DNA of 64,000 bases, taken from assembly GCF_025200925.1 (NCBI RefSeq), contig NZ_CP104174.1, positions 1,302,001 through 1,366,000 of the forward strand. The letters are read 5' to 3'. This document shows positions 1-64,000 of this stretch, piece by piece (position 1 is the stretch's first letter; each line of letters starts with the position of its first letter). Made by a program: the position numbers and the translations under genes. The DNA is from Bradyrhizobium sp. CB1015 (lineage in GTDB: Bacteria; Pseudomonadota; Alphaproteobacteria; Rhizobiales; Xanthobacteraceae). The notes beneath the pieces are model-generated. The model searched no databases, was not told where the DNA came from, and saw only the letters and a program-made list of their open reading frames with translations.

Positions 1-2
1 CC

Positions 3-995
3 AAGGCGGGCGACGTCAATCTGAAGGTTCCGAAGCTACGGCGGCAAACCTTCGAGACGGCGATTATCGAGCGCTACCGGAGGCGGGAGAGCTCGGTTGA
101 GGAGGCGCTGATCGAGATGTATCTGGCCGGGATTTCGGTTCGGCGGGTCGAAGACATCACGGAGGCGCTGTGGGGCACCCGGGTCAGCCCGAGCACAGTG
201 TCGAACCTGAACAAGAAGATCTATACCAAGATCGAGGCGTGGCGGAATCGCAGGATCGAAGGCGAGCATCCGTATCTCTACCTCGACGGCATCGTGATGA
301 AGCGCAGCTGGGCTGGTGAGGTTCGCAACGTGTCGCTGCTGGTGGCCTCGGCGGTCAATGCTGAGGGGTTCCGGGAGATCCTCGGCATCTGTGAAGGCGC
401 CAAGGAGGACAAATCCGGCTGGTCCTCGTTTCTGCGGCATCTCGTCGATCGCGGTCTCAAGGGCGTGCAGCTGGTGGTTTCCGACGCGTGCCGAGGTCTT
501 GTCGAAAGCGTTGCGGATTATCTGCCGGAGGCACGCTATCAACGCTGCATGGTGCATTTTTATCGCAATGTCTTCAGCCACGTGCCGTCGACCCGGGTCC
601 GCGAGGTGAGCCACATGCTCAAGGCCATTCATGCCCAGGAGAGCCGCGCCGCGGCCGACGAGAAAGCCAGGACCGTCATCGCGGATCTGCGGGCCAGCCG
701 TATGGCCAAAGCTGCTGATCTCGTCGAGCAGGCGGTTCACGAGACGCTCGCCTACTATGCCTTTCCGGACATCCATTGGCGGAAGATTCGAACGAACAAT
801 CCGCTCGAGCGCATCATGAAGGAGATCCGGCGACGAACCCGTGTCGTCGGCGCCTTCCCCGACGGTCAATCCTGTCTCAACTTAGCGGCGGCCCGGCTGC
901 GGCACATTGCCGGAACGGCGTGGTCGACCAAATGCTACATGAACATGCGACCGCTCTATCAGCCACAACTCTCTGAAACCGGAGCCGTCGCCTGA
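3..995 (+). CDS. IS256-family (mutator-type) transposase, 5' end outside window
   Basis: DDE transposase that moves its own insertion sequence. The reading frame is open from the first bases of the window, so the start codon lies to the left; about 330 codons are visible. The three acidic catalytic positions are in contexts typical of IS256: YLDGIVMK, VVSDACRG and NNPLERIMKEIRRRT. The C-terminus (GAVA, then TGA) is complete. The right end of the element is probably near 1018, where the DNA passes into a truncated IS5-family transposase, so this copy seems to have inserted into that older element. No frameshift is visible in the part present. Family assignment is firm; the exact element name is not. 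Confidence 0.9.
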   Translation, partial: KAGDVNLKVPKLRRQTFETAIIERYRRRESSVEEALIEMYLAGISVRRVEDITEALWGTRVSPSTVSNLNKKIYTKIEAWRNRRIEGEHPYLYLDGIVMKRSWAGEVRNVSLLVASAVNAEGFREILGICEGAKEDKSGWSSFLRHLVDRGLKGVQLVVSDACRGLVESVADYLPEARYQRCMVHFYRNVFSHVPSTRVREVSHMLKAIHAQESRAAADEKARTVIADLRASRMAKAADLVEQAVHETLAYYAFPDIHWRKIRTNNPLERIMKEIRRRTRVVGAFPDGQSCLNLAAARLRHIAGTAWSTKCYMNMRPLYQPQLSETGAVA

Positions 996-1024
996 TCAAA
1001 AGTGCGAAAGATTCTGGACAGTAC

Positions 1025-1201
1025 CTGGACGTGCGGCGCGCCGGCCGTTCTCGCTGGACAGCGGCGGATGTCGATCCAGTCCCAATCGACGTTGCCGGCG
1101 AGCTGAACCGCGCGTGCTTCATATTGACGATCTGGTCCAGCCTGGCCCGGAACAGATTGCCCGATCCCCGTCGTCCTGTGCTTCTTCGGCCGCATCGCCA
1201 C
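1025..1201 (-). pseudogene. N-terminal fragment of an IS5-family transposase
   Basis: Read leftward from 1201 the translation begins MRPKKHRTTG and, with a frame change, continues through VQLAGNVDWDWID, the usual opening of IS5-family transposases of this group. Only about 55 codons remain; the gene stops at the IS256 right end. The first codons lie inside the segment repeated at 4398, next to the other broken IS5 copy. The two loci therefore seem to be copies of one arrangement, IS5 followed by a NopP-type gene. Confidence 0.65.
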
Positions 1202-1375
1202 CTCCGATGCGACGGAATTATGGCTGTCGATTCGAGGGAATCCAGAAAATGAAATTCCAAGACTCCTATGCCCGATGCACCAAGACCGTGCCTTCGCATA
1301 TCAGTCCACAACGATGAGATGCGGTTCTAGCTCATTTGCTTTAGCCGCTCTTCACTGACGAGGAGTTAGCTTCCT
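1184..1375 (+). repeat. Dispersed repeat, copy 1 (IS5 end plus nopP upstream region)
   Basis: About 190 bp that recur, diverged, at 4398-4590. Shared landmarks in order are TTCTTCGGCCGCATCGCCAC, GAATTATGGCTG, AAAATGAAATTCCAAG, ATGCCCG.TGCAC and CTTCACTGACGAGGA. It contains a short frame beginning MKFQ. Copy 1 lies just upstream of the tts-like box and the intact effector gene at 1509; copy 2 lies upstream of an effector remnant. The first bases encode the start of an IS5 transposase on the other strand. Confidence 0.8.
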
Positions 1376-1412
1376 CTCGCAAGAGCCGGCGACAGATGCT
1401 CAACCTCGGCGC

Positions 1413-1440
1413 GTCAGCTCGTGGTCAGCTAGACATCTTA
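1413..1440 (+). promoter_or_regulatory. Degenerate tts box upstream of the NopP-like gene
   Basis: Starts GTCAGCTCGTGGTCAGCT, against the TtsI-box consensus GTCAGCTTNTCGAAAGCT. The GTCAGCT and AGCT blocks are in register, but the CGAA core and the CCNCCTA tail are poor. It ends about 70 bp before the start codon. Weak by itself; the effector-type gene downstream supports it. Confidence 0.4.
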
Positions 1441-1508
1441 CCATCCTCGGTAGAGCTCGAGCAACGCGAGCTCTGACCCCCAAACCGTACCGACAGGAGA
1501 GCGATCCG

Positions 1509-2384
1509 ATGTATGGCCGAATTGTTGGCTCATCTAGCCAATCCACAAGCGCTACCCAGGCTGATGAAGCAAGGCATTCAGATGACGAGGGCTTTGCGGA
1601 AAGGCTTGCAGGCATGGCGCCCGATGCTGGCCCAAGTTCGTCTCAGGCAGCGACACGGCCGTACTCTGTAACTTCCCAACCTCCGATCAAAGAGATCGAC
1701 AGTGATGAGTTCGGGGAAGAAGTGAAGGCCTTCTATGGCGACGACATCAAGTACATTGCCGAGCGTCCACTGGAGTACTCGGATTTCATATCCACAAAAG
1801 CTGAGCGCGCGGCAAACATTGCTAGAACCTATGGTCACACCGACGAAGATACCGACCAGGCGCGATATTACGCCTATCGCTTGGGTGACAAAACTGTCGG
1901 GCTTCTGAGGACAGAAGGCGGACTTCGGGTAGGAGGAAGGCGATTCAGCGCCCAGTTTCCCGGTCGCAACGCAGTCACATCCCAAGTAGATCTTCGGGTT
2001 ACTCATCCGCTCGTTGAGAACGCTGGCGATATTCTACTTGAACATCAGCTTCGGCAAGACGGCGAACAAGCATTGATAATGTCAAAACCTGCGTTCCCAG
2101 GCATCGAGTCCCGTCTGGCTCAGATGGGCTTTGTTCCTGTGAGTGATAAGAATCACTGGGTACTTGATCCTCACCAGCATCCCGACAAGTGGACGCATAA
2201 CGACGAAGGTAAATGGCAACGTGTAGGCAAACCTGAAGGATATCTTGCCGCCGAGAGTAGTGGTGCTCAGGCAAACATCGAGCGAGCTTCGAGTGAAGCA
2301 AGTGATGAGACAGAGTCGTCAGGCGATGACACGTCTTGGTACTTCGAGCGCCTCAATCTAGGCCCGGGGTCGGCTGCCGAATAG
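1509..2384 (+). CDS. nopP: NopP-like type III effector
   Basis: 291-residue soluble protein without signal peptide or membrane segment, beginning MYGRIVGSSSQSTSA with a Ser-rich polar N-terminus typical of T3SS substrates. The central part (about residues 60-215) contains YAYRLGDKTVGLLRTEGG, VTHPLVENAGDILLEHQL and a 'RLAQMGFVPV' segment. Its layout recalls a GNAT fold, but this is only an impression. A paralogue at 43192-44064 shares these blocks and the length. A good ribosome site (GGAGAG) precedes ATG 1509. NopP proteins are secreted rhizobial effectors that govern compatibility with some legume genotypes. The name rests on recalled sequence similarity and the tts-like box upstream; another Nop family is possible. 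Confidence 0.6.
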   Translation: MYGRIVGSSSQSTSATQADEARHSDDEGFAERLAGMAPDAGPSSSQAATRPYSVTSQPPIKEIDSDEFGEEVKAFYGDDIKYIAERPLEYSDFISTKAERAANIARTYGHTDEDTDQARYYAYRLGDKTVGLLRTEGGLRVGGRRFSAQFPGRNAVTSQVDLRVTHPLVENAGDILLEHQLRQDGEQALIMSKPAFPGIESRLAQMGFVPVSDKNHWVLDPHQHPDKWTHNDEGKWQRVGKPEGYLAAESSGAQANIERASSEASDETESSGDDTSWYFERLNLGPGSAAE

Positions 2385-2805
2385 TTGCTGTTTACGAGGT
2401 CGGGCCTGAAAGCGGTGGCTACTCGTGGTCATTGAGTATGTTGCTGCAGGAATGGCTCGCCACTTCAACACGCGCTTGCGTCAGGCGGCGTGATCGCGCC
2501 CAGAGTGCTGCCCGATCAGCTCTGGGCCGCTCGCCGCCAACGCGGCTTAGCCCTCAGCTGCCTGCGCTGGCGCTGCGCAGCCCGGTGCTCCCCCACCGCG
2601 GTTGGCTAGGGCGGCGGTCTACCGACCAATCCTGCTTGAGTGGGGCATCTTGATACAGTGGGCGACATCGTCAATGCACCAAAGCAGAGCCCGTAAGAGC
2701 GGCGACGGCGCTCAAAGAGAGCCATGAAGTGATCATGAATCCGATTGAGAATAAGCAACCTGGAAATGATATGGTCTCTCTGCGGGACGGTCAAACTTGG
2801 CCGCG
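2385..2805. other. No gene seen
   Basis: Both strands offer only short unconvincing frames. No promoter motif, hairpin with T-run or IS end was recognised. Confidence 0.5.
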
Positions 2806-3205
2806 AGCCTGGTCAAGAACCCGAAACCCTGCTGGCCTTCTACGACTTCCCTGCCGAGCATTGCGATCAACTGCGAACGACGAATGAGATAGACTAGCGT
2901 TTTTCTTCATGGTGAGACGATTGCGGCGATCATTCGTCTGCCCGTCCGCATCTGGCGCGGTATTGTTCGCAAAGACGTCGATTGCCGCTGCGGGCGGACG
3001 TCCGATTCGACGCCAAATAGACTTGGCGCGAATCCCTCTGTTGGCGGCTTGCACCGAGAGCGGTACCTTGTCCAGGATATTGACGGTGTTGTGCACCTAG
3101 CAGCGCGGGTGTCGGGTGACGGCAAGCCTTCCAGAAGCCGAGCGCGCCGTCGCCGACGCAATTTCCGGGCCGATCTGCAACCCGCGATTTGCTTGATGTC
3201 GATCA
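2806..3205. pseudogene. Scrambled IS256-family transposase remnants
   Basis: On the + strand at 2816-2890 the frame reads LLAFYDFPAEHCDQLRTTNE, the conserved C-terminal block of IS256-type transposases (usually FYDFPAEHW..LRT.NPIE), then stops. On the - strand from about 3200 to 3000 the frames read PEIA.GDGALGFWKA, RCTTP and NILDKVPLSVQAANRG, which match the catalytic-Asp block and the following WVHKT.N.L.KVP region. The pieces lie in opposite orientation with frame changes, so this is a rearranged relic, different from the intact element at 1-1018. Confidence 0.65.
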
Positions 3206-3544
3206 GGAGCTCGCGCCTGATGTAACAGTATTGGTAGTGTCATTCATGGCGTATCGCTCTTCTCTCGAGAGGTTTTGGCAGCGTTCGACAACCGCCTCGA
3301 TACGCAACCTATCTCAGGCCCGTCATCACTCACATTCCCGCATAGTCTAGCGAAGCTCGAAGGTTCGGTCATCTCGGGCATCGGCCAATAAGTCAGCCGC
3401 CTTCTTCGACATCGGGAACCGGGAGCCAGGCTCCGCGAGGCGGTTTCTTCGCGATCATATAGGCTGGTGCCGGCGCCTGGGTCACGCCGTCCTCGTTCTT
3501 GAACGCATACTTGGTCGTCCGTTAGAAAGCCGATTTCAGCGGTG
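3206..3544. other. No recognisable gene
   Basis: A minus-strand frame contains AYMIAKKPPRGAWLPVPDVE but cannot be tied to a family. It is probably debris between transposase relics. Confidence 0.4.
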
Positions 3545-4390
3545 ATGGCCGCTGAGGGCAACAATGATGGTGGTACGCCAAAGAGTACTCAGCCAGGTGA
3601 GGATGCGGCGGAAGTTGTGGCCGACGGCGGAGAGGGTGATTGTCGGCGCCGCCGGCGCGGCCTTTGAGGTAACAGCGGCCGAGGTGACCATCGGCCTTCA
3701 GTTGTCCTATGACGGGTTCGATGGCGGAGGGGCGGCGCAGCTCGCGTTTGATGATGCCGAAGACCCCGTGCTTTTGGCCGGAGATGAAGGCGCGACGCGG
3801 GTGCACCGAAATATCAGGTGCACTGGCGTCCCTCCATCGCCGAGGCACTCCACGTCCGAGGCGTTGAAAGAATGCAGCTGCAGCCGCGCTGGCGCTGCCG
3901 CTGCGCGCGAATCTGCGTGGCCCTTCCAAGCGGAAGGGTGAACGCGTTCTCGAGCGCAGACTGACCTTCGATCTTGCGGCGGATCTCGTGGATGATCCGG
4001 CCCAGCCGGCTGCGCAGGATGCGCAACTGCCGGTGATGCCGCTTGAATTGCTTGCAAGGGCGTAGCCAGAAGCCATCATTGCCGCGGTGTTGGCAATACC
4101 AAGATAGGACTGCCGGAGCTCGACCCCGGGCTTGCTCGCCAGGCGGCTGATCCCCTTGATTCCCGGGGGCAGCAGCTTGGTCGGTTGGGAAGGTGATGGC
4201 CTTCGCTGCACAGTAGTGTCGACCGTGACCCGCTTGAGGTCCTGATTGGATAAGGTGCCGTCCTCGTGCGCCACCCGCAGGCGGTTGGCCTGCAACACCG
4301 CCAGCTTCTCGGCCGCTTGCGCCAGTGGCTCAGGTCCCCAGCGCTCGTGCGGGGAGGCGTGCTGAAAGAACTCTTCGCCGGCGAATTACT
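3545..4390 (-). pseudogene. Truncated, frameshifted IS5-family transposase
   Basis: Leftward translation gives, in order, FAGEEFFQHASPHERWG, VLQANRLRVAHEDGTLSNQD, VTVDTTVQ, LRQSYLGIANTAAMMASGYA, RILRSRLGRIIHEIRRKIEG (next frame), then FISGQKHGVFGIIKRELRR, SAIEPVIGQLKADGHLGRCY and LKGRAGGADN. These are the blocks of an IS5-group DDE transposase, here broken by several frame changes. Near 4390-4412 the start MRPKN runs directly into the FQ.FAGEEFF block, so about 70 N-terminal residues have been deleted. The C-terminal Glu block and flanking Arg/Lys residues survive, but no intact enzyme can be made. Confidence 0.75.
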
Positions 4391-4397
4391 GGAAACA

Positions 4398-4710
4398 CGT
4401 TCTTCGGCCGCATCGCCACCTTCGTGCGACGACGGAATTATGGCTGGCGACGATTCGACGGAACTGAAAATGAAATTCCAAGGCTCCGATGCCCGGTGCA
4501 CTAAAACCCCGCATTTGCAAACCGGTCCACAACGACAAAGTGCGATTCTAACTCGTTCGCTTAGCCGTTCTTCACTGACGAGGAAGTATTTTTCGAAAGC
4601 TGAAGGCGGTGGTATCGATACTGAGGGAAGGTTCGAGTCGGATTCCTCAGACGATGAGCCTTCATGTTACTTGGAGCGCGCTCTTAGTAGGGCTCTTCCT
4701 GGAGTAAAGT
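4398..4710 (+). pseudogene. Remnant of a second nopP locus, with repeat copy 2
   Basis: Positions 4398-4590 match the segment at 1184-1375 that precedes the intact nopP-like gene. Immediately after, the frame reads SDSSDDEPSCYLERALSRA, close to the C-terminal tail of that protein (ESSGDDTSWYFERLNLG, about 2305-2360). Promoter-side and tail sequences are therefore joined directly and the effector body (about 270 codons) is missing, as expected for an internal deletion in a duplicated nopP. At the joint, TTTTTCGAAAGCT (4590-4602) resembles the core of a tts box. The fused frame runs on to 4871 without resembling anything. Confidence 0.55.
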
Positions 4711-5134
4711 GGCTGCAACAGCAGCTGCGGGCCGGAAATGACGGACATTTCGCCGTTCCACGCGCGGGCGCAAGGGCTAGCCTAAAAGGGGCGCACGTTC
4801 GCCGCGTGCGCCTCTCGCGGGCGGGGAGCGAGCGTTCACTTTCTGGAAAGGCACTTGCGATGCCGCGATGAATACGGTCGCAGGGCATCGGAACCGGGCC
4901 TTCCGCAGCGTGACGATTAGCGAGCAGCAACCAGCCATCGAGTTTAGCGGTCCGGCAAATGGTCCAGAAAGGTCGGAGCGCGAAAGCTGTAGCTGCGCAG
5001 CCCGGCAGGAAAGGGCAGCAAGGCTCAATGCTCCTGCGAATTGTTCTGAATTATGCGTGAGTAATGGGGTGAGCTGCAAATGGGCTTGCGCGTTGTTACC
5101 GCAGACGCGATCCGCGCCGGCACTTGTACAGTTT
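4711..5134. other. Upstream region of the Rieske gene; no gene seen
   Basis: Frames here show no recognisable domain. No TGT-N10-ACA NifA site was found upstream of the candidate sigma54 promoter at 5135. Confidence 0.4.
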
Positions 5135-5150
5135 TTGCACGTTGATTGCA
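5135..5150 (+). promoter_or_regulatory. Possible sigma54 -24/-12 promoter
   Basis: TTGCACGTTGATTGCA against TGGCACG-N4-TTGCW. The only mismatch is the first G of the -24 GG, which is normally well conserved, so confidence is limited. It lies 41 bp before the Rieske start codon. Confidence 0.4.
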
Positions 5151-5190
5151 CAACGACAATGAAAAGCGCCTTGCAATAAACGAGCGATGA

Positions 5191-5586
5191 ATGCAGCCAA
5201 ATTCCATCTATACGATTTGCGGCTTTAACGACATTCCAAGCCGCCAAGCCATGGGATTCCATCTTATGGTCGTCGATGATAATGGCAATCACCGACCGTG
5301 GTCCATCATTGTGGTGCGCTGGGGCAAAAAGGTACTTGGCTATGTCAATCAATGCCCTCACAACAGCGTCAATTTGGACTGGGAGCGGAACCAATTCCTG
5401 GACCCATACGGTATCCGACTGATGTGCGGCAAGCACGGTTCGACCTTCGAACTCGGCACCGGCCGGTGTGTCGAAGGTCCATGTGAGGGTAGAACGCTCA
5501 CGCCGATCGCGTTGGCAGTTCTGGATGGTGATATCTGTGTCCTCGGCGTGCGTCTTGTCGAAGACGATGCATCGCCAGACAACTGA
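5191..5586 (+). CDS. Rieske-type [2Fe-2S] protein
   Basis: 131-residue soluble protein with one Rieske domain. The ligands are CPHNSVNLDW (Cys and His, about residues 55-57) and CGKHGSTFELGTGRC (Cys and His, about residues 77-80), giving the Cx-H...Cxx-H pattern. There is no transmembrane segment or dioxygenase catalytic domain, so it resembles the small Rieske ferredoxins that act as electron carriers. A possible sigma54 promoter upstream and nif/isc genes downstream suggest a role in electron supply or Fe-S metabolism during nitrogen fixation; that role is inferred. It converges on the gene at 5595 with only 8 bp between the stops. Confidence 0.85.
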   Translation: MQPNSIYTICGFNDIPSRQAMGFHLMVVDDNGNHRPWSIIVVRWGKKVLGYVNQCPHNSVNLDWERNQFLDPYGIRLMCGKHGSTFELGTGRCVEGPCEGRTLTPIALAVLDGDICVLGVRLVEDDASPDN

Positions 5587-5594
5587 AGACCGCC

Positions 5595-6185
5595 TCAGAC
5601 CGGGCGGTTCTCGTTGCGGTTTTTCACCGGCTCCATCCTCTTTAGCCCGCCGTCGTAAGAGATCTCCTCATAGGACAGATCGAGATCCTTTGCGGCATCG
5701 AGGAGGTAATCAAGCTTGCCGCGCGGATCGAGCTTCTTGATGTCGTCCTTGTTCAGCCCGACCAGGTCCATCATCTCCTTCCAAACGGTGGATTCATCGC
5801 AGGGTAAGACGTGGAAGTTAATATCGCCGAACTTCACTCTGTACTTCGCCAGCAAATCGATGTTGTTGCAAAACATGAAGTAGCTTCCGGTTGGGCTTAA
5901 GGCGCCGTCAAGGACGGTTGCTACGTCAGCAAGATACGCGAAGGAGTGTAGGTATCCGGCCAGCACTGGAAAAGTGCGTTCTCCGTCCTGCGCGATCGTC
6001 AGAACCTGCTCGATCGAATAGTCCGGCGGTCGCTTCTCGTCGGCGACCTGAGTCTGGAACTTCAGTGCGATGTCGCCACGAAAGCCGAACCGGCCCGGCT
6101 TGGTAGTCGCGCCTTTGAGTACGGCGTTGAGCAGGCGGCCCTCCTTCTCAAATCTGCCGAGTGCGGTGTTCTCGATTGCAGTCAT
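5595..6185 (-). CDS. Hypothetical protein in the nif region, probably NifA-regulated
   Basis: 196 residues, hydrophilic, with no signal peptide or metal-binding Cys cluster. Segments such as RPPDYSIEQVLTIAQDGERT, GALSPTGSYFMFCNNIDLLA and VWKEMMDLVGLNKDDIKKLD look like a well-formed globular protein, but I do not recognise the family. It is transcribed divergently from the IscA-like gene. The 244-bp intergenic region holds a sigma54-type element facing each way and one perfect NifA site between them, which points to expression in nitrogen-fixing cells. Confidence 0.7.
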   Translation of the reverse strand: MTAIENTALGRFEKEGRLLNAVLKGATTKPGRFGFRGDIALKFQTQVADEKRPPDYSIEQVLTIAQDGERTFPVLAGYLHSFAYLADVATVLDGALSPTGSYFMFCNNIDLLAKYRVKFGDINFHVLPCDESTVWKEMMDLVGLNKDDIKKLDPRGKLDYLLDAAKDLDLSYEEISYDGGLKRMEPVKNRNENRPV

Positions 6186-6241
6186 TAAAATCGTCCTCGA
6201 TCTAAGCTCTTCACCGACCCGTTGGTCGGTGCCAGATGCGA

Positions 6242-6257
6242 TGCAAATTGCCTGCCG
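6242..6257 (-). promoter_or_regulatory. Sigma54 -24/-12 promoter (leftward)
   Basis: On the minus strand: CGGCAGGCAATTTGCA. GG (-24) and GC (-12) are correctly spaced and TTGCA is perfect; two flanking -24 bases deviate. It faces the hypothetical gene ending at 6185. Confidence 0.55.
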
Positions 6258-6314
6258 CCGCAGCGTAGCAGCGCAACCTAAGAAGAAAACGTGTCATTGG
6301 CTGGCACCGCCTCA

Positions 6315-6330
6315 TGTAAGCAATCCGACA
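6315..6330. promoter_or_regulatory. NifA upstream activator site (TGT-N10-ACA)
   Basis: TGTAAGCAATCCGACA fits TGT-N10-ACA exactly. It lies 57 bp from the leftward sigma54 element and 51 bp from the rightward one, so one NifA site could serve both divergent promoters. Confidence 0.7.
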
Positions 6331-6381
6331 CCTGTTCCAAAGCCAACGTGCGAAGGCGCGCATCATTAAGTGTCTGCGCGC

Positions 6382-6397
6382 TGGCACGTGACTTGCT
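6382..6397 (+). promoter_or_regulatory. Sigma54 -24/-12 promoter for the iscA-like/nifS/fixU genes
   Basis: TGGCACGTGACTTGCT matches TGGCACG-N4-TTGCW at every position. It lies 32 bp before the IscA-like start codon, with a perfect NifA site 51 bp upstream. Confidence 0.9.
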
Positions 6398-6429
6398 CTT
6401 AGCGACGTTCAAGCTGATGAGGGAAAGAC

Positions 6430-6750
6430 GTGATCAACCTGACCGATAGCGCAGTGAATGCGATCAAGAGTGCGATATCATCGTCCACGCGCCCGTCCGG
6501 CGGTCTGCGCGTCATGATTGAAGCAGGCGGCTGCAGTGGATTCAAATACAAGATGGGTCTGGCCGAGGAACCGAAGCCTGACGACACCGTGATCGAATGC
6601 GATGGGCTGAAGGTGTTCGTCGATAGCAAGAGCTGCGATCATCTAGTCGGTACGACCATCGATTTCGTCGTGGCGCTGGAGGGCTCTGGATTTACCTTTC
6701 ACAACCCGAACGCCACCGCAAACTGCTCCTGCGGGAAATCGTTCTGCTGA
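6430..6750 (+). CDS. IscA/HesB-type iron-sulfur assembly protein
   Basis: 106-residue A-type carrier that would hold or transfer Fe-S clusters or iron to apo-proteins such as nitrogenase components. The three family cysteines are visible: GGCSGFKYKMG (about residue 35) and the C-terminal CSCGKSFC. Length is normal. It heads an operon-like row with a nifU remnant, nifS and fixU, under a perfect sigma54 promoter. This equals the iscN-nifU-nifS arrangement of some rhizobia, so it is likely dedicated to nitrogenase clusters. The start is GTG at 6430, preceded by GAGGGAAAGAC. Confidence 0.9.
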   Translation: MINLTDSAVNAIKSAISSSTRPSGGLRVMIEAGGCSGFKYKMGLAEEPKPDDTVIECDGLKVFVDSKSCDHLVGTTIDFVVALEGSGFTFHNPNATANCSCGKSFC

Positions 6751-6759
6751 TGAAAAACA

Positions 6760-7077
6760 TTGTTCAGGTGATGAGAAGAAAACATCGAAGCGCGCCGGCC
6801 GAGCCAAAACAACTGAGGCAATCGTCGTCCACTACGACAAAGCGGGAGCGTCGCATTCGCGACGCGCTTGAAGATATCATGCCTCATTCTACAACTCCAC
6901 GGTGGCGGCTGGCAGCTGATCGGCATCGATGGCAGCCTGTTTATGGCTAGGCTGGCCGGTGGCTGTACGTCGTGTAAGCTTTCGAGGGCGAGCGTGGGAC
7001 GTACAGGCGCGGCTGTTAAAATCCGCGGATTTAGTCGGCAAATCCTCGTTGCTGGTACTGGTGGGGCAGTGGATTGA
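6760..7077 (+). pseudogene. nifU remnant (linker plus C-terminal Nfu domain, frameshifted)
   Basis: After the iscA-like stop, one frame reads EPKQL...RRIRDALEDI, matching the NifU linker and the start of its C-terminal domain. From 6868 another frame continues LQLHGGGWQLIGIDGS, LAGGCTSCKLSRASVG and so on to a TGA that overlaps the nifS start. LAGGCTSC is the CxxC of the Nfu domain (usually LTGACSGC). The N-terminal IscU-like and central [2Fe-2S] domains are absent and the domain is split by a frame change. This is a fossil of the iscN-nifU-nifS row. The frame from 6868 could still yield a peptide of about 69 residues with the CxxC. Confidence 0.65.
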
Positions 7078-8246
7078 GCGAAGATCGAGCGCCGATTTAC
7101 CTCGATAACAATGCAACGACACGGACTGATCCGTCCGTCGTGCAAGCGATGTTGCCGTTCTTCACTGAGAACTTCGGCAATGCCTCATCCAGGCATGCCT
7201 TTGGCAACGACGTCGCAGTTGCTGTGAGGCAGGCCCGGCGAAGCCTGAGGGACCTGTTAGGTAACGCATACGATCATGAAATCGTCTTCACCTCGGGAGG
7301 GACCGAAGCCAATAATGCCGCGATCCTCTCTGCTCTGGCGACGCAGGAAGAGCGAGACGAAATTGTAACTACTTCGGTTGAGCACTCCGCTGTACTTGCG
7401 CTGACTCAGCAATTGGCGGCAAGGGGAGTCAAGACGCACATAGTACCCGTAGATGCTTGCGGCCGGCTCGACATCGAGGCGTTTCGCTGCGCGCTTGGGC
7501 CACGCACAGCCATTGCCTCCGTTATGTGGGCCAATAACGAGACCGGAACGCTGTTTCCTGTGGAGTTTCTGGCCGGATTGACCCGTGAGGCGGGCGCGCT
7601 GTTTCACACAGATGCGGTCCAGGCAATTGGGAAGCTGCGTTTGAACCTAAAGGAAAGCGCGATCGACATGCTGTCGCTATCCGCGCACAAACTGCACGGC
7701 CCCAAGGGGGTCGGCGCGATGTATTTGCGCAAAGGGACTAAATTCCGGCCGCTAATCTGCGGCGGATCACAGGAACGAGGGCGCCGCGGCGGGACCGAGA
7801 ATGTTCCCGGGATCGTCGGCCTGGGAAAGGCTGCCGGGCTTGCGGCGGAGCGGCTTGAACCCGAGCGCGTTCGCATTGGCGCTTTGCGCGACCGCCTTGA
7901 ACATGGAGTTTTGCGCAATGGGGAGTGCGTTGTGCTCGGTGACGTCAGCAATCGGTTGGCGAACACGGCCAATATTGCCTTCGACCACCTCGAAGGCGAA
8001 GCCATCGCCCACCATCTCGATCGGGCGGGCATAGCCGTGTCGCTCGGATCAGCCTGCAACTCCGGTTCAATGCAGCCATCGCATGTTCTGTGTGCCATGC
8101 AGGTGCCGACGTGGCGGATGCACGGCGCCGTGCGCTTTTCTCTGTCGCGTGAGACCTCGTTGGCGGAGGTCGATGAGGTCGTGTGCGCTGTGTCCGACAT
8201 TGTGGCTCGCATGCGCGCCATCTCCGGCGCCACTGTTAGGGAGTAG
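7074..8246 (+). CDS. nifS: Cysteine desulfurase NifS
   Basis: 390-residue PLP enzyme that removes sulfur from L-cysteine for nitrogenase Fe-S clusters. Visible motifs are the N-terminal YLDNNATTRTDP, the cofactor His/Asn region (SVEHSAVL, NNETGTLFP), HTDAVQAIGK, PLP-binding Lys206 in SAHKLHGPKGVG, and catalytic Cys328 in SLGSACNSGSM. The start is TTG at 7074, overlapping the stop of the nifU remnant (TTGA) and preceded by GGTGGGG; no ATG or GTG in this frame fits better. fixU follows after 5 bp. Expression probably comes from the promoter at 6382. Confidence 0.95.
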   Translation: MSEDRAPIYLDNNATTRTDPSVVQAMLPFFTENFGNASSRHAFGNDVAVAVRQARRSLRDLLGNAYDHEIVFTSGGTEANNAAILSALATQEERDEIVTTSVEHSAVLALTQQLAARGVKTHIVPVDACGRLDIEAFRCALGPRTAIASVMWANNETGTLFPVEFLAGLTREAGALFHTDAVQAIGKLRLNLKESAIDMLSLSAHKLHGPKGVGAMYLRKGTKFRPLICGGSQERGRRGGTENVPGIVGLGKAAGLAAERLEPERVRIGALRDRLEHGVLRNGECVVLGDVSNRLANTANIAFDHLEGEAIAHHLDRAGIAVSLGSACNSGSMQPSHVLCAMQVPTWRMHGAVRFSLSRETSLAEVDEVVCAVSDIVARMRAISGATVRE

Positions 8247-8251
8247 ACCTT

Positions 8252-8473
8252 GTGAAGATCATGATCCGCCGGTCTCCGGAGGGCCTGTCCATCTACGTGC
8301 CAAAAAAGGATCTCGAAGAGCAAATCGTGGAATCCGAGTACGAGACGCTGTGGGGCGGCTGGATCAAAGTGGCTAATGGCTGGGTGTTCGATTTGCCTGA
8401 TATGGCGAGCGACACCCGGTTGCCAATCACAATCAATGCGAAAAAGCGGGACGAGACCGGGCACGATCCCTGA
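8252..8473 (+). CDS. fixU: FixU/NifT protein
   Basis: 73-residue protein of the NifT/FixU family: begins MKIMIRRSPEGLSIYVPKKDLEE and has the central WGGWIKVANGWVFDLP core. Its biochemical role is unknown; members are always linked to nif genes and are usually dispensable. The start is GTG at 8252, 5 bp after the nifS stop, so it is the last gene of the iscA-like/nifS unit. Confidence 0.9.
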   Translation: MKIMIRRSPEGLSIYVPKKDLEEQIVESEYETLWGGWIKVANGWVFDLPDMASDTRLPITINAKKRDETGHDP

Positions 8474-8978
8474 AGACACTCCCCGCAGATCGACTTTGTC
8501 GTTGCGGCGGCTGCATGGGGCGCTCTCGTTGGTTTGAGGGCCCCGAGTATCGTTCCATATCGTCCTGGCCACGCTGAATGGCGCAGATCCGTTCTGCCGA
8601 CAACGCCAGACGCATTGGCCGGCTTCTTCGCCAGCAAATTTGCGCCGCCGCAGCGAGTTACGGGCAATGCGGTCAGGGGCGACCCCAGTATATCCAAATT
8701 AGCAAACATATCGCTGTCGCAACGGAATTGATGACGCAGACAATCGCTCGCTCAGTTGAGCCGAGGCGGTTACACTCCATCCTGCTCCCGGTCGTTGGGC
8801 GTCCAGCAGGATCCGTGGTAGCCACTACTGGCCTTGTCGAGCCCGGATCCCCCCGCGTGTATCGGGCTTGCGAGAGCCGCAACGCGGCAAACGCGTTAGA
8901 TGGAGCGGCGTTCGGGGGAGCTTAGCGCGAGAATGAATGCGCAAGGCATAAAGCTCTGGGTGAGAATGGCGACGTATC
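8474..8978. other. Intergenic region before nifB
   Basis: No convincing gene. Its right edge adjoins the nifB NifA site. A frame near 8500 reads RLCRCGGCMGRSRW, but it is short and unsupported. Confidence 0.4.
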
Positions 8979-8994
8979 TGTCGTTTTGCTAACA
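8979..8994. promoter_or_regulatory. NifA upstream activator site for nifB
   Basis: TGTCGTTTTGCTAACA fits TGT-N10-ACA exactly, 86 bp upstream of the nifB -24 element. Confidence 0.8.
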
Positions 8995-9080
8995 AGCTCA
9001 TCATGGCTGTTGTTGCATGCGCCAGTGCTAACGTCGCGCCAACTCGATGGCCTGCGGCTGCGATTGCATCATTCTGGCCA

Positions 9081-9096
9081 TGGCATGCAAGTTGCT
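9081..9096 (+). promoter_or_regulatory. nifB: Sigma54 -24/-12 promoter of nifB
   Basis: TGGCATGCAAGTTGCT: one deviation from TGGCACG-N4-TTGCW at a tolerated position. Transcription would start near 9106, which excludes translation starts upstream of that point. Confidence 0.9.
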
Positions 9097-9163
9097 ACCC
9101 AGCTTTATGAGGCTCGCTCAAGGATGGTCCTGGGAGAGCGACGATGTCTCCAGGGAAAAGCGA

Positions 9164-10717
9164 ATGAACGCGGTCGTCGGACGCGGAACATATGTCAAAG
9201 CTGCAGTAAATCACGGCAAGATGATGCAGCCCACCACCGATCATAAGGGCTGCTGCGCTTCGGCCAAGACCGGGCAGGCGAGCTGCGGCTCGAAGGCCGG
9301 CCAAGGCGATCTGCCAACCGAAATCTGGGAAAAGGTCAAAGACCATCCCTGCTATAGCGAAGACGCGCACCATCATTACGCTCGCATGCATGTCGCGGTC
9401 GCGCCTGCCTGCAACATCCAGTGCAATTACTGCAACCGAAAATACGACTGCGCCAATGAATCGCGTCCGGGCGTGGTGAGCGAGAAGCTCACCCCTGAGC
9501 AGGCGGTGAGAAAAGTGCTCGCGATCGCGACCACCATTCCGCAGATGACAGTGCTTGGCATCGCTGGACCGGGCGATGCTCTGGCTAATCCAGCAAAGAC
9601 GTTCGAAACGTTCGAGCTGGTCTCCAAGGCGGCTCCCGACATCAAGCTTTGTCTGTCAACCAACGGACTCGCACTGCCGGACTATGTTGATACCATTGTC
9701 AGGTCCAAGATTGACCACGTCACGATCACCATCAACATGGTTGATCCCGAAATCGGAGCCAAGATTTATCCGTGGATCTTCTTCAACCACAAGCGATACA
9801 CGGGCATCGAGGCGGCAAAGATACTCACTGATCGCCAGCTGCAAGGCCTCGAGATGCTTAGCGAGCGGGGTATCTTGTGCAAGATAAACTCGGTGATGAT
9901 CCCCAACATCAATGATGACCACTTGGTGGAGGTCAACAAGGCGGTCACGTCGCGCGGTGCCTTCCTTCACAATATCATGCCGCTGATCTCCGCACCCGAG
10001 CATGGCACAGCATTTGGCCGCAACGGTCAGCGCGGCCCGACGGCGCAAGAATTGAAAGCGCTGCAAGATGCCTGTGAAGGGCAGATAAACATGATGCGGC
10101 ATTGTCGCCAGTGCCGCGCCGACGCGGTTGGTCTACTCGGGGACGATCGAGGCCCAGAGTTTACCACTGATCAGGTGATGAAAATGGACGTCCAGTATGA
10201 CTTAGAGATGCGCAAGGCTTATCAGAAAAGAGTAGAGAATGAGCGCGTCTCCAAAGCCGAGGCCTGCCAAAAGGAGCTTGAGAAGCTTTCCGGAGAGATC
10301 AGCGCGATCACTCTTCTGGTGGCTGTGGCAACCAAGGGCTCGGGGTTGATCAACGAGCACTTTGGGCATGCAAAAGAATTCCAAATGTACGAGCTTTCTA
10401 CATCCGGCGCCAAATTCGTTGGCGTACGCCGCGTGGAGGTTTACTGCCAGGGCGGTTATGGCGAGGAAGATAGACTTTCCACCATCGTGCGCGGCATCCG
10501 TGACTGCCATGCGGTCTTCGTGGCCAAGATTGGCGGCGGCCCCAAAAGCAATTTGATCAAGGCGGGCATCGAGCCGGTCGATCAATTCGCCTATGAGTTC
10601 ATTGAGAAGTCGGCGATCGCTTGGTTCAGATCCTATCTCGACAAGGTGAGGCGCGGGGAAGTCCAGCATGGGGAGCGCGGCGACGCCGCGGTTCCGCTTC
10701 GGATCTCTGCGGCATAA
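9164..10717 (+). CDS. nifB: FeMo-cofactor biosynthesis protein NifB
   Basis: 517-residue radical-SAM enzyme that builds NifB-co, the Fe-S-carbide precursor of FeMo-co. The radical-SAM motif CNIQCNYC (Cys83, 87, 90) is followed by [16 protein letters not shown]. The C-terminal third (from about [20 protein letters not shown]) is the NifX-like domain found in rhizobial NifB. The frame is open back to 9047, but that lies before the sigma54 promoter, so ATG 9164 ([10 protein letters not shown]), with AGGGAAAA ahead of it, is preferred. ATG 9221 is a weaker alternative. fdxN follows after 10 bp in the same unit. Confidence 0.96.
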
Positions 10718-10727
10718 GGAGGAATGT

Positions 10728-10952
10728 GTGCCGTTCAAAATCATCGCCTCGCAGTGCACGGGCTGCTCTGCCTGCGAACCCTTATGCCCGAACGTTGCTA
10801 TATCGGAGAAGGAGGGGAGCTTTGTCATTGAGGCGACGAAATGCACCGAATGCGTCGGCCATTTTGACGAGCCGCAATGTGTAGCCGCCTGTCCGGTCGA
10901 CAATACCTGCGTGGTTGACACGTCCTTGCCCCGCTATCAAGCGCCAGGCTAA
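10728..10952 (+). CDS. fdxN: 2[4Fe-4S] ferredoxin FdxN
   Basis: 74-residue bacterial-type ferredoxin with two cluster motifs: [13 protein letters not shown], then CTECVGHF...CVAACPVDN with the longer Cys spacing typical of nif-linked ferredoxins. It likely supplies low-potential electrons for NifB/nitrogenase maturation or to the Fe protein. The start is GTG 10728, just after AAGGAGGAATGT, a strong ribosome site. It is cotranscribed with nifB (10-bp gap). Confidence 0.92.
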
Positions 10953-11288
10953 AGCGTGAGATCTCATGAACGGCATGCCAGGACCTAGTGCTGAATCCGT
11001 CGCAAGCGTCGCCCTCGGGCTGGCGGCGTTGCAGGCGCGGGCGTTCGTACCCTACGGCGACTGCTCTGCATTGTCCTGCGGTCGTGCTGTTGGGTCGGCA
11101 GCACGGCCTGGCGGCATCGGAGCTCCGAGGGCGCTTCGTGGTACGAGAGCGGCCTCCAAGGCAGCCCTCCCATCGTCGATGTGATTGACGATACGGCGGG
11201 TGGGCACGAAATGATGCAGAGTGTTGCCCGCGTGAGCTAGGCGGCTTCTCGGCATCTCTAGAGGGAGCGGCGCATGAGGAGGGGATAG
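10953..11288. other. Intergenic, no gene seen
   Basis: GC-rich spacer between fdxN and nifZ. Frames lack ribosome sites and family resemblance. No sigma54 element was recognised, so nifZ may depend on read-through from nifB. Confidence 0.4.
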
Positions 11289-11603
11289 ATGAACAGCATT
11301 CTTCGCGACAGCGATATCGTCGAGCTCAGCGGCCCGCCCGTCTTTAGCTTTGGCCAAAAGCTTCGAGCCAATCGCACCATCCGAAATGATGGCACCTATC
11401 CCGGCAAGGAGATTGGCGACCTCTTAGTTAAGAAGGGGGAGGTGGGTTACGTCGTCTCGATCGGCACTTTCTTGCAGCAATTCTACATCTACGGTGTGGA
11501 ATTTCTGGACAGCGGCCACCGCGTTGGCATGAAACGCAAGGAGCTAGAGCCGGTGGAGACCTGTGAGGAGATCGATGATCTGCCGTTACCGGAGGAGTCA
11601 TGA
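11289..11603 (+). CDS. nifZ: NifZ
   Basis: 104-residue NifZ-family protein, which assists maturation of the MoFe-protein P-clusters. Characteristic are the N-terminal PPVFSFGQKLRANRTIRNDG, the GTYPGKEIGDLLVKKGEVGY block and GTFLQQFYIYGVEFLDSGH. The start has GAGGAGGGG upstream. Its stop overlaps the start of the next gene, a second protein of the same fold. Confidence 0.9.
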   Translation: MNSILRDSDIVELSGPPVFSFGQKLRANRTIRNDGTYPGKEIGDLLVKKGEVGYVVSIGTFLQQFYIYGVEFLDSGHRVGMKRKELEPVETCEEIDDLPLPEES

Positions 11604-11839
11604 CTCAGCAAGGCGTTCCGAAATATCGACGGGGCCAGCGAGTCAAAGCCGCAGTCGACCTCACCAACGACAGCTCATTTCCGAACGCGGAGCCCGAGGG
11701 AGTTTTGCTCGCCGCCGGAGCGACCGGCGAAATCATCAAGGTCGCTATCCACACCGAAGCGAACGTGCCGGTCTATATTGTCGATTTTGGTGAGGAGCTG
11801 CTCATCGGCTGTCTTGAAGAAGAAATAACAGTGCTTTGA
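11600..11839 (+). CDS. Second NifZ-type protein
   Basis: 79 residues with the same plan as the gene before it: YRRGQRVKAAVDLTNDSSFP, then LLAAGATGEIIKVA, then VPVYIVDFGEELLIGCLEEE. This matches the K.V...v.NDGt%P....G..G.V..vg pattern of NifZ, so the two overlapping genes look like tandem paralogues, or equivalents of the two halves of longer NifZ proteins elsewhere. It overlaps nifZ by 4 bp (ATGA) and so is translationally coupled. The precise role is unknown. Confidence 0.75.
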   Translation: MTQQGVPKYRRGQRVKAAVDLTNDSSFPNAEPEGVLLAAGATGEIIKVAIHTEANVPVYIVDFGEELLIGCLEEEITVL

Positions 11840-11853
11840 AGGAGGCTTTCGCC

Positions 11854-12213
11854 ATGAATGCCGCGCTGATGAGGAAAGCAAAGGCGGGGTTGCTGCCTCA
11901 CCCAAACGAGCTCGATCGCAAACGAATTGAGCGGGGCTTGAGCGCGCGCAAGCGCTATCTTTACGTCTCGCCGAAAGTGGGGCCGCTGAGGGGCGGCTAC
12001 CTCGTCGAGAGCCCTTGTTGCTCGCACAACATCGACACGGATGGCGCTCTCATCAATGTCGCCCTAATTCTTTATGATACCGTGAGCGGGATCTGGAAGC
12101 TATTTCGGAAGAATCATGCCCAGGGAGTCTGGGAATTTTACAGCCTTTACCTCCGCTTGCCTTCTGCAATCGACGACTTGAACGCGGATCCTGACCGTCT
12201 GTTCTGGCAATAA
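11854..12213 (+). CDS. Conserved-type nif-cluster protein of unknown function
   Basis: 119 residues from ATG 11854, which has a GAAGGAGG site; a TTG at 11836 in the same frame is a poorer start. Notable segments are YLYVSPKVGPLRGGYLVESP, CCSHNIDTDGALINVALILY, and a C-terminal W-rich part (WKLFRKNHAQGVWEFYS). CCSHN could bind a metal, but this is speculative. I recall similar uncharacterised proteins (possibly annotated DUF3024) next to nifZ in rhizobia, but cannot confirm the family. It follows the NifZ-type gene by 14 bp. Confidence 0.75.
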   Translation: MNAALMRKAKAGLLPHPNELDRKRIERGLSARKRYLYVSPKVGPLRGGYLVESPCCSHNIDTDGALINVALILYDTVSGIWKLFRKNHAQGVWEFYSLYLRLPSAIDDLNADPDRLFWQ

Positions 12214-12244
12214 GGGACCACCCTTTAATTGAAAAGAAGCCACG

Positions 12245-12511
12245 ATGGCGCTCACCACGAAAGAATTGATCGAAATCGAACGACCGCTTGCTGCGGATGG
12301 CGCCGACATGGGTCCGTTTGTTAGGCTGCGGCGCCGTTTGCCGCAGCTTTCTTGGGACCGCTGTCATGCGTCAGAGTTATCGGATCAGCCGTTCCGAGTC
12401 GATCTTCATATGCTCGATCGATCGGATCGCTGCGTGCAGATTACGCCCGACCCAACTCGACCGACTAGCGTCCTTTTGGCCAAAAGGAACGGTGTGCGGG
12501 CACTGAAATAG
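12245..12511 (+). CDS. Small nif-associated protein (DUF6129-like)
   Basis: 88 residues. The pattern LRRRLPQLSWDRCHASELSD, then FRVDLHMLDRSDRCVQIT and PTSVLLAKR recalls a small protein seen in nif clusters of diazotrophs, with a conserved C near the middle and a 'vdg.dhC..lt.d' motif; I recall it as DUF6129. Function unknown. It lies 31 bp after the previous gene with GAAAAGAAG before the ATG, so it is probably in the nifB-nifZ transcript. Confidence 0.6.
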   Translation: MALTTKELIEIERPLAADGADMGPFVRLRRRLPQLSWDRCHASELSDQPFRVDLHMLDRSDRCVQITPDPTRPTSVLLAKRNGVRALK

Positions 12512-12664
12512 CAGAGTTTTAGCTGGATGGAGCGCACACCTATCATCGCAAGAGATGAGCAAGCGGACCTAGGAGACGTGCTTTGTACATCGTGATCCAC
12601 AAAAAAAGCAGGAGCGCGCTGGATGCCACCGGCGACATGTACTGGTCCAGGAAAGGGAAAAGAA

Positions 12665-12799
12665 ATGTTCCAGGCGAGCGCGGAAGAGGTCTGCTCAATC
12701 ATAAAAAGTCTCGGCGTCCAAGGCTCGGCTTGAGGCCTGCGCCGAGTGCCCGAAGCCAAGCACGTTATAACCGAGATCGTCGGTCTCTTCGGCCCGTGA
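12665..12799 (+). pseudogene. Small reading frame with one in-frame TGA
   Basis: ATG 12665 follows AGGAAAGGGAAAAGAA. The frame reads MFQASAEEVCSIIKSLGV, meets TGA at codon 23 (12731-12733), then continues in the same frame GLRRVPEAKHVITEIVGLFG to a second TGA at 12797. The two halves together look like one short helical protein of about 44 residues interrupted by one nonsense codon. No family is recognised. Confidence 0.4.
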
Positions 12800-12827
12800 T
12801 CGATAATGTTACCAAAATAGGAATCGT

Positions 12828-13049
12828 ATGAACTCGCAATAAATCGTCATCCACGTCCGCTTCGCCCCGAACGGGAGGGTGATACAAATCAGCGAGCGTC
12901 CGGCCAAGCTCACGCCAGACCAGTGGTTTGATGTCCTCAACACCCGTGCCAGCTCGGCTTATCGGCCGCTCACTCGTGGCCGCGGGATTTTTCGGCTGAG
13001 CCGGACTGCGGTTGATATCTTCAAGCAGGAAACTGCGAGGCCGAGATGA
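12828..13049 (+). pseudogene. Small nif-cluster gene with a stop at codon 5
   Basis: ATG 12828, preceded by TAGGA, reads MNSQ and then TAA (12840-12842). The same frame then stays open for 68 codons with well-formed sequence: IVIHVRFAPNGRVIQISERP, LTPDQWFDVLNTRASSAYRP, GRGIFRLSRTAVDIFKQE. This resembles small proteins I recall from rhizobial nif regions (start MS..VIHVRFSP.G.V..I..RP). The early stop suggests a recent nonsense mutation, or a start at a non-ATG codon after the stop. Confidence 0.5.
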
Positions 13050-13543
13050 GCGAACAAAACCTGGCGGGATTTGATGAGTGAATAGGTCCGAGGGTTTTGC
13101 CGTCTTTCCGGCCGATGCCATTGAGCTGAACGAGGCCATGGGCTCTTAGCCTGTCGGGGACCGCTGATAGAAGCGAGAAGCGAACGACATTGCCCCTGCT
13201 TCGGCAATAATTGCGAGGCGCGCAGTCCAAAGCGAAGGATCGTTGCAGCAGCGAACGTTGCGCATCTGGTGTGCAACTTACCTTAAAGAATTTGGATCGT
13301 GAATAAGCGATGAGTGGATAAACAGATCGAGATGACAGGAGAAGAGGTTGGAATTGATCAGGAGGCGGCTTCGGACGCGTAGGTATCTATCGCTCATCTT
13401 TGGCGACGACAACCACTATGACGCCCGCTCATTGCGCCTGTTTCGCAAGCGCGGGTGGGAATCATGGGACGTTCAATAGTAAGAGACTGTTGGGCATGAT
13501 GTGCTCGCACCTCATCCCTTCAGCACTATCAGAGGATAGGCGG
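13050..13543. other. No gene or promoter recognised
   Basis: No frame with family resemblance. No sigma54 element with correct GG-N10-GC spacing was found before the ferredoxin gene at 13544. Confidence 0.4.
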
Positions 13544-13912
13544 ATGAACTCAGAAAGAGAAATGGAGCTCCCTCAGGTTTATCGGCATCATGTCTTTGCC
13601 TGCAACACGCAGCGTCCGCCAGACCATCCCCACGGCAGTTGCGGCGCCTCAGGCGCGCAAGCCCTGTGGGACCGAATGGGCAAGGCGATCGAAGCGCAAG
13701 GCCTCAACGATATTGGTTTCACGATGGCGGGCTGCCTTGGATTTTGTAACTCTGGTCCCTTGCTGGTCGTCTATCCCGGCGGAATCTGGTACCGCGTGAC
13801 CACGCCTGAGGACGTTGACCAGATCGTCAAATCCCACCTCAAGCAGGGCAAACGTGTCGACCGCCTTGTGATGTGCTCAAGCGAAGTTAGAGGCGTCGTG
13901 GCGACCACTTGA
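13544..13912 (+). CDS. Thioredoxin-fold [2Fe-2S] ferredoxin
   Basis: 122-residue protein of the Shethna-type/thioredoxin-like ferredoxin family, which bind one [2Fe-2S] cluster through four Cys. These are visible as FACNTQRPPDHPHGSCG (two) and AGCLGFCNSGP (two), followed by the family's YPGGIWYRVTTPEDVDQIV. ATG 13544 is preferred (AGAGGATAGGCGG upstream); the frame is open to 13400 but without a ribosome site. In nif regions such proteins may protect nitrogenase or carry electrons; its role here is inferred from position. Confidence 0.88.
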   Translation: MNSEREMELPQVYRHHVFACNTQRPPDHPHGSCGASGAQALWDRMGKAIEAQGLNDIGFTMAGCLGFCNSGPLLVVYPGGIWYRVTTPEDVDQIVKSHLKQGKRVDRLVMCSSEVRGVVATT

Positions 13913-14331
13913 CCGGACCAGCAAGCATGGACGGCGTGCTCGTCCATGAGCTGCCCGGCCTCTCGGAGCTCGGATCGTCTGAGGGTGACCGTCCAACTCG
14001 AGCTCCGGGTCGCTAACAGTGGGTCATTGACATGGGCGCGGCGCACCGCCTCTTGTGAGGCAAATAGGCAAAGTGGCTCCTTTGCAACGCGCGGCGAAGC
14101 AGTAATATGATTATAACGCGCCGATCTGTTCGTGTATCGTCACTTACGTGCCGCGCGATCCGTGGCTCACAGCGATAGAAATGCTGCGAATGATTTCCTG
14201 CCTCTGGCCAGCTGACGCGTCGATGAGGCGTCAGCCGGCTCCCCACTGCAGACGGTGAGGGCAGGAGATGCGCTTGATGCGCTCGCAGCGTCCGAGTTGA
14301 TCAAACGGTGTCTCCTTGACCCTGTTCTGCC
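13913..14331. other. Intergenic between convergent genes
   Basis: Holds an 8-bp inverted repeat GCTGACGC/GCGTCAGC at 14211-14235 with a 9-base loop but no T-run, so it is not a clear terminator. No gene seen. Confidence 0.5.
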
Positions 14332-15075
14332 TCAGAACCTGTAAGCGACGCCGCCGCTGACGAGCCATGGATCGATATTGGCGCGCCCGGTGACAGCAAT
14401 CGCATTGTTTACGGTCGCGGAGTACTCCGGCCGCAGCCACAGCTTCTTCACGTCAAAATTGAGCCCCCAGTGACGGTCTAGCATGTAATCGAAGCCGAAC
14501 TGGACCGCCGCGCCGAATTGGTTTTTGATGTGTAGATCCGTGACGGCAAGGCCGAATAGCGACGCATTGGCTGCCGATTGGTTGAAGAATGCAGTGTAGT
14601 TGATGCCCGCGCCGATATACGGCTTCAGTGGGCCGAAATCGGTGAAGTGATATTGCAGGGTTAGTGTTGGCGGCAACAGCCAGGCGGTGCCGATATCGAG
14701 GCCAGTGAGTACGCCATTGCCGCTGATGTGATGGCGAGTCGCGCCGAGAATGAGTTCAGCGGCTACGTTTTTTGTGAAGAAGTAGGTGATATCGAGCTCT
14801 GGTATGGCTCGCTCGCTGAGCGAAAGCCCTGAACTCGGTGACGACAGCGATGGCGTTCCGGCAACGTTTACCGAGCTACCTGCGGTATCCGGCAAAACGC
14901 CGAGCACGCGCAGGCGGATCATCCAGGGGCTGGAGGGCTCTATTGGAGGCGCTTTATAGTAGACCGGCGCCGGGCCCAGATCCGCACCTCGTACCGAATT
15001 GCTGGCGAACGAGCTCGCAAGCGCGAGGACCGATGCCCTCGCCAGAACTGTTAGTACTCTCATCGAAGTCTCCAT
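14332..15075 (-). CDS. OmpW-family outer-membrane protein
   Basis: 247 residues with an N-terminal signal peptide (VLTVLARASVLALASSFASN, cut near VRGA), then an eight-stranded OmpW-type barrel. Typical segments are LDITYFFTKNVAAELI, TLQYHFTDFGPLKPYIGAGI, FGFDYMLDRHWGLNFDVKKL, and a C-terminal aromatic residue (AYRF) for outer-membrane insertion. Start METS at 15075 or MRVL at 15063. OmpW proteins form small hydrophobic channels. It lies between nif genes but no sigma54 element was seen upstream, so nif regulation is not shown. Confidence 0.88.
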   Translation of the reverse strand: METSMRVLTVLARASVLALASSFASNSVRGADLGPAPVYYKAPPIEPSSPWMIRLRVLGVLPDTAGSSVNVAGTPSLSSPSSGLSLSERAIPELDITYFFTKNVAAELILGATRHHISGNGVLTGLDIGTAWLLPPTLTLQYHFTDFGPLKPYIGAGINYTAFFNQSAANASLFGLAVTDLHIKNQFGAAVQFGFDYMLDRHWGLNFDVKKLWLRPEYSATVNNAIAVTGRANIDPWLVSGGVAYRF

Positions 15076-15535
15076 TCCAAAATTCGCGCGAGCAGCCGCG
15101 CGAGATCTCTGTCACACATGAGGAACGGAGTAGTATTTGATACCAATCAAAATCGAAGCGACGGTTAGCACAATTGTCCCGCTAAGTTGCATTAGGATCA
15201 CGGCCGCGAAACGTGTTCTGTTCTGATCGTGTTTCAACCTAGTAGTCAATCTAAACAAATCCTTTGAAGAATCTGCCTCTCGGCGTGGCGCTCCGATTCA
15301 ATGCGGGCGGCGGAGGTCGCGCGTGATAAAGGTAGCAAATGCGGCTACGTCTCTCACACGTTACAAAGCGGCAAGCGCGGCATTCCAGTGCAATACCGGC
15401 GATGCCCCGCTACGAGCAATCACTCGCTCGGGCCGTCTCGGCGGAGGTTTCCGCGGTTACTTCGCGTGAAGCAAGCCAAAAGTGAAGAATGTCATTTTTG
15501 CCTCGCTTTATGGCTGGCAGAGACGCTCAGCGTCT
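15076..15535. other. Intergenic, no gene seen
   Basis: AT-richer stretch around 15120-15270 upstream of the OmpW gene, a plausible promoter region, but no motif is assigned. Confidence 0.4.
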
Positions 15536-15949
15536 TCACGTCTGCCGGCAGGGCGTGCGGTGTGCTTCGTGCAAGCATACCTCGAGATTATCTTGCGTCT
15601 TGCCGCCAAGCAGCGACAGCACTGGCTCACGATCGAGTCCGGCACTTCGTGTCCCGTCTACGTCGACCAGCGGTCGCCGTATCAGGAGCGGATCCCCTAC
15701 CATCAATGCGAGTGCGCTTGCCGCGTCGATAGAATCGGGATTGACTTCGCCTGACTTGATACGGGGCGCGGCTCGGTTGAACCAGGAGTTAACGGGCATA
15801 TTGCGGAAGAAGCTGCGCAATTCGTCCGCGTGCCATGGCTGCTTCAAGATGTCTTGCACCACCACGTGGTGGCCGGCGGACTTGAGCGCTTGAATCTGAC
15901 GCGCGTTATTGGCGCAGCCGGGCTTCTGATAAACGATGATTGTCGTCAC
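15536..15949 (-). CDS. ArsC/Spx-like nitrogenase-associated protein
   Basis: 137 residues with an ArsC-like thioredoxin fold: MTTIIVYQKPGCANNARQIQ has one Cys in the usual active-site loop, followed by ALKSAGHHVVVQDILKQPW, FFRNMPVNSWFNRAAP, and the cis-Pro-type segment DPLLIRRPLVDVDG. This matches the family annotated as nitrogenase-associated (NifO-like) rather than true arsenate reductase. NifO has been linked to molybdenum partition between nitrogenase and nitrate reductase in Azotobacter. It is divergent from nifH. Confidence 0.8.
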   Translation of the reverse strand: MTTIIVYQKPGCANNARQIQALKSAGHHVVVQDILKQPWHADELRSFFRNMPVNSWFNRAAPRIKSGEVNPDSIDAASALALMVGDPLLIRRPLVDVDGTRSAGLDREPVLSLLGGKTQDNLEVCLHEAHRTPCRQT

Positions 15950-16226
15950 GGCATACCTATGTATGGATGCTGAGCTGAATGTGTGGCAAGCCGCTGCCGC
16001 GAGCCCATTCGAAGTTCTTGCCGGTCAACTCCGATATCTGCGCACCAAGCGCCGTATCGCATTTGCAACACTCGCCGCTGGTCCGCCAGGTTTCGAGCCC
16101 GTCCGGCATATTCATTCTCCCGAAATCGCTCGGCCTGTGAGAGGAACAGCAAGTTCCGTTCCACAACTGGAGAGATCGGAATAGATCCCGTGATTCCGGC
16201 TTTTGGCGTTGATGTTTGTGGTTGTT

Positions 16227-16242
16227 TGTTTGTTTTCCGACA
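16227..16242. promoter_or_regulatory. NifA upstream activator site of nifH
   Basis: TGTTTGTTTTCCGACA fits TGT-N10-ACA exactly, 100 bp upstream of the nifH -24 element. A second near-match (TGTAAGCATAATCAGA, one mismatch) lies at 16303-16318. Confidence 0.75.
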
Positions 16243-16342
16243 GCCGCGCAGATCCCGTCACATCCAAAATAACCAACGATCACGCGCCGGCTGGTTGGCC
16301 TTTGTAAGCATAATCAGAGGCTTAATGTATGGAGTCAGGCGC

Positions 16343-16358
16343 TGGCACGGCTGTTGCT
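16343..16358 (+). promoter_or_regulatory. nifH: Sigma54 -24/-12 promoter of nifH
   Basis: TGGCACGGCTGTTGCT is a perfect match to TGGCACG-N4-TTGCW, 160 bp before the nifH start codon. Confidence 0.93.
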
Positions 16359-16488
16359 AATGAGCTGCAGCAACACTGAGTGAGGGCTGAGTGCACGCCG
16401 ACGCCGAAGGCGAGCGATGCGCTCCTTCCCTTGAACCCGTGTGCCCTCGCTTCTGTGAGAGAACCAAGCTCGCACAAGAAGCGCGTAA

Positions 16489-17403
<915 letters not shown>

Positions 17404-17509
17404 AGGTCGCGAGTCGCGGCCTTGTAAAGGCGCCCGACGGATGCCGGTCTCCCTCACGGCCCATGCCGGGAGGCCGGCAATCTGACGAGCGACCCTGATC
17501 AAAACCAGG

Positions 17510-18343
17510 ATGCGGCACGCAAACCTGACCATTGTGGAGACCCGCAAAATTATGTCCGAAGCGCACTTCCTTCCGTCGCTGGCTGCTTGTGCCGTTGATA
17601 TCAACAGCCAGATGCACAGGGGAATTGCAACCTACCGCATGCTCACCGGTGTGTCTCCTGCAGATGCCGATATTACCATTGACAGCAATCTCGATCGCCA
17701 TGTCCTGGCGTCTATCCTGGCGGCTGCCACAATGGATGGTGGCTCCCTTACCGAGAAGGCGGGCCTGTCCGGCCTTGAACTGGTGGCCTTGCTGGAGCAG
17801 TACTTTCCCACGCTTGAGATCAAGCTCGCGAAGCAGCTTTCGGCCTTCAAGTGCGAAGAGGACGACGAGATCGCAATGCTGCGCGATCTCTTGCTCAAGC
17901 AACGATCGACGGAAGGGGATATCGGCCACTGGCTGGCTGCGATGATCGCGCGCCGCGCCATTGAGCCGGGCCATCTGTGGGAAGCTCTCGGCTTGCGCAA
18001 TCGCGGCGAACTCTCTCGGCTGCTGAGCCGTCATTTCGCGCCGCTCGCCGCGCGCAATTTCAACAATATGCGCTGGAAGCGCTTCTTCTACCGCATGCTT
18101 TGTGAGAATGAAGGCCTCGTGATGTGCACAACACCCGTGTGCAATCAATGTCACGACTTCAACATCTGCTTCGGTGAAGAAAGCGGTGAGAGCCGGATGG
18201 CCGAGCGCCGGCCCGATTTTCTGTTGCAGGCGGCTCGGCCGGTGGTTGCCGGCCACCGGCCATCTGAAGTGCCACAAGGGGCCGCTATCGCCCAGTCATC
18301 CGAGAAGGCCTCGCCGGATTTGGTAAGCCGCGCGCGACGTTGA
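17510..18343 (+). CDS. nifQ: NifQ, molybdenum donor for FeMo-co synthesis
   Basis: 277 residues. The C-terminal motif CTTPVCNQCHDFNIC (Cx4CxxCx5C) is the NifQ cluster-binding signature; it would carry a Mo-Fe-S cluster that delivers molybdenum to NifEN/NifH. Other family segments are ISQ-like alpha-helical parts, DRHVLASILAAATMDGGSL and NFNNMRWKRFFYRMLCENEG. ATG 17510 has CCAGG directly upstream; ATG 17552 (MSEAHFLPSL) is an alternative. A C-terminal tail of about 50 residues after the motif is low in complexity. It lies 106 bp after nifH and probably shares its promoter. Confidence 0.95.
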   Translation: MRHANLTIVETRKIMSEAHFLPSLAACAVDINSQMHRGIATYRMLTGVSPADADITIDSNLDRHVLASILAAATMDGGSLTEKAGLSGLELVALLEQYFPTLEIKLAKQLSAFKCEEDDEIAMLRDLLLKQRSTEGDIGHWLAAMIARRAIEPGHLWEALGLRNRGELSRLLSRHFAPLAARNFNNMRWKRFFYRMLCENEGLVMCTTPVCNQCHDFNICFGEESGESRMAERRPDFLLQAARPVVAGHRPSEVPQGAAIAQSSEKASPDLVSRARR

Positions 18344-18486
18344 GAGCGCGGCTGATGCCGTTTCCATGCCAGCGAGTGACCATGTGTTCAAGGCCGCGGC
18401 GGCCCCCAAGTGCTCCGCAACAATCTCACATCCTGGCGAGCCGCAATTGCTAACGTTCCAACAGGCAATGCGTCCGCGTCATGACC

Positions 18487-18502
18487 TGTCGCATTTGCGA
18501 CA
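18487..18502. promoter_or_regulatory. NifA upstream activator site of nifV
   Basis: TGTCGCATTTGCGACA: TGT-N10-ACA and a full 16-bp palindrome, 68 bp upstream of the -24 element. Confidence 0.85.
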
Positions 18503-18570
18503 ATCATTTGCTCAAGAAGGTCGAGGGCGGAAGCGGTAGAGTCGTCAATGGGTTGGCCGGGACGGCAGGC

Positions 18571-18586
18571 TGGCATGCTGGTTGCT
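18571..18586 (+). promoter_or_regulatory. nifV: Sigma54 -24/-12 promoter of nifV
   Basis: TGGCATGCTGGTTGCT: one tolerated deviation from TGGCACG-N4-TTGCW. It lies 21 bp before the nifV start, so transcription would start very close to the ATG. Confidence 0.85.
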
Positions 18587-18607
18587 GAAGCGTAGGTAGG
18601 TCAAAGA

Positions 18608-20065
18608 ATGAGGAGCTCTCGCGTGATCGCCGCCAGCACCGCCGCCAAATCGTCTTGGTCCGACCAGGTGCGCGCGAGGCCCACCGTGCTCAACGACACG
18701 ACATTGCGCGACGGCGAGCAGGCACCTGGCGTTGCGTTCACCACAGAGGAAAAGCTGGGGATCGCGCAGGCGCTGGCGCGGGCCGGAGTCACGGAGATCG
18801 AGGCGGGAACGCCGGCGATGGGCAACGAGGAGATCGCCGCCATCCGCGCCATTGTCGAAGCAGATCCTCCGCTGACCACCATAGGCTGGTGCCGGATGCG
18901 GGAATCTGATGTCGACGCGGCGATCGAAGCAAAGGTGTCCATGATCAACATGTCGATCCCGACCTCCGATGTCCAGATCGCGGCCAAGCTAGGTGGTCAT
19001 CGCGACATGGCGCTAGAACGGGTGAAGCGAGTGGTAGGCTATGCCTGTGAGCGCGGACTTGAGATCGCCGTCGGTGGTGAGGACTCCTCCCGCGCCGACA
19101 TTGATTTTCTCATTAGACTGATGGCGACTGCAAAAGCCGCGGGCGCGCGTCGCTTTCGTATTGCAGATACGCTCAGTATGCTCGATCCCGACGCAACCTA
19201 CGCGCTGGTCGGAAATTTGCGTGCGACTACTGATCTCGAACTCGAATTTCACGGTCACGATGATCTAGGACTCGCAACCGCGAACACGCTCTCCGCCATC
19301 AGGGCTGGCGCGAGCCACGCCTCAGTGACCGTCATCGGGCTGGGCGAGCGGGCCGGAAATGCACCGCTCGAGGAAATCGCGGTCGCACTCAAGCAGCTCT
19401 ACGGGCGCGAGACCGGCATCATACTCCCGGAGCTCGAGAACGTCGCCACGGTGGTAGCAGCCGCGGCCGCACGTGCGATTCCTATGAACAAGGCGATCGT
19501 CGGACAGCATGTATTTACGCACGAATCCGGGATTCATGTCGCTGGCCTTTTGAAGGATCAGTGCACCTATCAATCGCTTGATCCCGCTTTGCTTGGCCGC
19601 TGCAACCGCTTTGTGTTCGGCAAGCATTCCGGACTTGCGGCGATCACCGCGTTACTCGATGAACTGCAGCTCGTCGCCAGCGACGATCAAGCCAGGCAGA
19701 TCCTGTCGCAAGTCCGCAAATATGCCATCGAGCACAAGCTGCCGGTCGAGCGCGAAACCGTGGCGGCGATTCTGGCGCGACGTGTGCGGATGCTTGGCAA
19801 CCTACCCCGCGTGAAAAGCCGTGTCCAGCAACGTTTGCGTCGACTCTTCGCAAACCGACGCGCTGCAAGGACAGTGTCCGATGTCGCTGATGGCGCGAGC
19901 GGCGTCCAGCTTTCGCACGTCAGATCCCCTTGCGCGATCTCACCTCCAGATCTTACTTCCCGTTCCGCCATACAAGCTGTGATCTCCTACCCAACGACGC
20001 GCCGTCCCCGGACCGCCAATCGGCATCTTCTCGCGCGGCTGATTTGCAGTCCGACGACCTCCTGA
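18608..20065 (+). CDS. nifV: Homocitrate synthase NifV with C-terminal extension
   Basis: Condenses acetyl-CoA and 2-oxoglutarate to homocitrate, the organic ligand of FeMo-co. Family motifs are [18 protein letters not shown] near residue 28, [20 protein letters not shown] (metal-binding HxH, near residue 215), [11 protein letters not shown] and [16 protein letters not shown]. The conserved enzyme ends near residue 390 ([15 protein letters not shown]); about 90 further residues rich in Arg and Ser follow and look non-homologous, perhaps from loss of the original stop. AGGTAGGT precedes ATG 18608. It has its own NifA site and sigma54 promoter, and lies between nifQ and nifW. Most rhizobia lack nifV and depend on plant homocitrate. 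Confidence 0.93.
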
Positions 20066-20289
20066 CGAGCGTCAACCTAGATCGTGGTTTGGCCATTGAT
20101 CCCGGATCTTCATCGGGACTGGCTTCGTCACCGGCGGACCTGCCGATCTGGGCAGCGAAGTTGAGACCGCCGCTTTCGGGACTCAGGCTGTGGCGATGCG
20201 GACCAGCTGTGCGAGGCAGGACGGCAGAAGTCAACAGGCGCCACCCCATCTCATTGACCGTCCAGAGCTAAGCCGAAGGAGAATTTTCG

Positions 20290-20631
20290 ATGATCAGCTC
20301 ACCCACGCCAGCCGGTATCCTGGATCGGCTCAGCAAGGCCTCGTCGGCAGAGGATTTTTTCTCGCTGCTTGGCGTCGATTACGACCCCAAGATCGTAAAT
20401 GTCGCACGCCTTCACATCTTAAAGCGCATGGGACAATATTTTACCGAAGAGCAATTTACTGGCGCCGAAGAGCCGGAAATCAGAGCGAGGTGCAAGGCGA
20501 TGCTGGAGCAAGCCTATGCAGATTTTGTGGCATCGTCACCGATCGATCAGCGAGTGTTCAAGGTTTTGAAGGATGCCGTCGCGGACCGTAAGAAGGCCGG
20601 GGCCTTTGTCCCGTTGAGCGAGTTGAAGTGA
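20290..20631 (+). CDS. nifW: NifW
   Basis: 113-residue NifW, which protects or stabilises the MoFe protein and helps its maturation. Recognised by LSKASSAEDFFSLLGVDYDP, VNVARLHILKRMGQYF and the C-terminal FVPLSELK. AAGGAG lies upstream of the ATG. It follows nifV by 224 bp without a new sigma54 element, so it is probably expressed from the nifV promoter. Confidence 0.94.
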   Translation: MISSPTPAGILDRLSKASSAEDFFSLLGVDYDPKIVNVARLHILKRMGQYFTEEQFTGAEEPEIRARCKAMLEQAYADFVASSPIDQRVFKVLKDAVADRKKAGAFVPLSELK

Positions 20632-20849
20632 TTTAGCGTTTCACTGTAAAGCGAATTACGACCGGCCGGCGCCGAGGCAATCCGATATTGGGGCCATCTC
20701 TTTGTGCTCAAGTATCTGCAGCCATCACCGGAGCGGCGGCTGTCGTATTCCCGACCCATGTCTGGACTGGTCGTGTCGACGGTATCAGGGGTTGTTTGAA
20801 TTGTGTCGCAGGCCATTACTTCCGACTGGCTTTCAATGGTCTTTGCAAC

Positions 20850-20865
20850 TGGTACGACACTTGCT
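20850..20865 (+). promoter_or_regulatory. Sigma54 -24/-12 promoter of the fix genes
   Basis: TGGTACGACACTTGCT: one mismatch (C to T) to TGGCACG-N4-TTGCW, GG and GC intact. A near NifA site, TGTCGTATTCCCGACC (last base of ACA changed), lies at 20742-20757. Confidence 0.7.
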
Positions 20866-21090
20866 GTTGTCCTGCCAGCGGTGCCGACAGATGGCAGTCG
20901 ACCGCGATGAGTTTGAAGGAGGACCTATGATGCTGTTTTTACTACCTGCTGAGACCTGCGCTACCATTTCGAGGCGCATAATCGCGTTAGCTCCCCTCGA
21001 AACCGGTTTTGACGCGATCAAAGCTCCGTAACGTCGGTGAGATGCTGGTCAATGGATAAGTCTTCGCTTCGCGTTACTCCTGCACTCCGT

Positions 21091-21540
21091 ATGCACAACA
21101 TCATCTGCATCAAATCGGTCGCCGATCCCGCTCAGATTTGTGCCCATCTCATGGCGGATGGGAACGGTGCCACGAAGAGCGCCAGGTTCGGCCCATACGG
21201 AGTGCTTTCGTTTGATGGCCGGGATGGATTGCGTGACAGAAGTGTTGCCAGGATCGCCCTCGTTTGCACCGCCAATGTGGAGTCGTTGGGCCGAACTGGG
21301 TCGCAGGTACTGCGCAGCGTACGAACTCGCCCACTCAGGCGCCGAAGCGATCGGTTAGAATCACCACAGCGCCCTGGCGAGCCGCGGTGGCGCTCGTCGA
21401 ACCCGACGGGTAACGGTCGAGTTTGGAAGACCTCTGCAAATCCAGTCGGACGGGTGCGTCTATTGCGACGACCTGTGTTGTTGTGTGGCCGGTCCGAACA
21501 CGCAGGCGGGGCAGAGCAGCCAGCCACTTGCTAACCGAAA
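21091..21540 (+). pseudogene. fixA remnant
   Basis: Opens MHNIICIKSVADPAQI, the hallmark start of FixA/EtfB-type proteins (usually MH.VVCIKQVPDSAQI). Further diverged matches follow: a GPYGVLSFDGRDGLRD stretch where FixA has NPYDLFALEEALRLRD, then in another frame a segment like the GPPM...ALRKAL region. Only about 150 of the usual 280 codons can be placed and frames change. It lies directly upstream of fixB behind a sigma54 promoter. The flavoprotein beta subunit is therefore missing here and must come from elsewhere if FixBCX is to work. Confidence 0.55.
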
Positions 21541-21615
21541 GTGATCTTCAGTTGACGAAGCGAAAAAGCAACCCGTGGCGCCGGCGCCCCTATCGTTGAG
21601 GAGGAATTTGAAACT

Positions 21616-22725
21616 ATGAGCAACGTCAGCAGAACGGCCATGCCAGCGGCTGCCGGCCGCGCAGCAGCCAAAAAAGAGCTGCCGGAGCGCTTTAAGTCGT
21701 ACAAGCACGTCTGGGTCTTCGTCGAGCTTGAGCGTGGTCAGGTGCATCCCGTTTCCTGGGAGCTTATGGGTGCAGGGCGCGGCCTTGCCGACAGGCTAAA
21801 AGTGAATCTTGCCGCTGTGGTTATCGGTCCGGAGGGGCAGCACACACGTAACGCCGCGCTTGAAGCCTTTTGCTATGGCGCCGATCTGGCCTATCTCGTG
21901 AGCGACAATGTTTTGTCGGATTACCGTAACGAATCCTATACCAAGGCGCTAACCGAACTCGTCAACACGTACAAGCCCGAGATCCTGCTGTTGGGTGCGA
22001 CGACGCTCGGTCGCGATCTCGCAGGTTCTGTGGCCACGACCCTGTCGACGGGGCTCACTGCCGACTGCACCGCGCTGGACGTGGACGCCGATGGTTCGCT
22101 TGCGGCGACGCGTCCGACCTTTGGCGGCTCGCTGCTCTGCACGATCTACACGCTAAATTATCGTCCGCAGATGGCCACCGTCCGCCCGCGGGTCATGCCG
22201 ATGCCTGAGCGTGTCGACCGCGATGCCGCTCGTATCGTCGTTCATCCGCTCGGCCTTTTCGAAGACGATATCGTCACAAAAGTATTGTCATTTCTGCCCG
22301 ACCGCGATGCACAAACGTCCAATCTGGCCTATGCCGATGTCGTGGTTGCGGGCGGCCTAGGGCTAGGATCGCCTGAGAACTTTCGGTTGGTGCGCGAGCT
22401 CGCAAATCTGCTTGGCGCCGAATATGGCTGCTCGCGTCCTCTCGTGCAAAAAGGGTGGGTTACGTCTGACCGGCAGATCGGCCAGACAGGCAAAACCATC
22501 CGGCCGAAGCTCTATATTGCCGCGGGCATTTCCGGTGCGATCCAGCACCGGGTTGGCGTCGAGGGCGCGGATCTGATCGTCGCTATCAATACTGACAAGA
22601 ACGCTCCGATCTTCGACTTCGCCCATCTCGCGATCGTCAGTGATGCCATTCAATTGCTACCTACGCTGACGGCTGCATTCCGCGCGCGGCTTTTGCCAGA
22701 GTCGCGCGCCCGGATCGCGGTCTAG
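21616..22725 (+). CDS. fixB: FixB, electron-transfer flavoprotein alpha subunit
   Basis: 369-residue EtfA-type protein. With FixA, FixC and FixX it bifurcates electrons from NADH to quinone and to ferredoxin/flavodoxin for nitrogenase. Visible are [20 protein letters not shown] at the N-terminus, [17 protein letters not shown] and the C-terminal FAD-binding signature [12 protein letters not shown].....[25 protein letters not shown] lies before ATG 21616. It precedes fixC by 5 bp. Confidence 0.96.
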
Positions 22726-22736
22726 AGGAGATGAGG

Positions 22737-24044
22737 ATGATTGAAGAGAAATTCGATGCGATCGTGGTCGGAGCCGGTATGGCCGGAAATGCGGCGGCAT
22801 TGACGATGGCCAAACGCGGCATGAAGGTGCTGCAGCTCGAGCGGGGCGAATATCCCGGATCGAAGAATGTGCAGGGCGCCATCCTATATGCCGATATGAT
22901 GGAAAAGCTGATCCCCGAGTTTCGAGAGGAGGCGCCGCTCGAACGCCACCTGATCGAACAGCGGTTCTGGATGATGGACGACCGCTCCCATGTCGGCATG
23001 CACTACCGTTCGGAGGACTTCAACGAGGAGCGGCCGAACCGCTATACGATCATACGCGCTCAGTTTGACAAATGGTTTTCTTCCAAGGTGCGTGAAGCTG
23101 GTGCGATCGTGCTGTGCGAGACCACCGTCACCGAGCTCGTACGGGACGATCGTGAAAGGATCGTCGGTGTTCGTACAGATCGCAGAGACGGCGAAATACA
23201 TGCCGACGTCGTCGTCCTGGCCGAAGGGGTCAATGGCCTGCTCGGCACACGTGCAGGCCTACGCGCGCGCCCGACAGCCGACAACGTTGCGCTCGCGGTT
23301 AAGGAAATGCATTTCCTGCCTCGCGAGACTATCGAGGCGCGCTTCAATCTCAGGGGCGATGAAGGCGTCGTGATCGAGGCGGCCGGCACCATTTCTCGTG
23401 GCATGACCGGGATGGGTTTCATCTACGCCAATAAAGAGTGCATTTCGCTTGGCATCGGTTGTCTTGTCGCCGACTTCCAGCGCACTGGCCAAACGCCGTA
23501 CGGACTGCTCGATCAATTCAAGAGGCATCCCTCTGTGGCGCCCCTGTTAGCAGGGTCCGAAGTCAAGGAATATTCGGCGCATCTCATCCCCGAAGGCGGT
23601 TACAAGTCGATCCCGCAGCTTTTTGGGGAAGGCTGGGTCGTAGTGGGCGATGCAGCCCAACTAAACAATGCCATTCATCGTGAGGGCTCCAATCTCGCGA
23701 TGACCTCCGGCCGTATCGCCGCGGAAGCGATCGGTCTGGTTAAATCACGCGGCGAACCGATGAGTGCAACAAATCTGTCAATTTACAAGAAGATGCTGGA
23801 CGATTCGTTCGTCATCAAAGATCTGAAGAAGTACAAGGATTTGCCGCCCCTAATGCATACTCACTCCCAGAACTTCTTTCTCACCTATCCGCAGCTCATC
23901 TCCAAGGCGATGCAGAACTTTGTGCGCGTCGATGGTACGCCCAAGGCTGAAAAGGAGAAAGCTAGCCTGAAATCCTTTGTCAAGGCGCGGTCATGGTCAG
24001 GTCTGTTTGGGGATGCTTGTCGTCTTGCGCGGGCCTGGCGCTGA
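22737..24044 (+). CDS. fixC: FixC, flavoprotein-quinone oxidoreductase
   Basis: 435-residue FAD enzyme of the ETF-QO family. Dinucleotide-binding [17 protein letters not shown] at the N-terminus, [28 protein letters not shown], and the second FAD motif [20 protein letters not shown]. It takes electrons from FixAB to the membrane quinone pool. ATG 22737 ([10 protein letters not shown]) fits family starts and has GAGATGAGG; ATG 22731 is two codons upstream. Cotranscribed with fixB and fixX. Confidence 0.95.
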
Positions 24045-24082
24045 CCGCAACAGTGTGAAGTCCAACAATGGAAGGCTAAAGC

Positions 24083-24379
24083 ATGAGTTCCGAACCCGCG
24101 GTGCGCGTCGAAGACAAGCTGTATTACAACCGCTATCTTGTCGACGTCGGAAACCCTCACGTCAAGGTCCGTGCGCACACAACGCCATCGCCGCAGCTAC
24201 TTTCACTTTTGAAAGTCTGCCCCGCGCGGTGCTACGAGCTCAACGACGGCGGCCAGGTCGAGGTAGCGGTGGACGGCTGCATCGAGTGCGGTACCTGTCG
24301 CGTTATCGCTGAGCCGACCGGGGACATCCAATGGAGCCATCCGCGCGGCGGGTATGGTGTGCTGTTCAAGTTTGGGTGA
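24083..24379 (+). CDS. fixX: FixX ferredoxin-like protein
   Basis: 98-residue small Fe-S partner of FixC, equivalent to the C-terminal domain of mammalian ETF-QO. Cluster ligands are [10 protein letters not shown] and [10 protein letters not shown]. It follows fixC by 38 bp and ends the fixBCX unit. Confidence 0.95.
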
Positions 24380-24617
24380 TGGTGAACGAAGGCCGCCGGG
24401 CGACCGAGGCGAGGCGTGGGAACTCATCCTATCCGTGGCGCATTGCGTGTCATATGCGGGACGGCGGGAATTCGACCACGACGCTCTTCATGAGGACGCT
24501 GCGCAACATGACTTGCCGACGTGACCCGTCGTGCAGCTCGTACGAGAGCCGCAAAGGCCTCGTTGTGGTGCCACTGCGTGGCGCCCCAACTGCGTTGATC
24601 GAATGGCAGAGTAGAAA

Positions 24618-25102
24618 TCAGCCTCTCGCCTGAGCGGGGGCGGACCCAGCGGCCTCGATAGCGACCGCCACTGACTGCGTGATCGCAGCAAAACGCACGG
24701 CGGTGTGTATCTCTCTGGAATCAACGCCCGCGGCCCTCAGTGTCTTCTCATGGGCATCAATGCAGACACCGCAACCATTTATGACGGAGACAGCAAGCGA
24801 CCACAGCTCGAAATCTGTCTTGTCCACCCCGTGATTGCCGATCACGTCCATACGTAGCCGTGGCGGCATCGCCTTGTATTCCGGGTCGGAAACAAGGTGA
24901 GCGAAGCGGTAGTAGACGTTGTTCATCGCCTCCACAGTGGCGGCGGCTTTCGCTGCGGCGATCTCTACAGAGGTCATCACGGCGCCAGCAGCAGCCCGTA
25001 TTTTCTCTGCAGCGAAAACGTCTCATCGGTCACCACGGAGATCACGTTAAGCCGGACATCCTTCGCGAAATCGGGAATCCTTATTTGTTCGATCCACGAC
25101 AT
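24618..25102 (-). pseudogene. ahpD, alkylhydroperoxidase, split by a 1-bp frameshift
   Basis: AhpD reduces AhpC in organisms that lack AhpF. From ATG 25102 the frame reads [20 protein letters not shown] and on to KYGLLLA, then leaves frame at about 24981-24986. The other frame continues [20 protein letters not shown] to the CxxC active site [13 protein letters not shown] and a normal end. Adding one G in GGCGCC restores one protein of about 161 residues, so this is either a one-base deletion or an assembly error. It starts 6 bp after ahpC, so the two were an operon. The distal frame, with its own ATG at 24980, keeps the catalytic cysteines. Confidence 0.8.
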
Positions 25103-25108
25103 GCTGGC

Positions 25109-25663
25109 TCAAGCAACTTTCAAGGTTTCGCCGCCGATTTCGCGGTTGCAGGGACAGAGCTCGCCGGTTTGCAGCGCGTCCAGAACGCGGAGCGTGTCCT
25201 TAGGACTGCGCCCCACACTGAGATTGGTCGCATAAACGTGCTGGATCGTATTTTGGGGGTCAACAATGAAGGTGCAACGATAGGCGACCCCTTCGGGTGA
25301 ACGCACGCCAAGGCCATCGACGAGCGTTCCCTTTGTATCGGCAAACTGCCAGATTGGTAGATTGTGCAGGTCGACATGCGAACGCCGCCAAGCAAGCTTG
25401 CAGAACTCGTTGTCAGTCGAACCACCCAGTACAACCGCATCCCGGTCAGCGAATTCCTTGGAAAGGCTGGCAAATTCAGCGATCTCTGTCGGACAGACGA
25501 ATGTAAAGTCCTTGGGGTAAAAGAAGATGATCTTCCATTTTTCCGAAAAGCTCGTTTCGGTCAGCGTCTCAAATGCACTCTGCCCCTCTTCTTCGTGCGC
25601 TTGAAAACCGGGCTTCACGCCTGTGATGTCGAATGGCGGCAACTGACTTCCAATTCCGAGCAT
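25109..25663 (-). CDS. ahpC: AhpC-type peroxiredoxin
   Basis: 184-residue 2-Cys peroxiredoxin that reduces hydrogen peroxide and organic peroxides. Peroxidatic Cys in DFTFVCPTEIAEFASL, Arg/Thr partners in the same loop, and a resolving-Cys region TGELCPCNREIGGETL like that of AhpC proteins paired with AhpD. A sigma54 promoter (25710-25725) lies 47 bp upstream, suggesting expression during nitrogen fixation, when respiration in bacteroids produces peroxides. An IS66 insertion begins 3-4 bp beyond that promoter and cuts off any distal activator site. Confidence 0.93.
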   Translation of the reverse strand: MLGIGSQLPPFDITGVKPGFQAHEEEGQSAFETLTETSFSEKWKIIFFYPKDFTFVCPTEIAEFASLSKEFADRDAVVLGGSTDNEFCKLAWRRSHVDLHNLPIWQFADTKGTLVDGLGVRSPEGVAYRCTFIVDPQNTIQHVYATNLSVGRSPKDTLRVLDALQTGELCPCNREIGGETLKVA

Positions 25664-25709
25664 GCTGTCCTCACAAACTTCGTTTTGTAGATCGTGACCT
25701 CACTGGTGG

Positions 25710-25725
25710 AGCAAACTATATGCCA
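25710..25725 (-). promoter_or_regulatory. ahpC: Sigma54 -24/-12 promoter of ahpC
   Basis: Minus strand TGGCATATAGTTTGCT: GG and GC correctly spaced, TTTGCT perfect. The IS66 target duplication starts at 25729, so the core survives but its upstream context is now mobile DNA. Confidence 0.75.
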
Positions 25726-25728
25726 CCC

Positions 25729-25736
25729 GTTCTTAG
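25729..25736 (+). repeat. 8-bp target-site duplication of IS66 (left)
   Basis: GTTCTTAG immediately before the IS66 left repeat. The same 8 bp occur at 32785-32792 after the right repeat. Eight bp is the normal IS66 duplication length. Confidence 0.93.
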
Positions 25737-25744
25737 GTAAGCCT

Positions 25745-25753
25745 CCGGTGGAG
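25745..25753 (+). repeat. 9-bp target duplication of Tn5-like IS, copy A
   Basis: CCGGTGGAG here and again at 27331-27339. These are bases 9-17 of the IS66 left terminal repeat. Confidence 0.92.
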
Positions 25754-27330
25754 CTTTCAATTACCCATAACTTTGACCACTCGAGCTGATCCGCTGATCG
25801 GCGAAATCTTGAATCGAAAGAATCACTTGTGATTCCTTGCTGAGCACCTGATTCGCGAGGGGGTGCTCTATGGGGCTGACATTAAGGGATCGATCGACAA
25901 GAGGCTGTTTGCGGTCCTTGGACGGGGAATGTTGGATTGATCGAGAGAGTAGTGGATGCGAGTTTAGGGACGCGCGGCTCGGCGACAGATTCCGCAAACT
26001 GCTCACGCAGATTGGAAGCGCCATGGGACAAAGCATTCCGCTCGTCTGCCAGGATTGGGCGAATACCAAGGCAGCCTACCGCTTCTTCTCTAACGACCGG
26101 GTCAGCGAAGCGGACATTCTGGCCGGCCATTTCCAATCGACACGTGATCGTGCCGCCGCCACTGGAGATCTCGTTCTTGTGCTGCACGATACAACCGAGT
26201 TCAGCTATCAACGCGAGAAGTCAGAAGCGATCGGCATCACCAAGAGCATAAACAGTGGACGGGATAAGGCAGGTCGCCTCAGATCGCACACGGTTTGCGG
26301 CATCCTGATGCATTCGAGCCTCGCGGTTACAATCGAGGGGGTGCCGCTGGGGTTGGCGGCCGTTAAGTTCTGGACCCGGAAGAAATTCAAGGGGACGGCA
26401 GCGCTTAAAAAGAAGATCAATCCGACCCGGATTCCCATCGAGAAAAAGGAAAGCGTCCGGTGGTTGGAAAATCTGAAGCAGTCTACGCAACTCTTGGATC
26501 ATCCGGGACGATGCATCCATATTGGTGATCGCGAGAGTGACATCTACGAACTCTTCTGCGCAGCACAGGAGATCGGAACCCATTTCCTGATCAGGACCTG
26601 CGTCGACCGCTTGGCTGGAGACGGGGATCACACCATCGCCGACGAAATGGACGAGGTCGCCGTCAAAGGGCTCCATCGCATCGAAGTCAGAGACAGCAAC
26701 GGCGATCCCGACCAAGCCGTTCTTGAGATCAGGTATCGCAAGATACGCGTTCTGCCGCCGATCGGAAAGCAGAAGCGCTATCCCGCTCTGACCCTGACAG
26801 TGATCCATGCCGAAGAGCGCGGGACGCCGAAAAACAGAAAAAAGATCGATTGGAAGCTGATCACCGACCTGCCTGTTGGTTCCCGCACCGACGTCATTGA
26901 GAAGCTCGAATGGTATGGTTTGAGATGGAAGATCGAGGTGTTCCACAAGATCCTCAAATCGGGCTGCAAAGCTGAGGAGTCGAAGCTTAGGACCGCCCAG
27001 CGTCTGACCAACCTGATCTCGCTCTTTTGCATCCTGAGTTGGCGGGTCTTCTGGATGACGATGCTCAACCGTTCCGCCCCAGACGCGCCACCAACGCTCG
27101 CGTTGACTGCGACTGAAATCGGCGTGCTCGATCGCCTCGTCAACGACAAACCAAGAGCAAGACGGAGAACGCTCTCGCACTATCTGATCAAGATCGCCCG
27201 GCTCGGCGGTTATCTCGCCCGCGCCAGCGATCCGCCGCCCGGCAATACGGTCATGTGGCGCGGGCTGTCACGCCTCACCGACATCGCGCTGGGCGCCATG
27301 GTCGGAGGAGAATTTGTGGGTAATTGAAAG
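25754..27330 (+). mobile_element. IS4-family (IS50/Tn5-like) insertion sequence, copy A
   Basis: 1577 bp, bounded by inverted repeats starting CTTTCAATTACCCA at both ends (left continues TAAC, right CAAA). Flanked by 9-bp duplication CCGGTGGAG. One transposase gene fills it. It has the same length as copy B and its predicted transposase is identical in sequence, which indicates recent transposition. Confidence 0.95.
25870..27327 (+). CDS. Tn5/IS4-type transposase, copy A
   Basis: 485-residue DDE transposase resembling Tn5 Tnp: FRDARLGDRFRKLL, WANTKAAYRFFSNDRV near the N-terminus, the first catalytic Asp in LVLHDTTEFSY, the second in IHIGDRESDIYELF, and the YREK signature as YGLRWKIEVFHKILKSGCK. 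The stop lies 3 bp before the IS end. No frameshift. It should be active if expressed. It acts on the element's terminal repeats. Confidence 0.93.
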   Translation: MGLTLRDRSTRGCLRSLDGECWIDRESSGCEFRDARLGDRFRKLLTQIGSAMGQSIPLVCQDWANTKAAYRFFSNDRVSEADILAGHFQSTRDRAAATGDLVLVLHDTTEFSYQREKSEAIGITKSINSGRDKAGRLRSHTVCGILMHSSLAVTIEGVPLGLAAVKFWTRKKFKGTAALKKKINPTRIPIEKKESVRWLENLKQSTQLLDHPGRCIHIGDRESDIYELFCAAQEIGTHFLIRTCVDRLAGDGDHTIADEMDEVAVKGLHRIEVRDSNGDPDQAVLEIRYRKIRVLPPIGKQKRYPALTLTVIHAEERGTPKNRKKIDWKLITDLPVGSRTDVIEKLEWYGLRWKIEVFHKILKSGCKAEESKLRTAQRLTNLISLFCILSWRVFWMTMLNRSAPDAPPTLALTATEIGVLDRLVNDKPRARRRTLSHYLIKIARLGGYLARASDPPPGNTVMWRGLSRLTDIALGAMVGGEFVGN

Positions 27331-27407
27331 CCGGTGGAGGCCGCCTTCCCGGATCGGGTTCGAGCGTGAGATGGTTTGCTCATTAATTGGCAAGCAAATG
27401 AGCAAAC

Positions 27408-27809
27408 GTGACGACGGTTACGGTTCTGTCCGGTCCAGAGCGGCGACGGCGGTGGACGAGTGCCGAGAAGCTTCGGATCGTGGAGGAAAGTCTGGCGCCT
27501 GGGGCCAGTGTTGTCGAGGTTGCTCGGCGACATGACGTTCACCGCAATCTGGTTACGGCTTGGCGGCGGCAGGCTCGCAGGGGCGTCCTCGCTTGCGGGC
27601 CTGAGCCGATGCCGCGACAGGATGGCGAAGTCGGTTTTGCGGCAGTCTCCATTGCGCCAGACCTGCAACCGTTGACGGCGCCCTCCGGAAGCTGCGGTGC
27701 GATCGAGATTGAGTTCGCGGCCGGGGCTCGGATGCGGATCACGGGCGCGGTTGACGCGGCGACGCTGAGCGCAGTCGTGGCGGCGCTGACTGATGGACGG
27801 CCACGATGA
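27408..27809 (+). CDS. tnpA: IS66 TnpA (accessory protein)
   Basis: 133 residues with a helix-turn-helix of the IS66 TnpA/IS3-OrfA kind: RRRRWTSAEKLRIVEESLAP, GASVVEVARRHDVHRNLVTA, WRRQAR. It overlaps tnpB by 4 bp (ATGA), the normal IS66 arrangement. Intact. Confidence 0.92.
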   Translation: MTTVTVLSGPERRRRWTSAEKLRIVEESLAPGASVVEVARRHDVHRNLVTAWRRQARRGVLACGPEPMPRQDGEVGFAAVSIAPDLQPLTAPSGSCGAIEIEFAAGARMRITGAVDAATLSAVVAALTDGRPR

Positions 27810-28153
27810 TCCCGTTGCCTGCCGGCGTGCGGGTATGGCTCGCGACCGGCCATACCGACATGCGGAAGGGCTTTCCGTCGCTTGCGTTGCAGGTTCAGGA
27901 GATCCTGCATCGCGACCCGCTTGGCGGCCACCTGTTTTGCTTCCGCGGTCGCCGGGGCAATCTTTTGAAGGTCATCTGGCATGACGGCCAGGGCGCCTGT
28001 CTGTTCACGAAGCGCCTGGAGCGAGGGCGCTTCATCTGGCCGAGCCCGGCGGAAGGTGTGGTGACGATCTCGTCGGCGCAGCTCGGCTATCTCTTGTCCG
28101 GGATCGACTGGCGGCACCCACAAGAGACGTGGCGGCCGACATCGGTGGGATGA
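27806..28153 (+). CDS. tnpB: IS66 TnpB (accessory protein)
   Basis: 115 residues: LPAGVRVWLATGHTDMRKGF, LFCFRGRRGNLLKVIWHDGQ, GACLFTKRLERGRFIWPSP. This is the standard IS66 Orf2, needed for efficient transposition. Intact, and coupled to tnpA. Confidence 0.95.
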   Translation: MIPLPAGVRVWLATGHTDMRKGFPSLALQVQEILHRDPLGGHLFCFRGRRGNLLKVIWHDGQGACLFTKRLERGRFIWPSPAEGVVTISSAQLGYLLSGIDWRHPQETWRPTSVG

Positions 28154-28198
28154 GGCTTTGGGCTTGCGGATCGTGATGGATGTGATTCCATCATCATC

Positions 28199-28994
28199 GT
28201 GACCACATTTGAATCGCTCCCCACCGATCTTGCCGCCGCGCATGCGATGATCCTCGCGGAGCGCGCCGCGCGTCTTCAAGCGGAAGCGGTCGCGGCGAGC
28301 GCCAAAGCGGAAGCTGCCGACGCGAAGGCGGCCGAGGCCCTGATCAGTTATCTCAAGCTCGAGATCGAGAAGCTGCGTCGCCAGATTTATGGCAGCCGCT
28401 CGGAGCGCAAGGCACGGCTCCTAGAGCAGATGGAGCTTGAGCTCGAAGAATTGGAAGCCACCGCAACCGAAGACGAACTGGCGGCCGAGAGGGCGGCGGC
28501 CAAGACACAGACCGTCAGATCTTTCGAGCGCAAGCGGCCGTCGCGCCAACCGTTCCCCGACCATTTGCCGCGCGAGCGTGTCGTAGTCGCCGCACCGCAG
28601 AGCTGCCCTTGCTGCGGCTCATCGAAGCTATCAAAGCTGGGCGAAGACATCACCGAGACGCTGGAGGTCGTTCCCCGGCAGTGGAAGGTGATCCAGACGG
28701 TTCGCGAGAAGTTCTCGTGCCGGAACTGCGAGACGATCACCCAGCCGCCAGCGCCCTTCCACGTGACGCCGCGCGGCTTTGCCGGGCCGAACCTGCTGGC
28801 AATGATCCTGTTCGAGAAGTTTGGCCAGCATCAGCCCTTGAACCGACAGAGCGAGCGCTACGCCCGGGAGGGTATCGTTCTGAGCCTGTCGACACTGGCT
28901 GACCAGGTCGGCGCCTGTGCGGCGGCCCTGCAGCCGCTTTATGGGCTGATCGAGCGTCACGTCCTCTCCGCCGAGCGACTGCATGGCGATGACA
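28199..28994 (+). pseudogene. IS66 TnpC transposase, 5' part, cut by intron
   Basis: About 265 codons of TnpC: coiled-coil N-terminus, LEIEKLRRQIYGSRSERKAR, zinc-binding CPCCGS and FSCRNCE, then GFAGPNLLAMILFEKFGQHQ, up to HGDD. In intact TnpC HGDD is followed by TTVPVL; here the frame runs into intron sequence at 28995. About 200 codons between this point and the C-terminal piece at 30981 are absent, so even precise splicing would not restore the enzyme. Confidence 0.85.
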
Positions 28995-30975
28995 GTGTGC
29001 TGCAGAAGCACACGGAAAGGATGATCGAGATGATCTGAAAATCTGTGTGCACAAGCTGTGGCAGCGATGAGGGTAGGCCCCTCGGGATCGACTTTCAGGA
29101 GTAGGTCCCAAATCACTTCAAGCGGCTTCGCTTAAGAGGCGCGGTCGTGAGCGTTGAAGCCAACGGTCGGGAATACCCGAACGGATAGGCGTCCGAGAGA
29201 CGAATGAAAATGAACCCGCCGATGAACCGTCGTAACGTGGAAATCGTCGTCAAAACCAGAGGTGTGTCGTCCCTCTGGGATGAGCCCGCCGGAAGCCTGA
29301 TGACCGGGCGGGCGGCGACCGGCGTTGAGGGGGCGTGAATCGGATGCAGGCGCTGCCGCGGAACTGCAGGAACCAGTCGCTCCGATGGAAAGGGAGAAGC
29401 ACAAGCGGAGAAGACCGCGAGGCGAGATTACCGACGCGGAGCACTGGGACGGACCGATCCGTATTAGCGACGAAGGCTCGTAATGGGGCCGGAGCAAAGG
29501 GATCGGATCAGGAGGGCTGGCCACCGTCGCAACTGACAACAGGAGGACGACGGTGAACCAGCCGAGCAAACCGTTCAACATCGACAAGAGAGAGGTGTAC
29601 GAAGCATATCTGCAGGTGCGATCCAATGGTGGCGCAGCCGGTGTCGACGGAGTGACGATTGAGCAGTTCGAGTCCGACTTGAAGAGCAATCTCTACAAGA
29701 TTTGGAATCGAATGAGCTCAGGCGCCTACTTCCCGCCGCCTGTTCGCGCCGTCTCCATTCCAAAGAAGAGTGGGGGCCAAAGGATCCTCGGGGTGCCCAC
29801 TGTGGCAGACCGCGTGGCACAGACGGTTGTCAAACAACTAATTGAGCCGGCTCTCGACGCAATCTTTCTGGCGGATTCTTACGGCTACAGACCCGGTAAA
29901 TCGGCTCTCGATGCCGTAGGCGTAACGCGACAGCGGTGCTGGAAGTACGATTGGGTTCTGGAGTTCGACATCAAGGGACTGTTCGATAATATCGACCACG
30001 AGCGTCTGCTGCGGGCCGTCCGGAAACATGTGACGTGCGCATGGGCGCTGCTCTACATTGAAAGATGGCTGACAGCGCCGATGGTGCAAGAGGATGGAAC
30101 GATAATCGAGCGAAGCCGCGGTACCCCACAAGGGGGCGTGGTGAGCCCGATCCTCGCCAACCTCTTCATGCACTATGCATTTGATCTCTGGATGGCACGG
30201 ATGTTCCCCGATCTCCGGTGGTGTCGGTATGCAGATGACGGGTTGGTACATTGTCGGAATGAGATGGAGGCGCAAAGCATTCGCGAAGCGCTCCAGGCTC
30301 GGCTGGCAGAGTGCTGCCTGGAACTGCATCCTACGAAGACGAGGATCGTCTACTGCAAGGACGACCGACGCCGGGGCAAGACTGAGACGGTCATGTTTGA
30401 CTTTCTCGGTTATTGCTTCCGGCCGCGATCGGTCCTGCGGCCGCGTTCGCAGAGGATGTTCTGCGGGTTCACTCCGGCGGTCAGCAAACCAGCGCTGAAT
30501 GCCATGCGAGCGACGATCCGAAGCTTGAAACTTCGCAAGCGAACCGAGGTGACTTTGGACGATATTGCCCGCGAGCTAAACCCGATGGTTAGGGGGTGGA
30601 TCGCTTATTATGGGCAATATACGCGTTCGGCGCTCTATCCTTTGGCGCGCTACATCAACCAGACGTTGGCTATCTGGTTGAAGCGAAAGTACAAGCGCTT
30701 CCATCACCGCTTGGGACGCGCGCGTCTCTTCCTGGAGAAGATCGCGCGTGAGAACCGCAGGCTCTTTGTGCATTGGCAACTCGGCGATGGCGGCAAGCTT
30801 GCCTGATGGGAGCCGGGTGAGGCGAGAGTCTCACGCCCGGTTGTGTGTCCAGCGAAGGCTGGCATGTTCAGCAGGAGACAAACCTGCCGGGGTAGAAGTC
30901 AGAGCCCCGTAGTTTGGATAGCAGAGGTGATGGAAACTGAAACTCTGAAGCCTATCGACAAAGTCTCCACGTGGT
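28995..30975 (+). mobile_element. Group II intron with encoded maturase
   Basis: The 5' boundary is set at 28995 because tnpC homology ends there and the next bases are GTGTG, a group II 5' motif. The ORF at 29553 lies in a long structured region. After it, GAGCCGGGTGAGGCGAGAG at about 30809 followed by TCTCACGCCCGGTT is a clear domain V hairpin. The 3' boundary is not resolved: it lies between about 30845 and 30980, where tnpC-like coding resumes. Confidence 0.75.
29553..30806 (+). CDS. ltrA: Group II intron reverse transcriptase/maturase
   Basis: 417 residues. RT blocks visible: GVDGVTIEQFE, VSIPKKSGGQRILGVPTVAD, EFDIKGLFDNIDHE, RGTPQGGVVSPILANLF, and catalytic YADD at residues 226-229. 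The C-terminal maturase (X) domain is present (MVRGWIAYYGQYTRSALYPL). No HNH endonuclease follows, so mobility would rely on RT and maturase only. The start GTG is preceded by AGGAGGACG. It appears intact. Confidence 0.94.
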   Translation: MNQPSKPFNIDKREVYEAYLQVRSNGGAAGVDGVTIEQFESDLKSNLYKIWNRMSSGAYFPPPVRAVSIPKKSGGQRILGVPTVADRVAQTVVKQLIEPALDAIFLADSYGYRPGKSALDAVGVTRQRCWKYDWVLEFDIKGLFDNIDHERLLRAVRKHVTCAWALLYIERWLTAPMVQEDGTIIERSRGTPQGGVVSPILANLFMHYAFDLWMARMFPDLRWCRYADDGLVHCRNEMEAQSIREALQARLAECCLELHPTKTRIVYCKDDRRRGKTETVMFDFLGYCFRPRSVLRPRSQRMFCGFTPAVSKPALNAMRATIRSLKLRKRTEVTLDDIARELNPMVRGWIAYYGQYTRSALYPLARYINQTLAIWLKRKYKRFHHRLGRARLFLEKIARENRRLFVHWQLGDGGKLA

Positions 30976-30980
30976 GCCGA

Positions 30981-31149
30981 CCGCGCCGCCACCATGGCGA
31001 CGCTAATCATGACGGCAAAGCTCAATGACGTCGATCCGCAAGCCTGGCTGGCGGACGTCTTGGCCCGCATCGCCGGCACCCCGCAAGGTCGGCTCAATGA
31101 GCTGCTGCCTTGGGAATGGAAGAACAGCCCTGTTCAGTCTGCGGCCTGA
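30981..31149 (+). pseudogene. IS66 TnpC transposase, C-terminal piece
   Basis: One frame reads ADRAATMATLIMTAKLNDVD, then PQAWLADVLARIAGTPQG and LNELLPWEW, then a stop. This is the IS66 TnpC C-terminal element. It resumes just after the intron, and the intervening catalytic half of TnpC is missing. Confidence 0.8.
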
Positions 31150-31181
31150 TCGGGCCACCGCACCGCGGATCATCCCGCGGC

Positions 31182-31190
31182 CCTCACCGG
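31182..31190 (+). repeat. 9-bp target duplication of Tn5-like IS, copy B
   Basis: CCTCACCGG here and at 32768-32776. Read from the IS66 right end it is CCGGTGAGG, again bases 9-17 of the terminal repeat. Confidence 0.92.
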
Positions 31191-32767
31191 CTTTCAATTA
31201 CCCACAAATTCTCCTCCGACCATGGCGCCCAGCGCGATGTCGGTGAGGCGTGACAGCCCGCGCCACATGACCGTATTGCCGGGCGGCGGATCGCTGGCGC
31301 GGGCGAGATAACCGCCGAGCCGGGCGATCTTGATCAGATAGTGCGAGAGCGTTCTCCGTCTTGCTCTTGGTTTGTCGTTGACGAGGCGATCGAGCACGCC
31401 GATTTCAGTCGCAGTCAACGCGAGCGTTGGTGGCGCGTCTGGGGCGGAACGGTTGAGCATCGTCATCCAGAAGACCCGCCAACTCAGGATGCAAAAGAGC
31501 GAGATCAGGTTGGTCAGACGCTGGGCGGTCCTAAGCTTCGACTCCTCAGCTTTGCAGCCCGATTTGAGGATCTTGTGGAACACCTCGATCTTCCATCTCA
31601 AACCATACCATTCGAGCTTCTCAATGACGTCGGTGCGGGAACCAACAGGCAGGTCGGTGATCAGCTTCCAATCGATCTTTTTTCTGTTTTTCGGCGTCCC
31701 GCGCTCTTCGGCATGGATCACTGTCAGGGTCAGAGCGGGATAGCGCTTCTGCTTTCCGATCGGCGGCAGAACGCGTATCTTGCGATACCTGATCTCAAGA
31801 ACGGCTTGGTCGGGATCGCCGTTGCTGTCTCTGACTTCGATGCGATGGAGCCCTTTGACGGCGACCTCGTCCATTTCGTCGGCGATGGTGTGATCCCCGT
31901 CTCCAGCCAAGCGGTCGACGCAGGTCCTGATCAGGAAATGGGTTCCGATCTCCTGTGCTGCGCAGAAGAGTTCGTAGATGTCACTCTCGCGATCACCAAT
32001 ATGGATGCATCGTCCCGGATGATCCAAGAGTTGCGTAGACTGCTTCAGATTTTCCAACCACCGGACGCTTTCCTTTTTCTCGATGGGAATCCGGGTCGGA
32101 TTGATCTTCTTTTTAAGCGCTGCCGTCCCCTTGAATTTCTTCCGGGTCCAGAACTTAACGGCCGCCAACCCCAGCGGCACCCCCTCGATTGTAACCGCGA
32201 GGCTCGAATGCATCAGGATGCCGCAAACCGTGTGCGATCTGAGGCGACCTGCCTTATCCCGTCCACTGTTTATGCTCTTGGTGATGCCGATCGCTTCTGA
32301 CTTCTCGCGTTGATAGCTGAACTCGGTTGTATCGTGCAGCACAAGAACGAGATCTCCAGTGGCGGCGGCACGATCACGTGTCGATTGGAAATGGCCGGCC
32401 AGAATGTCCGCTTCGCTGACCCGGTCGTTAGAGAAGAAGCGGTAGGCTGCCTTGGTATTCGCCCAATCCTGGCAGACGAGCGGAATGCTTTGTCCCATGG
32501 CGCTTCCAATCTGCGTGAGCAGTTTGCGGAATCTGTCGCCGAGCCGCGCGTCCCTAAACTCGCATCCACTACTCTCTCGATCAATCCAACATTCCCCGTC
32601 CAAGGACCGCAAACAGCCTCTTGTCGATCGATCCCTTAATGTCAGCCCCATAGAGCACCCCCTCGCGAATCAGGTGCTCAGCAAGGAATCACAAGTGATT
32701 CTTTCGATTCAAGATTTCGCCGATCAGCGGATCAGCTCGAGTGGTCAAAGTTATGGGTAATTGAAAG
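31191..32767 (-). mobile_element. IS4-family (IS50/Tn5-like) insertion sequence, copy B
   Basis: 1577 bp, reverse of copy A with the same ends (CTTTCAATTACCCA). Flanked by CCTCACCGG. Relative to the IS66 end it occupies, it has the same position and orientation as copy A. Confidence 0.95.
31194..32651 (-). CDS. Tn5/IS4-type transposase, copy B
   Basis: 485 residues; the predicted sequence appears identical to copy A at 25870-27327, including HDTTEF, HIGDRESD and the YREK region. Intact, and encoded leftward. A pair of identical inverted copies 3.9 kb apart could recombine and invert the intervening IS66 segment. Confidence 0.93.
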   Translation of the reverse strand: MGLTLRDRSTRGCLRSLDGECWIDRESSGCEFRDARLGDRFRKLLTQIGSAMGQSIPLVCQDWANTKAAYRFFSNDRVSEADILAGHFQSTRDRAAATGDLVLVLHDTTEFSYQREKSEAIGITKSINSGRDKAGRLRSHTVCGILMHSSLAVTIEGVPLGLAAVKFWTRKKFKGTAALKKKINPTRIPIEKKESVRWLENLKQSTQLLDHPGRCIHIGDRESDIYELFCAAQEIGTHFLIRTCVDRLAGDGDHTIADEMDEVAVKGLHRIEVRDSNGDPDQAVLEIRYRKIRVLPPIGKQKRYPALTLTVIHAEERGTPKNRKKIDWKLITDLPVGSRTDVIEKLEWYGLRWKIEVFHKILKSGCKAEESKLRTAQRLTNLISLFCILSWRVFWMTMLNRSAPDAPPTLALTATEIGVLDRLVNDKPRARRRTLSHYLIKIARLGGYLARASDPPPGNTVMWRGLSRLTDIALGAMVGGEFVGN

Positions 32768-32784
32768 CCTCACCGGACGGTTAC

Positions 32785-32792
32785 GTTCTTAG
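32785..32792 (+). repeat. 8-bp target-site duplication of IS66 (right)
   Basis: GTTCTTAG directly after the right terminal repeat, matching 25729-25736. Sequence from 32793 is therefore the original upstream flank of the ahpC promoter. Confidence 0.93.
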
Positions 32793-33744
32793 GTCTGGAA
32801 TGGGCGCAACAAGACCAGCCCCGCGGCTTGGGTCCGGGCATGTTCGCGCGCTTGGTGCCTCGATCAGCACTAAGCTGACGGTCATCTGGAGCACCAATGC
32901 TCTCACAAGGCGTTGGAGCCAACTATAAAACACCGCCATACCCCAGCAGAGGAATGGCTAGGATTAGGGTGCCTTTGAGCTCGACGGCACGCGGGCGCTG
33001 GTCAGGGACTTGGCGGGAAGACGTCAGACCCGAACCGTAGCAGTCTCGTCATCGACCGGTAGGTACCGCAAAGCCAGCTACGGGCTTGATGTCGGCTTGC
33101 GCTATTTAGCGCGCGCAGCTGGTCGAACTGCGACGTCTCGCCGTTGAGGGTCCACAATCGGCGCGTTCGTAAGACATCAATGTGACGCAGGAGCGGACGC
33201 TAGAGCTAAGGCGGCTTCCGGAGATGGCAAAAATTCTGATGGACGGTTGCGGAGCCGACGTGCTCGGCAGCCCCACTGTCGCGTTCAGGTCGTCCGGTTG
33301 TAACCAAAGCACCGCAGCTCGGATGGGGCCCGGCTGCGCGCCACGATCAAGGCAGCAGCCTGCCAAGTCCGCGGTGAGGCTCGCCGGTCGGCCTTTTCCC
33401 GCGCGCTTCGCAATAAGATCGATCTCCTCGCGATCAGCAAATTCGCTAAAAGAACGAGAAACAGCTGGCCGGTCCGACGGCTGCGGGCTCGGCAAGCCCA
33501 TTTATATCAAGACTAAAGGGCACCTGCTGCCGAGTGGTTGCGAAATCGAGATCTTTTCTCCCCTCGCAAAATCGATTGCGAGTATAACGTGCGTGCCCAT
33601 TTGCTGGCCTCGAGTGTCGCTGCACCTGTCGCCGATGCGTACGCATTGGTGCCCGACATCCTGAGCCACATCGGCCAGTAGCCTATTCGTCTTTTGGAGG
33701 GTAGAGAACTGCCCGGAACACTATTCGGATCGATCTCATGTAGA
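32793..33744. other. No recognisable gene; original upstream flank of ahpC
   Basis: Frames on both strands (for example around 33182-33660) show no domain I can name. No perfect TGT-N10-ACA site was seen in the first 130 bp, where a NifA site for ahpC would be expected. Confidence 0.4.
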
Positions 33745-34943
33745 TTATCGATCACGGCCGGGATCTTGTTGGTGTTTTTCTCGCATCGGGCATAGCTGTC
33801 GAAGGTGCTCCTGCGAATGTGGTAGGCGTTGCAAGCAACCGCTCGGCAGCCCGAGCGGAACGGCGCGCGCGACCTCCGCGAATACTTGCCCTCCATTGCT
33901 AAGCCGTAGCGCATCAAAGGAGCGGCGTGTGACGCGCGCCAAAAGCGGCACGCCAGATCGGCCGGCTTCAAGGGTCAGAACCAAGGTGACCTCAGCCTCG
34001 CCGTGCGGCAGAGAGGCTTTTATGCGTGCTGGAAAAACATTGAGGATAGAGCTTGCGCGCCGAGGTTCGCGCGCAATGCTGACGTCGTCGGCAGCGATGC
34101 GCAGCCGCAGCTGCGCGCCCGGTGTAAGCGGCACTCCAGGTATCAGAAAGCGCACAGCTTTGAGGCGGAGCATGATCAGCCCATAGCGCCCGTCATACCC
34201 GCCGACCGTAGTATCAAGACAGACTGCCGCTTCGCCCCGCCTGGCAAGCGCCGCATCGCTCTGAATGACATTGAGCGGACCGGCCGTAGTCACGGCGCCA
34301 CCCTTCATCATCACGAGATAATCGGCAAAACGCTCGATATCAGCGATGTCATGGCCGAAGTAAATCATCGGCAATGGAAGCGTTTGCCGCATGCGCTCGA
34401 GAAAGGGCAGGATCTCGCATTTGGCGGAGCGGTCGAGCCCAATGAGTGGATCGTCCAGCAAGAGTAGCCGAGGCTGGCCCAACAGCGCACGGCCAAGGGC
34501 GAGTCGCTGTCGCTCCGCTCCGGAAAGATCTGATGGCAAACGCTCGAGCAGTGGCGCCAAGGCGAGCAATTCGACCACACCATCAAAATCGATCAGTGCC
34601 TGTTCCGATTTGGACGCGTTGTATAAAACGGTGTGTCGTACAGACAAATGAGAAGAGAGAATCGGTAGGCGAAATACAAATGCGACGTGACGAAGATGAG
34701 TCGGTCGAAACGTAGTCTCATCCTGCCAAATCTCCCCATCAATCGCACAGAATCCATTCGGCAGGCGCTGGACGCCAGCGATGCAGCGCGCGAGTGTAGT
34801 TTTGCCGCACCCGGGCGGACCAAGAATCGCTGTGACGCCTTTGGCTGTACGCTGAATTGCGTATCTAGCAAAATGCTTCCGAGAGAGCCGTTGAAGGCAA
34901 CTTCGATATAGCCCTTTTTGGCTTCTCTGATGAACCTTAGCAT
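33745..34943 (-). pseudogene. modC, molybdate ABC transporter ATPase, frameshifted
   Basis: ModC powers molybdate uptake. From ATG 34943 the frame gives KGYIEVAFNGSLGSILLDTQ and FSVQPK, then must shift by one base near 34838-34846 (CAGCCAAAGGC) to continue GVTAILGPPGCGKTTLARCI (Walker A), ABC signature LSGAERQRLALGRALL, Walker B LLLLDDPLIGLD, the H-loop FGHDIADIERFAD, then the C-terminal molybdate-binding (TOBE) domain AARIKASLPHGEAEV-like. The normal end (about VFAEVARAVPLG) runs on by about 38 residues. The ATPase part without its first strand could be made from 34647, but it lacks Walker A. Confidence 0.8.
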
Positions 34944-35125
34944 GTGCTGTATCTTCTCAGCTAAGTCAGGAGGCCAATGGCTGCAGTGGAGCTGATCGCC
35001 ATGCTTCCGACGATCCACTCTATCCCGCGGCAGCACGGGCTTTTCTGCTCGCGTGAGGGCCTAGGGTAGGGGGCGGACTGCAGATTGGTATCAAGACCGG
35101 AGTCTTGTTGAGCAGCTCCGCGCCG

Positions 35126-35443
35126 CTAGGATTGTGGCAATCGGACGTTGCTCGCTGCACTTGCCATTGAGAGGTAAGCGCCCTTCCAGCAGCGCAAGGT
35201 TGTCAGTCTGCTTGGCGGGCCGAGCGCATGTTCGAATAGCGCGGCTTGAGAGGCTTGGCGGTAAAGCTGTCCGATCACGCCAGAGCCGAATACTGGCTCG
35301 GGGCCAGAACTCGGCATTACGGATCCCACAGCTTCGCGAGCCGATTCGAAGTTTGCGTCCGTCGCCACAATGGTGGCCTTTGCACTCTCAGGTGCGAGTA
35401 GCATCAAAGCTAGATCGATCATGATGAATCGAATTAACTTCAT
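35126..35443 (-). pseudogene. modA fragment (molybdate-binding periplasmic protein)
   Basis: 105-codon frame: signal-like MKLIRFIMIDLALMLLAPES, then KATIVATDANFESAREAVGS (ModA: ..I.VAANF..PA..I...F) and VFGSGVIGQLYRQASQAALF (ModA: SFGSTGQLY.QI..GAPFEVF). After that the frame drifts and ends, so about 150 residues including most of the molybdate site are lost. modB should lie between this and modC but is absent; only 180 bp separate them. Confidence 0.6.
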
Positions 35444-36121
35444 TGGAATCCCGGCTCCGCCGCGACCGCTTCCTTCGCGGCAGCTTTATCCTTACCCAGC
35501 AATCGGCGTGCCGTTTTAAGGAATACCTGGCCGGCTAGTGGCAAGGGAGGCTTTGCATCGGTCTCCACCCTGCGTCCTAAATCGCCGCATTGTAGGACCT
35601 TGGACGTTCGCGTCGCCAACCGCACATGCAGGAGCTATGAGATGGCACCTGAGGGTGAAACCATGCCTCTCGCATTGGAGACGGTGCTTCGGCGAATGTG
35701 CGGCCGTAAAACGCGTCAGTGATACACAAGTCGCTGCCTCCGGCTGGCGCACCTTCCGATCTGCGCGAAGGAGAAGGTTGGCAGCCTCTCTTCGAAAAAG
35801 CGCTGATATGAGATGATATGCGCTGTCCGCGCGCTCAAAGTGCTTGAATCGCCCGTAACGTCAGGATGTAGGCATTGCGAAGCAAAACGCCATATTGGGA
35901 GCCAACATCGGCACACAAGCGCTAAACGGCCGGATCTCTGTTTGATCCCGGTCCTCGCAATGCGTGTTGCGCCTAGCGGGACGATGATTCGGGGCGCCGT
36001 TATCATTGCGGCGCCCGGAACAGTGAGCCAGTGGCTGCCGAAGCGCTCGAATCCGGTAAACAGATCAGCCTCGCGGGGCAAAGAAAAACAGTTGAGAGGT
36101 TTGGTGAATCAAGGGCGACGA
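35444..36121. other. No gene recognised
   Basis: Possible short frames on both strands lack ribosome sites and family likeness. Confidence 0.4.
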
Positions 36122-36442
36122 ATGGGCTGGACCTGCAATGCGCATCGCTATTCGGCCGTCCTCGCTGCGATCGCGATCGCAGCGACGTGGTGCACAGGAT
36201 ATGCTCGCGCGCGAGATCGTCGGGCCGAGGAAGTCTTGGTGTCGTGCAAACCAGACGTGATCCGCTTCTGTGACCGCTTTACAGGCCGTAACGATGCTGA
36301 TGTGGCCATGTTTTGTCTTACGGAAAATTTCAAAAACTTACGCCGCGAATGCCGACGCATGATGCCTACCGCCGCCGCGGACAAAAGCGACCGGTCGAGA
36401 CAATCTCTCAACAGGCGTCCAGTAGGCCTTCATCCAGAGTGA
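36122..36442 (+). CDS. Small secreted Cys-rich-repeat protein
   Basis: 106 residues from ATG 36122 (AAGGGCGACGA upstream). N-terminal signal peptide, RYSAVLAAIAIAATWCTGYA, with cleavage near ARA. The mature part has SCKPDVIRFCDRFTGRNDAD and FCLTENFKNLRRECRRMM, a C-x3-V-x2-FC ... C-x10-C pattern like the bacterial cysteine-rich repeat proteins common in bradyrhizobia. It probably acts in the periplasm with disulfides. Function unknown. The tail is basic and Ser-rich. Confidence 0.65.
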   Translation: MGWTCNAHRYSAVLAAIAIAATWCTGYARARDRRAEEVLVSCKPDVIRFCDRFTGRNDADVAMFCLTENFKNLRRECRRMMPTAAADKSDRSRQSLNRRPVGLHPE

Positions 36443-36582
36443 GGCACGGCAGTTGCGAACTCGAACGATAGTGAGGTGTTCAGCCTGACCGGGCCCGGGG
36501 TTTGACCAGCTTGGTGGCTGCAAGTTGATCGGACTGAAGGATCAGCCTGCCTCGCGCAGCTCAACTATCTGAGGACTGATCC

Positions 36583-36798
36583 GTGGATCGATTGGCAGCA
36601 GTTGCGCTTCAAACAGCGCTGCAGCCATACGGCGACTTCGAGGCTTACGTGACGTTGCTATGGGTTCGCTGTAACGGGTCCGAACGACAACTGCGTAAGC
36701 TGAGGAGGGAATGGCCTGACATATGCAGGAATTCCGTACTGCTCACCAATCTATACCGTTATGGTCGGCGACTAGGTGTTTTTGGGCAGGTAAGCTAA
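36583..36798 (+). CDS. Small hypothetical protein
   Basis: 71 residues from GTG 36583, LQPYGDFEAYVTLLWVRCNG and RKLRREWPDICRNSVLLTNL: a plausible small helical protein. No family recognised and no clear promoter. Confidence 0.35.
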   Translation: MDRLAAVALQTALQPYGDFEAYVTLLWVRCNGSERQLRKLRREWPDICRNSVLLTNLYRYGRRLGVFGQVS

Positions 36799-36932
36799 GC
36801 GGTAGTGACGGGCAGACGATTCGCCGGAATATTAGCGTTGGAGTTGGTTTCCCTTAGATTCTCAGCTTGGAACTACCTTGGGCTGGACTGCCGGGCTCAA
36901 GGTAATAGAGTGCGCTAGGAAAACATCTTTTG

Positions 36933-37232
36933 TTAGCCGCTGATCGACTTCTCGAGGCAACCGCTTGATGCCATTGCGGCGTTTTCGATGGGCGCTCCAG
37001 GGGAGTCGCTTCGCCCGAACGTGGTACTCTTGAAAGAATACACTTCAGAGCTCAGGGCTAAAGGGAAGGCCGTCGATACGAGTCGTTGAAAGGCAGAAAG
37101 CTGTTCATGCAGACGCTTCTCCACGGCCTCCCGCTCCGCGCCAAGCAGACCAGTGCCAAGTAATCGACGGCAGCGCCAGATTTCGTTTCGCAACCATCTG
37201 ATCTCACTTAATGTATCATCAATCGAAGTCAT
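36933..37232 (-). CDS. Small hypothetical coiled-coil protein
   Basis: About 99 residues from ATG 37232 (AGGGACGAA upstream): MTSIDDTLSEIRWLRNEIWR, LLGAEREAVEKRLHEQLSAF. The first 60 residues are strongly helical and amphipathic. No family recognised. Confidence 0.4.
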   Translation of the reverse strand: MTSIDDTLSEIRWLRNEIWRCRRLLGTGLLGAEREAVEKRLHEQLSAFQRLVSTAFPLALSSEVYSFKSTTFGRSDSPGAPIENAAMASSGCLEKSISG

Positions 37233-37259
37233 CACTGATATTCGTCCCTGGAGTATCAA

Positions 37260-38217
37260 GCATGGCGATCGTCTGAGCGGCCGTTGCTTGGCTCCGCATT
37301 TCTGCCGAATAGTTGAGCTGAGGACTTACGACTTTCCGCCCGTTGTCCCCGAGCAAGATGTGTGCAACTCTTACCAATCAATATCACCCGACACCGCGCG
37401 TGTGACGACTAATCGCGGCGGATTTTCGCGGTTTCACGGCGCCCCGATCGTGTGTCCTGCATAATTTCAGCGCTTCCACAAGCTTGGTTGGCCGACGAGC
37501 AGTTAAGTAGATCCGGCGTGCTATAGGCATTCACAATCGCTTACCCGATAACTAATCCATGGGCGAGGTGGAGCTTATCCACAACATGGGAAAGCCATGA
37601 GAACGAATTGTGAGGAACGCAAACCAGCCTGAGTGCGATCCACGGCACGCGCCAGCCAATCAAGAAGCGAACGCGGTTGCGATCTTGGTAATACAAGGTA
37701 AAATGTCGATGGACGCAGTGTCGAGCCAATTGAGCATTCCACAGACGGTCATTGCCATCGACATCGGCTGTGCACGCCTCAGAAGAGCGATTGAATAGCT
37801 TGAATCCCACGCTGCGCCAGGTTTTAGCGTTGTTGATGCGCCACAGATAAAGGTTGGCAGGCGTTGACGTCCCATCGCAAGTGGAGATCACGGCGACGAC
37901 CTGTTGATTTCCAGTTTTCTTGCCTGCGGGCGATGGCCAGGAAGGCCATTTCGATGGTCGGCACGGGGCGCCTGGCCGGCATCGTCAAGTACAACTTGAC
38001 GGTTGGAGCCGCGAGCTAGCGTGGATGATGGAATGATGCGGGCAATAGGATGTGTCTGACCCAGCCTAGCCACCCCTTAGCTGGTGCAGGGAAAACGCGC
38101 TGGGTGAACAGCCAGCTCGCGAGCAAAGTACTCCAGCAGACGGTTCATCTATCCAGAGGCGGCGACAGGCAGCACTGATAGCGGCACGAGCGCTGCGGCG
38201 ACAGCTTGGGAGGTCTC
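37260..38217. other. No gene recognised
   Basis: Contains only short frames, for example on the minus strand at 37541-37891, without family likeness or ribosome site. No tts box was found ahead of the nopM-like pseudogene. Confidence 0.4.
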
Positions 38218-39775
38218 ATGTCCGTTCAGACCAGCCTCGCGAGGGCGCTAGGCGAAAGCGATCGCGCCAGCGACATCGTTGAATTCTCAACGGTGGTGGT
38301 CACGCGCGACAAGCAACTGCGCAACGTGGACCATTCGATGTTCCAGCAAAAGGCGGAGGCTGAGTTTCGATCTAAAGTTCTGCCGAGTTTCGAGGAAATC
38401 CGCGCCGGAGGGTCGTGGTGTTAGGCTGTCTGCGGCCATTCTGACCGGGATGCGCCGCCTGAATGTCGACAACAATAAGCTGGCAAGCCTCCCCGACGCC
38501 TTCAAAAACGGTTCAGGAGTTGGACGCGCGCGGTAACCGCCTGACCCACCTGCCCCGGCTTCCGGCCGGGCTCCAGCGTCTGAACGTCGAGTACAATCAG
38601 TTGGCGGACCTGACCGAGCCTCTCCCGGCCGAGTTCGAATGGCTCAGCGCCAGCCACAACCGGCTGACCAGCCTGCCTGAGGCCGTCTCGCACCAGCTGC
38701 TATGGTTCGGTGCCAGCAACAATCTGCTGACCAGCGTGCGCGAGACCCTGCTGACGCACCTAGGCCGTGAGTCGAGCGTTAATCTGGAGAATAATCCGCT
38801 CGCCGATTGGGTGCAGGCCGGCCAGGCAACAGCGATGCCGGACACTATGCCGGCCCTCAGGTTTTCTTCTCGATCACCGCTGGAGCGGTGGAAGTTCAGC
38901 CGCGGCCGCTACAAGAGGTCGCCGCGGACTGGCTCGAGGGCGAGCCCACGGCAATGGCCACTTGGCAGCACTTCGCCCATGAGGCGGGGGCCGCGGACTA
39001 TGCACCGCTTCCTCGATGGGCTCCGGGGCACCGTGAACTAACATCATGAGGCGTTCCGCCAGGCGGTCGCCGAAGATCTGCGGCAGGCAGCCTTCAGGCC
39101 GCATTTGCGCGAGCAGTATTTCGAGATGGCTTCGGGAGCGAACGCGAGCTGCGAAGATCGCATTACTTTGGTCTGGAACGGCATGCGGACTGCACGCCTG
39201 AACGCTGATATCGAGGACGGCGTCTATGACGGGCGACTGGGCGAACTGCTCCAGAACGGCCGCGTCATGTTTCGCTCGGAAGCGCTTGAGGGGATCGCGC
39301 GCGAGAGGGCAATTCACTTCGTCGTGCCGATCCCGACGCAGATGTCGATGAGATCGAGGTCTACCTTACCTACCAGACCCGGCTGCGCGACGCGCTGGAG
39401 CTGCGGCACACCGCTCCCGACATGCGCTTCATGAACGTCTCTCACGTGACCGAGGGCGATGTGGCCAGGGCCGAGGCATCGGTGCGGGAGCAGGAAGCGG
39501 CGGAATTTCCGGACTATTTGGCAGCGTGCTGGCAACCAGGAACGCGTGGTGAGGCGCATCGCACCCCAAGACTATGCTGAAATGCAGGAGCGGCTCGTCG
39601 AGGCGATGAGCGTACAGTTTGAAACCCGCTTGAGCGACTGGCCGAGCATGGTCTAACAGGCGACGCCGATGCCGAGCGGGTCCTCGGCGCCCACACACGA
39701 GACGAGATCGCCCGCGAGATCAAAGGCGCGGTCATGCATCAGGTGCTCGGAGAATTCGACCTGAAGCTATGAGCG
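38218..39775 (+). pseudogene. nopM-like effector (LRR plus NEL E3 ubiquitin ligase), multiply frameshifted
   Basis: An N-terminal segment (MSVQTSLARALGESDRASDI) ends at a stop at 38424. Leucine-rich repeats follow: MRRLNVDNNKLASLPDAF, LDARGNRLTHLPRLPAGLQR, LNVEYNQLADLTEPLP, WLSASHNRLTSLPEAV. Then in shifted frames comes the IpaH-type NEL domain: LREQYFEMASGANASCEDRI with the catalytic Cys in CEDR, VWNGMRTARLNADIEDGVYD, ARAEASVREQEAAEFPDYLA, PQDYAEMQERLVEAM and a C-terminal MHQVLGEFDLKL. At least four frame changes prevent a full-length product. NopM effectors ubiquitinate host proteins in the plant cell. A NEL fragment with the active Cys could only be made if translation restarted internally. 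Confidence 0.8.
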
Positions 39776-40041
39776 GCTCCCGAAGGAAGACCTCTTCGAT
39801 CCGCCTAGCCGCTCACCAGCCAAGGCTGCTATCGTTTCTTGGACGGGCCGCCTGCATCAGCCATTGGCGAATGATCTGCCGTCAATTGCCCTCGCGCTGC
39901 CCGTGCGCACGATCGTAAGGTGGAGATCCAAGCGAACAGTCGTATACCGCAATTCATGCGTTCGCGTTGCGAACGCCATTGAAGTCAGCGGTCAACGACC
40001 ACTCATAGGCCGGACGAATAGATGCGGATCAGAGCGAACTT
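39776..40041. other. Intergenic, no gene seen
   Basis: Spacer between the nopM pseudogene and the leftward ATPase genes. No terminator recognised. Confidence 0.4.
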
Positions 40042-40761
40042 TCAAGTGGCCCTTGTGCAACGTAGGCTATCGATATCCGTTCCCCGCCGACGATCGGACC
40101 TTCGCTGCGTCACACTCGAATCCAGATCGCGAAACAGGCTGTAATTCCGTCGGATCCATTGATGCAGCTCGGTGGACCAGTCCTTCTCGTTGCGCAGATA
40201 TCCAGTGAAGGAAAAGCTAAGCCGGTCTATATATCGTTTGAGGAACAGCGGAAGTGCGGGAATCCGAATCACCCGCTCGTGATCCATCGCTTCCGGTAAT
40301 TCGCCGCGCAGCACGAATTCATTGTGGACGGTGACCAGCGACGCCGGCGGAATTCGCCGCCGCAGCATTTCATAAGCGCGAAAGGAGATGCGGTCTGCGC
40401 CCGCGACGAAGAGGATGATAGGGGCGACATAGCAGCGCGCCGTCTCCTTCATGAAGCCTATCTCCTCGCACATCTTGAAGAATTCGTCGAAGGCGTGAAA
40501 GCCGAGGTCAATTACCTTGGGTACCCGATCGTGGATGATCAGAGGGTCCATCAGCTGCATCTTGCCGTAAGTGTCGATCACATCCGCGGTCTCCGTGATG
40601 TTGGGGAGGTAGTCGAGCAATGACGGCTCTTTCAAGTTCACATCGAACGATAGCGTTGCGCCGTTTTTCAGCAGCAAGAACTCGCTCATAGCCCGAGCGA
40701 TGAGGGTTTTACCGACCTGCGGGCTAGGAGAGCAGATGATGTAGATGGGGGTCGCTAACAT
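40042..40761 (-). CDS. P-loop ATPase-like protein, divergent paralogue of the next gene
   Basis: 239 residues. N-terminal IYIICSPSPQVGKTLIARAM has a variant P-loop (SPSPQVGKT) followed by FDVNLKEPSLLDYLPN. This parallels KGGVGKT...FDTESPRGTLKRFYPE in the protein encoded just upstream, and both end with a hydrophobic/aromatic segment (FTGYLRNEKDWSTE here, LRGYVRHWLANVWSEF there). They are probably distant paralogues of the ParA/MinD-like superfamily. The two genes are 59 bp apart on the same strand and presumably cotranscribed. Function unknown; no ribosome site stands out. Confidence 0.6.
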   Translation of the reverse strand: MLATPIYIICSPSPQVGKTLIARAMSEFLLLKNGATLSFDVNLKEPSLLDYLPNITETADVIDTYGKMQLMDPLIIHDRVPKVIDLGFHAFDEFFKMCEEIGFMKETARCYVAPIILFVAGADRISFRAYEMLRRRIPPASLVTVHNEFVLRGELPEAMDHERVIRIPALPLFLKRYIDRLSFSFTGYLRNEKDWSTELHQWIRRNYSLFRDLDSSVTQRRSDRRRGTDIDSLRCTRAT

Positions 40762-40820
40762 AGCCAGCAGATCAATTTCGTTCCGTACGTAGGCCCGACC
40801 GGAGCTCGCCGGATATGCCG

Positions 40821-41570
40821 CTACTTTTCGCCGGCCCGGGTGGCGGACTTGGCCCCCGCCAATTCCGTCAAGTTGATGCGATCGAATTCGCTCCAGACAT
40901 TTGCCAGCCAGTGCCGGACATAGCCGCGCAGGACGAAGGAGTTGTTCGCAGGTTCATCGTTCCGTCCCTTGTTTGCCACGAAGTCTATGAATGGGATGGA
41001 TGCGACTTCCACCTGCTCATAGGCCATCTCGTTGAGCTTCGGTATGGTCAGCTCAGTCGCATGTTTGATGCGGTGAAAATAGGAATTATAAGTCGCTTGA
41101 TCCCACTGGAAGAATTGAGTGTCGTTGATGAAGTTCTTGACGAGGTAGTACTTTGCGCCGCTCATGAAAGTCGCGGTTTCCGCGATCTCGTCTAGCGAAG
41201 CGATGGATGATCCCAGGATGTGGAACACGGCGAATGTGATCTGGCCAGACCGTGCCGAGTCCAAAAAGCCGATGTCGCGCAAGGAAGCTAACGCAGAAGA
41301 CAGTAGTCCTGCGCGAGCATCGATGACAGTGACGGATAGCCCTGAGTTCAAGGTATCGAAGATCTTCATCTGGTCCGCCGTCGTGGTCATGTCGACGATC
41401 TCAGTGATCTCGGGATAAAAGCGCTTCAGCGTTCCGCGGGGCGACTCTGTGTCGAATGCGCGTGTTTGCACGTTGTTGACGCTGAAGTAGTCCAGTAGCG
41501 TTCGTGATACGGTCGTCTTGCCGACTCCTCCCTTGTCCGCGCCGACCACAATTACAACTGGCTTCACCAT
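40821..41570 (-). CDS. ParA/MinD-like ATPase
   Basis: 249 residues from ATG 41570 (CAGGAGATGTTTCT upstream); the frame is open to 41693 but without a better start. Deviant Walker A KGGVGKTTVSRTLLDYF follows VVIVVGAD; Walker B-like VTVIDARAGLL is near residue 85. Such ATPases position plasmids, proteins or secretion machines, or insert metal cofactors. There is no ParB partner or centromere-like repeat nearby, so partitioning is not supported. It lies between T3SS effector genes in a leftward pair with the ATPase-like gene at 40042. Confidence 0.7.
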   Translation of the reverse strand: MVKPVVIVVGADKGGVGKTTVSRTLLDYFSVNNVQTRAFDTESPRGTLKRFYPEITEIVDMTTTADQMKIFDTLNSGLSVTVIDARAGLLSSALASLRDIGFLDSARSGQITFAVFHILGSSIASLDEIAETATFMSGAKYYLVKNFINDTQFFQWDQATYNSYFHRIKHATELTIPKLNEMAYEQVEVASIPFIDFVANKGRNDEPANNSFVLRGYVRHWLANVWSEFDRINLTELAGAKSATRAGEK

Positions 41571-42155
41571 AGAAACATCTCCTGAGACACTCGCCATTGC
41601 CGCGCGCAAGGTGCGCAATCGGCGCGTCTCTGCTTTGGGCGCGATCATGGCAGAAAGAAGGGGCAATGAACCTTCGATGCTGGAGCTCTGCAACTGATAA
41701 ACGTTTTCAACATTAAGCGAGTGACGTGGTCCGATGATGCAGGCCTGAGAATGGAAGTAATCACTTGTATTGGTGATCTACGTGAGGTTTGTGGGCAGCT
41801 GGAATGCGCGGGCCAAGAATCAACTGTCCGCCTGTGGTGATCGTTGTGATGCCATAGGTTATCTATGGATGCCGTCGCTGCCGCTATCTACTTTTCATGA
41901 AGCGACGGAAACTAACGTAGCGTCAGATTGCGAGCTCGGGATGCGACGCGGTGCGACTATGGCTTGGCAGACCACAAAGCCCTGCTGGATTAGATGGTCG
42001 TCTCTTCGGCGGAGAGAGAAGCGGCTGGTAAATTCCTGAAAGATGACCCTGAACGACCGAGCTCTCACTCTCACTCTGGTGATGAATGTCGGGATATGCG
42101 AAGGCTGAAGCGCGTTGGTGACGCAATAGCAACCATGCATCGCTCTGCGGCGAGA
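41571..42155. other. No gene recognised
   Basis: Upstream region of the ATPase pair. No sigma54 element or tts box found. Confidence 0.4.
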
Positions 42156-42737
42156 TTATCGGGCCACGGAGAACAAGATCGAATCCGGAGCGGGGCGCCG
42201 GCGGACGGCGCAGCATCGGTGGGGAAGCGATATCGGGCGTCCGAAAGAAGCGCGCGTCTGGTGGCCGGCACGGCGATCTTTGTCTTGGACACAGAGTTCG
42301 CCGAGCGACGTCCTATGGATCGAGAAGGACTTATTGGAATGAACGGTAGCCATGGCGGTGCGTACTCTCGGTGGCCGCTTCCTTGAAGCGGCAGACAGTG
42401 TACGCTCCGGTTTTAAAGCGCCCACTTTGATTACCCTGAAGATCCAACCCGGATTGTCGCCTTGTTTAAACGCGTTTGCGCAAAAAGCGGCCTCGAGAGT
42501 CACGACGGGTGTGCGATGATCCGGGATCACGACGACCTGCAGGCCGTTCCGCAGCGTGAAGTTTGGTGGTCGATCTGATTTGACCGTGCCGGCAGAGACG
42601 CTAGCCTCGTCAGGAAGGTGTAAGTCGGTGCCATTCTCCGTTGTGCGCTCGACCGCCGGGGCGGTGCGCGTCCTCGACTCCGAGGCTTCAGCGGCGGTGC
42701 CTGCCGCCTTGCCGGTGACCGAAAGCCGGTTCTTCAT
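42156..42737 (-). pseudogene. Truncated M16-type (pitrilysin) peptidase
   Basis: From ATG 42737 the frame reads MKNRLSVTGKAAGTAAEASE, a polar stretch, then PPNFTLRNGLQVVVIPDHRT and PVVTLEAAF, the conserved N-terminal strand of M16 zinc peptidases. The HxxEH zinc site that should follow is missing: the frame turns into unrelated Arg-rich sequence after about residue 90. It is thus an N-terminal fragment. The long Ser/Thr/Glu-rich leader is unlike normal M16 signal peptides. Confidence 0.5.
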
Positions 42738-42982
42738 GGCATCGCCTTTCGCTCCATAGTTGTCGTTATGGTAGAAGATCCGACACGGCACGGAGCCGTG
42801 TCTCGTCTTGGCAAACAGTGGAGCGAAAACCGGACCAATCGCCGGCCTCGCGTACGCAACGGCACACAGCGACGTTGCGCACAACGCGTCAGGAGAACTT
42901 CGCCCAATGGAGACTTCAGGTCAATCGAGCGCGATATGACGCCGGCACAACACCCGGCAGGCTCGCCCTCACACATCTCGCT

Positions 42983-43171
42983 CTAGAAGATGAGTAGCTT
43001 GACAATATTTCTCATGGACGCGAGCTGGAAGTCGGCGAGCAGCTCCTCGGAGTACACTGCGCCGAAGTAGTCCAGGACGAAGGTGCCAGAATAGCGTAGA
43101 TTATCGGTCGCGCGGATCAGGTTGTCCAGTGCGAGCCTGACCTCACCAAAGTTGATCTGGCCAATCGCTCT
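42983..43171 (-). pseudogene. Gene fragment, unknown family
   Basis: A start-less frame of about 62 codons with good protein character: INFGEVRLALDNLIRATDNL, RYSGTFVLDYFGAVYSEELL, ADFQLASMRNIVKLLIF, then TAG. It begins at a stop and has no start codon, so it is probably the 3' end of a lost gene. Confidence 0.35.
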
Positions 43172-43191
43172 TCATGTGGTGCGTGTACGCT

Positions 43192-44064
43192 CTACATAAA
43201 GTCATAGTCATCATCATACGGATCGTTCGCGGGCTTTGCCATACTTTCGGTACACGTGGCATTGCTGCTATTGTCTTCAGTCGCGGCAAGATACAAAGGC
43301 GGTTTACCCGCTCGCTGCCATTTGCCTTCTTTGTTCTTCCATTTGTCTTCGTGCTTGGTGGGATCGAGCACCATCATCGAGTCACTTACCTCAAGAAAGC
43401 CCAACGCTGCTGCGCGGGCTTTCGCTTCCGGATTGGAAGAGTGGGAGAGAACAAGCGGTTTGTTACCATCGATCTGGAGCTGATGTTCAAGCAAGATATC
43501 GCCCGCGTTATCGACGAGCGGATGAGTAACCCTGAAAGCTGTCGTTGAGGTGATTTGATCTCGCCCAGGAAATTGTTTGCGCCAATCATCGTTGCCCTTG
43601 AACAGCTCACTCATGCGACCTCCGGGTTCCGTTCTCAGAAGCCCGACGCTCTTATTCGCGAGCTGATAGCTGAAAAATCGCGCTTTCTCCGAAATAGACT
43701 TGGTGCCGAAGCGAAACGCGGTGTCCGCTGTGCGTTGAGCCTTTTGAGACACCCAGCGAGAGTATCTCTGCGGATTAGCAGCAATATCCTCTATGTCTGC
43801 TCCATAAAAGTCCACCAGCTTCCTCTCGAATGAAGATCTTGAGATTTCAACGACCGGCGGCTCTTCAACCAGCGCGTATGGCGGAACTGGCGGCGAACTT
43901 GCATCAGGAGAGGAGATCGATGGCGCCAAATTCAGACTAGAGAATACATCCGAGAACCTTTGGCGATCCGTGTAGGAGGAAGAGTCATCGGTCGCGCTCG
44001 TTCTCATTTCATCGGGCTCGGAAGCACGTTCGCTACTAGATAGATTGATGATGTGCTGAAACAT
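43192..44064 (-). CDS. nopP: NopP-like type III effector, second paralogue
   Basis: 290 residues, paralogue of the gene at 1509-2384: shared blocks include a VxxFYGADIEDIAANPQRYS segment, FFSYQLANKSVGLLRTEPGG, FPGRDQITS, VTHPLVDNAGDILLEHQL, and EGKWQRAGKPPLYLA near the end. The N-terminus is Ser/Pro-rich and the C-terminus acidic (DPYDDDYDFM). The frame is open to 44151, but the tts box at 44118-44145 lies inside that extension; so ATG 44064 (MFQHIINLSSSE) is the likely start, which also gives the same length as the paralogue. It follows the y4yS-like gene on the same strand, but its tts box suggests independent transcription. Confidence 0.7.
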   Translation of the reverse strand: MFQHIINLSSSERASEPDEMRTSATDDSSSYTDRQRFSDVFSSLNLAPSISSPDASSPPVPPYALVEEPPVVEISRSSFERKLVDFYGADIEDIAANPQRYSRWVSQKAQRTADTAFRFGTKSISEKARFFSYQLANKSVGLLRTEPGGRMSELFKGNDDWRKQFPGRDQITSTTAFRVTHPLVDNAGDILLEHQLQIDGNKPLVLSHSSNPEAKARAAALGFLEVSDSMMVLDPTKHEDKWKNKEGKWQRAGKPPLYLAATEDNSSNATCTESMAKPANDPYDDDYDFM

Positions 44065-44117
44065 AACACTTTCTATTTGTATCGACGGGGGCTGCGCTGG
44101 TTGAGGTTCCGCGTTCA

Positions 44118-44145
44118 TAGTAAGCCCAGCTGTCGGCAAGCTGAG
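44118..44145 (-). promoter_or_regulatory. tts box of the second NopP-like gene
   Basis: Minus strand CTCAGCTTGCCGACAGCT followed by GGGCTTACTA. Good match to GTCAGCTTNTCGAAAGCT, ending in CTTACTA where CCNCCTA is expected. It ends 53 bp before ATG 44064. Confidence 0.65.
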
Positions 44146-44183
44146 CATCACTTCGCTATTCCGCCCCGCTCTTTATCGCCACG

Positions 44184-44774
44184 CTATCTTGAACGAGCCA
44201 ATGCGTGCCGGCCGCCCGCCTGCGGTGCTGGGCTGGCATCGCCGGCCTCCGTCTTGCGTTCAAGGGCGAGGGACAGTCCGAAATTGTTGCGCAGCATCGG
44301 GTTTGCGGGTTCCGCTGCGAGAGCTTGGCGGTATAGTTCTTGGGCCTCCTGATGGCGGCCCTCGTGATCGAGAACAACCGCTTTGGCATTCAATGCGCGC
44401 AGGTCGCCAGGGGCTGCCAATAATACGCCGTCGAGCACCTCGAGCGCATCATTCGGACGGTTGCCTGCCAGCAGGGCTCGCGCAAGAGGAATCGCCGCAT
44501 CGATGTTGTTCGGCTGTTGCTTCAATGCATCACGCAGAGCTCCTTCATCAGGATCTTGGCCGAGCGCGTGCGAAATGCGCTCGCGCACCGCAGGGTCGAT
44601 CTCTTCGCTGTGTGCGAGGTCAGATGTGGACGTCTGCTGTGGTGAAAGGCTATGCTTATCTGGGGCAGCGCAGCCAGCGAGCAGCACACTAGCCAGCATC
44701 GCAAGCAGAGCCGGCCGCGGCCCTGGACTGGCGGAGCACAAATACCGGCGGCACCTGATTCTATTTGATCTCAT
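44184..44774 (-). CDS. TPR lipoprotein of the T3SS operon (y4yS-like)
   Basis: 196 residues. N-terminal lipoprotein signal: ALLAMLASVLLAGC, lipobox LAGC, predicted to anchor it in the outer membrane. Then tetratricopeptide repeats, visible as NNIDAAIPLARALLAGNRPN, DALEVLDGVLLAAPGDLRAL, NAKAVVLDHEGRHQEAQELY and RQALAAEPANPMLRNNFGLS. Position after rhcV matches y4yS of NGR234. TPR lipoproteins can act as secretin pilots or assembly factors, but the role here is unproven. Last gene of the leftward T3SS unit, 30 bp after rhcV. Confidence 0.7.
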   Translation of the reverse strand: MRSNRIRCRRYLCSASPGPRPALLAMLASVLLAGCAAPDKHSLSPQQTSTSDLAHSEEIDPAVRERISHALGQDPDEGALRDALKQQPNNIDAAIPLARALLAGNRPNDALEVLDGVLLAAPGDLRALNAKAVVLDHEGRHQEAQELYRQALAAEPANPMLRNNFGLSLALERKTEAGDASPAPQAGGRHALARSR

Positions 44775-44804
44775 AGGTTAGTCACGAGGAAGCGCTGCCC
44801 ATTC

Positions 44805-46895
44805 TTAGTTTGCAGCTGTGAGAAGCGAGGAAGGCGCCTTGGGAAGCTTGACGGATCCAATCGGTTGGACCGTGAAGTCGGCGGCGAGATCTTGATACGA
44901 TAGAACAGGCAGGTCGATCCCGTTGCGCGTGAGAAAACCGCGTACGAAACGCCGGATATCCATCGACCCAAGGACGACAGGCTGGCTCTTACTTTGCGCG
45001 ATGGTCGCATGGATCTGACGAAATTGTGCAAGCAGCTTTTCGCTCTGCCATTCATCCAAAACGAGGTATGGGCCGACGGCAGTTTCCCGTACTGCGCCGC
45101 GGATGATTTCCTCGCTCTCACGCTCGATGATAAAGGCGACCACGACGCGATGGGCGTTCGCATACCGAAAGCAGATTTGCCGCTTTAAGGTAGCACGAAC
45201 GTATTCGGTGAGCAGGACGGCGTTTTGCTCGCGTTCGCTCCATTCTGCCAATGCCTCCAGGAGCAAGCGGGTATTGCGGATTGGAATGCCTTCATCGAGC
45301 AATCGGCGCAGGACCTCGGCGATCCGGGGGACGGTGGCCGTACGCAGCACCTCCTTCACCAGGTCAGGATATTCCTGCTCCATCCGGGCGAGCAATTGGC
45401 GGGTTTCCTGGATACCCACCAGGCGCTGTGCATAGCGTGTCAATGTGGAATGGAGACGTAAGGCAAGAACTTCGCTCAGCCGATGATATCCGATTCCGGC
45501 GGCCTTGAGGGCCGCTGCATGCCGTTCTTCGATCCAGACCCGATTCGTTTCCGGGTCTTGCTGAAAGGGGATGCCGCTCAACTCGATGTTGGCCACATCG
45601 TCGTTGAGCGCCAGGTGCCCGGGATTGATCACATCGCGCTCAACTGGCACACTATCGACATCCACCCTGAATTGCGACGAGGACAAGCTCTCGCCGATCT
45701 GGGCCGGGATGCGCGGAATGGTGATGCCAAGGTCCGCCGAGACGAGCCTTGAAACACGCGAAATGCTCTCTTCCAGCTCGTCTTTGTCGATCGAATCCGT
45801 CAGGTTCGGTGCAAGGAACAACGCGATCGGAAGTGCTTCCGCATGCACCGGCTGCTTCTGGGCCGCTGCGGGTGCCGGCGCCGAAGCAGCGACGCTAGCT
45901 CCTATTTTAGCGGCAGGCTTGTCGCCTTTGCCGACCTTGACGAAGCTTGCCGCAGCGAACAGGACGGCCAGCACGAAAAACGGGGGCAAAGGAAAGCCGG
46001 GAACGAGCCCCATGAATACCAAGACGCAGGCGGCTAGCCTAAGCGCCTGCGTACTTGCGGTAAGTTGGTGAACGATATCGGCGCCGAGTTTGAGCTTGGA
46101 GGGCCCGTTGACGCGCGTGACAATGGTCGCAGCGGTAATTGACAGCAGCAACGCCGGAATCTGCGAAATGAGCGCATCACCGATCGTCAAAAGCGTATAT
46201 TGATGCAGCGCCTCATCGAGCGACATACCTTTTGAGAGCAGACCGATGCTGATTCCGCCCAGCATATTGATGCAGATCACGATTAGCCCGGCGATCGCGT
46301 CTCCCTTAACGAACTTCATGGCACCATCCATCGCGCCATGAAGTTGACTCTCTTGCTCCAAGGCGGCACGTCGGCGACGTGCTTCGTGCTGATCGATGTG
46401 GCTGTTGCGCAGTTCCGCATCGATCGCCATCTGTTTGCCTGGTAGCGCGTCAAGGGTGAAGCGCGCAGACACCTCTGCGACGCGTTCGGCACCCTTGGCA
46501 AGAACCATGAATTGCACCATGGTCACGATCAAGAATATGACGATTCCGACCGCGATATTCCCTGAAATGACGAAGTCGCCGAATGTGTGAATGATGCTGC
46601 CGGCGTCGCCCTCGGCAAGGATCAGCCGCGTTGTTGCTATCGTTAGCGCCAGTCGGAATACGGTGGAGATCAGGATGACGCCCGGTAAGGACGAAAAATC
46701 AAGCGGTGTGGTGAGATAGAGGGCAACCATCAGCAGCAATATGGCAAACCCAAGATTGAAGCCGATCAGCATGTCGATCACGATGATTGGGATTGGCATG
46801 ATCATCATGCCGATCGCCAGAAGCAGCATCAAGGCAACCATGAAATCCGGGTGGGCCGGAGCGCGCACGATGAAGTCACGCAAGACGTTGGCCAT
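44805..46895 (-). CDS. rhcV: T3SS export-gate protein RhcV (SctV)
   Basis: 696 residues, normal for SctV/FlhA. N-terminal half has about eight transmembrane helices (for example MVALMLLLAIGMMIMPIPII) with the conserved cytoplasmic FHIPEP-like loop (TLDALPGKQMAIDAELR). The C-terminal half is the cytoplasmic nonameric ring domain that receives chaperone-effector complexes and ends in PSSLLTAAN. Inner membrane. The order nopC-nopA-rhcD...rhcV equals that of other rhizobia. Downstream of the tts box at 49528. Confidence 0.96.
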   Translation of the reverse strand: MANVLRDFIVRAPAHPDFMVALMLLLAIGMMIMPIPIIVIDMLIGFNLGFAILLLMVALYLTTPLDFSSLPGVILISTVFRLALTIATTRLILAEGDAGSIIHTFGDFVISGNIAVGIVIFLIVTMVQFMVLAKGAERVAEVSARFTLDALPGKQMAIDAELRNSHIDQHEARRRRAALEQESQLHGAMDGAMKFVKGDAIAGLIVICINMLGGISIGLLSKGMSLDEALHQYTLLTIGDALISQIPALLLSITAATIVTRVNGPSKLKLGADIVHQLTASTQALRLAACVLVFMGLVPGFPLPPFFVLAVLFAAASFVKVGKGDKPAAKIGASVAASAPAPAAAQKQPVHAEALPIALFLAPNLTDSIDKDELEESISRVSRLVSADLGITIPRIPAQIGESLSSSQFRVDVDSVPVERDVINPGHLALNDDVANIELSGIPFQQDPETNRVWIEERHAAALKAAGIGYHRLSEVLALRLHSTLTRYAQRLVGIQETRQLLARMEQEYPDLVKEVLRTATVPRIAEVLRRLLDEGIPIRNTRLLLEALAEWSEREQNAVLLTEYVRATLKRQICFRYANAHRVVVAFIIERESEEIIRGAVRETAVGPYLVLDEWQSEKLLAQFRQIHATIAQSKSQPVVLGSMDIRRFVRGFLTRNGIDLPVLSYQDLAADFTVQPIGSVKLPKAPSSLLTAAN

Positions 46896-46904
46896 GATAG
46901 ATCC

Positions 46905-47333
46905 CTATTGCTTTTTGATGAGGGCCCTGCCCGCGCGCAGTGACACATAGCGCTGGAAGACCTCGCGAGCCTCGGGCATGCGGCCAGCGTGACGCAGGGC
47001 GTGGCTGCGCAACAGGGTCATCGGTATGCGGGAAGAGGGTTGCGTATCGAGTGCGTCCAGCCGGTCCAACACGTGGAGTGCTTCGTCGCCAAGGCCCTCG
47101 GAGATTAGCGTGTAAGCTAGGATGCGGAGTAAACCGACGTCGTTGGAATGCTCGCGAGCTGCAATTCGCAACAGAGCCAGACTCTGTGCGCTCTGCCCGC
47201 ACGCGAGATGTACATACGAGAGCGCACAAAGCAGGTCGCGCTCCGGCCCGGAGATCGACAGAATATCGCCGGATTTGGAGACTTCTGGCTCCAGGGGAGC
47301 GGGCACATGCTGCAATCCATCAGGATCGGCCAT
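46905..47333 (-). CDS. TPR-type T3SS protein, YscY-like
   Basis: 142 residues from ATG 47333 (AAGGG ribosome site; starts 2 bp after the preceding stop). TPR-like helices: LLCALSYVHLACGQSAQSLA, LLRIAAREHSNDVGLLRILA, YTLISEGLGDEALHVLDRLD. Place and size resemble SctY (YscY), which with SctX binds the export gate SctV, and rhcV follows directly. This assignment is an inference from order and TPR content. The same frame is open to 47414 but would overlap the preceding gene. Confidence 0.55.
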   Translation of the reverse strand: MADPDGLQHVPAPLEPEVSKSGDILSISGPERDLLCALSYVHLACGQSAQSLALLRIAAREHSNDVGLLRILAYTLISEGLGDEALHVLDRLDALDTQPSSRIPMTLLRSHALRHAGRMPEAREVFQRYVSLRAGRALIKKQ

Positions 47334-47335
47334 GG

Positions 47336-47872
47336 CTAGCCCTTGATTAAGCTGTTTTGATTTTGCCGGAGCATTAATAGCCGCTGTAGTTCCTGCTGCA
47401 GGATTGCCAAACATTCTCGCGCCGTTTTGTCATTCGGCGTCGCCTCCAACGTTCGCGTCAAGCGCTCCAGAAGAACACCATGCTTGTCGGCGCGCAGTAC
47501 GTCCGGATGACGGAGGCGTGGAACGACGAAGGAGAGTAGTCCGCGGGACAGATTGGGACCATAGAGCGAAGCCAATACCGCGCGCGGATCTAGCTCATTT
47601 GCCCCTGCTTCGCTTTCGAATAGAGTGACGCGCTGGATGGCGCCGACGGAGTTGACCTCGAGCGCCGCTTCGCTCGCACCATCAATTGGCAGATCATGCG
47701 TAACCGCATCCCGCCACGACGCGCGCTTCGTGCCGCTATCCGCATGGACGCCTCCGACTTCGAGTTTATCACCTCGCGAGGGAGGCGAGCCGATGACCGG
47801 TGCCTGCTGGCCCGCATCTAATCCCTGCGATGAGGTGCCGGGCCCTACAGAGTGCTGGGGCAGCCTAGCCAT
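47336..47872 (-). CDS. T3SS-operon protein, possibly YscX-like
   Basis: 178 residues. Disordered Gly/Ser/Pro-rich N-terminal half (MARLPQHSVGPGTSSQGLDA), then a folded helical C-terminal half: DPRAVLASLYGPNLSRGLLS, FVVPRLRHPDVLRADKHGVL, CLAILQQELQRLLMLRQNQN. YscX also has an unstructured N-terminus and helical C-terminus and pairs with YscY and SctV, so by position X-Y-V is reasonable, but I see no decisive motif. It could also be a substrate-specificity or stalk protein. Confidence 0.5.
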   Translation of the reverse strand: MARLPQHSVGPGTSSQGLDAGQQAPVIGSPPSRGDKLEVGGVHADSGTKRASWRDAVTHDLPIDGASEAALEVNSVGAIQRVTLFESEAGANELDPRAVLASLYGPNLSRGLLSFVVPRLRHPDVLRADKHGVLLERLTRTLEATPNDKTARECLAILQQELQRLLMLRQNQNSLIKG

Positions 47873-47905
47873 CGCCTTCTCCTTCTTTCTTGCAGGGTAG
47901 AGACT

Positions 47906-48799
47906 TTAATATGGCAAAGCAGCAGATCGGCCGTTGCGACTGAGCAGAACACGTCCATCCTCAATTCGATCAACGGTCCATCCATTACTTAAGAGCGCGC
48001 CGACGAAATACTTCTGTCCGGCAATAAGCAGATAAGGTTCGCTTCCGCGCCAGACGGCTTGGACAGCAATCGAAGACGGCATCTTCTCCTCTTTCACCGT
48101 GACAGCATTCACAAGGGTCGTGGTACCGTTGGTTTGGCGATCGAACCATTGCTGGATTTCTTTCCATTTTGCGACGAGGTTCGGCGCAATTGTGCCTTCC
48201 GCGGTCACAACGCCGGGGCCGCGCCCGATCTTAACGTCAAGAAGGCCCGCTCGTTCGATTTCTTGCCGCAGCGATACGGCCATTTCATCAGCAGCTCTCG
48301 GATCGAAATGATCGACGGTTGGCTTAGTGGCAATCTCGACGGCGCGCGACGACTGGGTACTTGGCACCACCGCCCTATCGCCGGGGGAGAGGATAATTGA
48401 GACGGTGCCGATCACGACAGAGCTGAGCAGAACCAGGCTGAGTGCGATGATCGAGCTGCGAGAGCGCTTGCTCGAAGCAACTGGCTGGACATCCTCTGTC
48501 GACCAGCGGATGGACATCGCACCAGCATGAATGACCGCGGGTAGGGGCACTCTGACGCTCTCACCTGAAGTGATGCTCGCGAGGCCGTCTATGCTGATAT
48601 TGGCGGCGAGCGCCTCGACTTCAATCGAATCGCGCTGCGCGATGATCCGAAGGTGATGCGGTTCAAGCCCTTGTTCAACGAAGATCATGTCGGCATCGAG
48701 GCCGCTGCCAACAATGCTTTCGCCGCCCGCTGCCTTTCCCTTGAGCCCGGTATAGAGCCCCGAAAGCACCTCGAACTCGAGCGAAACAGAGTCGTTCAC
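47906..48799 (-). CDS. rhcD: T3SS inner-membrane ring protein RhcD (SctD, y4yQ-like)
   Basis: 297 residues. N-terminal forkhead-associated-like domain (SLEFEVLSGLYTGLKGKAAG, MIFVEQGLEPHHLRIIAQRD), then a transmembrane helix near residue 120 (SIIALSLVLLSSVVIGTVSI), then periplasmic ring-building repeats (VKIGRGPGVVTAEGTIAPN). This is the SctD plan, forming the outer ring of the basal body with RhcJ. AGGAGGTTAT precedes the start. A 25-bp palindrome lies just upstream. Confidence 0.85.
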   Translation of the reverse strand: MNDSVSLEFEVLSGLYTGLKGKAAGGESIVGSGLDADMIFVEQGLEPHHLRIIAQRDSIEVEALAANISIDGLASITSGESVRVPLPAVIHAGAMSIRWSTEDVQPVASSKRSRSSIIALSLVLLSSVVIGTVSIILSPGDRAVVPSTQSSRAVEIATKPTVDHFDPRAADEMAVSLRQEIERAGLLDVKIGRGPGVVTAEGTIAPNLVAKWKEIQQWFDRQTNGTTTLVNAVTVKEEKMPSSIAVQAVWRGSEPYLLIAGQKYFVGALLSNGWTVDRIEDGRVLLSRNGRSAALPY

Positions 48800-48823
48800 G
48801 ATAACCTCCTGAATAACGAGAGA

Positions 48824-48848
48824 AGCCGTACGGCAGTGCCGTACGGCT
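48824..48848. repeat. 25-bp perfect palindrome between nopA and rhcD
   Basis: Arms AGCCGTACGGCA and TGCCGTACGGCT, 12 bp each, around a single G. In RNA it would form a very stable hairpin 25 bp before the rhcD start and about 66 bp after the nopA stop. There is no T-run on either strand, so it is not a simple terminator. Confidence 0.9.
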
Positions 48849-48914
48849 CATCCAGATTTCGTCATTCACAGCGCGGCGACGGTAGCAACGCGGTGAGCCA
48901 CCCGTCTTGCAGAA

Positions 48915-49106
48915 CTACTGAACGCGCTCGTCGGCGACCTTCTTCTCGGACGAGAGTTCGGTCGTGATTCGACGCATTGCCACGGCCTGGGCCTGAACTT
49001 TCTGGCTAACACGCTCGAATTCAGCCATCTGGTTCTGGAAGCCCGTATCGCCCGTCGGCTGGGCACCAGCAGCGCCGCCATTTCCGCCAACATTGTCAAC
49101 TGCCAT
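48915..49106 (-). CDS. nopA: NopA, T3SS needle/pilus subunit
   Basis: 63 residues: MAVDNVGGNGGAAG, then QMAEFERVSQKVQAQAVAMR and RITTELSSEKKVADERVQ. Size, helical C-terminal half and place between nopC and rhcD match rhizobial NopA, the surface pilus component needed for protein export. AAGGTAAG before the ATG gives strong initiation. An overlapping frame to 48866 in another register is not considered real. Confidence 0.88.
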   Translation of the reverse strand: MAVDNVGGNGGAAGAQPTGDTGFQNQMAEFERVSQKVQAQAVAMRRITTELSSEKKVADERVQ

Positions 49107-49148
49107 GTCTACTTACCTTTCTGTTAGGATAACCTTGGTTCTGACTTG

Positions 49149-49457
49149 TTACGAGTTGTGGGCCGGCGAGATGATCGCAGGAATCGAAAGGAACATGGGC
49201 GTACCGCCGAGCGTGCTGAGCCCAAGGTTCAGCTCCGGGCTCTTGCTGAGAGTATCTGACTTGGGTTGTACCTCGCTCTTGTCGCCGGCGTCTTTGTCGT
49301 CTGCGGCCTTATAGTGGTTACCCTCGTCGGGCACCGAGGTGTGGACCACCTTGTCAAAGACCTTGTCCACGGTCCCGCCCAGTGCCGAACCAATGGCCGC
49401 TCCGGCAGGACCGCCAAGGTATCCGCCGGCAGCGCTTCCGATCATTTCTCCGATCAT
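49149..49457 (-). CDS. nopC: NopC, T3SS-secreted protein
   Basis: 102 residues: Gly/Ala-rich N-terminus MIGEMIGSAAGGYLGGPAGA and AIGSALGGTVDKVFDKVV, a polar middle, and hydrophobic C-terminus GGTPMFLSIPAIISPAHNS. First gene after the tts box at 49528 and just before nopA, the normal nopC position. NopC is secreted and is treated as an effector or an extracellular component of the machine. AGGAGAATGCG lies before the start. Confidence 0.8.
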   Translation of the reverse strand: MIGEMIGSAAGGYLGGPAGAAIGSALGGTVDKVFDKVVHTSVPDEGNHYKAADDKDAGDKSEVQPKSDTLSKSPELNLGLSTLGGTPMFLSIPAIISPAHNS

Positions 49458-49527
49458 CGCATTCTCCTATCCTCGTCTTGTTGCGCTCAATAGACGACTG
49501 CTCGCCTAGATTTCAGCGGCCTCATGC

Positions 49528-49555
49528 TAGGGGCGCTAGCTTTCGAAAAGCTGAC
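49528..49555 (-). promoter_or_regulatory. tts box of the nopC-nopA-rhcD-rhcV operon
   Basis: Minus strand GTCAGCTTTTCGAAAGCT followed by AGCGCCCCTA: an almost perfect TtsI box. It ends 70 bp before the nopC start. Confidence 0.92.
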
Positions 49556-50132
49556 GAGCCTCATGTTGAGGCGAGTGGGTTGATCTTTTGCGGCAGCCTT
49601 GCATCTGCTCGCAATCACCGGCTCGCCCGGGCGTTCCCAGCCCCGCCTATAATCGGCTTGGCTCAAGGCCGGGTTGGATGGTGCTTAGCTGCGCGTTCAG
49701 GAATGAGTTTACCTTGCGGACCCTGCACAGGCGCGTGGCCTGCCGGATAGAGCGCGGAAGCGGGATAAGGTCATAGAGTTGTGCGGGTCTCAGTCCGCGC
49801 TTGACTCGCTTGGCTAACATGGGCGGCTTGCGAAAAATCAGGTTCCGTGAAGATCCTAATGCCGGAGAGACTGGTGCGCGCGCGTGCTCAACCGATCGAT
49901 CGCTGCTCGCAGATGATGTGCACGACCGGCGGGAGCGCTGATTGCGCGGGGAGGATGAGATGACTGGTTGATGACCGGCAGACGTGGCGTATCGCGAAGA
50001 CATAGGGGCACATCTGGTACCAGACGATTCTTGCGGACAGGTGCGTTGAAGCTTGCGATACAGCTTAGCGAAGGATGCGTCTCGCACATGCGATCGATGT
50101 CAAAGTGCGTGCGGCTTCGCTCGCTCATCGTC
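49556..50132. other. Spacer between divergent tts boxes; no gene seen
   Basis: About 580 bp between the leftward nopC box and the rightward nopE box. Frames on both strands lack recognisable domains. Confidence 0.45.
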
Positions 50133-50160
50133 GTCAGCTTTTCGACAGGTATTCGGGCTA
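50133..50160 (+). promoter_or_regulatory. tts box of nopE
   Basis: GTCAGCTTTTCGACAGGT then ATTCGGGCTA: good match to the TtsI box. The nopE start is 219 bp further on, so the mRNA has a long 5' leader. Confidence 0.85.
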
Positions 50161-50379
50161 CAGTCTTTGTGAGTTAAATGCGGTGATGTGATCGTGCGGT
50201 TACCGTGGTGCGGCGAGAGGAAGATCTCATTAGGGCTGGTGGTTCTGGCAAGAGAAGCAGTCGTTCGTTCGGATGAGCTAATGGTGCGTTCTCATGCAAA
50301 TCGAAGCTGCGTACCTTGGTTGACTATGCGTAGCGCTCGCAGTTTTACAGATTTCGTCTATGCAACAGGAGTAAACTAA

Positions 50380-51825
50380 ATGCCGTATCTTCCCGTGGCC
50401 GGTCTTCCGGTGGTGGGCGCGCCCGACTCGATGAATGGAGTGGTGCCAGAAGGCGCGGTTGTCACTCCCGCCTTCAACGCCTTGTTGGGACAGTATGCTC
50501 CGGCGAGCTACCAGTACCTACCGGTGGCCTCACCAGCCCTCGTCAGTTCGGTCGCCGTTCCCGTCGTCGTGACGCCAGCCGTCGTTACGACCCAAGCGTA
50601 CATGATGGCGCCTCCTCCTCCCACCATGCTGATGAGCCAGCTGAATCAAAATTCTGAGCCTGCTGTGGATCCGGTGTGGACGCATGAGGTCAAGGATGGC
50701 AAGGCCACGATCAACCTTGGGGACAAGTACACGATTACGGCCAATGAAAAGGATGGCACCTGGACAGTTCGCAACAACCAGACTGGTCATGTCACGGTAA
50801 TTCATGGCGATCCCCACGTTGATGCCGACGGAGACGGCAAAGATGACTTCGATTTCAAGAAGGATATGACGTTTCAGCTCGACGACGGCACGAAAATTAC
50901 TGTCAATAACGTCGACTACGGTAATGGTGAGGCCATCTCTTCAAAGCTTACCATTACGAACGGCCATAACGCGATGGTTGTCGAGGGGCTCGGCGACGAC
51001 AAGGATGGCAAAAACAATCTAAGGGTGACGCAGTCCAATGCTGGTATGACGCTTGACGAGCTGACGTCCGATGGTGCCCAAACGATCCATGAGAGTGGCC
51101 AAGGCTGGGTCGATGGGGCCGGACGCGCGGTGAATCAGGCGAGCATCGATGCAGGCGAACAAGGGCGCGGGCCTGGTAACTACCAGTATGCAAGCGCAGC
51201 GCCTGCCTCTACCGCCCCCGTCTTCTTCGTTCCTCCGCCGCCGCCGCCTCTTGCGATGGTGCCTGTTGCGGTCGCCCAGGCACCGACGCAGTCGTCTCAG
51301 CCGGCGCCAGTCTGGTCGCATGAGGTCAGGGGCAGCAGGGCCGAGATCAAGCTTGGTGATAAGTATTCGATGCTGGTGGACGAACGTGACGGAACGGTGC
51401 TCATTCGCAACAATCAAACGGGCAAGATCACAGCGATCCACGGCGACCCCCACGTCGATGCCGACGGTGACGGCAAGATCGATTTTGACTTCAAAAAGAA
51501 CATGACCTTCCAGCTCGACGACGGCACGAAAATTACCATCGACACCGTTGATATCGGCAACGGCAAAACGATGGCATCGAAGCTGACCATTACCAACGGC
51601 GACAATGCCATGGTCGTCGAAGGTCTTGGAGACCGCTTCGACGGTAAGAACAACCTTAAGGTGACGCAGTCAAATGCGGGCCGTACGCTTGATCAGCTGA
51701 CTTCGGATGGAGCCCAGACGATTTATGAACAACCAGGCTCGGGCTGGGTCGATCGGTCTGGACGCCAGGTTAACCAGGCGATCATCGACAGCAATGAGAA
51801 TCCAGGCACACCGTCGGACGCTTGA
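50380..51825 (+). CDS. nopE: NopE, effector with two metal-induced self-cleaving domains
   Basis: 481 residues, with CAGGAG before the ATG. After a Pro/Val/Ala-rich N-terminus there are two copies of a DUF1521/MIIA domain, about 105-255 and 315-465. Each starts VW.HEV, continues IRNNQTG or VRNNQTG, and holds the cleavage motif GDPH (residues 143-146 and 355-358) followed by the acidic DADGDGK.DFDF calcium-binding stretch and TFQLDDGTKIT. NopE1 of B. japonicum is secreted, enters plant cells and cuts itself between Asp and Pro when calcium is present; the family knowledge is transferred. A Pro-rich linker (PPPPPPLAMV) joins the domains. Own tts box upstream and a strong terminator downstream make it monocistronic. 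Confidence 0.94.
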   Translation: MPYLPVAGLPVVGAPDSMNGVVPEGAVVTPAFNALLGQYAPASYQYLPVASPALVSSVAVPVVVTPAVVTTQAYMMAPPPPTMLMSQLNQNSEPAVDPVWTHEVKDGKATINLGDKYTITANEKDGTWTVRNNQTGHVTVIHGDPHVDADGDGKDDFDFKKDMTFQLDDGTKITVNNVDYGNGEAISSKLTITNGHNAMVVEGLGDDKDGKNNLRVTQSNAGMTLDELTSDGAQTIHESGQGWVDGAGRAVNQASIDAGEQGRGPGNYQYASAAPASTAPVFFVPPPPPPLAMVPVAVAQAPTQSSQPAPVWSHEVRGSRAEIKLGDKYSMLVDERDGTVLIRNNQTGKITAIHGDPHVDADGDGKIDFDFKKNMTFQLDDGTKITIDTVDIGNGKTMASKLTITNGDNAMVVEGLGDRFDGKNNLKVTQSNAGRTLDQLTSDGAQTIYEQPGSGWVDRSGRQVNQAIIDSNENPGTPSDA

Positions 51826-51875
51826 GTTGGCCGCAAGCCTGGCGAAGCGTTCTCAGCTTGTGGGTAAGTCACTGA

Positions 51876-51898
51876 AGCGGGCGTTAGCGCCCGCTTTT
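51876..51898 (+). terminator. Rho-independent terminator of nopE
   Basis: Stem AGCGGGCG / CGCCCGCT with loop TTAG, followed by TTTTCG, about 50 bp after the nopE stop. Confidence 0.85.
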
Positions 51899-52485
51899 CG
51901 TGTTCGGCGAGGCAGATGAAGATAGTAGGTGCGGCGGCGTATCGATCTGGATCGCCGCTCTCATCTCGCGATCGGGGCTGTCTAAGCTTGGGCGCCAATC
52001 GTACCGACAGACCCGCCATGACCTCACTGATCAGGTACCCGCAACATTTTTCGATGCTGGTCTCAGCGGTCCAGGAGCTGTGCTGGTATGCGCGCAGCGA
52101 GCGCCAAAGCTGCCGACTTTATGATCTCAGAGGGTCTCTCTGACGCCCAATTTCGCGGGCGGCTCCAGAACCGATCTAGGACAGCCAGCTGACGGAATTG
52201 ATCATCAATGGGGAAGCGGTTGGTTCCGCTTGAAACCTGCTGACTGAAAAGCACTCGATGAATCCGCATCGAAGAGTGTGGCGTATGCCCGCCTAGCTAG
52301 ACGCTGCGGCGTCTTCCGAGAGTTCCCAGTGCGATCGGATTGCGACCGGCCGCACCGCCAACCTGGAGGACCACCTAAGACGCGTCTAGCGGCTGGTTTG
52401 CCAAGTCGGCTGCTTCGCCCGGTCGTTCTCGGTTCGGCTTGCCTTCCGAAGAGTCTTCCCTGTGCGCGTCTGATAATCCGGGCCT
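51899..52485. other. No gene seen
   Basis: No supported frame, tts box or repeat recognised. Confidence 0.4.
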
Positions 52486-52911
52486 TCACCCATCATCTAG
52501 CTCGCTCATAGCGTCATCCATATCTGACTGGGAATCGCTTATGACCTGGGTGGCGACGGCAACCAGAGCCTTTTCGAAGGCTCGCTGCAACAATGCTGCG
52601 GGCGAGTTGTCGCCGCCGTTCGCGGCGTTGTCGGTGTTTGTGCCAGCTTCTGGCGCCGTTGCTGCGATATCGGCTGTGCCTGTGTCCATGTCATAAAACC
52701 CAGATAGCGGCGGCGCCGCGAGATGACCTATTCCCGCCGTTCTAGCAGGGACAGCTTGCAAGAAGCTGACGAAGAGTGAGGCTGGATTAATGCTGTGATT
52801 CCTGCGCTCAGTGATCTCGGGTGGCTCCGCGCCTTTGGAGTTTGATGCGCAAAGGACGGTGCCGGTTCGAATCATTCGGCCGCTGTTGTCTCCAGGAACA
52901 TCGGCGCGCAT
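52486..52911 (-). CDS. Hypothetical small protein in the T3SS region
   Basis: 141 residues if started at 52911, or 68 from ATG 52689 (MDTGTADIAATAPEAG). The distal half is well formed: Ala/Asn-rich, then SPAALLQRAFEKALVAVATQ, an amphipathic helix, and an acidic end (DDAMSELDDG). Such a layout is seen in small secreted T3SS proteins. The proximal half is less convincing, so the short version may be the real gene. No tts box upstream was found. Confidence 0.4.
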   Translation of the reverse strand: MRADVPGDNSGRMIRTGTVLCASNSKGAEPPEITERRNHSINPASLFVSFLQAVPARTAGIGHLAAPPLSGFYDMDTGTADIAATAPEAGTNTDNAANGGDNSPAALLQRAFEKALVAVATQVISDSQSDMDDAMSELDDG

Positions 52912-53701
52912 CGGTCCGGCTCCAGGCGCGACTGAGGGCCAGTGGATCGGATGGGCATCTGCGCTCGGCTGCCGTAGAGAGCTGGCCTCTGTCTCACGAT
53001 ACGAGCTAAAAAGCTATCGACGGAGGTGCGCCTTGCCCGGCTTCTGAAACAGGCCATCGCGTGCAAGTGGCTGCTTTGGCCCGGCTGCAAAAAGGAGATG
53101 AGAGACCTTGGGGTGCCGAACAGAGTTTTCGCGGATCAATCCGTCGATCTCTGATGATCATGCTTTGGATGATCCGCGGGCATACGTCACTGAGAGCTGT
53201 TATCAGCAGGCCGTTACCGCCGGATGCTAGAGTCCTCGTTTTGCGAATGATCAATCGTTCGCCAAGGAACGGCGGACAAGCGGCAGAGCAAGCACTTCGA
53301 TGTTGAAGGTGCTCAGGGGGTCGGTCATACCCTGACTCTCCTGATCCGGAACGCCCTTACCCTCATCTCGACGGCATGAACGTCTCGCGGTGCTCTTAAA
53401 TCGCACCGTACTCGCGGGTCCGGCGCGCCAGACCTGATTTCGCAGCTAAATTGCGATGTTCTTCTCCGCGGGCCATTGTGTTCTCAGCGAACCATTGAGA
53501 ACTGTTTCACGCATTCGGCTCGCGCGGTCTTTGATTTGGCCGCTACCCCTCGCGAGCTGGTCTGGCACTTAGGAGTGGCCGGAAAAGAGAAGGGTGGCCG
53601 CGAATACCCGCCGGCAAGCTCGCCTCTCACCAGGTGTCCTGCGATCTCTGAGTCTTTGTCGGCCCCGCGGAGATCGCCCTTCCGTTGCACGGCTGCAGCC
53701 G
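52912..53701. other. No gene seen
   Basis: No tts box, terminator or family-like frame recognised. Confidence 0.4.
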
Positions 53702-54568
53702 TTAGGGGATGGGCGGATCTTCCGCATCTAGAGGTTGGTCTTGCCCTCCCTCTTCAGGCCAAAGGGTCGGATCTAGCGAAGGTGTGAGACGAATGAAGTC
53801 CTCCTCTCTCCATTCGGCCGTATGAGGCACGCCGAGAATGGCGAAAACTGTTGTCGGGTTGTCTTTGCTTGGCTTCACTCCGCTGCGCTCCAGCATGTCC
53901 ATCTGAGCGCCGGTGGCTGTTTGAGGCGTAAACACCCAATAGTCCTTGGCGAGATGTCCGTCCCACATACGGAACTCGGAAAGTTCTGGCGGAGCTGCGG
54001 AAGACCCAGGTTGGGCCGGTCCCGCCTGCAATGGCCGGGCATGGGAGGGGCCGGCGTGCGACGGCTCACCCTGAAAAGGGGCGGTGTGCGATGGTCCTGC
54101 ATGCGATGGGCCCGCTTGTGGCTCACTGTGCCGTGGCTCGGCATCAGACGGGTCGACATCCAGATTCTGCCATATCAGATCTTGATCGAAGCCGGGATGT
54201 TCCTCGATCGCCTGAGCGATGGTCTGCGGCGAGAGATGCTGCCGGCCGTTTTCCGGCTCAGGCGCGGCGTCAGCCGCAGGCGCGGCATTTAGATTATCCT
54301 GCCAACCCGAGTCTGGCGAATGGGGATGCGCTAAATCTTTGTAAGGCGGATACAGGTGTCCGGTATCAAAGTATGGAGAGTAGGGATGGCCCGCGTCCAG
54401 ATAGGGTGAATAAGCCTCGCCCTGCAGCAGTGGATGGGCGACGCCCTGCGCCAAAGCGGGAGCCTGTGCGTCGCTGAGCTGCCGGTCGAATTCGGTTGCA
54501 TCTGAAGCCGTCCGTGCTGCGTCGGGCTCCGGGCTCGTATTCGCCGGGGCGACTGCATTGAAATCCAC
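53702..54568 (-). CDS. Candidate new type III effector with tandem short repeats
   Basis: 288 residues, no signal peptide, soluble. Start GTG 54568 with GGAAGGAGGAA upstream. Residues 50-87 hold a tandem repeat of about 10 residues: YSPYLDAGHP, YSPYFDTGHL, YPPYKDLAHP, HSPDSGW. Residues 149-182 hold a second repeat built on GPSHA/PSHAGP with Pro, Gln and His. The C-terminal part (FRMWDGHLAKDYWVFTPQTA, TGAQMDMLERSGVKPSKDNP) looks folded. I do not recognise the family. The near-consensus tts box at 54779-54806 on the same strand and its place between nopE and nolW argue that it is a TtsI-controlled secreted protein. Confidence 0.7.
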   Translation of the reverse strand: MDFNAVAPANTSPEPDAARTASDATEFDRQLSDAQAPALAQGVAHPLLQGEAYSPYLDAGHPYSPYFDTGHLYPPYKDLAHPHSPDSGWQDNLNAAPAADAAPEPENGRQHLSPQTIAQAIEEHPGFDQDLIWQNLDVDPSDAEPRHSEPQAGPSHAGPSHTAPFQGEPSHAGPSHARPLQAGPAQPGSSAAPPELSEFRMWDGHLAKDYWVFTPQTATGAQMDMLERSGVKPSKDNPTTVFAILGVPHTAEWREEDFIRLTPSLDPTLWPEEGGQDQPLDAEDPPIP

Positions 54569-54778
54569 CCTGTTCCTCCTTCCAACTGATGACGCGCATC
54601 GAGTTCCGCGAAGCCTCGGCTAGCTCGGAAGCACACGTGCGGAGGCCCACATTGATTTTTAATACTCGCGCCGCCTGCAAAGACAGCACTACCTAATTTC
54701 CCTTGAGCGCCTGGTCTCTGATCCCTCTATCAGGGTTGCCCCAAGCAAGGCAGCCGTCCAGACCTCGCAGGCTCATGC

Positions 54779-54806
54779 TGGGGACCGTAGCTTTCGAAAA
54801 GCTGAC
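54779..54806 (-). promoter_or_regulatory. tts box of the candidate effector
   Basis: Minus strand GTCAGCTTTTCGAAAGCT then ACGGTCCCCA. The first 18 bases are identical to the nopC box. It lies 210 bp before the GTG start. Confidence 0.9.
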
Positions 54807-54873
54807 GATCGGATGAATATAGGCGTACGCCGGACGGACCGACTTTGCTCGGAGCGGTTTTGCATCTTCGACC

Positions 54874-55596
54874 TCACTTCTGGCCTGGACCGGTTTCGCG
54901 CAAAGTGCCCTCATGGTGCGGCGTTTCGGGAGAACCTTCCGGCCGCCCGTCTCGCAAGACCGTGCTCGAGGAACCGCGAAACAACATCAAAACCGACTCG
55001 CGTTGTGGCCTCTCGGCTGCGACGGGGCCGCGCCGGGCCTGCGCTTCCGCCACAAGGCCTTTAAGGGTCTGGTCCACCAGCGCAACAAATCGGGGTGGGC
55101 CAGAAGCAAGGATGAGGCCCTCTCCCGGAGCCGGTTTCACGATATAGCGCTCATCCGAGATGTTGAGCGCGTCGAGCGCGGAGGTGAACGCATCGAAGCT
55201 GATCGGGTTCAATACGATGAGCCGGCTTTGCGCCTCGTGGGCGGCGGAGATGTAAAGGACGAGCCCGTCGTAATACCACTGAAGATTGTACAGGTTAGTC
55301 AAACGATCAAGGAATTCTCGTGGCGGCAGGTCCGGCATTCGTCCGCGAATCCGGCCCTTGACCTCGGCGCTGACATTGACCCTGATATTGAGATTGTTGC
55401 CGAACTCCTGCAGCGCCGCAGGAAGATCCTGATCGAGAACAGTGTAGCTATAAGGGGCGGACGGCAGCGAAAGGGATGCAGCAGACGAGCGCATTATCCC
55501 GATACAGACAAAAACGCCGGCACAAAAAATTCTTTTTAGAATATGTACGATCGTGGATCGCGCGAGCATTCCCGGACGCCTTCCGCTCATCATCAA
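54874..55596 (-). CDS. nolW: NolW/RhcC1, N-terminal half of the T3SS secretin
   Basis: 240 residues. Signal peptide (IFCAGVFVCIGIMRSSAAS), then secretin N-domains: YSYTVLDQDLPAALQEFGNN, VNVSAEVKGRIRGRMPDLPP, EFLDRLTNLYNLQWYYDG, and a ring-building segment to about residue 185. The barrel-forming secretin core is absent, as expected, because rhizobia split the secretin into RhcC1 and RhcC2. The Arg/Ser-rich tail is poorly conserved. Divergent from nopB with 145 bp between; no tts box faces it, so its promoter is unclear. Periplasm/outer membrane. Confidence 0.93.
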   Translation of the reverse strand: MMMSGRRPGMLARSTIVHILKRIFCAGVFVCIGIMRSSAASLSLPSAPYSYTVLDQDLPAALQEFGNNLNIRVNVSAEVKGRIRGRMPDLPPREFLDRLTNLYNLQWYYDGLVLYISAAHEAQSRLIVLNPISFDAFTSALDALNISDERYIVKPAPGEGLILASGPPRFVALVDQTLKGLVAEAQARRGPVAAERPQRESVLMLFRGSSSTVLRDGRPEGSPETPHHEGTLRETGPGQK

Positions 55597-55662
55597 GTTG
55601 GAGTTTGGTCCTAGCTTGAAAGCGAAAAGTGATCTTTAGATGACGTAGTCAGACCGATCTCC

Positions 55663-55690
55663 GTCAGGTTTTCGTCAGCTCGCCAGCCTA
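55663..55690 (+). promoter_or_regulatory. tts box of the nopB-rhcU operon
   Basis: GTCAGGTTTTCGTCAGCT then CGCCAGCCTA: matches the TtsI box apart from three core bases. It ends 51 bp before the nopB start. Confidence 0.88.
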
Positions 55691-55741
55691 TGAACTTGAT
55701 CGGTTCATCGGTTAACGCCTAGGTCTCACCACACGAGCACA

Positions 55742-56254
55742 ATGACTCATTCCATGTTGTTAGGCGCAACGCCGATCTCTCCCAGTCCTGCCGACTGTCT
55801 TTCCAGTGCCTGCTCGCCCGCAGCTGCTGGCGAGCAGGCGGGCTTTGAGCAGTCCCTAGCGCAAGTATCTGCAAATCAGGGATCTGCTCTCCCGCCTGCG
55901 GATCGGCCCGTAGCGGCTTCGCCGATATTGGAGGTCCAGCGCACGAATGTGCTGGCAAGTCCGCCGGGTGACCGAATCCTCCAAACCCTTTCCAGTATGT
56001 ACCAGGGCCGCGCCGTTCCTCCGGCGGTTGCGTCGGCTGCCGTGACTAATGTACAGCCTGGACCGGCTACGCAGCCGCTTTTGCAGACGGATAACGTCGG
56101 TGCACATGCGGATGTTAAACCGGTTGGAGCCGATTTTGAGTCGATGATGACGAATCTGCGAGACGTATACAGGGACGTTATTCAGGTTTCCCTCGTCTCT
56201 AAGGGCACCAGCGCTGTCAGCTCGTCGCTAAACAAGCTGCTATCGGCCGGCTGA
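55742..56254 (+). CDS. nopB: NopB/NolB, T3SS inner-rod/pilus protein
   Basis: 170 residues. Ala/Pro/Ser-rich N-terminal two-thirds and a helical C-terminus FESMMTNLRDVYRDVIQVSL...SSLNKLLSAG, which resembles the SctI rod family. NopB is secreted and forms part of the pilus in rhizobia. First gene after the tts box at 55663; rhcJ follows after 8 bp. Start at 55742, with a weak ribosome site. Confidence 0.9.
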   Translation: MTHSMLLGATPISPSPADCLSSACSPAAAGEQAGFEQSLAQVSANQGSALPPADRPVAASPILEVQRTNVLASPPGDRILQTLSSMYQGRAVPPAVASAAVTNVQPGPATQPLLQTDNVGAHADVKPVGADFESMMTNLRDVYRDVIQVSLVSKGTSAVSSSLNKLLSAG

Positions 56255-56262
56255 ATAAGCTG

Positions 56263-57129
56263 ATGACTGGCGATATGAAGAGGGCTAGCTGTGGCGGCCG
56301 TCAATCGTGGCGGCGGCTTCGCGTGTGTCTCGCGATGCCCCTTCTCCTCTCGCTGATCGGCTGTAAGGCTGATCTCTACACCAAAATTCAGGAGCGCGAG
56401 GCTAATGAGATGCTCGCGCTTCTCCTTAGCAAGGGCGTTGATGCTGTCCGTGTTGTCGCCAAGGACGGGACCAGTACAATCCAGGTCGAGGAAAAGCAGC
56501 TCGCTTATTCGATTGACCTGCTAAATGTCGAAGGGTTGCCGCGCCAATCCTTCAAGAATCTCGGCGAGGTGTTCAAGGGATCGGGCCTCGTTGCCTCGCC
56601 GATCGAGGAGCGGGCACGTTACGTTTATGCTCTAAGCGAAGAATTGTCGCGCACGATCAGCGATATAGATGGCGTCCTTTCAGCACGCGTCCACGTCGTT
56701 CTGCCGAAGAACGACTTGTTGCGACAAGATGCGACCCCGTCCTCCGCCTCGGTCTTCATTCGCCATGGCTCCAGCGCGAAGCTCTCGGCACTGTTGCCGC
56801 AGATCAAGATGCTCGTCGCAAACAGCATTGAAGGCCTGTCCTATGACAAGGTCGCGGTCGTCTTCGTGCCGGTCGAGCGCGCTCCAATCGAGCAGTCTGC
56901 CGCGCCGGTAGTTCCTGCGGCTCAGTCAGCAAGAGCGGGCTCAGCCCCGTTACTTGCGCTTGCTGTGGGAGGCGCCGGAGCGCTATTCGGCATCGTATCT
57001 TGCGTATTGCTGGGCCCGCGCATGCGTCAGTTTGGACGATCATCGCGCAAGCTGAGCGTGTTTGGTAGGGGCTCGCGTGTGTCTGCTGAGCAGGAGTCGG
57101 ACAAAAAGTTGATTGCTGATGCGACATAG
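56263..57129 (+). CDS. rhcJ: RhcJ/NolT, inner-membrane ring lipoprotein (SctJ)
   Basis: 288 residues. Lipoprotein signal with LIGC at about residues 31-34, then the SctJ/FliF ring domain: IQEREANEMLALLLSKGVDA, TSTIQVEEKQLAYSIDLLNV, VLSARVHVVLPKND, PQIKMLVANSIEGLSYDKVA. A C-terminal transmembrane helix (LLALAVGGAGALFGIVSCVL) is followed by a basic tail. Forms the inner ring of the basal body with RhcD. Confidence 0.96.
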   Translation: MTGDMKRASCGGRQSWRRLRVCLAMPLLLSLIGCKADLYTKIQEREANEMLALLLSKGVDAVRVVAKDGTSTIQVEEKQLAYSIDLLNVEGLPRQSFKNLGEVFKGSGLVASPIEERARYVYALSEELSRTISDIDGVLSARVHVVLPKNDLLRQDATPSSASVFIRHGSSAKLSALLPQIKMLVANSIEGLSYDKVAVVFVPVERAPIEQSAAPVVPAAQSARAGSAPLLALAVGGAGALFGIVSCVLLGPRMRQFGRSSRKLSVFGRGSRVSAEQESDKKLIADAT

Positions 57130-57140
57130 TCTGGACGCTC

Positions 57141-57773
57141 ATGTCGGCATCAATGTCATCCACAAAACCCAATCGTTCGTTCACGCTCCCAGCCGATCGG
57201 CTGCGCGAGCTTGCTGCCTCGGTCGATCCCGGTCGTTTTGCTGGGCTTCTTGACCCGCTGCTTTCGCCTTCCACGTTGGCTCGGCTACAGCAGAGTTCCA
57301 GGCTGCAGCCAAGGCTCGCCGAACTGCTGCTGGGCGGCAAGGTCGAGGTGAGCTGCGCCGATTGGAACGAAGATGCTCTCCTGGGGCATGAGCCGCGGCG
57401 GGCTGCGCTGCTCGCGGGCAGCATCTGGCATGCACGCTCTATCCTCAAGCTGGTTTCCAGGCACGATCTGCCGATATTGGTGGAGTTGATCGGTGCCGAA
57501 GCGCATGCTTTCGCAGTCCGGCATTTATCCAGTGCCGTCGCAACGACCCCGATCGTCGATCCAGAGCAATTGTCGCGACAGATCGAATATGACGGGCACG
57601 CTTGTCTCGGCGCCTGGCTCGAAGAGACTTCATCGCTTGGTCGTATCCGCGTGCTTCTACGCTTGCCTGTTGGGACGGCCGCCGAGAGTCCAACTGCTGA
57701 ACACCGTAGCGCAGCAGGCCCGCTGCTTTCCCTCGTCATGGCGCATTTGCGTGCAGAGGCTGCCGGAGCATGA
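57141..57773 (+). CDS. nolU: NolU (SctK), sorting-platform protein
   Basis: 210 residues. SctK-type adaptor expected to link the sorting platform (RhcQ-RhcL-RhcN) to the inner ring. Family evidence is mainly positional: between rhcJ and nolV, with LLDPLLSPSTLARLQQSSRL and SIWHARSILKLVSRHDLPIL. Its stop overlaps the nolV start (ATGA). Cytoplasmic. Confidence 0.88.
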   Translation: MSASMSSTKPNRSFTLPADRLRELAASVDPGRFAGLLDPLLSPSTLARLQQSSRLQPRLAELLLGGKVEVSCADWNEDALLGHEPRRAALLAGSIWHARSILKLVSRHDLPILVELIGAEAHAFAVRHLSSAVATTPIVDPEQLSRQIEYDGHACLGAWLEETSSLGRIRVLLRLPVGTAAESPTAEHRSAAGPLLSLVMAHLRAEAAGA

Positions 57774-58390
57774 CGGCCGATGATCCCGCATCACCCGCGG
57801 CCCCGCAGATTCGGCCACTTGGACCGCTGATCCCAGCTGCGCAGCTTGAGATCTGGCACGATGCCGTACGGGCGCGAGCCGCTGCCGAGCGGCATCTGCA
57901 GCGGGTTCGCGGGTGGGCACGCCAGGCTTATGAGCGGGAACGGGCGCGGGGCCGCGCCGAGGGTGCAAAGGCTGGCGCAGAGGAAATGGCGCGGCTGATT
58001 GCGCAGGCGACTTGTGAACTGGCCCAGCGCAAGGCGGCTCTGGAGCGGGAATTGCCGCAACTGGTCTTCGAGATCGTTCGCGATCTGCTTGGCGCGTTTG
58101 ACCCCGGTGAGCTGCTGGTCCACGGCGTTCGTCATGCCATCGAGCAAAGATATAAGAACACGGAGGTTTGCCTCCACGTCTCCCCACTGAAGGCCGACCT
58201 GCTAGCCAGTGAGTTCAAGGACTATGACGGACTTGAGGGCCGGCCGAAGGTCAGGATTGAGGCGGATCCGGCGCTGAGTGCGGACCAATGTGTCTTGTGG
58301 AGCGAGTTTGGCAATGTCGATCTTGGACTTGCCGCGCAGCTGCGCGCGCTGCGTCTCGGGTTTGGCTTGTCAGAGGAAGCTGAATCGTGA
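57770..58390 (+). CDS. nolV: NolV/RhcL (SctL), ATPase stator
   Basis: 206 residues. SctL/FliH family: N-terminal coiled coil with many Arg/Ala (AAERHLQRVRGWARQAYERE, RARGRAEGAKAGAEEMARLI), then the ATPase-binding domain (LVFEIVRDLLGAFDPGELLV, RIEADPALSADQCVLWSEFG). It controls RhcN and tethers it to RhcQ. Overlaps nolU and rhcN by 4 bp each, so translation is coupled. Confidence 0.92.
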   Translation: MTADDPASPAAPQIRPLGPLIPAAQLEIWHDAVRARAAAERHLQRVRGWARQAYERERARGRAEGAKAGAEEMARLIAQATCELAQRKAALERELPQLVFEIVRDLLGAFDPGELLVHGVRHAIEQRYKNTEVCLHVSPLKADLLASEFKDYDGLEGRPKVRIEADPALSADQCVLWSEFGNVDLGLAAQLRALRLGFGLSEEAES

Positions 58391-59742
58391 CCGGGCAACG
58401 AGCGACCCATGATGCCGAGGCCGCAGAAGGAAGTGTAGAGGCCGCACTCTCGTCCTTGAGATCTTCCGCCAGGCACATCGATACACGCGCCGTCCGCGGC
58501 CGGATCACGCGGGCGGTGGGCACGCTGCTGCACGCCGTCTTGCCGGAGGCCCGGGTCGGAGAGCTATGCCTATTGCAGGATCCTCGTAGCGGATGGTCGC
58601 TCGAGGCGGAGGTGATCGGCCTGTTGCCGGACGGGGTGTTACTCACGCCCATCGGGGACATGGTGGGGCTGTCCAATCGTGCGGAGGTGGTGACGACCGG
58701 GCGAATGCAGGAAGTGGCTGTCGGCCCCGGTTTGCTCGGCCGCGTCATCGACAGTTTTGGCCGACCGCTCGACGGCAAGGGCCCGATAAAAGCCGGCGAA
58801 GCCAGACCGCTGCGCGGCAGGGCGCCCAATCCGATGAAACGGCGCGGAATTGAACAGCCGTTCCCGCTAGGCGTTCGTGTCCTGGATGGCCTTCTGACAT
58901 GTGGAGAAGGTCAGCGGATCGGAATCTATGGTGATGCGGGTTGCGGCAAGTCGACGCTGATGTCGCAAATCGTAAGAGGCGCGGCGGCCGACGTCACCAT
59001 CGTTGCGCTGATCGGTGAGCGCGGTCGAGAGGTGCGTGAATTCATCGAACGTCATCTTGGCGAAGCCCTTCACCGTTCCGTCGTTGTGGTGGAGACCTCC
59101 GACCGTTCGGCGATGGAGCGGGCCCAATGCGCCCACATGGCGACAGCACTGGCGGAATATTTTCGTGATCAGGGCCTTCGCGTCGTTTTGATGATGGATT
59201 CTTTGACGCGCTTTAGCCGCGCCATGCGTGAAATCGGCCTCGCCGCAGGAGAGCCGCCGACCCGGCGCGGATTTCCGCCCTCCGTTTTTGCGCTGTTGCC
59301 GGGCTTGTTGGAGCGCGCCGGCATGGGCGAGCATGGCTCCATTACGGCCTTCTATACGGTGCTTGTCGAGGGTGATGGCACGGGCGATCCAATAGCGGAA
59401 GAATCACGCGGCATCCTTGATGGCCACATTATTCTGTCCCGCGCGCTGGCCTCTCGAGAGCATTTTCCGGCTATCGATGTGCTGTCTAGCCGCAGCCGTG
59501 TCATGGATGCGATCGTGTCGGTGCCGCATCGCAAGGCCGCATCCTTCTTCCGTGATCTGCTCTCACGCTACGCTGAGGCCGAGTTCTTGATCAAGGTCGG
59601 TGAATACAAGCAAGGTTCTGATCCGTTGACCGATCGAGCAATCGCCTCGATCGAGCAGCTGCGGGCCTTTTTGCGCCAGGGGCAGGGTGAGGCGTGCAGC
59701 TTTGAGGAGACGGTCGCATGGATATCGCGTCTGACGGCCTAA
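58387..59742 (+). CDS. rhcN: RhcN (SctN), T3SS ATPase
   Basis: 451 residues, typical size. Walker A GDAGCGKST at 182-190, the IGERGREVREFIE motif, Walker B VVLMMDSLTRFSRA, and the ERAGMGEHGSITAFYTVLVE region are all present. It unfolds and releases effectors from chaperones as a hexamer at the base of the export gate. Its 3' end overlaps the next gene by 25 bp. Confidence 0.97.
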   Translation: MTGQRATHDAEAAEGSVEAALSSLRSSARHIDTRAVRGRITRAVGTLLHAVLPEARVGELCLLQDPRSGWSLEAEVIGLLPDGVLLTPIGDMVGLSNRAEVVTTGRMQEVAVGPGLLGRVIDSFGRPLDGKGPIKAGEARPLRGRAPNPMKRRGIEQPFPLGVRVLDGLLTCGEGQRIGIYGDAGCGKSTLMSQIVRGAAADVTIVALIGERGREVREFIERHLGEALHRSVVVVETSDRSAMERAQCAHMATALAEYFRDQGLRVVLMMDSLTRFSRAMREIGLAAGEPPTRRGFPPSVFALLPGLLERAGMGEHGSITAFYTVLVEGDGTGDPIAEESRGILDGHIILSRALASREHFPAIDVLSSRSRVMDAIVSVPHRKAASFFRDLLSRYAEAEFLIKVGEYKQGSDPLTDRAIASIEQLRAFLRQGQGEACSFEETVAWISRLTA

Positions 59743-60254
59743 GTCCCGTTCACGCCTCAAAGCTGCGGCTGGTAAAGGACATGCGGGAACGAAGCGCCCT
59801 TCGTGAATTGTCCAACATGGAAGCCAAGCGCCACCTCGCGATTCAAGCTGTCCAACAAGCGTGCGAGCATCTTGCACATGCCGAAGAGCGCCGCGCAAAG
59901 GTCGAGGCGGAGCTCTATCGGGAGATGCTAGCGGCCGATGCGATATCTGTATGCGAACTGCAGCGACGCTATCATCTCATCATCGGGCGACTCACAGACG
60001 AGATCACAGCGGCGCAGTGCGTTCTTGACAAGGCCCGTGCTGCCCAAGAGCAAGCTGAGGCTGCGGCTCTTGAGGCCCGAGCCGTTTGGACCAAGCGTTC
60101 AGCGGCGAGCCAGAAATGGCGTGAGATCGATCACGACGTTCGGCGCATCACGAATGCACATTTCGAGGCTGCCGCCGAAATCGAAGCCGATGATGAAGTC
60201 TTGCTCCGCTACCGGCGAGGCCGATCAGGGCAGACGGGAGGTGAGCCAACATGA
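59718..60254 (+). CDS. SctO-type stalk protein (y4yJ-like)
   Basis: 178 residues, mostly two long antiparallel helices rich in Ala, Glu and Arg (NMEAKRHLAIQAVQQACEHL, QCVLDKARAAQEQAEAAALE), as in SctO/FliJ, the central stalk that couples RhcN to RhcV. Position between rhcN and rhcQ matches y4yJ. Overlaps rhcN by 25 bp and rhcQ by 4 bp. Confidence 0.85.
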   Translation: MDIASDGLSPVHASKLRLVKDMRERSALRELSNMEAKRHLAIQAVQQACEHLAHAEERRAKVEAELYREMLAADAISVCELQRRYHLIIGRLTDEITAAQCVLDKARAAQEQAEAAALEARAVWTKRSAASQKWREIDHDVRRITNAHFEAAAEIEADDEVLLRYRRGRSGQTGGEPT

Positions 60255-61372
60255 TTGCAGATCCTCTCCCGCGCGAGCTAGGGGCCTGCGACGCGGAAGC
60301 CGCATCCGCGCCATATCGGCCGGCTGAACGCGCAGCCTTCACGCCGACGCTGATCCTCTCGCACGCCGTGACCTCGTGGCTTAACGAGATCGCAGCGTTG
60401 CGTGCGCCTCTGCAAACCCTCCTCGGCGAGAAGCCGCTATCTGTGCGCGTGAGCCGAACCGTCTGGCAGGCGGAGCCGGCTGCGACGTCGATGCTTGATT
60501 GCGTCTTCGAAGTAAATGGTGAAACCCTGATCCTGTCCTTGCCAGTTGCGCTTGCGGAAGCGCTGATTGGGACCTTGCAGGATGGCCTTACCTTACCTTC
60601 TGAGCCGACGCGTTCGCTGGTCCTGGAACTTGCGCTGGAACCCTTGCTGGCTCCGCTGGAAAGAATGACGCAGCGCAATCTGCAGCTTGTTCGCACCGAG
60701 GAAGCGCCGAATACGAGGCCTTATCTTGAATTTGACGTCGCCTTTGGTGAGCTCGCCAGCAAGGCGCGGCTGCTTCTATTCTCGCCGCTTGACGGTCCCG
60801 TTCCGCCGGCCTTCACCGCCCTCGGCGAGCTGCTCGGCCGATCACCGCGACAGACGGCCAAGCTGCCTTCCGAACTCCCGGTCATCGTTGCAGGCCAAGT
60901 CGGTTCGCTTCGCGTCGCGATCGGCGTTCTTCGCCGAGCAGAGCAAGGCGACGCGCTGCTCCCGGACGTAATTCCACTCGCGCGAGGACAGATCATTCTC
61001 GCTGCAGACCGATTGTGGGCCCCTGCAGAGATTGGCGGCGACAAGCTGGTGCTGCGAGGACCATTCCGCTTGCGATCCCACCCCCTAACGAGTGAAGATA
61101 TAATGCCCCAAAACCAGGTGCAACAGCAGCCTCCGTCAGAGGCGGATATCGACAGCATCGAGATCACACTCATATTCGAATGTGGCCGCTGGCCGATGCC
61201 CTTGGGAACCTTGCGAACCCTCAACGAAGGCCACGTGTTCGAACTTGGCCGGCCTCTGGATGGGCCGGTTGATATCCTTGCCAACGGCCAACGTATCGGC
61301 CAGGGCGACATCGTGCGGATCGGGGACGAGCTGGCCGTCAGGCTGCGCGGCAGGTTGGCGCTTAATGACTGA
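60251..61372 (+). CDS. rhcQ: RhcQ (SctQ), cytoplasmic ring/sorting-platform protein
   Basis: 373 residues. Variable N-terminal region, then a middle domain (LPVIVAGQVGSLRVAIGVLR) and a C-terminal SpoA/FliN domain: IDSIEITLIFECGRWPMPLG, TLRTLNEGHVFELGRPLDGP, VDILANGQRIGQGDIVRIGD, ELAVRL. A Gln-rich linker (MPQNQVQQQPPSE) separates the two SpoA parts; the ATG there (about 61102) might serve as an internal start for a short SctQ product, as in Yersinia YscQ. Overlaps rhcR by 8 bp. Confidence 0.92.
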   Translation: MIADPLPRELGACDAEAASAPYRPAERAAFTPTLILSHAVTSWLNEIAALRAPLQTLLGEKPLSVRVSRTVWQAEPAATSMLDCVFEVNGETLILSLPVALAEALIGTLQDGLTLPSEPTRSLVLELALEPLLAPLERMTQRNLQLVRTEEAPNTRPYLEFDVAFGELASKARLLLFSPLDGPVPPAFTALGELLGRSPRQTAKLPSELPVIVAGQVGSLRVAIGVLRRAEQGDALLPDVIPLARGQIILAADRLWAPAEIGGDKLVLRGPFRLRSHPLTSEDIMPQNQVQQQPPSEADIDSIEITLIFECGRWPMPLGTLRTLNEGHVFELGRPLDGPVDILANGQRIGQGDIVRIGDELAVRLRGRLALND

Positions 61373-62030
61373 GGTTCAACCCAGCATCCTTGCGCTTCTT
61401 GCGATTACCGTCGGCCTTGGCCTGCTGGCCTTTGCTGTCGTGACAACGACCGCCTTTATCAAGGTCTCCGTTGTTCTCTTCCTCGTGCGCAATGCGCTGG
61501 GGACTCAATCGATACCGCCGAACATCGTCCTCTACGGAGCGGCACTGATCCTGACCGTCTTCATCAGCGCTCCGGTCTTCGAGCAGACCTATAACCGCTT
61601 TACCGATCCGCAACTTCGCTACCAAAGTTTCGATGACTGGGTGACGGCCGCCAAGGAGGGACAGGAGCCGCTCCGAGCTCATCTGAAGAAATTCACTAAT
61701 GAAGAGCAACGCCGCTTCTTCCTGTCCTCAACGGAACACGTCTGGTCGGAGGACATGCGCGGCAGCGTCACGGCAGATGATTTTGCGATTCTCGTGCCGT
61801 CGTTTTTGATCTCCGAACTCAAGCGTGGATTCGAAATCGGTTTTCTTCTCTATCTTCCCTTCATCACGATCGATCTCATTGTAACGACGATTTTGATGGC
61901 CATGGGTATGTCGATGGTATCCCCCACGGTGATATCTGTCCCCTTCAAGCTCTTTTTGTTCGTCACGATCGACGGCTGGTCACGTCTCATGCACGGGCTG
62001 GTATTAAGCTACACGACCCCAGGAGGTTGA
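61365..62030 (+). CDS. rhcR: RhcR (SctR), export-gate membrane protein
   Basis: 221 residues from ATG 61365; the longer open frame starts inside rhcQ and is not used. FliP-family helices and motifs: LGLLAFAVVTTTAFIKVSVV, LFLVRNALGTQSIPPNIVLY, LVPSFLISELKRGFEIGFLL, YLPFITIDLIVTTILMAMGM and MVSPTVISVPFKLFLFVTID. Forms the RhcR5-S4-T1 export gate core in the inner membrane. Confidence 0.97.
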   Translation: MTEVQPSILALLAITVGLGLLAFAVVTTTAFIKVSVVLFLVRNALGTQSIPPNIVLYGAALILTVFISAPVFEQTYNRFTDPQLRYQSFDDWVTAAKEGQEPLRAHLKKFTNEEQRRFFLSSTEHVWSEDMRGSVTADDFAILVPSFLISELKRGFEIGFLLYLPFITIDLIVTTILMAMGMSMVSPTVISVPFKLFLFVTIDGWSRLMHGLVLSYTTPGG

Positions 62031-62032
62031 CC

Positions 62033-62308
62033 ATGAACGAAGCCAGTATCCTTACGCACCTGAGTCAATCGCTCGTGCTCTTCATGATCTGGGTTCTGCC
62101 GCCGCTGCTCGCAGCTCTCATCTCTGGACTGATCATTGGCCTCATCCAGGCGGCAACTCAGCTCCAGGATCAAACCTTGCCACTGACAGTCAAGCTTCTG
62201 GTTGTTGTAGCCGTGCTCGCCGGGTTTTCTCCCGTGCTCAGCGCTCCTCTGATCGACCAGGCCGAGCACATCTTCAGCGAGTTTCCAGCACTCACCGCAA
62301 GATATTAG
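62033..62308 (+). CDS. rhcS: RhcS (SctS), export-gate membrane protein
   Basis: 91 residues with the two FliQ-type helices (LVLFMIWVLPPLLAALISGL, LPLTVKLLVVVAVLAGFSPV) and the conserved IGLIQAATQLQDQTLP between them. ATG 62033 is preferred over TTG 62027; AGGAGG lies upstream. Starts 2 bp after rhcR. Confidence 0.96.
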   Translation: MNEASILTHLSQSLVLFMIWVLPPLLAALISGLIIGLIQAATQLQDQTLPLTVKLLVVVAVLAGFSPVLSAPLIDQAEHIFSEFPALTARY

Positions 62309-62318
62309 CAGAGCTTGG

Positions 62319-63140
62319 ATGGCTGGCCTGTCACCCGCGGAGGCGCAAGCTCTCGTTCAGGGCACGATCGAGCTCGTCGCCGCAACCGGCCTGAGTGCGG
62401 CCCGCGCCCTCGGCATCATGCTGGTGCTTCCGGTCTTCACCCGGCCGCGCATCAGCGGTCTGGTTCGGGGAAGCCTTACGATTGCGATCGGCCTACCGTG
62501 CCTCGCTCAGATCAAGCTCGGTCTGCAGACCCTGGACCCGAACACGCGCCTAGTCAGCGTTACCATGCTTGGCCTGAAGGAGGTGTTCGTCGGTCTTATG
62601 CTCGGCATCCTGCTCAGTATTCCACTATGGAGCATACAGGCAGTCGGCGACATCATCGATACTCAACGAGGAATTTCGAGCCAAGTTGCGGGGGAGGATC
62701 CCGCGACGCACAGCCAAGCGTCCGGGACCGGGCTTTTTCTCGGCGTTACGGCAGTTACGATCTTCGTACTGGTCGGCGGGCTGCAGACCATGGTGAGCGG
62801 CCTTTATGGCAGCTACCTAGTGTGGCCTGTCTATCAGTTTCTGCCTGCCGTGACAGCGCAGGGTGCAATGGAATGTCTGGCCCTTCTCGATCGCATCATG
62901 ATGACGACCTTGTTAGTTGCCGGGCCGGTGCTGGCCCTGCTGCTGCTGGTCGATGTCTCGGTCATGATACTCGGCCGTTTTGCATCTCAGCTCAAGCTGA
63001 ACGATCTCTCCCCAATGATCAAGAATCTTGCATTCGGGGTCATCATGGTTAGCTACGCCGTCTATCTGCTTGAATACGCCGGAGCTGAAATCCTGACCTC
63101 GAACAACATGCTTGAGTATCTGAAGAAGCTGTTGAAATGA
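62319..63140 (+). CDS. rhcT: RhcT (SctT), export-gate membrane protein
   Basis: 273 residues, FliR family. About six hydrophobic segments; typical are ARALGIMLVLPVFTRPRISG, MLGILLSIPLWSIQAVGDII, DTQRGISSQVAGEDPATHSQ and GPVLALLLLVDVSVMILGRF. Starts 10 bp after rhcS and its stop overlaps rhcU (ATGA). Confidence 0.96.
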   Translation: MAGLSPAEAQALVQGTIELVAATGLSAARALGIMLVLPVFTRPRISGLVRGSLTIAIGLPCLAQIKLGLQTLDPNTRLVSVTMLGLKEVFVGLMLGILLSIPLWSIQAVGDIIDTQRGISSQVAGEDPATHSQASGTGLFLGVTAVTIFVLVGGLQTMVSGLYGSYLVWPVYQFLPAVTAQGAMECLALLDRIMMTTLLVAGPVLALLLLVDVSVMILGRFASQLKLNDLSPMIKNLAFGVIMVSYAVYLLEYAGAEILTSNNMLEYLKKLLK

Positions 63141-64000
63141 GCTCTACAAGTGAGGAGAAAAAGCTTCCTCCGACGCCCAAGAAGCTGCGTGATGCCCGCA
63201 AGAAGGGGCAGAGCGCCCGCAGCTCGGATCTGGTGAGCGGCGTCAGCGCCTGTGCCGGTTTCGGCTGTCTGTGGTGGCGAGCGGGTGCGATCAAGGACAA
63301 GTGGCAAGAGACGGTCCAACTGGTCGATAAACTGCAGGAGCAGCCGTTCACAAACGCAGTGCCACAAGCGCTCAGCGGCTTGCTAGAACTTTCGATTGCC
63401 ACCGTCGCTCCGTTGCTCGCTGCTGCCGTCACAGCAGCTCTTCTCGCCAATGTCCTGGCCAATGGCGGCTTTATGTTTGCTTCGGAGCCGCTCAAGCCGA
63501 AGCTCGAGAAACTGGATCCAATCAAAGGCTTGAAACGCATCGCCTCGAAACGTTCGGCCATCGAGCTTGGCAAGACACTGGCTAAAGTGGTTTTGCTTAG
63601 TGCGACTTTCTTTCTCACGGTGACCGCCAGCTGGAAAGCGCTGGTGTACCTGCCAGTCTGCGGGATGAGCTGTTTTGGCTTCGTTGTCACCGAGGTTAAA
63701 TTGCTGACTGGGATTGCCGCTGGAGCTTTTCTGGTCGGCGGATTGGCTGACCTCCTAATCCAGCGCTGGCTATTTATGCAGGACATGCGCATGACTGAAA
63801 CGGAGGCCAAGCGGGAGAACAAGGAACAGCAGGGCAATCCGCAGGTGAAGCGTGAGCACCGGCGTCTGCGGCAAGAGTCGGCCAACGAGGCTCCGGTCGG
63901 CGTCAGTCGAGCCACGTTGATATTGCGGGGATCGGCAACGTTGATTGGGCTGCGCTATGTTCGCGGCGAGACCGGCGTGCCGGTCTTGGTCTGCCGTGGC
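63137..64000 (+). CDS. rhcU: RhcU (SctU), export switch protein, 3' end outside window
   Basis: First 288 codons of the FlhB/YscU family: N-terminal cytoplasmic GEEK-like basic start (EEKKLPPTPKKLRDARKKGQ), four transmembrane segments, then EAKRENKEQQGNPQVKREHR. SctU normally cuts itself at NPTH (YscU residues 263-266). Here the aligned residues 264-267 read RGSA, within LILRGSATLIGLRYVRGETG, where YscU-type proteins read VVANPTHIAIG..Y.RGET. If real, autoproteolysis and the usual substrate switch would be altered. The frame is open to the end of the window. Confidence 0.93.
   Translation, partial: MSSTSEEKKLPPTPKKLRDARKKGQSARSSDLVSGVSACAGFGCLWWRAGAIKDKWQETVQLVDKLQEQPFTNAVPQALSGLLELSIATVAPLLAAAVTAALLANVLANGGFMFASEPLKPKLEKLDPIKGLKRIASKRSAIELGKTLAKVVLLSATFFLTVTASWKALVYLPVCGMSCFGFVVTEVKLLTGIAAGAFLVGGLADLLIQRWLFMQDMRMTETEAKRENKEQQGNPQVKREHRRLRQESANEAPVGVSRATLILRGSATLIGLRYVRGETGVPVLVCRG

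Follow-up and report, generated by a model that had tools for sequence, protein, structure and literature searches.

Tn5 transposase, a model enzyme also used as a laboratory tool, is known for near-random insertion, and IS231A is known to prefer the ends of Tn4430, a Tn3-family transposon. The insertion sequences (ISs) IS4321 and IS5075 (IS110 family, IS1111 group) enter Tn21-type transposons at their terminal repeats, a target termed a safe harbour (PMC8269217), and IS1383 targets the inverted repeats of IS1384 in Pseudomonas putida (cited in PMC11208160). Here we describe a Tn5-like IS that occupies both terminal repeats of one IS66-type element.

The window, a stretch of 64,000 nucleotides of Bradyrhizobium sp. 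CB1015 (NZ_CP104174.1, positions 1,302,001-1,366,000; all coordinates are window positions), carries an IS66-type element at 25737-32784. The element is flanked by the 8-bp target duplication GTTCTTAG at 25729-25736 and 32785-32792, as expected of the IS66 family; this sequence occurs once in each of three genomes that lack the IS66 at this locus (L251-L253). The ends assigned in the earlier note hold. Its left tip, bp 1-17 on the plus strand (25737-25753), consists of GTAAGCCT followed by CCGGTGGAG (25745-25753) and is unoccupied in L254 and L255. Copy A of the IS (25754-27330, plus strand) is 1577 bp long, has the ends CTTTCAATTACCCA, encodes a 485-aa Tn5-type transposase (25870-27327) and is followed by a second CCGGTGGAG at 27331-27339 (plus strand). 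Copy B (31191-32767, minus strand; transposase 31194-32651) is identical to copy A at 1577/1577 bases and lies between two copies of CCTCACCGG, the inner one at 31182-31190 (minus strand) and the outer one at 32768-32776. Read as the reverse complement, CCGGTGAGG (32768-32776), the outer copy follows GTAACCGT to form bp 1-17 of the right tip (32768-32784, minus strand). Each 9-bp duplication is thus bp 9-17 counted from its own tip, confirming that one IS entered the same base of both repeats, and the left end of the IS faces the IS66 tip in both copies. Between the two copies we identified, all on the plus strand, IS66 tnpA (27408-27809; ORF and PF01527), tnpB (27806-28153; ORF and PF05717) and the N-terminal part of tnpC (28199-29038; PF03050, PF13005 and PF13007), in which PF03050 is matched at positions 2-78 of 284 and homology stops near 29002. 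The tnpC gene is interrupted by a group II intron with approximate limits 29047-30968, recognised by Rfam RF01999 at 29069-29185 and RF02003 at 30869-30997, whose reverse transcriptase/maturase ORF (29553-30806) matches RVT_1, GIIM and TIGR04416. A C-terminal remnant of tnpC was found by homology at 30952-31128, and about 216 residues of the TnpC middle, present in G261 and G130, are absent. The window element therefore has the three genes of an IS66, with tnpC split by the intron and lacking its middle. The insertions may also block IS66 transposition, as the earlier note proposed, in an element whose transposase gene has in addition lost this middle part. Two copies of one IS around a segment also have the layout of a composite transposon; a Tn5-type composite was rejected because no shared 9-bp duplication surrounds the whole unit, the outer CCGGTGGAG and CCTCACCGG being different.

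The IS transposase was compared with solved structures, and its best match was Tn5 transposase (1muh, E 2.1e-18). It also matched the Pfam and NCBIfam IS4/Tn5 models, with PF02281 below the cut-off. Membership of the IS4 family, IS50 subgroup, was judged by the DDE + Y(2)R(3)E(6)K signature, and DTT, DRE and YGLRWKIEVFHKILK were seen by eye to be kept in the alignment with Tn5 transposase. The IS end CTTTCAATTACCCATAACTT, compared by eye for the left end only, fits the subgroup pattern CW------Y---CA-A--W- (PMC2266710 Table 1), and the 9-bp duplication lies within the 8-9 bp of this subgroup. With 1577 bp, and 1506-1686 bp in relatives with readable ends, the element is slightly larger than the 1350-1550 bp typical of the subgroup (PMC2266710). 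The end-targeting IS110/IS1111 type, which combines a DEDD recombinase with a guide RNA, was rejected since the transposase is of the Tn5-type DDE kind; the RNA side was scanned with Rfam only.

The earlier note had suggested that the IS recognises IS66 ends, to be checked on the duplications and flanks of other copies. A search through 397 genomes from the whole order yielded little, with a match in 7. We assembled 68 independent insertions of the IS and its relatives, each flanked by a perfect duplication. The IS66-like tip was found at the predicted distance in 62 of them, its GTA starting precisely 8 bp outward of the duplication. Among the 136 flanks, GTA started 8 bp outside in 64, and offsets 3-7 and 9-39 gave 0-3 each; two sites (L192 and L193) carried a tip on both sides. 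The tip lay at the left end of the IS in 32 flanks and at the right end in 32, so that the common orientation relative to the IS66 end, also claimed in the earlier note, is true of the window locus and not in general. The fit followed transposase identity: 20/22 sites at 85-100%, 19/20 at 70-85%, 18/20 at 60-70% and 5/5 at 45-60%, giving 62/67 above 45%, and 0/6 among more distant relatives (0/1 below 45% and 0/5 of those further away with readable duplications; in four more the duplication was unreadable). The clade with this preference spans Bradyrhizobium to Burkholderiales, Sphingomonadales and Roseobacteraceae. Six of the 68 sites had no tip; one of these adjoins IS66 genes with a divergent tip (L119) and another lies outside the clade (L202). 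IS66 genes were found within 800 bp on the inner side of 24 of the 68 sites and on the outer side of 2. At L198 and L201, adjoining IS66 genes are annotated in the plasmid gene tables. Altogether 39 of the 62 tip sites look like IS66 ends, 24 by IS66 genes just inside, 5 by the inner sequence and 10 by eye. The remaining 23 have the motif without recognisable IS66, and sites without IS66 genes retain GTA..C plus a weaker CGG-GAA core. The suggestion is supported, with the limit that, given these 23 sites, what is targeted is a sequence carried by IS66 ends rather than IS66 as such. It is probably the DNA sequence itself that is read.

On this comparative evidence, we consider it highly likely that we are dealing with an IS4-family, Tn5/IS50-type element whose transposase selects targets resembling bp 1-17 of the IS66 terminal repeat. 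The transposase would choose a target close to GTAAGCGT-CCGGTGAAG and join the IS ends 8 bp and 17 bp inward of the tip, duplicating bp 9-17; the motif would be read by the protein itself, and the sequences show the preference to be common to the clade with more than about 45% transposase identity. In the 8.4-Mb genome the strict motif GTANNCNTCCGGNGANG occurs 6 times, 3 of them occupied by the IS or relics, against 3 occurrences of a reversed control pattern. A matrix derived from the 23 off-target sites scores about 1,700 positions per 8.4 Mb as equally good. With so many positions the off-target matrix alone fails to account for 39/62 IS66-like sites; something must add to it, be it the full consensus, selection acting against insertions in genes, or another factor. 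This excess of IS66-like ends is what would be expected if the IS were drawn by IS66 transposase bound at IS66 ends rather than by reading DNA. However, the tip and its offset are unchanged at sites without recognisable IS66, tips that abut with no IS66 interior between them have been hit (L100 and L161), and an already occupied tip was hit again (L224), all of which makes recruitment improbable. Another explanation is that IS66 is a neutral landing zone, where copies from near-random insertion survive because they are harmless. Selection surely purges many genic insertions, and 10 of the 12 TnpB_IS66 matches of the window's own genome cluster between 1.33 and 1.78 Mb, possibly a neutral region. 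Yet survivors would then be expected along the whole of IS66 and not at one base position with IS66 genes inside versus outside at 24 to 2, and of the 23 off-target sites with a tip, 8 fall within joined open frames longer than 300 codons (open frames, not proven genes) and have the tip nonetheless. We therefore give the neutral-zone explanation practically no weight.

Both ends of one IS66 are open to hits, in either relative orientation, and double hits were found inverted (in the window) and direct (L215, where the two copies share 1578/1579 bases). For the window, the identity of copies A and B could also mean that the second was derived from the first by gene conversion or recombination. 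The sister genomes form an allelic series of no IS66, IS66 with both ends free, IS66 with the right end hit by a different IS at the same base as copy B (L040/L249), and the window, so that orthologous copies of one IS66 have received three insertions into bp 9-17 from two different ISs. In G261, bases 9-17 of the free left end (L254) are identical to the window and those of the free right end (L250) read CCGGTGGGG against CCGGTGAGG. Since these free ends show each end's own bases 9-17, the window copies look like two insertions, as the earlier note had proposed; each duplication agrees, together with its inner flank, with the end where it lies, the duplications are not the same, and sister genomes show these ends unoccupied or with a single hit, so conversion or recombination is very improbable. 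We further identified 17 units in which the IS lies between two tips (L074, L200, L205 and L206 by hand; L112 and L223/L124, with tips out by one or two bases, were excluded). Seven of them have outer octamers matching at 7 or 8 of 8 positions, compared with 0/272 mismatched-pair controls, and 10 have no matching octamer. A palindromic target for these units was rejected because their two 9-mers do not form direct repeats, although GTA arms stand on both sides of the perfect duplication at L193, and GTAAAC arms surround a 10-bp repeat, exact at L076 and inexact at L089. The seven IS66-type outer duplications suggest that IS66 is erased when double hits collapse: direct copies would recombine to leave tip-IS-tip remnants without the IS66 interior, the precursor and the products having been found at different loci. 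The units could alternatively be moved by IS66 transposase, or arise by one-step joining of the IS to two paired IS66 ends. This would accord with the 8-bp duplications of the IS66 kind in 7/17 units and with their tips, inverted 17-mers that agree at 8 to 17 of 17 positions. But a direct-repeat precursor exists in L215, no unit was found at two places, and the tips differ in the only genome known with two units (G197; L141 and L144). Mobile units or one-step joining are accordingly rather unlikely, and we prefer collapse of double hits.

Two kinds of possible scars were searched for in 265 genomes. Two abutting tips were found at five places in 5 genomes, four with a spacing of 1 and one with a spacing of 0, and nowhere with the reversed-pattern control. 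The place in G037 contains the IS, and none of the five has a matching outer octamer; the separately located L161 has one. Duplicated 9-mers were found in 4 genomes, three with a spacing of 1 and one with a spacing of 0, and in none with the control; G214 has the IS alongside, whereas G212 has this locus without the IS. Abutting tips and duplicated 9-mers are likely excision footprints, though none of our conclusions depends on them. The array at L224 reads tip-duplication-IS-duplication-IS-duplication, showing that an occupied tip is open to a further hit.

A broader interpretation, which we put forward tentatively, is that a Tn5-type clade evolved to use the outermost 17 bp of IS66 terminal repeats as a dedicated, protein-read target, and that double hits and their collapse erase IS66. 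If true, this would be a hyperparasite steadily disabling another transposon family. In any case the genomes document one transposon family serving as the landing site of another and apparently being destroyed by it, and the stages visible in them run from the empty state through a single and a double hit to the collapsed remnant and a possible scar. A natural clade of Tn5 relatives that combines one exact spacing with a motif about 17 bp long would also show the DDE fold gaining sequence specificity, and offers material for site-directed insertion.

Among the known systems, IS1383 resembles the window IS in having another IS's ends as its specific target, and its pair with IS1384 involves other element families. 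IS231A of Bacillus, another member of the IS4 family, shows a degree of insertion specificity and belongs to a different IS4 subgroup (PMC2266710). ISRm22 of Sinorhizobium meliloti, also of the IS4 family, had all counted copies in one type of repeat, REP (PMC1525189), but it is of the IS4Sa subgroup and it lands in extragenic palindromes rather than in the ends of transposons. Tn5/IS50 shares with the window IS the subgroup signature of the ends and the 9-bp duplication; IS50 reportedly prefers a 9-bp target sequence (PMC1525189), whereas the window IS has a tip-like octamer 8 bp outside the duplication at 62/68 sites. IS66 is unmentioned in the main text of PMC2266710 and PMC1525189, and an IS4-family element in IS66 ends was unreported among the literature matches listed, while an ISfinder entry may exist. 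IS4321 and IS5075 are alike in their fixed place in the repeats of another transposon family and in their repeat-like off-targets, including ureC (PMC8269217). However, they use a DEDD transposase with a bridge or seek RNA (PMC11187229, PMC11208158), and the window IS has a Tn5-type DDE transposase and makes 9-bp duplications. As far as these sources go, the targeting of IS66 ends by a Tn5-type IS is an apparently unreported pair of a kind already known from IS5075/Tn21 and IS1383/IS1384.

The IS66-type element of the window (25737-32784) has an 8-bp duplication on either side and contains tnpA, tnpB and parts of tnpC, and bp 9-17 of each of its ends are occupied by an identical 1577-bp IS (copy A, 25754-27330, forward strand; copy B, 31191-32767, reverse strand) with a Tn5-type transposase of 485 aa. 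The IS66 transposase is probably dead, since tnpC (28199-31128) is interrupted by a group II intron and has lost ~216 residues from its middle, which are retained in G261 and G130 (G numbers denote genomes of the 265-genome genus set). Next to the element, at 18608-24379, lie genes of nitrogen-fixation type (homocitrate synthase, electron transfer flavoprotein, oxidoreductase), a setting like that on a symbiosis island.

The right flank of the element was found in 11 of the 265 genus genomes, CB1015 included, and the left flank, looked for in six of the others, matched in all six. G143, G081 and G096 have no IS66, and both flanks join over one GTTCTTAG, as read from the sequence; in G205 the flanks join likewise, judged from coordinates only. 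G261 carries the IS66 with neither end occupied. In G130 the left end is unoccupied and the right end carries a different IS, ~70% identical to the window IS, at the same base in opposite orientation. CB1015 carries an IS in each end. Therefore, one IS66 insertion in three genomes has been hit three times by two different ISs, always at one or the other of the same two positions.

Copies elsewhere were collected from the best 80 of 330 relatives in a scan of named genomes, from the 123 of 265 genus genomes with an IS match, and from extra stretches obtained by additional searches and from plasmid records. The first survey comprised 155 non-redundant copies in which one end or both could be found. 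A perfect 9-bp duplication flanked 65 of these, 62 of them with the tip (bp 1-17 of the IS66 terminal repeat); 13 had the tip on both sides, 17 were present with both ends but with neither feature complete, and 60 had a single end only. In the enlarged set the duplication-flanked copies numbered 115, which reduced to 68 independent sites once near-identical sites were collapsed. The preference for IS66 ends suggested in the earlier note was supported by these copies: at 62 of the 68 sites the tip lay at the predicted distance, with GTA exactly 8 bp outside the duplication on one side or both, and GTA formed one lone spike in the offset profile. Six loci had no tip (L225, L119, L033, L195, L196 and L202). 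IS orientation relative to the tip was evenly split. Tip-like arms flank the target on both sides at L193 (Microvirga ossetica plasmid; GTAAGGGC...CAGGTTAC) and at L076 and L089 (Cupriavidus; GTAAAC...GTTTAC), which suggests that both arms can be read.

The rule was kept at transposase identities from 100% to ~53% (62 of the 67 sites above 45%), in Bradyrhizobium, Paraburkholderia, Caballeronia, Azospirillum, Sphingobium, Methylocystis and Roseobacteraceae, among others. The tip was absent in all six relatives that share ~29-36% identity and whose duplications can be read (L202, L262, L264, L266, L267, L268); L263, L265, L203 and L207, whose duplications are not readable, lie outside this count. 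C-rich and G-rich arms flank the IS instead at L202, L262 and L264, an apparent second target preference in the wider family.

A second IS66 occupied at both ends (L215, in G141) has its 8-bp duplication still intact and carries direct IS copies identical at 1578 of 1579 positions. Recombination between such copies would leave one IS between two inverted tips. Among 17 such tip-IS-tip units compared, seven have outer octamers that agree at 7 or all 8 positions, an agreement reached by 0 of 272 mismatched control pairs; the remaining ten need another history. Single hits with the other end free and the same octamer there were found at L208, L213, L139 and L059, and at L224 one end was struck twice. 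L236 (G212:C1:2127331) and L237/L211 (G214:C1:8368360) are one locus, with the IS in one and without it in the other, and both show a 9-bp repeat with one base between its copies, as an excision footprint would leave. One of the 17 tip-IS-tip units, whose two 17-bp tips are identical, comes from a spirochaete, distant from the proteobacterial hosts (L200, Leptospira noguchii plasmid p1_LIP1804061), where the transposase is annotated as two pieces.

Does the IS read IS66 as such, or its sequence? Across the 68 sites, IS66 genes lie within 800 bp on the inner side at 24 and on the outer side at 2, one of which, L119, has no tip, so that its sides were named arbitrarily. Inner-sequence match assigns five more sites to IS66 and inspection by eye ten further. 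No IS66 is recognisable at 23 tip sites, eight of which are within joined open frames of >300 codons. A matrix was built from 33 sites with neither IS66 genes nor an inner match, 10 of which were later given to IS66 by eye. Because these sites keep GTA (fixed by their selection), C at position 6 (29 of 33) and then a weaker CGG-GAA core, the outer 17 bp seem to be the part read. However, a separate matrix from the 23 non-IS66 sites finds ~1,700 equally good positions per 8.4 Mb, the size of the single-contig CB1015 genome, against 12 TnpB matches there, and the IS66 bias must therefore involve recognition of the full consensus or another factor. A stricter pattern, GTANNCNTCCGGNGANG, has six matches in this genome versus three for the reversed control; this IS or a relic is present at three of the six, and a fourth is ~2.6 kb away from IS66 genes. 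The end holding copy A (GTGGAG) does not fit this pattern, and the relic L006 has GTG where GTA is expected.

Among the titles and abstract openings listed in the literature searches, none paired a Tn5-type transposase with IS66 ends. Targeting of transposon ends is already known from IS110-family elements (PMC8269217), and targeting of repeats from the IS4-family ISRm22 (PMC1525189).
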